Positions 1 through 14,460 of a stretch of 14,460 nt of DNA are shown here, in pieces. Source of the DNA: Nocardioides sp. (lineage in GTDB: Bacteria; Actinomycetota; Actinomycetes; Propionibacteriales; Nocardioidaceae); assembly GCA_029264225.1 (NCBI GenBank), contig JARICB010000157.1, forward strand, positions 1 through 14,460. The letters are read 5' to 3'. Positions within the stretch are counted from its first letter, which is position 1, and every line of letters starts with the position of its first letter. The notes below the pieces were generated by a model. It saw only the letters and a list, made by a program, of their open reading frames with translations. It was not told the origin of the DNA and made no database searches. The position numbers and the translations under genes are program-made.

Positions 1-492
1 TGGCAGAAGGTGGCCCAGGATGTCTCGCCGGCCGAGGATCGCTACCTGATGACGGTCATCGCGACGGCCGCCAACCCGCTGTTCAACGTCTCCCGTGTCG
101 ACATCGACCGCGAGGGCCCGACCTACACCATCGACACGCTGCGGGATCTGCGCCGGCAGATGCCCGATGCCGAGCTCTACTTCATCACCGGCGCCGATGC
201 GCTGGCCGACATCTTCACCTGGCGCAATGCGGAGGAGATCTTCGACCTGGCCCAGTTCGTCGGCTGTACCCGACCCGGCTACGAGATGGACAGATCAACC
301 CTTGACGCGATCCCCTCGCACCGCGTCACCATGGTCGAGATCCCCGCTCTCGCGATCTCCTCGACCGACTGTCGTGCCCGCAAACGGCGCGGCGAACCCG
401 TCTGGTACCTCGTACCCGACGGCGTCGTGCAATACATCGCCAAGCACGGCCTCTATGCACCATCCACGAAAGACACCAAGGACTCCGAATGA
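1..492 (+). CDS. nadD: Nicotinate-nucleotide adenylyltransferase, 3' part
   Basis: This enzyme transfers the adenylyl group of ATP to nicotinate mononucleotide, making deamido-NAD in cytosolic NAD biosynthesis. The reading frame is open from base 1 (W-Q-K before a GTG at 10), so the gene starts left of the window and the HxGH nucleotide-binding motif near its N terminus is not visible. About 163 residues are present. Family signatures seen are the SPAEDRYLM stretch, [32 protein letters not shown], and near the C terminus ISSTDCR (358-378), which matches the ISSTxxR ATP-binding motif of NadD, followed by [19 protein letters not shown]. The stop codon overlaps the rsfS start by four bases (ATGA), so the two genes are probably translationally coupled. 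The GTG at 10 is an internal codon, not the start. The identification is secure; only the N-terminal part is missing. Confidence 0.95.
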
Positions 493-875
493 CCGCTACC
501 GATCACGCCCTCGAGCTCGTCCAGATCGCCGCTGCCGCGGCCCACGACAAGCTGGCCCAGCAGGTCACGGCCTTCGACGTCAGCGAACAACTCGCCATCA
601 CGGACGCCTTCGTGCTGGCCTCGGCCACCAATGAACGTCAGGTCAAGGCCATCGTCGACGAGATCGAGGACAAGCTCCGTGAGGCGGATGCCAAGCCGCT
701 GCGCCGTGAGGGACATCGCGAGGGCCGCTGGGTGCTGCTCGACTACGGCGAGATCGTCGTACACGTGCAGCACGAGGAGGAGCGCCAGTTCTATGCCCTC
801 GAGCGGCTCTGGCGTGACTGCCCGGCCATCGATGTCTCGGCCGCGGCGCCGCCGGCTGCTCCCGCCGGGGAGTGA
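489..875 (+). CDS. rsfS: Ribosomal silencing factor RsfS (DUF143/Iojap family)
   Basis: RsfS binds ribosomal protein L14 on the 50S subunit and blocks joining to 30S, which dampens translation when nutrients are short. The product is 128 residues, normal for the family. The Iojap core is visible from about residue 6 to 112: the helical start [19 protein letters not shown], then [26 protein letters not shown], where D and the ATN-RQ segment are family hallmarks, and [21 protein letters not shown]. An Ala/Pro-rich tail follows. The start ATG at 489 overlaps the nadD stop and has an AAGGA box at 478-482, six bases upstream. Its stop in turn overlaps the next start (GTGA, 872-875), so nadD, rsfS and the phosphatase form a tightly coupled operon. 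The same trio is adjacent in Mycobacterium. Confidence 0.96.
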
Positions 876-1525
876 CCCGCACGCTGATCCTGCTCCGGCA
901 CGGTCGGACCGCGTGGAACGCCGTGGGCCGGGCGCAGGGGCACCTCGACATCGAGTTGGACGGCGTCGGGTTGGCGCAGGCGCGCGCGGTCGCACCGATG
1001 ATCGCCGCGCTGCGCCCGCATGCGCTGTGGAGCTCGGACCTGTCGCGGGCCACCCAGACGGCCGAGGAGATCGCCCGGGTCACCGGACTGTCGGTGCGCA
1101 CCGATGACCGGTTGCGTGAATACGACGTAGGAGAGCGGTCGGGTCTGACGATGTCCGAGTTCGAGGCGGCCTTCCCGCCGCAGCACGCTGCCTGGGTACG
1201 CGCTGGTGGCTCCTACGAGAGCGCGGATGCCGTCCCGGGCGCTGAGACGATTCTCGATGTGAAGAAGCGGATCCTTCCGGCCCTGCAGGAGGCCCTCGCC
1301 TCCGTGCCCGCCGACGGGACGGTCTGCGTCGTCGGGCACGGCGCCGCCTCCAAGGCAGCGCTGGTCGGGCTCCTGGACTGGGATCGAGCACACGTCCGGT
1401 CCCTGCGTGGTCTGGACAACTGTGCCTGGGCGAGCCTTGTGGAGGCCGGTGCCGACGGTGGTCTGAGGCTCACCGGATACAACAGACAGGCACCCGATTT
1501 CGCATCTGTGCGAAGCCTTGGCTAA
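872..1525 (+). CDS. gpgP: Histidine phosphatase family protein, probable glucosyl-3-phosphoglycerate phosphatase
   Basis: The protein has 217 residues and the fold signatures of the phosphoglycerate-mutase-like histidine phosphatases. The phosphate-accepting motif is R9-H10-G11 in LLRHGRTAWN; R59 lies in SSDLSRATQTAEEIA; E83 in REYDVGERSG is the likely proton donor; and the second catalytic histidine is H156 in VVGHGAASK. In mycobacteria the gene directly after nadD and rsfS encodes GpgP, which removes phosphate from glucosyl-3-phosphoglycerate on the route to methylglucose lipopolysaccharides. The identical position supports the same name here, but the substrate cannot be read from the sequence, and a general phosphoserine or sugar phosphatase role is possible. 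The GTG start at 872 overlaps the rsfS stop and puts RHG at the usual distance from the N terminus. No well-spaced ribosome binding site is seen, so coupling is likely. Confidence 0.85.
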   Translation: MTRTLILLRHGRTAWNAVGRAQGHLDIELDGVGLAQARAVAPMIAALRPHALWSSDLSRATQTAEEIARVTGLSVRTDDRLREYDVGERSGLTMSEFEAAFPPQHAAWVRAGGSYESADAVPGAETILDVKKRILPALQEALASVPADGTVCVVGHGAASKAALVGLLDWDRAHVRSLRGLDNCAWASLVEAGADGGLRLTGYNRQAPDFASVRSLG

Positions 1526-1528
1526 GAT
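1499..1528 (+). promoter_or_regulatory. Candidate promoter of tRNA-Ala
   Basis: A TTCGCA element (1499-1504, four of six matches to TTGACA) is separated by 18 bases from TAAGAT (1523-1528), a good actinobacterial -10. The -10 overlaps the TAA stop codon of the preceding phosphatase gene (1523-1525). Transcription would start near 1535, giving a short 5' leader before the tRNA at 1571. This is an inference from motif and spacing only; the tRNA could also be read through from the operon upstream. Confidence 0.45.
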
Positions 1529-1570
1529 TCCGCGAGTTGCCCGGTGCACGTCTGGCCGGTCAGTCCCGAT

Positions 1571-1646
1571 GGGGGTGTGGCGCAGCTGGTAGCGCATCTG
1601 CATGGCATGCAGAGGGTCAGGGGTTCGAGTCCCCTCACCTCCACCA
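1571..1646 (+). tRNA. tRNA-Ala (anticodon GGC)
   Basis: The full cloverleaf can be folded by hand. The acceptor stem is GGGGGTG (1571-1577) with CACCTCC (1636-1642) and includes the G3-U70 pair that is the alanine identity element. The D stem is GCGC (1580-1583 with 1592-1595). The anticodon stem is TCTGC with GCAGA (1597-1601, 1609-1613), and its loop ATGGCAT gives anticodon GGC at 1604-1606, reading GCC codons. The T stem is AGGGG with CCCCT (1619-1623, 1631-1635) around a loop that begins TTCGA. The discriminator base is A1643, and the CCA end is encoded (1644-1646). It has 76 bases and no intron. Confidence 0.98.
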
Positions 1647-1647
1647 T

Positions 1648-1685
1648 CACTTCAGGCCGGATCCGTAAGGATCCGGCCTGAAGTG
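1648..1685 (+). terminator. Strong hairpin after tRNA-Ala, probable terminator
   Basis: Two bases after the encoded CCA lies a perfect 17-bp stem, CACTTCAGGCCGGATCC (1648-1664) with its exact complement (1669-1685), closed by the tetraloop GTAA, which fits the stable GNRA class. No long T tract follows (CATTTCAGGCTCTTT), but actinobacterial terminators often lack one. It probably ends the tRNA transcript. Because the stem is symmetric, it may also stop transcription arriving on the minus strand from the SDR operon. Confidence 0.75.
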
Positions 1686-1706
1686 CATTTCAGGCTCTTT
1701 GGCCGC

Positions 1707-1765
1707 ACTTTCCGAGAGTTGCTGCTGTGCAACAACGCTGTGGGCAGCAGGAACTCTCGGAAGGT
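1707..1765. repeat. Long imperfect palindrome between tRNA-Ala and the SDR gene
   Basis: The segment 1707-1728 pairs with 1744-1765. There is one G-G mismatch (1721/1751) and there are two G-T pairs (1709/1763 and 1728/1744), leaving a 15-base loop. The outer arms read TTTCCGAGAGTT and AACTCTCGGAA. It sits 23 bases beyond the SDR stop codon on the minus strand and 21 bases after the tRNA hairpin on the plus strand. It may be the terminator of the SDR operon or a bidirectional barrier between convergent transcripts, but no T tract follows on either side, and the arms are longer than a terminator needs. A dispersed palindromic repeat is the alternative. Confidence 0.7.
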
Positions 1766-1788
1766 CGCCCGGAGTCCGCGTGTGAAGC

Positions 1789-2550
1789 TCAGGCGATCGT
1801 CATCCCACCGTCGACGGGCAGGGTCTGGCCGGTGATGTAGCCGGACGCGGGGGAGGCAAGGAAGACCACCGTGGCCGCCAGTTCGGCCGGGTCGCCCTTG
1901 CGGCGGGCGGGCACCCGCTGCATGGCCAGATCGAGGTAGCCGTCGGGGTAGGTGTCGGTCATCTCGGATTCGAAGAATCCGGGCGCGATCGAGTTGACCC
2001 GGATCCCCTTGCGCTGGGTCCACTGCTGAGCCAGGTCGCGGGTCAGGCCGTTGAGGCCGGCCTTGGAGGCGCTGTACGCCGCCTGCGGAAGCCCGCCGGT
2101 GGTGATGCCCAGCACCGAGGAGATGTTGATGATCGAGGAGCCAGGTCTCATGACGCGTCCGCATGCCTGGGCCATCCAGAAGCAGCCGTTGAGGTTGACG
2201 TCGATGACCGAGCGGAACTGTTCCGCGCTCTCGCGGGTCGCGGGCACGGCGGTGCCGATCCCGGCATTGTTGACCAGCACGTCGACCCGGCCGAACTCCG
2301 CCATCGCGGCATCGACCAGCGCCTGGCACTGGTCGGGCTCGGAGACGTCGGTGGCAACGGTGAGCGCGCGGCGGCCGGTGGCGGTGACCAGCGTTGCGGT
2401 GTCGGCCAACCGGTCGACGCGCCTGGCGCCCAGCACTACGTCGGCACCGGCCTCGGCCAGGCCCCGAGCGAAGGCGACGCCGATGCCGCTGGAGGCGCCG
2501 GTAACGATGGCGACCTTGCCGTCGAGACGGAACATGTCTGTAGTTGTCAT
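1789..2550 (-). CDS. SDR family NAD(P)-dependent oxidoreductase
   Basis: This is a classical short-chain dehydrogenase/reductase of 253 residues, the usual length. The Rossmann dinucleotide site TGASSGIG is at 17-24. R43 and R44 after the second strand suggest NADP(H). The DV pair at 68-69, NNAG at 94-97, N119, S144/S145, and Y159 with K163 (YSASK) complete the catalytic set; PG (190-191) and the C-terminal LPVDGGMTI are also typical. The pattern resembles 3-oxoacyl-ACP reductases and general alcohol/ketone reductases, but the substrate cannot be told. The ATG at 2550 has no ribosome binding site; instead TAGTGT (2557-2562) lies six bases upstream, as expected for a leaderless transcript. It follows the MFS gene by nine bases and belongs to the ArsR-MFS-SDR operon, so it may modify a compound that the exporter removes (inference). 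Confidence 0.93.
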
Positions 2551-2556
2551 GGGCCG

Positions 2557-2562
2557 ACACTA
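2557..2562 (-). promoter_or_regulatory. Candidate -10 element for leaderless SDR transcript
   Basis: On the minus strand TAGTGT ends six bases before the SDR ATG, so transcription would begin at or next to the start codon. Its first three bases are the TAG stop codon of the MFS gene. No convincing -35 is present (CCGTCA at 17-base spacing). If active, it would keep the SDR expressed although the MFS gene upstream is frameshifted. This is an inference from motif position only. Confidence 0.35.
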
Positions 2563-3800
2563 GCCAGCGGTGTCGGCGGTGACGGGCGTCGTTTGTCGTT
2601 GCAGGTCGCGCACCGAGCGGGAGGCGAGCACGAGCAGGCAGATCATGAAGTACGCGATGCCAGACATCACCAGCACCCGCGAGATGCCGAACGCGGCCCC
2701 AAGTGGCCCCCAGGCGAGCTGGCCGATCGGCATGGCGACGAACGAGCCGAGCGCGTCGTAGGAGTAGGCGCGCGAGAGCATCCGGTCCTCGATGTGCTCC
2801 TGCATGGCCAGGTTCCAGCCCATGGAGAAGACCTCGATGCCGGCGCCGGCGACGAAGGCGGCCAGGATCAGCGCGATCAGGTGCGGGTTGATGCCGAGGA
2901 CGATCATCGGGATGGAGGCCAGCGAGATGGCGAGCATGCCCCAGAAGAGCGGCCTCCCGAGCGGGACTCGGAGCAGGACGACGGCCATCACCAGCAGGCC
3001 CAGCGCCTCGGCGGAGAGGACGTAGCCCCAGCCCTGTCGGCCGATGGTGTTCTCGGCCACCACAGGTCCCAGCACGAACAGCGCGCCGTTGTGGATCATG
3101 TTGAGGAAGCCGAAGCCCAGCACGACCGCCCACAGCCAGGTGGTGGAGGCGAAGAACGTCCAGCCCTCGCGCAGTTCGGCGATGGTGCTTGTCTGCTCCT
3201 TCGCCTTCTCGGCGCGTGGGATCTTCACCGGGCTCAGCAGCAGCGCCGCGAGCAACCAGGTAGCGGCATCGATGGCCAGTGCCCACCCAGATCCGACGGT
3301 GACGACCAGCAGGGCACCCAGCGTCGGGCCGAGCACGGTCAGACCGTTGCGGGTCAGCGACATCAGCGCGTTGCGGGCTGGAGTTGGTCGCGGGGGACCA
3401 GTTGTGGCAGCAGGCTCGCCATCGCCGGGAACGAGATCGCCGACACTGCTCCGTGCACGACCGAGAGGGCGATCAGCATCCACAGTTCGGCGGTGCCGGT
3501 GATCACCAGGAACGCGATCACTCCCTGGGTCAGGGCGGAGGCGACGTTGGAGAGTTGGATGACGACCTCGCGGGGGAACCGGTCAGAGATCACCCCGCCC
3601 CACAGCAGCAGCACGACCATCGGGATCGTGTGGGCAGCCAGCACCTGACCCAGGGCCGCGGCCGAGTCGGTGATGTCGAGCACCGCGAAGGTCAGCGCGA
3701 TGCTGGCCATCATGTTGCCGAGGGTGTTGACGAAGCGGGAGCTGAAGTACCACGCAAAGTTGCGCTGGCGCAGTGGTTGCGCGGCATCAGCCCAGGTCAT
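2560..3800 (-). pseudogene. MFS transporter (EntS/MFS_3-like exporter), one-base frameshift
   Basis: If one missing base is restored near 3373, this reads as a complete major-facilitator protein of about 413 residues with roughly twelve membrane segments. The N-terminal frame begins at ATG 3800 (MTWADAAQPLRQRNFAWYF), carries the loop motif GGVISDRFPRE (68-78), and ends after LPQLVPRDQLQPA with T-R-stop at 3363. The homologous continuation NALMSLTRNGLTVLGPTLGALL lies in the next frame and runs on to the TAG at 2560-2562. The junction reads CAG CCC GC-AAC GCG CTG on the minus strand, one base short. The start overlaps the ArsR stop (ATGA, 3797-3800), showing an operon. Both halves otherwise look intact, so the lesion is recent, a sequencing error, or bypassed. 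The TGATG junction could allow restart and give two polypeptides of 145 and about 267 residues. Drug or siderophore export is the family role; the substrate is unknown. Confidence 0.85.
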
Positions 3801-4312
3801 GAGTCGTCGGCCATCACGAAGGCCAGCGATGAGGCGCTGACGTGCAGGGTGCCGTCGGTATGGGCCGGTTGTGCCTGTTCGTGGAGCATCACCATGGCGC
3901 GTCGGACCAGGTCCATCGCCTCCGACCAGGTCTCGGACGAGACCCACGTCTCGATGTCGGCGGAGCTGCCCGGCCCCTGCTTCCGGTGCCCGAGGCGGCG
4001 TACGATCTCGGCGTTGGTGGCGTGCTGCCAGGCGATGTGGTCGTCGGGGGAGTCGCTGTGCGGGCGGTCGGGGTCGCCACCTACCCGGTAGCGGTAGCGC
4101 TTGGCGACGCCTCCGCGAATCTTCTCCGTGCTCTCGACGACGAGTTCGCCGGCATCGTGGAGCACCCGAAGGTGGTAGGAGGCGTTGGCGTGGGTGAGGT
4201 CCAGCGCGCTGGCCACCTCGGTCGCGCTCATCGGCTGCGCGGTGAGCATGGAAAGGATGCGCAGCCGCACCGGGTGAGCCACCGAACGCAGCGCTGTGAG
4301 GTCTCGGTCCAT
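3797..4312 (-). CDS. ArsR-type winged-helix transcriptional regulator
   Basis: The product is a 171-residue DNA-binding protein. A winged helix-turn-helix fills residues 6-76: LRSVAHPVRLRILSML, then the recognition region MSATEVASALDLTHANASYHLRVLHDAGEL, and a basic wing ending in AKRYRYRV. The rest (80-171) is acidic and has no recognisable domain. The metal-binding ELCVCDL motif of arsenic/cadmium sensors is absent, so it more likely senses an organic ligand. The start is placed at ATG 4312 because GGAGG (4323-4319) lies six bases upstream; the in-frame GTG at 4318 abuts that box. Its stop overlaps the MFS start. A palindrome over the promoter and ribosome binding site suggests autoregulation and control of the whole ArsR-MFS-SDR operon, as a local repressor of an efflux system (inference). 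Confidence 0.9.
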   Translation of the reverse strand: MDRDLTALRSVAHPVRLRILSMLTAQPMSATEVASALDLTHANASYHLRVLHDAGELVVESTEKIRGGVAKRYRYRVGGDPDRPHSDSPDDHIAWQHATNAEIVRRLGHRKQGPGSSADIETWVSSETWSEAMDLVRRAMVMLHEQAQPAHTDGTLHVSASSLAFVMADDS

Positions 4313-4319
4313 AGCCACC

Positions 4320-4337
4320 CTCCAAGAGTTGTTGGAG
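4320..4337 (-). promoter_or_regulatory. Candidate operator of the ArsR-MFS-SDR operon
   Basis: CTCCAA and TTGGAG form a perfect 6-bp inverted repeat with a six-base spacer. The site overlaps the predicted transcription start and the GGAGG ribosome binding site of the ArsR gene. Inverted repeats of this kind at the start of their own operon are typical of ArsR-family repressors. Binding is not shown by sequence alone. Confidence 0.5.
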
Positions 4338-4341
4338 AGTC

Positions 4342-4371
4342 AGATTGCGTGACGCCGTGGCTTCCTGTCAA
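4342..4371 (-). promoter_or_regulatory. Candidate promoter of the ArsR-MFS-SDR operon
   Basis: On the minus strand a perfect TTGACA (4371-4366) is followed after 18 bases by CAATCT (4347-4342), a weak -10. Transcription would begin around 4335, inside the palindromic operator. The consensus -35 is the strongest part of the evidence. Confidence 0.5.
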
Positions 4372-4491
4372 GTGGTTGGCGGACCCCAATGGGGGCCGGA
4401 CCCCGGTTGGACCCTGACTTGTCCCCGAGACGGACGAATCCGACCGTTCGGCATGGTTGAGTTGGTCACAGCACAGACCTAGGAGGTCCAG

Positions 4492-4878
4492 ATGAGCGAG
4501 CCCAACCCCTATCCGCAGCCCCAGACGCCGATCTCGCCCGCGCAGGAGCGCACCCTGGCGACCATCGCCCACGGCGCACCCCTGGCGGCCATGGTGCTCT
4601 CGGCCGGCCTGCTCGGCTTCGTCGGCTCACTGGTGATCTACCTGATGTACAAGGACCGCGGTCCGTTCGTGCGTGCGCACGCGGCCAATTCGCTCAACGT
4701 GCAGATCATTACCGGCATCGTGCTGCTGATCTCGTTCCCGCTGATGCTGGTCCTCGTCGGCTTCCTCACGTTCGGACTCGCGCTGGTCTTCGCCTTCGTC
4801 ATGCACCTGATCGGGGCCGTCAAGGCCAACAACGGCGAGTGGTGGAACCCGCCGATGACGCCCCGCTTCGTCCAGTAG
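4492..4878 (+). CDS. DUF4870 domain small membrane protein
   Basis: This is a 128-residue membrane protein. A Pro-rich cytosolic N terminus (1-20) is followed by three hydrophobic segments at about 28-52, 69-90 and 92-112. The order TLATIAHGAPLA, then YKDRGPFVRAHAANSLNVQI, then a last helix ending GAVKANNGEWWNPP is the signature of the DUF4870 (Tic20-like) family, whose function is unknown. The start ATG has an excellent AGGAGG at 4481-4486, five bases upstream. It is divergent from the ArsR operon and convergent with the secreted-protein gene, so it is probably transcribed alone. No reliable promoter was found in front of it, only three GGACCC repeats at 4381-4414. The family call is firm; no role can be assigned. 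Confidence 0.9.
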   Translation: MSEPNPYPQPQTPISPAQERTLATIAHGAPLAAMVLSAGLLGFVGSLVIYLMYKDRGPFVRAHAANSLNVQIITGIVLLISFPLMLVLVGFLTFGLALVFAFVMHLIGAVKANNGEWWNPPMTPRFVQ

Positions 4879-4898
4879 GTCGAACAGAACGCCGGGCG

Positions 4899-4913
4899 TC
4901 GCGGCACCCGCGA
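4899..4913. terminator. Small hairpin between convergent genes
   Basis: TCGCGG and CCGCGA form a 6-bp stem with a three-base loop in the 44-base gap between the DUF4870 gene and the convergent secreted-protein gene. It could act as a terminator in both directions, but it is short and has no T tract. Confidence 0.3.
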
Positions 4914-4922
4914 GTCGGTGAT

Positions 4923-6179
4923 TCAGCTCCCCGCGGGTACGTAGTAGCGATACTCGATCATGAAGCTTGACACGTCGTAGGACGCTGGTGGCGTGGTGCT
5001 GAATCCGAAGACGACCGGCTGCGTGGCCTTGGGGAGGTAGGGGTAGCGGTTCAGGTGCACCTTGGACCACGCGGTGGTCGTGGTGCTGTCGCCGACTGCG
5101 GTCTTGGTGTAGTTGTCATCGGTGGAAAGAACGCCGATGTCGGCGCCGCCAACAGTGGTGGGTCCACCGGTGGCGCTGACCCGGTAGGTGTCGACGGGGG
5201 CGGGGAGGACCGGTGCCGGCATCGTCACGTCGATGCTGACCGGGCGGTCGAGGCCCGACAGATCAGGACCGGTCGGCCGGAAGCTGAGCCCACCGGGGAA
5301 TCGGTCGCTCGCTACGGGCTCGACGTGAACTCCACAGTCGTTGCACCCGCCGCCGGACGAGATGTACTCCGAAGGCACGTCGGCCCGGACCGTCTCGGTC
5401 GATGTCTGCTCGACGAGCTGGTCGTGGGAGACAGTGAGACGCCGGGTGGCCCGGAAGGGGTTGCCCGCCTCGTCCACGGTGAAGAACCTGGCCCGGTAGG
5501 TGCCCGTTGGCAGAGCACGGCCTGACTTGGCCAGGCCCTGCCAGGTGAAGCTGGGTGCTCCGTCGTTGCGACTGGCGTCCTTCCAGACGACCTTCCCGCT
5601 GTCGTTGATGATCCGAAGCCGGGACCGTGCCTGGATGCGGTCGGTGTAGAGCCAGTCCTCGTCGTCCCAGTCCGCGTAGACGAACGTGAGTTGCACGGCG
5701 TCCCTGACGAGCGCCGCCCTGGGGTAGACGGTGCGACGCGAGGTGATGAGCTCACCGGAACCGTCGGTGTCCAGGCGTACCAGGGCCACCTTCTTGGTCA
5801 CGCTGCCGCGTGCCTTGGCGGTGATGCGGATGACGTACCTGTCGGAGTCGCCCATCATCCGTCCTGCTCGACTACGCCCGTTCCAGGTGAACACGTGCTG
5901 GCCGACAGCGCGCCGGCCGAGGGACGAGCGGCGGATCACCCGACGGCCCTTGAGGACTTCGACGCTCACCTGGGCCGGAGCGCCGAGACGGTAGCGGACT
6001 CGGGCCACGTCCTTTCGCTGGTCGTGGTTGGGGGAGAAATCGATCAGGTCGTTGGTGATCGTGAGGGGTGGCCGCTGCGCCCCGTGCTCGGAGGGCACCT
6101 CCGCGTGTGCAGGAGTCGTCACCGCCATGGCGCTGGCGATCATCAGTGAGAGAGCGAGCAGGTTGACCATGGATGGCAT
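4923..6179 (-). CDS. Secreted protein with FlgD-type Ig-like repeats, function unknown
   Basis: The 418-residue product begins with a Sec-type signal peptide: a hydrophobic stretch NLLALSLMIASAMAV (6-20) and a likely cleavage after AHA (24-26). No lipobox is seen. Residues 46-64 read LIDFSPNHDQRKDVARVRY, a variant of the FSPNGDG start of FlgD/gliding-type Ig-like domains; the first domain continues to FTWNGRSRAG and YVIRITA (97-121). A second copy ends with FTWQGLAKSGRALPTGTYRARFFTVDEAGN (211-240). The C-terminal part (260-418) is not recognised; it holds the only cysteines, C279 and C282 (CNDC), and ends in RYYVPAGS. The start at ATG 6179 is chosen because GGGGGAA precedes it and the signal peptide follows directly; the frame is open further upstream but that part is not protein-like. 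It is a monocistronic gene convergent with the DUF4870 gene, probably an exported or wall-associated surface protein. Confidence 0.85.
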   Translation of the reverse strand: MPSMVNLLALSLMIASAMAVTTPAHAEVPSEHGAQRPPLTITNDLIDFSPNHDQRKDVARVRYRLGAPAQVSVEVLKGRRVIRRSSLGRRAVGQHVFTWNGRSRAGRMMGDSDRYVIRITAKARGSVTKKVALVRLDTDGSGELITSRRTVYPRAALVRDAVQLTFVYADWDDEDWLYTDRIQARSRLRIINDSGKVVWKDASRNDGAPSFTWQGLAKSGRALPTGTYRARFFTVDEAGNPFRATRRLTVSHDQLVEQTSTETVRADVPSEYISSGGGCNDCGVHVEPVASDRFPGGLSFRPTGPDLSGLDRPVSIDVTMPAPVLPAPVDTYRVSATGGPTTVGGADIGVLSTDDNYTKTAVGDSTTTTAWSKVHLNRYPYLPKATQPVVFGFSTTPPASYDVSSFMIEYRYYVPAGS

Positions 6180-6241
6180 GAGTTCCCCCGGAGAGCGGCT
6201 CTCTTTGTGACGTGCCTCCCGTTTCAAAGGTTGCCCGACGT

Positions 6242-6270
6242 ACGACATCGGCGCCCGGCGGCGGTAAGAT
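6242..6270 (+). promoter_or_regulatory. Candidate promoter of the leuS leader transcript
   Basis: ACGACA (6242-6247, four of six matches to TTGACA) is separated by 17 bases from TAAGAT (6265-6270), identical to the -10 proposed for tRNA-Ala. Seven bases later comes the A of the leader-peptide ATG (6278), which is the expected distance to a transcription start. The leader would then be leaderless. This agrees with the lack of any ribosome binding site before it. Confidence 0.6.
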
Positions 6271-6277
6271 GGCTGCC

Positions 6278-6316
6278 ATGACCACGCAGTCCCTGCTTCT
6301 TGGACAGCTGCGCTGA
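6278..6316 (+). CDS. Leucine-rich leader peptide of the leuS attenuator
   Basis: A 12-codon frame encodes MTTQSLLLGQLR. Four of twelve codons are leucine, three of them consecutive (CTG CTT CTT, 6293-6301). CTT is a rare codon in such a GC-rich genome, which would make stalling sensitive to charged tRNA-Leu. The frame could also be entered at ATG 6269, three codons earlier, but that ATG overlaps the -10 hexamer. The stop codon (6314-6316) lies inside a 12-bp hairpin, and a terminator follows 21 bases later, all upstream of leuS. Placement of a Leu-codon run before a Leu-tRNA synthetase gene is the classical logic of ribosome-mediated attenuation. Such attenuators have been predicted for leuS in some Streptomyces. 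The peptide itself needs no function. Confidence 0.75.
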   Translation: MTTQSLLLGQLR

Positions 6317-6335
6317 CTTCAGCAGTCAGCGCGGC
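6307..6335 (+). promoter_or_regulatory. Attenuator hairpin covering the leader-peptide stop codon
   Basis: GCTGCGCTGACT (6307-6318) pairs with AGTCAGCGCGGC (6324-6335) through twelve pairs including one G-T, with a five-base loop TCAGC. The left arm holds the last Leu codon, the Arg codon and the stop codon of the leader peptide. A ribosome stalled on the Leu run (6293-6301) would mask part of this arm, and one at the stop codon would melt the hairpin. It is thus the candidate 1:2 structure. By eye I do not find a convincing alternative pairing between its right arm and the terminator. Confidence 0.65.
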
Positions 6336-6336
6336 C

Positions 6337-6360
6337 ACCCCTCTCTGCGAGGGGTTTTTT
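6337..6360 (+). terminator. Intrinsic terminator in the leuS 5' leader
   Basis: CCCCTC (6338-6343) pairs with GAGGGG (6349-6354) around the loop TCTGC. A flanking A-T pair extends the stem, and six T follow (6355-6360). This is the only terminator in the window with a full T tract, and it lies 46 bases before leuS in the sense direction, with no complete gene before it. That position fits an attenuator rather than an end-of-gene signal. Confidence 0.85.
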
Positions 6361-6406
6361 CATGTCCTGACCACGCAACAACTGCACGGATCGACGAAGG
6401 AACCCG

Positions 6407-8884
<2,478 letters not shown>

Positions 8885-8894
8885 GGAGTCCCGC

Positions 8895-8900
8895 TAGCCT
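8895..8900 (+). promoter_or_regulatory. Candidate -10 element for leaderless degV transcript
   Basis: TAGCCT fits the TANNNT actinobacterial -10 pattern and lies six bases before the degV ATG, eleven bases after the leuS stop. No convincing -35 is visible, and degV may simply be read from the leuS transcript. It is listed because degV lacks a well-spaced ribosome binding site: GGAG lies about 18 bases before the ATG. Confidence 0.3.
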
Positions 8901-8906
8901 TCGAGC

Positions 8907-9767
8907 ATGTCCGGCACCGTGATCGTCACCGATTCGACCGCGAGCCTGCCCGCCGAGCTGGCGGCGGCCCGTGGAATCGTCGTGGTGCCGTTACAGGTGG
9001 TGATCGGGGCGACGGTCTACGACGAGGGCCCGGGTGGCGCCACCCCCGACCTCGTAGCCCAGGCACTGGCCGACTTCGTTCCGGTAAGCACGTCGCGGCC
9101 CAACCCGGCGACCATGGTCGAGATCTACGAGCGCCTCGCCCGCGAGGGAGCCGAGCAGATTCTCTCGATCCACCTCTCCGGTGACATGAGCGGCACCTTC
9201 GAGTCCGCACAGCTCGCGGCCGGGCAGGTCGACGTCCCAGTTATCTGCCTCGACAGCCGTCAGGTGGGCGTCGCGACGGGGTATGCCGCATTGTCGGCCG
9301 CCGACGTACTCGATGCAGGAGGCAGCGGCGCCGAGGCGATCGAGGTGGCCCGGAGCAGGGCAGGGGCGGCCACCTCGTTGTTCTACGTCGACACCTTGGA
9401 GTATCTGCGGCGCGGCGGTCGGATCGGGGCCACGGCAGCGCTCCTCGGGGGTGCGCTGTCGGTCAAGCCGTTGCTCGGCATTGCCGAGGGCAAGGTGGCC
9501 AACCTGGAGAAGGTGCGCACCGGCGCGCGCGCCCTGGCCCGACTCGAGGACCTCGCCGTCGAAGCGGCGGGGGACCGGCCCGTCGACGTGTGCGTCTCGC
9601 ACTTGGCCAACCCCGATCGCGCCGCGCAGCTCGCCGATCGGCTCACTGATCGCCTCGGCGACAACCTCGGGGACCGGGAGCTGTGGTGCGGCGAGCTCGG
9701 CGCCGTGCTCGGGGCGCACGTCGGGCCCGGCATGGTCGCGGTGTGCGTCGCTCCTCGCGACTGCTGA
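8907..9767 (+). CDS. degV: DegV family fatty-acid-binding protein
   Basis: The 286-residue protein has the typical DegV layout: the N-terminal strand VIVTDSTASLP (5-15); VVVPLQVVIGATVYDEG; TSRPNP (62-67); and IHLSGDMSGTFESA (88-101), the region that contacts the lipid carboxylate; then TLEYLRRGGRIGATAALLGGALSVKPLL and a C-terminal domain ending VGPGMVAVCVAP. DegV/FakB proteins bind a fatty acid; in Firmicutes FakB presents it to the kinase FakA. No FakA gene is present here, so the partner is unknown. The ATG at 8907 places DSTASLP at the usual position. A degV gene in front of comEA-comEC-holA is a known actinobacterial arrangement, seen also in Mycobacterium. Confidence 0.94.
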   Translation: MSGTVIVTDSTASLPAELAAARGIVVVPLQVVIGATVYDEGPGGATPDLVAQALADFVPVSTSRPNPATMVEIYERLAREGAEQILSIHLSGDMSGTFESAQLAAGQVDVPVICLDSRQVGVATGYAALSAADVLDAGGSGAEAIEVARSRAGAATSLFYVDTLEYLRRGGRIGATAALLGGALSVKPLLGIAEGKVANLEKVRTGARALARLEDLAVEAAGDRPVDVCVSHLANPDRAAQLADRLTDRLGDNLGDRELWCGELGAVLGAHVGPGMVAVCVAPRDC

Positions 9768-9768
9768 C

Positions 9769-9784
9769 CGGTCCGGGTGGACCG
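9769..9784 (+). terminator. Small hairpin just after degV
   Basis: CGGTCC and GGACCG form a 6-bp stem with the loop GGGT, starting one base after the degV stop codon. It has no T tract. It may end the leuS-degV transcript before the separate comEA promoter, but the evidence is weak. Confidence 0.3.
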
Positions 9785-9799
9785 TTGGACCCCGTTGGC

Positions 9800-9808
9800 T
9801 GTGGACAA
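9800..9808 (-). promoter_or_regulatory. DnaA box (TTGTCCACA)
   Basis: On the minus strand this 9-mer reads TTGTCCACA, which is the preferred DnaA-binding sequence in high-GC actinobacteria. It lies in the 119-base gap between degV and comEA, 79 bases before the comEA ATG and upstream of its candidate promoter. A chance match cannot be excluded, but a second box lies nearby. Confidence 0.55.
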
Positions 9809-9825
9809 CGGGATCGCAGACGTGC

Positions 9826-9834
9826 TTCTCCACA
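9826..9834 (+). promoter_or_regulatory. DnaA box (TTCTCCACA), inverted to the first
   Basis: This 9-mer fits the degenerate actinobacterial DnaA box (T/C)(T/C)(A/C/G)TCCACA on the plus strand. Its centre is 26 bases from that of the first box, in the opposite orientation, so that CTGTGGA (9799-9805) and TCCACAG (9829-9835) form a perfect inverted repeat. The site ends 17 bases before the comEA -35 candidate. Confidence 0.5.
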
Positions 9835-9850
9835 GGCAGACGTGGAGCCG

Positions 9851-9880
9851 GTGGCAGTTGTCGGGCCGACTTCCTACGGT
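9851..9880 (+). promoter_or_regulatory. Candidate promoter of comEA (leaderless)
   Basis: GTGGCA (9851-9856, four of six matches to TTGACA) is followed after 18 bases by TACGGT (9875-9880), and six bases later by the comEA ATG. The layout predicts a transcript beginning at or next to the start codon, which agrees with the absence of a ribosome binding site. Confidence 0.5.
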
Positions 9881-9886
9881 CGAGAC

Positions 9887-10792
9887 ATGGGCCCACTCCA
9901 TCCGCAGCACTCCTCCCCTGAGGAACACGCAGCCGCCGTTGCTCGCCGGCTCAGCACGCTCAGCGCCGAACTGGCGGCGGTGCGTGGCGACCCGCCGGTC
10001 CCACACCGGCATACGCAGGTGCGCAACCTGCATGCGGTGGAATCGGACGTCGACGTCGAGGAGGTGCCGGCGATCCCGGTGCCCGGGCGGCACGCCTCCC
10101 GGGGACTGTTGGCTGTGCTGCCCCCGGGGCTTCGCTTTACCGCAGCCCACCTGTCCTTGATCGCGCTCGTGGTGGCCGCCGGCATCGGGGTGGCAGCCTG
10201 GCTCGCGGTCCGTTCCGACCCGGAGCCCGTGCCCAGTCTCGGATCGGTGAGCGAACCGCTGTCACCGTTGGGCGACCCCGGTTCCGCTTCCTCGTCTCCC
10301 TCCGGTGCCTTGGCCCCTGTTCCGGTCGGGCCAGCCGCAGCGGGCGCGGCGGGTGACGGGGGAGAGGTGACGGTGGATGTGGCCGGGAAGGTCCGTCGAC
10401 CCGGTATTGCGGTGCTGCCGCCAGGGGCACGGGTGATCGATGCCCTCAAGGCAGCCGGCGGCGCCCGGGGTGGCGTCAGCACGACCGCACTCAACCTCGC
10501 GCGGCCCCTAGTCGACGGAGAGCAGATCCTGGTCGGGGTGGCCGCGCCTCCTGGGGTGGTGGGCTCGATCGGGACCTCGCCGAGTTCGGAGCCTACGGGT
10601 GCGCTCGTCAGCCTCAACAGCGCCGACGAGACGCTGCTGGAGACGCTGCCGGGGGTCGGTCCGGTGACGGCGGCGGCCATCATCGGCTGGCGCACCGAGC
10701 ACGGCGGGTTCACCGCCGTCGAGGAACTGCTCGAGGTGGATGGGATCGGCGAGGCCACACTGGCGGAGATCGCCCCGCACGTGACGATCTGA
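9887..10792 (+). CDS. comEA: ComEA-type helix-hairpin-helix DNA-binding protein
   Basis: ComEA is the membrane-anchored receptor that binds incoming double-stranded DNA and passes it to the ComEC channel. The 301-residue product has a cytosolic N-terminal tail, one membrane segment (about 86-107), a Pro/Ser-rich linker, an SLBB-type domain (160-217, VTVDVAGKVRRPGIAVLPPG) and a C-terminal pair of helix-hairpin-helix motifs: NSADETLLETLPGVGPVTAA and VEELLEVDGIGEATLAEIAP. The long cytosolic tail before the anchor is an actinobacterial feature. The frame is open back to 9683, but this overlaps degV and is Arg-rich and unlike protein; the ATG at 9887 is chosen because TACGGT lies six bases upstream. 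comEC begins directly after its stop codon. Whether this species takes up DNA is unknown. Confidence 0.93.
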   Translation: MGPLHPQHSSPEEHAAAVARRLSTLSAELAAVRGDPPVPHRHTQVRNLHAVESDVDVEEVPAIPVPGRHASRGLLAVLPPGLRFTAAHLSLIALVVAAGIGVAAWLAVRSDPEPVPSLGSVSEPLSPLGDPGSASSSPSGALAPVPVGPAAAGAAGDGGEVTVDVAGKVRRPGIAVLPPGARVIDALKAAGGARGGVSTTALNLARPLVDGEQILVGVAAPPGVVGSIGTSPSSEPTGALVSLNSADETLLETLPGVGPVTAAAIIGWRTEHGGFTAVEELLEVDGIGEATLAEIAPHVTI

Positions 10793-13078
10793 GTGGGCTG
10801 CGCACCGGTGCGCGACCTACGGATGCCACTGCTGGGGATGGGTGCCTGGTGCGGTGGGCTGGCAGCGGCCTTCCTCTCCGGCTGGCTGGCGCTGGCGGGT
10901 GTGGCGGTGATCCTGGGAGTGGCGCTGCTGAGGCGTCGAGCCGCAGCCATCGCGTGCGCCCTCGCGGCGCTCGCCGTGGTGGGGGTCTCGCTGCTGCACA
11001 CAGTCGGGCTCGGCGTCGGTCCGGTGGTCGACCTGGTCGACGAGCAGGCGGTCGTCACGGCACGCGTGTCTCCCACCAGCGACCCGCGCCTGGTCACTGG
11101 TCAGTTCGGCGATCTGGTGGTCGTGCGCGCCACGCTGACGCGAGTCACCGGTCGCGGTGCGGCGTACTCCTTGCGGGCTCCGGTGGTCCTGGTGGCTGAT
11201 GAGACCTGGCTGAGCGTCGCGCTGGGCTCGACGGTGAGCGTCGAGGCACGGTTGGCGCCCGACGACGGCTCGGGCCCGCCGGTGCTGGGGGTCCTCATGG
11301 TCCACGGGCCACCGCGTGTCGTGTCCGGCCCCGACCTGTGGTGGCGCGGCGCGGCGGCGGTGCGCGCCTCCATCCGGAAGGCCGTCGCACCTCGTGCGGA
11401 ACATCCACGGGAACTGGTGCCGGCTCTCGTGGTGGGCGACGACAGCGGCCTCGACCCCTCACTCGCAGCGGACTTCCAGACCACGGGTCTGACCCATCTG
11501 CTGGCGGTGTCGGGCACGAACCTGACGTTGCTGGTTGGCTTCGTGCTGATCGTCAGCCGCTGGTGTGGACTGCGGGGTCGCTGGCGCTATCTGGTCGCCG
11601 CGATGGGGATCATCGGGTTCGTGCTGCTCGCGCGCACCGAGCCGAGCGTCGTCAGGGCGGCGGCCATGGGCACGGTCGCGCTGGTCGGGCTGGGCAGCAA
11701 CGGTCGCGAACGAGGCACCCGTTGCCTCGGTGCGGCAGTCTTCGCGCTGCTGTTGATCGACCCGGCGCTGGCCGTGACAGCCGGCTTCGCGCTGTCGGTG
11801 CTGGCCACGGGTGGCATCCTTTTCCTGGCTCCCGGCTGGCGTGACGCACTGGCGCACTGGATGCCCGGATGGTTGGCGGCGGCGATCTCGGTGCCGCTGG
11901 CCGCTCAGATCGCCTGCACCCCGGTCGTGGCCGCGATCTCGGGGCAGGTGAGCCTGGTAGCGGTGCTGACCAACCTGCTGGCCGCTCCCGCGGTCGCCCC
12001 GGCGACCGTCCTGGGGTTGGCCGGAGGTCTGGTCGGCCTGCTCTGGGAGCCATTGGGTCAATGGGTGGCTGCGCCCGCAGCTTGGTCGGTGACGTGGATC
12101 ATCGTGGTTGCCCAACGTGGCGCGGCCCTGCCGACGGCGGCGCTCGATTGGTCGACCGGACCCGTTGCCCTGAGTGTTCTGACGGCGCTGTGCCTGGCCA
12201 TCGTCGTCGTCGCGCCGCGACTGCTTCGCCGGCCCACGCTGGGAGTCGGCTGCTCCGTGCTGTTGGTCGTGACGGTGCTCTCCCGCCCGCCGACGTTGGG
12301 CTGGCCGCCCGATGACTGGGTGCTGACGATGTGTGACGTGGGGCAGGGAGACGCGCTGGTTCTCAACGCGGGCAACGACGCGGGGGTGGTCGTCGATGCC
12401 GGACCGGACCCGAGCCTGATCGAGGGCTGCCTCGACGATCTCGGCATTACCCGGGTGCCGTTGCTGGTGCTGACCCACTTCCATGCCGACCACATCGACG
12501 GCCTCGCCGGGGTGTTGGCGAGACGTCGCGTGGCGGAGATCGACGTGACGTCCGTGGCTGATCCTCCCGAGGGGGCGGCCGACGTACGTCGCACTCTCGG
12601 CGCAGCGGGCCTCGAGCCCCTCGTTTCGCCCTACGGCGTCACGCGCCGGGTCGGCGACGTGACGCTGCAGTCGCTGTGGCCGGCACCGGGCGGCGCGGTC
12701 GACGACGCGGGAGAGAGCGCCCCCAACAACGCCAGCGTGGTGCTGCTGGCCGAGGTGCGCGGCGTGCGGATCCTGCTCACCGGTGACGTCGAGCCCTCCG
12801 CGCAGGCTGCGCTGGCCCGCACCCTGGTCGGGCTGGAGGTCGATGTGCTGAAGGTGCCGCACCACGGCAGCCCGCACCAGGGGCTGGGCTGGTTGACCTC
12901 GCTGGGTGCCGACCTGGCACTCGTGTCCGTGGGGGCGGACAACGACTATGGTCACCCGAGCCCAGACGTGTTGGAGGCGCTGTCGTCCACCGGGGCACAG
13001 ATCCGCCGTACCGACCTCGACGGCGACGTGGCGGTGATCGACACGGACGAGGGAATCGCTGTCCGTGGTCGCGGCTAG
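10793..13078 (+). CDS. comEC: ComEC/Rec2 family DNA-uptake channel protein
   Basis: ComEC forms the inner-membrane channel through which single-stranded DNA enters. The product of up to 761 residues has an N-terminal membrane pair and an OB-like region, a central polytopic Competence domain with the family stretch TTGLTHLLAVSGTNLTLL, and a C-terminal metallo-beta-lactamase domain that starts at MCDVGQGDALVLNAG. Metal ligands are intact: H562-F-H564-A-D566-H567 (THFHADHIDG), the LLTGD strand and PHHGS (689-693). This domain is the candidate nuclease that degrades the non-transported strand. The longest frame begins with GTG 10793, directly after the comEA TGA. No ribosome binding site marks a start, and GTG 10808 or ATG 10823 (before PLLGMGAWCGG) are equally possible, so the first 5-10 residues are uncertain. 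Confidence 0.94.
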   Translation: MGCAPVRDLRMPLLGMGAWCGGLAAAFLSGWLALAGVAVILGVALLRRRAAAIACALAALAVVGVSLLHTVGLGVGPVVDLVDEQAVVTARVSPTSDPRLVTGQFGDLVVVRATLTRVTGRGAAYSLRAPVVLVADETWLSVALGSTVSVEARLAPDDGSGPPVLGVLMVHGPPRVVSGPDLWWRGAAAVRASIRKAVAPRAEHPRELVPALVVGDDSGLDPSLAADFQTTGLTHLLAVSGTNLTLLVGFVLIVSRWCGLRGRWRYLVAAMGIIGFVLLARTEPSVVRAAAMGTVALVGLGSNGRERGTRCLGAAVFALLLIDPALAVTAGFALSVLATGGILFLAPGWRDALAHWMPGWLAAAISVPLAAQIACTPVVAAISGQVSLVAVLTNLLAAPAVAPATVLGLAGGLVGLLWEPLGQWVAAPAAWSVTWIIVVAQRGAALPTAALDWSTGPVALSVLTALCLAIVVVAPRLLRRPTLGVGCSVLLVVTVLSRPPTLGWPPDDWVLTMCDVGQGDALVLNAGNDAGVVVDAGPDPSLIEGCLDDLGITRVPLLVLTHFHADHIDGLAGVLARRRVAEIDVTSVADPPEGAADVRRTLGAAGLEPLVSPYGVTRRVGDVTLQSLWPAPGGAVDDAGESAPNNASVVLLAEVRGVRILLTGDVEPSAQAALARTLVGLEVDVLKVPHHGSPHQGLGWLTSLGADLALVSVGADNDYGHPSPDVLEALSSTGAQIRRTDLDGDVAVIDTDEGIAVRGRG

Positions 13079-13081
13079 TGT
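13076..13081 (+). promoter_or_regulatory. Candidate -10 element for holA
   Basis: TAGTGT begins with the TAG stop codon of comEC and lies nine bases before the holA ATG. It is the same hexamer, in the same stop-codon position, as before the SDR gene. No -35 is recognisable, and no ribosome binding site is present before holA. The call is inference only. Confidence 0.3.
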
Positions 13082-13090
13082 TGTCCCACC

Positions 13091-14077
13091 ATGGCAGCCA
13101 CCCCCTCCGCAGCACAGGTTCTCGGCCGGGTCATCCTGGTGACCGGCAAGGAAGAGTTCCTCAGTGAGCGCACCGTCGCGTCGGTGCGCACCGCAGTGCG
13201 CGGCTACGACGCCGAGGCCGAGATCGCCGAGTCGGCTGCCAGCGACCTGACGCTGGCCAGCCTCGGGGAGATGGCGGCGCCGTCGCTGTTCTCCTCGACC
13301 CGGTGCGTCATCGTGCGGGGCCTGGAGTCGTTGCCCGACGAGACCTACGACGGGATTCTCGCCTACTGCGCCGCCACCGCCGAAGACGTCGCCCTGGTGC
13401 TGGTGCATGGCGGTGGCCAGAAGGGCAGCGGGCTGCTCGCCAAGCTCCGCAAGTTGCCGAGCGTGACCGAGGTGAAGTCGGAGGAGGTCAAGGCCTCCCA
13501 CCTGTCCAACTTCGTCACCTCGGAGGTGGCGATCCACGGAGCCAGGATCACCCCCGACGCCTCGGCCTTCCTGATCACCGCGGTCGGTGGTGATCTGCGC
13601 TCTTTGGCGGCCGCGGCCCACCAGTTGACCAACGATTTCCCCGACGAGCAACTCACCGTTGAGAAGGTGCAGCGCTACTTCGGTGGCCGGGCCGAGGCCA
13701 AGTCGTTCGCCGTGGCTGACGCCGCCTTCGGTGGTCGCAAGGCGCAGGCGCTCGAAGAGTTGCGGTGGGCCTTGGATGGTGGCACCGCCTCGGTGCTCAT
13801 CACCTCGGCCATGGCTGGCTCGGCACGAGGCCTGGCCCGGTTCATCGGCGCCTCCAACGGGATGCGGGAGGCCGACCTGGCCCGCGAACTGGGGGTGCCA
13901 CCATGGAAGGTCAAGCAGGTGCGTGACCAGTCCCGCGCCTGGACCCCCGACGGGATCTCAGCAGCCCTGCGGGCGGTGGCGAAGTCAGACGCCGACATCA
14001 AGGGTCAGGCCCACGATGCGGCGTACACCCTCGAGCGGCTGGTGCTCACCGTGGCCGACCTGCGCACCGGCCGGTGA
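13091..14077 (+). CDS. holA: DNA polymerase III subunit delta
   Basis: The delta subunit is the wrench of the clamp loader: it opens the beta sliding clamp for loading onto primed DNA during replication. The 328-residue product begins VILVTGKEEFLSERTVASVR (14-33), the delta-family start, which lacks a functional Walker motif. It continues with MAAPSLFSSTRCVIVRGLE, the region that touches the clamp, then TPDASAFLITAVGGDLRSLAAAAHQL and a helical collar domain with LARELGVPPWKVKQVRDQSR and DADIKGQAHDAAYTLERLVLTVADLR. Length and order are normal. The start ATG 13091 lies twelve bases after comEC. The comEA-comEC-holA-rpsT order is widespread in actinobacteria. Confidence 0.96.
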   Translation: MAATPSAAQVLGRVILVTGKEEFLSERTVASVRTAVRGYDAEAEIAESAASDLTLASLGEMAAPSLFSSTRCVIVRGLESLPDETYDGILAYCAATAEDVALVLVHGGGQKGSGLLAKLRKLPSVTEVKSEEVKASHLSNFVTSEVAIHGARITPDASAFLITAVGGDLRSLAAAAHQLTNDFPDEQLTVEKVQRYFGGRAEAKSFAVADAAFGGRKAQALEELRWALDGGTASVLITSAMAGSARGLARFIGASNGMREADLARELGVPPWKVKQVRDQSRAWTPDGISAALRAVAKSDADIKGQAHDAAYTLERLVLTVADLRTGR

Positions 14078-14121
14078 GCAGCGGGCTCGCCGGCACTGGG
14101 AGAGTCGGGCGCTGACGCACG

Positions 14122-14151
14122 AACGCCCCGACGCATGAGCGACGGGGCGTT
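14122..14151. terminator. Hairpin between convergent holA and rpsT
   Basis: AACGCCCCG (14122-14130) and CGGGGCGTT (14143-14151) form a perfect 9-bp stem. After an A-A mismatch three further C-G pairs continue the stem inwards to a small loop. It lies between two genes that run towards each other, 44 bases past the holA stop and 14 bases past the rpsT stop. There is no long T tract on either side. A bidirectional terminator is the natural reading. Confidence 0.7.
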
Positions 14152-14165
14152 GGTGAGGTGAAAAG

Positions 14166-14426
14166 TCAGAGCGTGGCGGAGGTCTGCGCGATGGACGACT
14201 TCCGGTTGGCCGCCTGGTTGCGGTGGATGACGCCCTTGGAGACCGCCTGGTCCAGCTTGCGGGAGGCCTCACGGCCGGCCGTGAGGGCCAGCTCCTTGTC
14301 GCCAGCAGCAGCGGCCTCACGGAACTTGCGCACGGCGGACTTGAGGCTGGTCTTGACGGCCTTGTTGCGCTCGTGACGCTTCTCGTTCTGCTTGTTGCGC
14401 TTGATCTGGGACTTGATGTTGGCCAC
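14166..14426 (-). CDS. rpsT: 30S ribosomal protein S20
   Basis: S20 is a three-helix protein that binds 16S rRNA and helps assemble the 30S subunit. The 86-residue product is rich in Lys, Arg and Ala: [21 protein letters not shown] at the start and [17 protein letters not shown] near the end are diagnostic. The start codon is GTG at 14426, with AAAGG seven bases upstream on the minus strand; the second residue A and the family start MANIKSQ support it. It is convergent with holA. Its promoter lies beyond the right edge; the 34 bases visible upstream show only the ribosome binding site. Confidence 0.97.
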
Positions 14427-14460
14427 AGGAGAACCTTTGCTCGCTCGATGCTGTCAGGAA

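What the first reader, a model, noticed from the sequence alone, without database searches (positions are those of the whole stretch)
6242..6406. Complete candidate leucine attenuator with a leaderless leader peptide before leuS
Seen: promoter-like ACGACA-17-TAAGAT, then ATG seven bases later, a 12-codon frame with Leu-Leu-Leu and a fourth Leu, a 12-bp hairpin over its stop, a terminator with six T, and then the leuS ribosome binding site. Known: ribosome-mediated attenuation uses control codons for the cognate amino acid, and attenuators have been predicted before leuS in some Streptomyces. Inferred: low charged tRNA-Leu stalls the ribosome and allows read-through into leuS. The unusual point is that the leader peptide seems to be translated from the very first base of the transcript.
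Basis: partly seen in the sequence, partly recalled or inferred. Interest (0 to 1): 0.75.

Follow-up and report, generated by a model that had tools for sequence, protein, structure and literature searches.

The report
Leucine-sensing attenuator before leuS gene
Just before the gene for the enzyme that loads leucine onto tRNA sits a short RNA switch, apparently read by the ribosome from its very first base, that probably lets the gene be transcribed only when leucine-charged tRNA runs low; the same kind of switch has already been described in Streptomyces.

Summary
Window 6242-6406 holds a -10 box, an ATG seven bases later, a 12-codon Leu-Leu-Leu leader, a 12-bp hairpin over its stop, an abutting terminator with six T, then the leuS ribosome site. 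The element precedes leuS in 48 of 56 loci of the genus and order, own genome included. Both hairpins covary. The leaderless layout holds in 77 of 77 testable loci. The key codon is the third Leu, CTT in 74 of 78, against 0.2-1.9% of Leu codons in nearby genes. It is not new in kind: leuS attenuators were predicted in Streptomyces (PMC1262725), and a leaderless leuS leader, MRAVRLLLSEPR, was reported in S. lividans (PMC8079986); nine phylum loci carry that peptide. New here: the spread, the near-invariant CUU, the tight geometry shared with some leuA and ilvB leaders, and the missing classical switch. The leucine response is inferred.

The parts
6242..6247 (+).
   Evidence: present but no -35 motif tested is enriched in 77 aligned promoters; probably not a -35 element
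6265..6270 (+). -10 box TAAGAT
   Evidence: TANNNT at 6-7 nt from the leader start codon in 77 of 77 testable loci
6278..6316 (+). leaderless leader ORF MTTQSLLLGQLR*
   Evidence: start codon 7 nt after the -10; the spacing is kept while the distance to the Leu run changes by codons
6293..6301 (+). control codons CTG CTT CTT; the third, 6299-6301, is the most constant
   Evidence: third codon CTT in 74 of 78, CTC in 4 of 78
6307..6335 (+). hairpin 1, 12 bp, over the leader stop; base 5 nt after the last Leu codon of the run
   Evidence: fold; 6 of 9 modelled pairs show changes on both sides
6337..6360 (+). intrinsic terminator (7-bp stem, 5-nt loop, six T)
   Evidence: 4 of 7 modelled pairs show changes on both sides
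6397..6401 (+). leuS Shine-Dalgarno AAGGA
   Evidence: sequence, 5 nt before ATG 6407
6407..8884 (+). leuS, leucine--tRNA ligase, 825 aa
   Evidence: ORF; NCBIfam TIGR00396 leuS_bact, 901.8 bits, cut-off 548.4

Best explanation
This is a ribosome-mediated transcription attenuator that makes leuS expression depend on charged leucyl-tRNA. Transcription starts at or within a base of the leader ATG (6278), so the ribosome loads on the bare 5' end. With enough Leu-tRNA it passes the CUU codon (6299-6301), runs to the stop and pulls hairpin 1 open; the terminator forms and transcription ends near 6360. When Leu-tRNA (mainly the GAG isoacceptor that reads CUU/CUC) is short, the ribosome stops at CUU with its front edge at the base of hairpin 1; hairpin 1 stays folded, at least in its upper part, against the terminator and weakens it, or delays polymerase, so leuS is read. 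Shown here: anatomy, conservation, covariation, promoter-to-start spacing, codon choice. Inferred: premature termination, the leucine response, and how hairpin 1 affects the terminator. The confidence given is for leucine-controlled attenuation with a leaderless leader; for the abutting-hairpin step alone I would say about 0.4.
For: Element before leuS in 48 of 56 loci of the genus and order (33 of the 48 were model rows), 38 of 80 further leuS loci (26 of the 38 were model rows), and 22 of the 30 phylum loci fetched, window included. Covariation: 10 of 16 pairs with change on both sides, 0 of 500 shuffles as high, slid controls 1-3 pairs. Leaderless spacing 77 of 77, 8 of 8 model-only loci and 21 of 22 leuS loci of the phylum sample. 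CTT as third Leu codon in 74 of 78 against 0.2% in 24 carrier leuS genes and 1.9% in window genes. Of the 8 loci that lack LLL, 7 keep CTT and 1 has CTC at that place. tRNA-Leu(GAG) present in the genome. In 9 of 30 phylum loci the leader is exactly MRAVRLLLSEPR, the S. lividans LeuL2 peptide reported as transcribed leaderless with hairpin and U stretch (PMC8079986, section 14 part 1 read). The stall-to-read-through logic has experimental support for ilvB1 in Mycobacterium tuberculosis, where changing the control codons abolished induction (PMC13236596, section 10 part 1 read).
Against: No conserved structure excludes the terminator: its predicted probability has a median of 0.97 with no ribosome, stalled on any Leu codon, or at the stop, so the switch step is not explained by base pairing alone. 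Hairpin 1's base itself is mostly open (median pairing 0.16) when the third Leu is in the A site (footprint assumed). 8 of 56 loci lack the element. No expression data for this organism. In S. coelicolor, changing control codons of ilvB had no effect and leuA behaved unlike classical attenuation (as stated in PMC1262725).
Confidence: 0.85

Rival explanations
1. Classical trp-type attenuator: an antiterminator helix that shares bases with the terminator forms when the ribosome stalls.
For: PMC1262725 labels antiterminator hairpins in the Streptomyces leuS leaders (legend read, figure not seen); in C. glutamicum ilvBNC antiterminator and terminator overlap by about three boundary bases and mutations support the switch (PMC11857589, passages read). 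Hairpin 1 and the longest contiguous terminator stem overlap by 1-5 nt in 26 of 78. The terminator's 5' arm is more than half paired before its 3' arm is made in 6 of 78 with no ribosome, 6 of 78 stalled at Leu 3 and 10 of 78 at the stop.
Against: No overlap in 52 of 78; in the window one unpaired base separates the two hairpins and both form in the same fold. The terminator's 5' arm is free in most loci (median pairing 0.02-0.33 over the five states), and it is least paired, 0 of 78 over half, in the stalls at Leu 1 and 2.
Confidence: 0.3
2. The Leu run acts as RNA: it pairs with the terminator 3' arm (antiterminator when not covered by a ribosome) or with the leuS Shine-Dalgarno, as in the leuA LEU element.
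For: In 38 of 78 the best terminator-free fold pairs at least four bases of the terminator 3' arm with the Leu run, and in 2 of 78 the terminator-free fold is as good as the best fold.
Against: Observed runs pair no better than CUC/CUG synonyms with the terminator arm (better in 39 of 78) or with the leuS upstream region (better in 26 of 77); the sign of control would be reversed for the terminator-arm version.
Confidence: 0.07
3. A constitutive leaky terminator or a processed 5' region without sensing; the short ORF is incidental.
For: No expression data were available.
Against: Start-codon spacing, reading frame, CTT codon and both helices are conserved together.
Confidence: 0.04

Closest known systems
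LeuL2-leuS attenuator of Streptomyces lividans TK24 (PMC8079986)
   Same: leuS target, LLL leader, leaderless transcript, hairpin and U stretch; the covariance model finds leaders encoding the identical peptide MRAVRLLLSEPR
   Different: different genus and peptide; in the phylum loci with that peptide the run is CTT CTG CTT, here CTG CTT CTT; no transcript data here
Candidate leuS attenuators of S. coelicolor and S. avermitilis (PMC1262725)
   Same: leader peptide, hairpins, terminator before leuS
   Different: described there as classical with an antiterminator hairpin; leaderless start not mentioned in parts 1-2 of 3 that I read
ilvBNC attenuator of Corynebacterium glutamicum (PMC11857589)
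   Same: start codon one base from transcription start, CUU among control codons, antiterminator hairpin abutting the terminator
   Different: three hairpins with a shared GCC boundary; mixed branched-chain codons; other gene
Leaderless cysteine attenuators of mycobacteria (Canestrari 2020; seen only as a reference entry in PMC13236596)
   Same: leaderless short ORF with control codons
   Different: cysteine; PMC1262725 reports no conserved terminator hairpin before mycobacterial cys operons
LEU element before leuA (PMC1262725)
   Same: leader with Leu run
   Different: pseudoknot and pairing of the run with the leuA Shine-Dalgarno; PMC8079986 notes no typical terminator before S. lividans leuA

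Membership tests
actinobacterial leaderless leuS attenuator (S. lividans LeuL2 type) | upstream of leuS with a leader ORF bearing a Leu run | tested here: met
   window; LLL leaders at 78 leuS loci; gene confirmed as leuS
actinobacterial leaderless leuS attenuator (S. lividans LeuL2 type) | hairpin and U-tract terminator between leader and gene | tested here: met
   6307-6360, conserved and covarying
actinobacterial leaderless leuS attenuator (S. lividans LeuL2 type) | transcription starts at the leader start codon | tested here: inconclusive
   -10 spacing fits in 77 of 77; 5' end not mapped in this organism
actinobacterial leaderless leuS attenuator (S. lividans LeuL2 type) | same RNA family by sequence and structure | tested here: met
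   one model finds the window at 74 bits and nine leaders encoding MRAVRLLLSEPR at 67-72 bits
ribosome-mediated attenuation in the broad sense | read-through rises when the cognate amino acid is short | not testable with these tools
   needs RNA data
classical trp-type attenuator | antiterminator mutually exclusive with the terminator | tested here: not met
   none conserved in five ribosome states over 78 loci by folding with an assumed 13-nt footprint; not filed here as trp-type
T-box or other Rfam leader | match to an Rfam family | tested here: not met
   only a tRNA in the window at gathering scores; at 6100-6500 three matches far below their gathering scores, E 2-6.3
LEU element of leuA | Leu run pairs with the gene's Shine-Dalgarno | tested here: not met
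   runs pair no better than synonymous runs: better in 26 of 77

The most novel reading that the evidence does not exclude
Actinomycetota share a compact attenuator design, used for leuS, leuA and ilvB, in which one slow CUU (or CUY) codon at a fixed 5 nt from a hairpin decides the outcome, and the hairpin works not by stealing terminator bases but by sitting directly against the terminator or by pausing polymerase until the leaderless ribosome passes CUU. That would be a ribosome attenuator without a mutually exclusive antiterminator.
Probability: 0.35. Interest if true: 0.6.

Novelty: new member of a known kind. Interest (0 to 1): 0.4.

Why it matters
It supports the leuS attenuator by comparison well beyond Streptomyces, supplies an alignment and model for an RNA without a match in Rfam, names one codon and one hairpin boundary as the testable parts, and raises a mechanistic question: how a hairpin that abuts, yet in two thirds of loci does not overlap, a terminator could control it.

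Tried and rejected
Rejected: the -35 box; the fourth Leu at codon 11 as a conserved control codon; Leu-run pairing with the terminator arm or the leuS Shine-Dalgarno as the reason for CTT; pairing of CGCGG in hairpin 1 with CUGCG in the terminator loop as antiterminator, rejected by eye because hairpin 1 changes to CCGUAC types while the loop does not follow (listings). A small leader hairpin that shows the Leu codons in its loop was seen by eye in the window; it looked absent in the few relatives that I compared by eye, and was not tested further. Rfam gave nothing. Literature searches with Nocardioides + attenuator + leader peptide (one paper, which only counts terminators there) and leucyl-tRNA synthetase + attenuation + leader peptide + Streptomyces (two reviews, listing only) found no paper on this element in Nocardioides; only the held open-access library was searched.

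Dropped before counts: of 58 genomes (own included), G031 had no strong leuS match and G004 only a fragment whose upstream I did not fetch, leaving 56 loci; one of the 56, L136, has a weak, split match and may not be a true leuS. L034 and L104 were left out of the LLL list by hand because their LLL frames were elsewhere (the model later found the element in L034 with an FLL leader, not in L104); farther LLL frames in L031 and L055 and a nearer one in L089 were ignored; L033 lacks upstream DNA, so 77 of 78 promoters were testable. Of 80 genome-contig loci, L074, L081 and L107 hold under 100 bases upstream and could hardly show the element. The same genome can occur in both sets (L022 and L039 for one). 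My choice of leader start used the -10 score; the check counts all TANNNT and all in-frame ATG/GTG in 40 nt, though anchored on the same Leu runs. The 59 rows of A1 were thinned from 78 at 93% likeness. The phylum search used stricter filters, which lose weak matches.

Full report
WHAT IS THERE. The gene is leuS by NCBIfam (TIGR00396, 901.8 bits, cut-off 548.4). Folding the leader gives a 12-bp hairpin 6307-6335 and a 7-bp terminator 6337-6355, one base apart, z = -4.29, 0 of 200 shuffles as stable. The terminator is among 7 sites of a simple scan of the window (4.3 expected by shuffling); the strict sigma-70 scan found no promoter. Rfam has no credible match there.

RELATIVES. leuS-like proteins were found in 58 of 58 genomes of genus and order, own included; 56 loci were used. 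A further 80 leuS loci came from named genomes, capped at the best 80 of at least 596; by their titles they are Nocardioides and Marmoricola, Actinomadura, Nonomuraea, Planobispora and similar, Propionibacteriaceae, Agromyces, Cryobacterium and others. A reading-frame scan for LLL leaders found 78 loci over both sets (some genomes occur in both). All 78 gave a terminator by the script's stem and T rule, and by eye the folds printed with them show hairpin 1 next to it.

STRUCTURE. Alignment A1 (59 of the 78, thinned) folds to two helices; 95.7% of cells pair, 10 of 16 pairs change on both sides, 85 such cells against 21.4 in shuffles (0 of 500 as high), and 1-3 pairs when partners are slid. There is no gap column between the third Leu codon and the base of hairpin 1 in the 59 rows, so the distance is 5 nt in each. 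A covariance model R1 finds the window at 74 bits, 48 of 56 loci of genus and order and 38 of 80 named loci (one weak reverse-strand hit in L033 ignored). Of these 86 loci, 59 were rows of the model. Eight of the 86 lack LLL: their leaders read FLL, SLL, ALL, VLL, FLL, LRL, SLL and RLL, so the first or second Leu can be absent.

LEADERLESS. TANNNT ends 6 nt (61) or 7 nt (16) before the start codon in 77 of 77 testable loci, while the distance to the Leu run takes the values 18, 19, 21, 22, 24 and 27. Counting every TANNNT and every in-frame ATG/GTG in 40 nt gives 77 of 77 at 6-8 nt, 0.46 on average after shuffling. The 8 model-only loci agree (8 of 8), and so do 21 of the 22 leuS loci in the phylum sample; L159 has none. 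Start codons are ATG in 57 and GTG in 21 of 78. The -35 is not conserved; instead G is common at 2 and 4 bases before the -10 (87% and 79%).

CODON. The third Leu codon is CTT in 74 and CTC in 4 of 78; the second CTC 41, CTT 33, CTG 3, TTG 1; the first CTG 65, CTC 10, CTT 3. In the 8 extra loci it is CTT in 7 and CTC in 1. In the 22 phylum leuS loci it is CTT in 21 and, read by eye in L159, CTC in 1. L049 (CTG CGC CTT) and L156 (CAG CGC CTT) keep CTT without a neighbouring Leu codon. Background CTT is 0.2% of 1610 Leu codons in 24 carrier leuS genes and 1.9% of 318 in window genes. The genome (84% complete) has tRNA-Leu with anticodons GAG and CAG among the 7 long tRNA hits checked of 42 found. 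That GAG reads CUU and CUC is general knowledge. Theory and data for other bacteria say that control codons should be those whose tRNA loses charge first (PMC1183508, passages read). Sequences are related by descent, so the counts are not independent.

SWITCH. With the first bases blocked as by a ribosome (13 nt from the A-site codon, my assumption), the base of hairpin 1 is paired with probability 1.00, 0.66, 0.16 and 0.00 (medians) for stalls at Leu 1, 2, 3 and the stop. Terminator probability stays at a median of 0.97 in all five states (minimum 0.10 with no ribosome, 0.73-0.86 in the others). The terminator's 5' arm is more than half paired before its 3' arm is made in 6, 0, 0, 6 and 10 of 78 (no ribosome, Leu 1, 2, 3, stop). 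So passage over CUU is what opens hairpin 1, but in most loci nothing in the pairing makes the terminator conditional. Hairpin 1 lies 0-3 nt from a six-pair terminator core in 70 of 78 and overlaps the longest contiguous terminator stem in 26 of 78. The C. glutamicum ilvBNC work describes a working attenuator with such a boundary (PMC11857589, passages).

SPREAD. In 396 genomes of the phylum 38 match at E <= 0.001, own included. Of the 30 loci fetched, 22 precede a leuS homologue (the four of these checked fit TIGR00396 best, as fragments below its cut-off), and for the other 8 the long ORF examined downstream is leuA in 3, ilvB in 4 and prephenate dehydratase in 1; the 8 weakest matches were not fetched. 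In 9 of the 30 the leader is MRAVRLLLSEPR, identical to S. lividans LeuL2 (PMC8079986). Two leuA leaders (L158, L160) and one ilvB leader (L163) also have TANNNT 7 nt before the start; for the other five non-leuS loci the script found none.

KNOWN. Seliverstov 2005 (PMC1262725, parts 1-2 of 3 read) predicted leuS attenuators in two Streptomyces. PMC8079986 (section 14 part 1) reports the leaderless leuS leader from RNA-seq. Hence: new member of a known kind, with a broader and sharper description than I found in print (searches; of the papers listed I opened seven in part).

Noticed in passing
L011, L014, L016, L018 (upstream of leuS): Four of the eight loci without the attenuator have TATCCT 6 nt before the leuS GTG itself (read by eye), as if the gene became leaderless when the element was lost.
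   Followed up: partly
L158, L160, L161 (leuA) and L163-L166 (ilvB): The leuS model also finds leaders of the same layout before leuA and ilvB in other genomes of the phylum.
   Followed up: partly
L162: A similar hairpin-terminator pair with a VLLIT-like frame lies upstream of a prephenate dehydratase gene, where Leu or Ile control makes no obvious sense.
   Followed up: no
window 6308-6310: Codon 11 is CTG (Leu) here; aligned rows mostly have CCG bases there. The change turns a C-G pair of hairpin 1 into U-G, 1 of 59 rows.
   Followed up: yes
window 4923-6179, minus strand: Divergent gene with a signal-peptide-like start (MPSMVNLLALSL...; start judged by eye) shares the intergenic region with the leuS leader promoter.
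   Followed up: no
window 1571-1646: tRNA-Ala (GGC) gene.
   Followed up: no
window 6269-6271: A second in-frame ATG overlaps the -10 box; it could serve only if transcription began upstream.
   Followed up: partly
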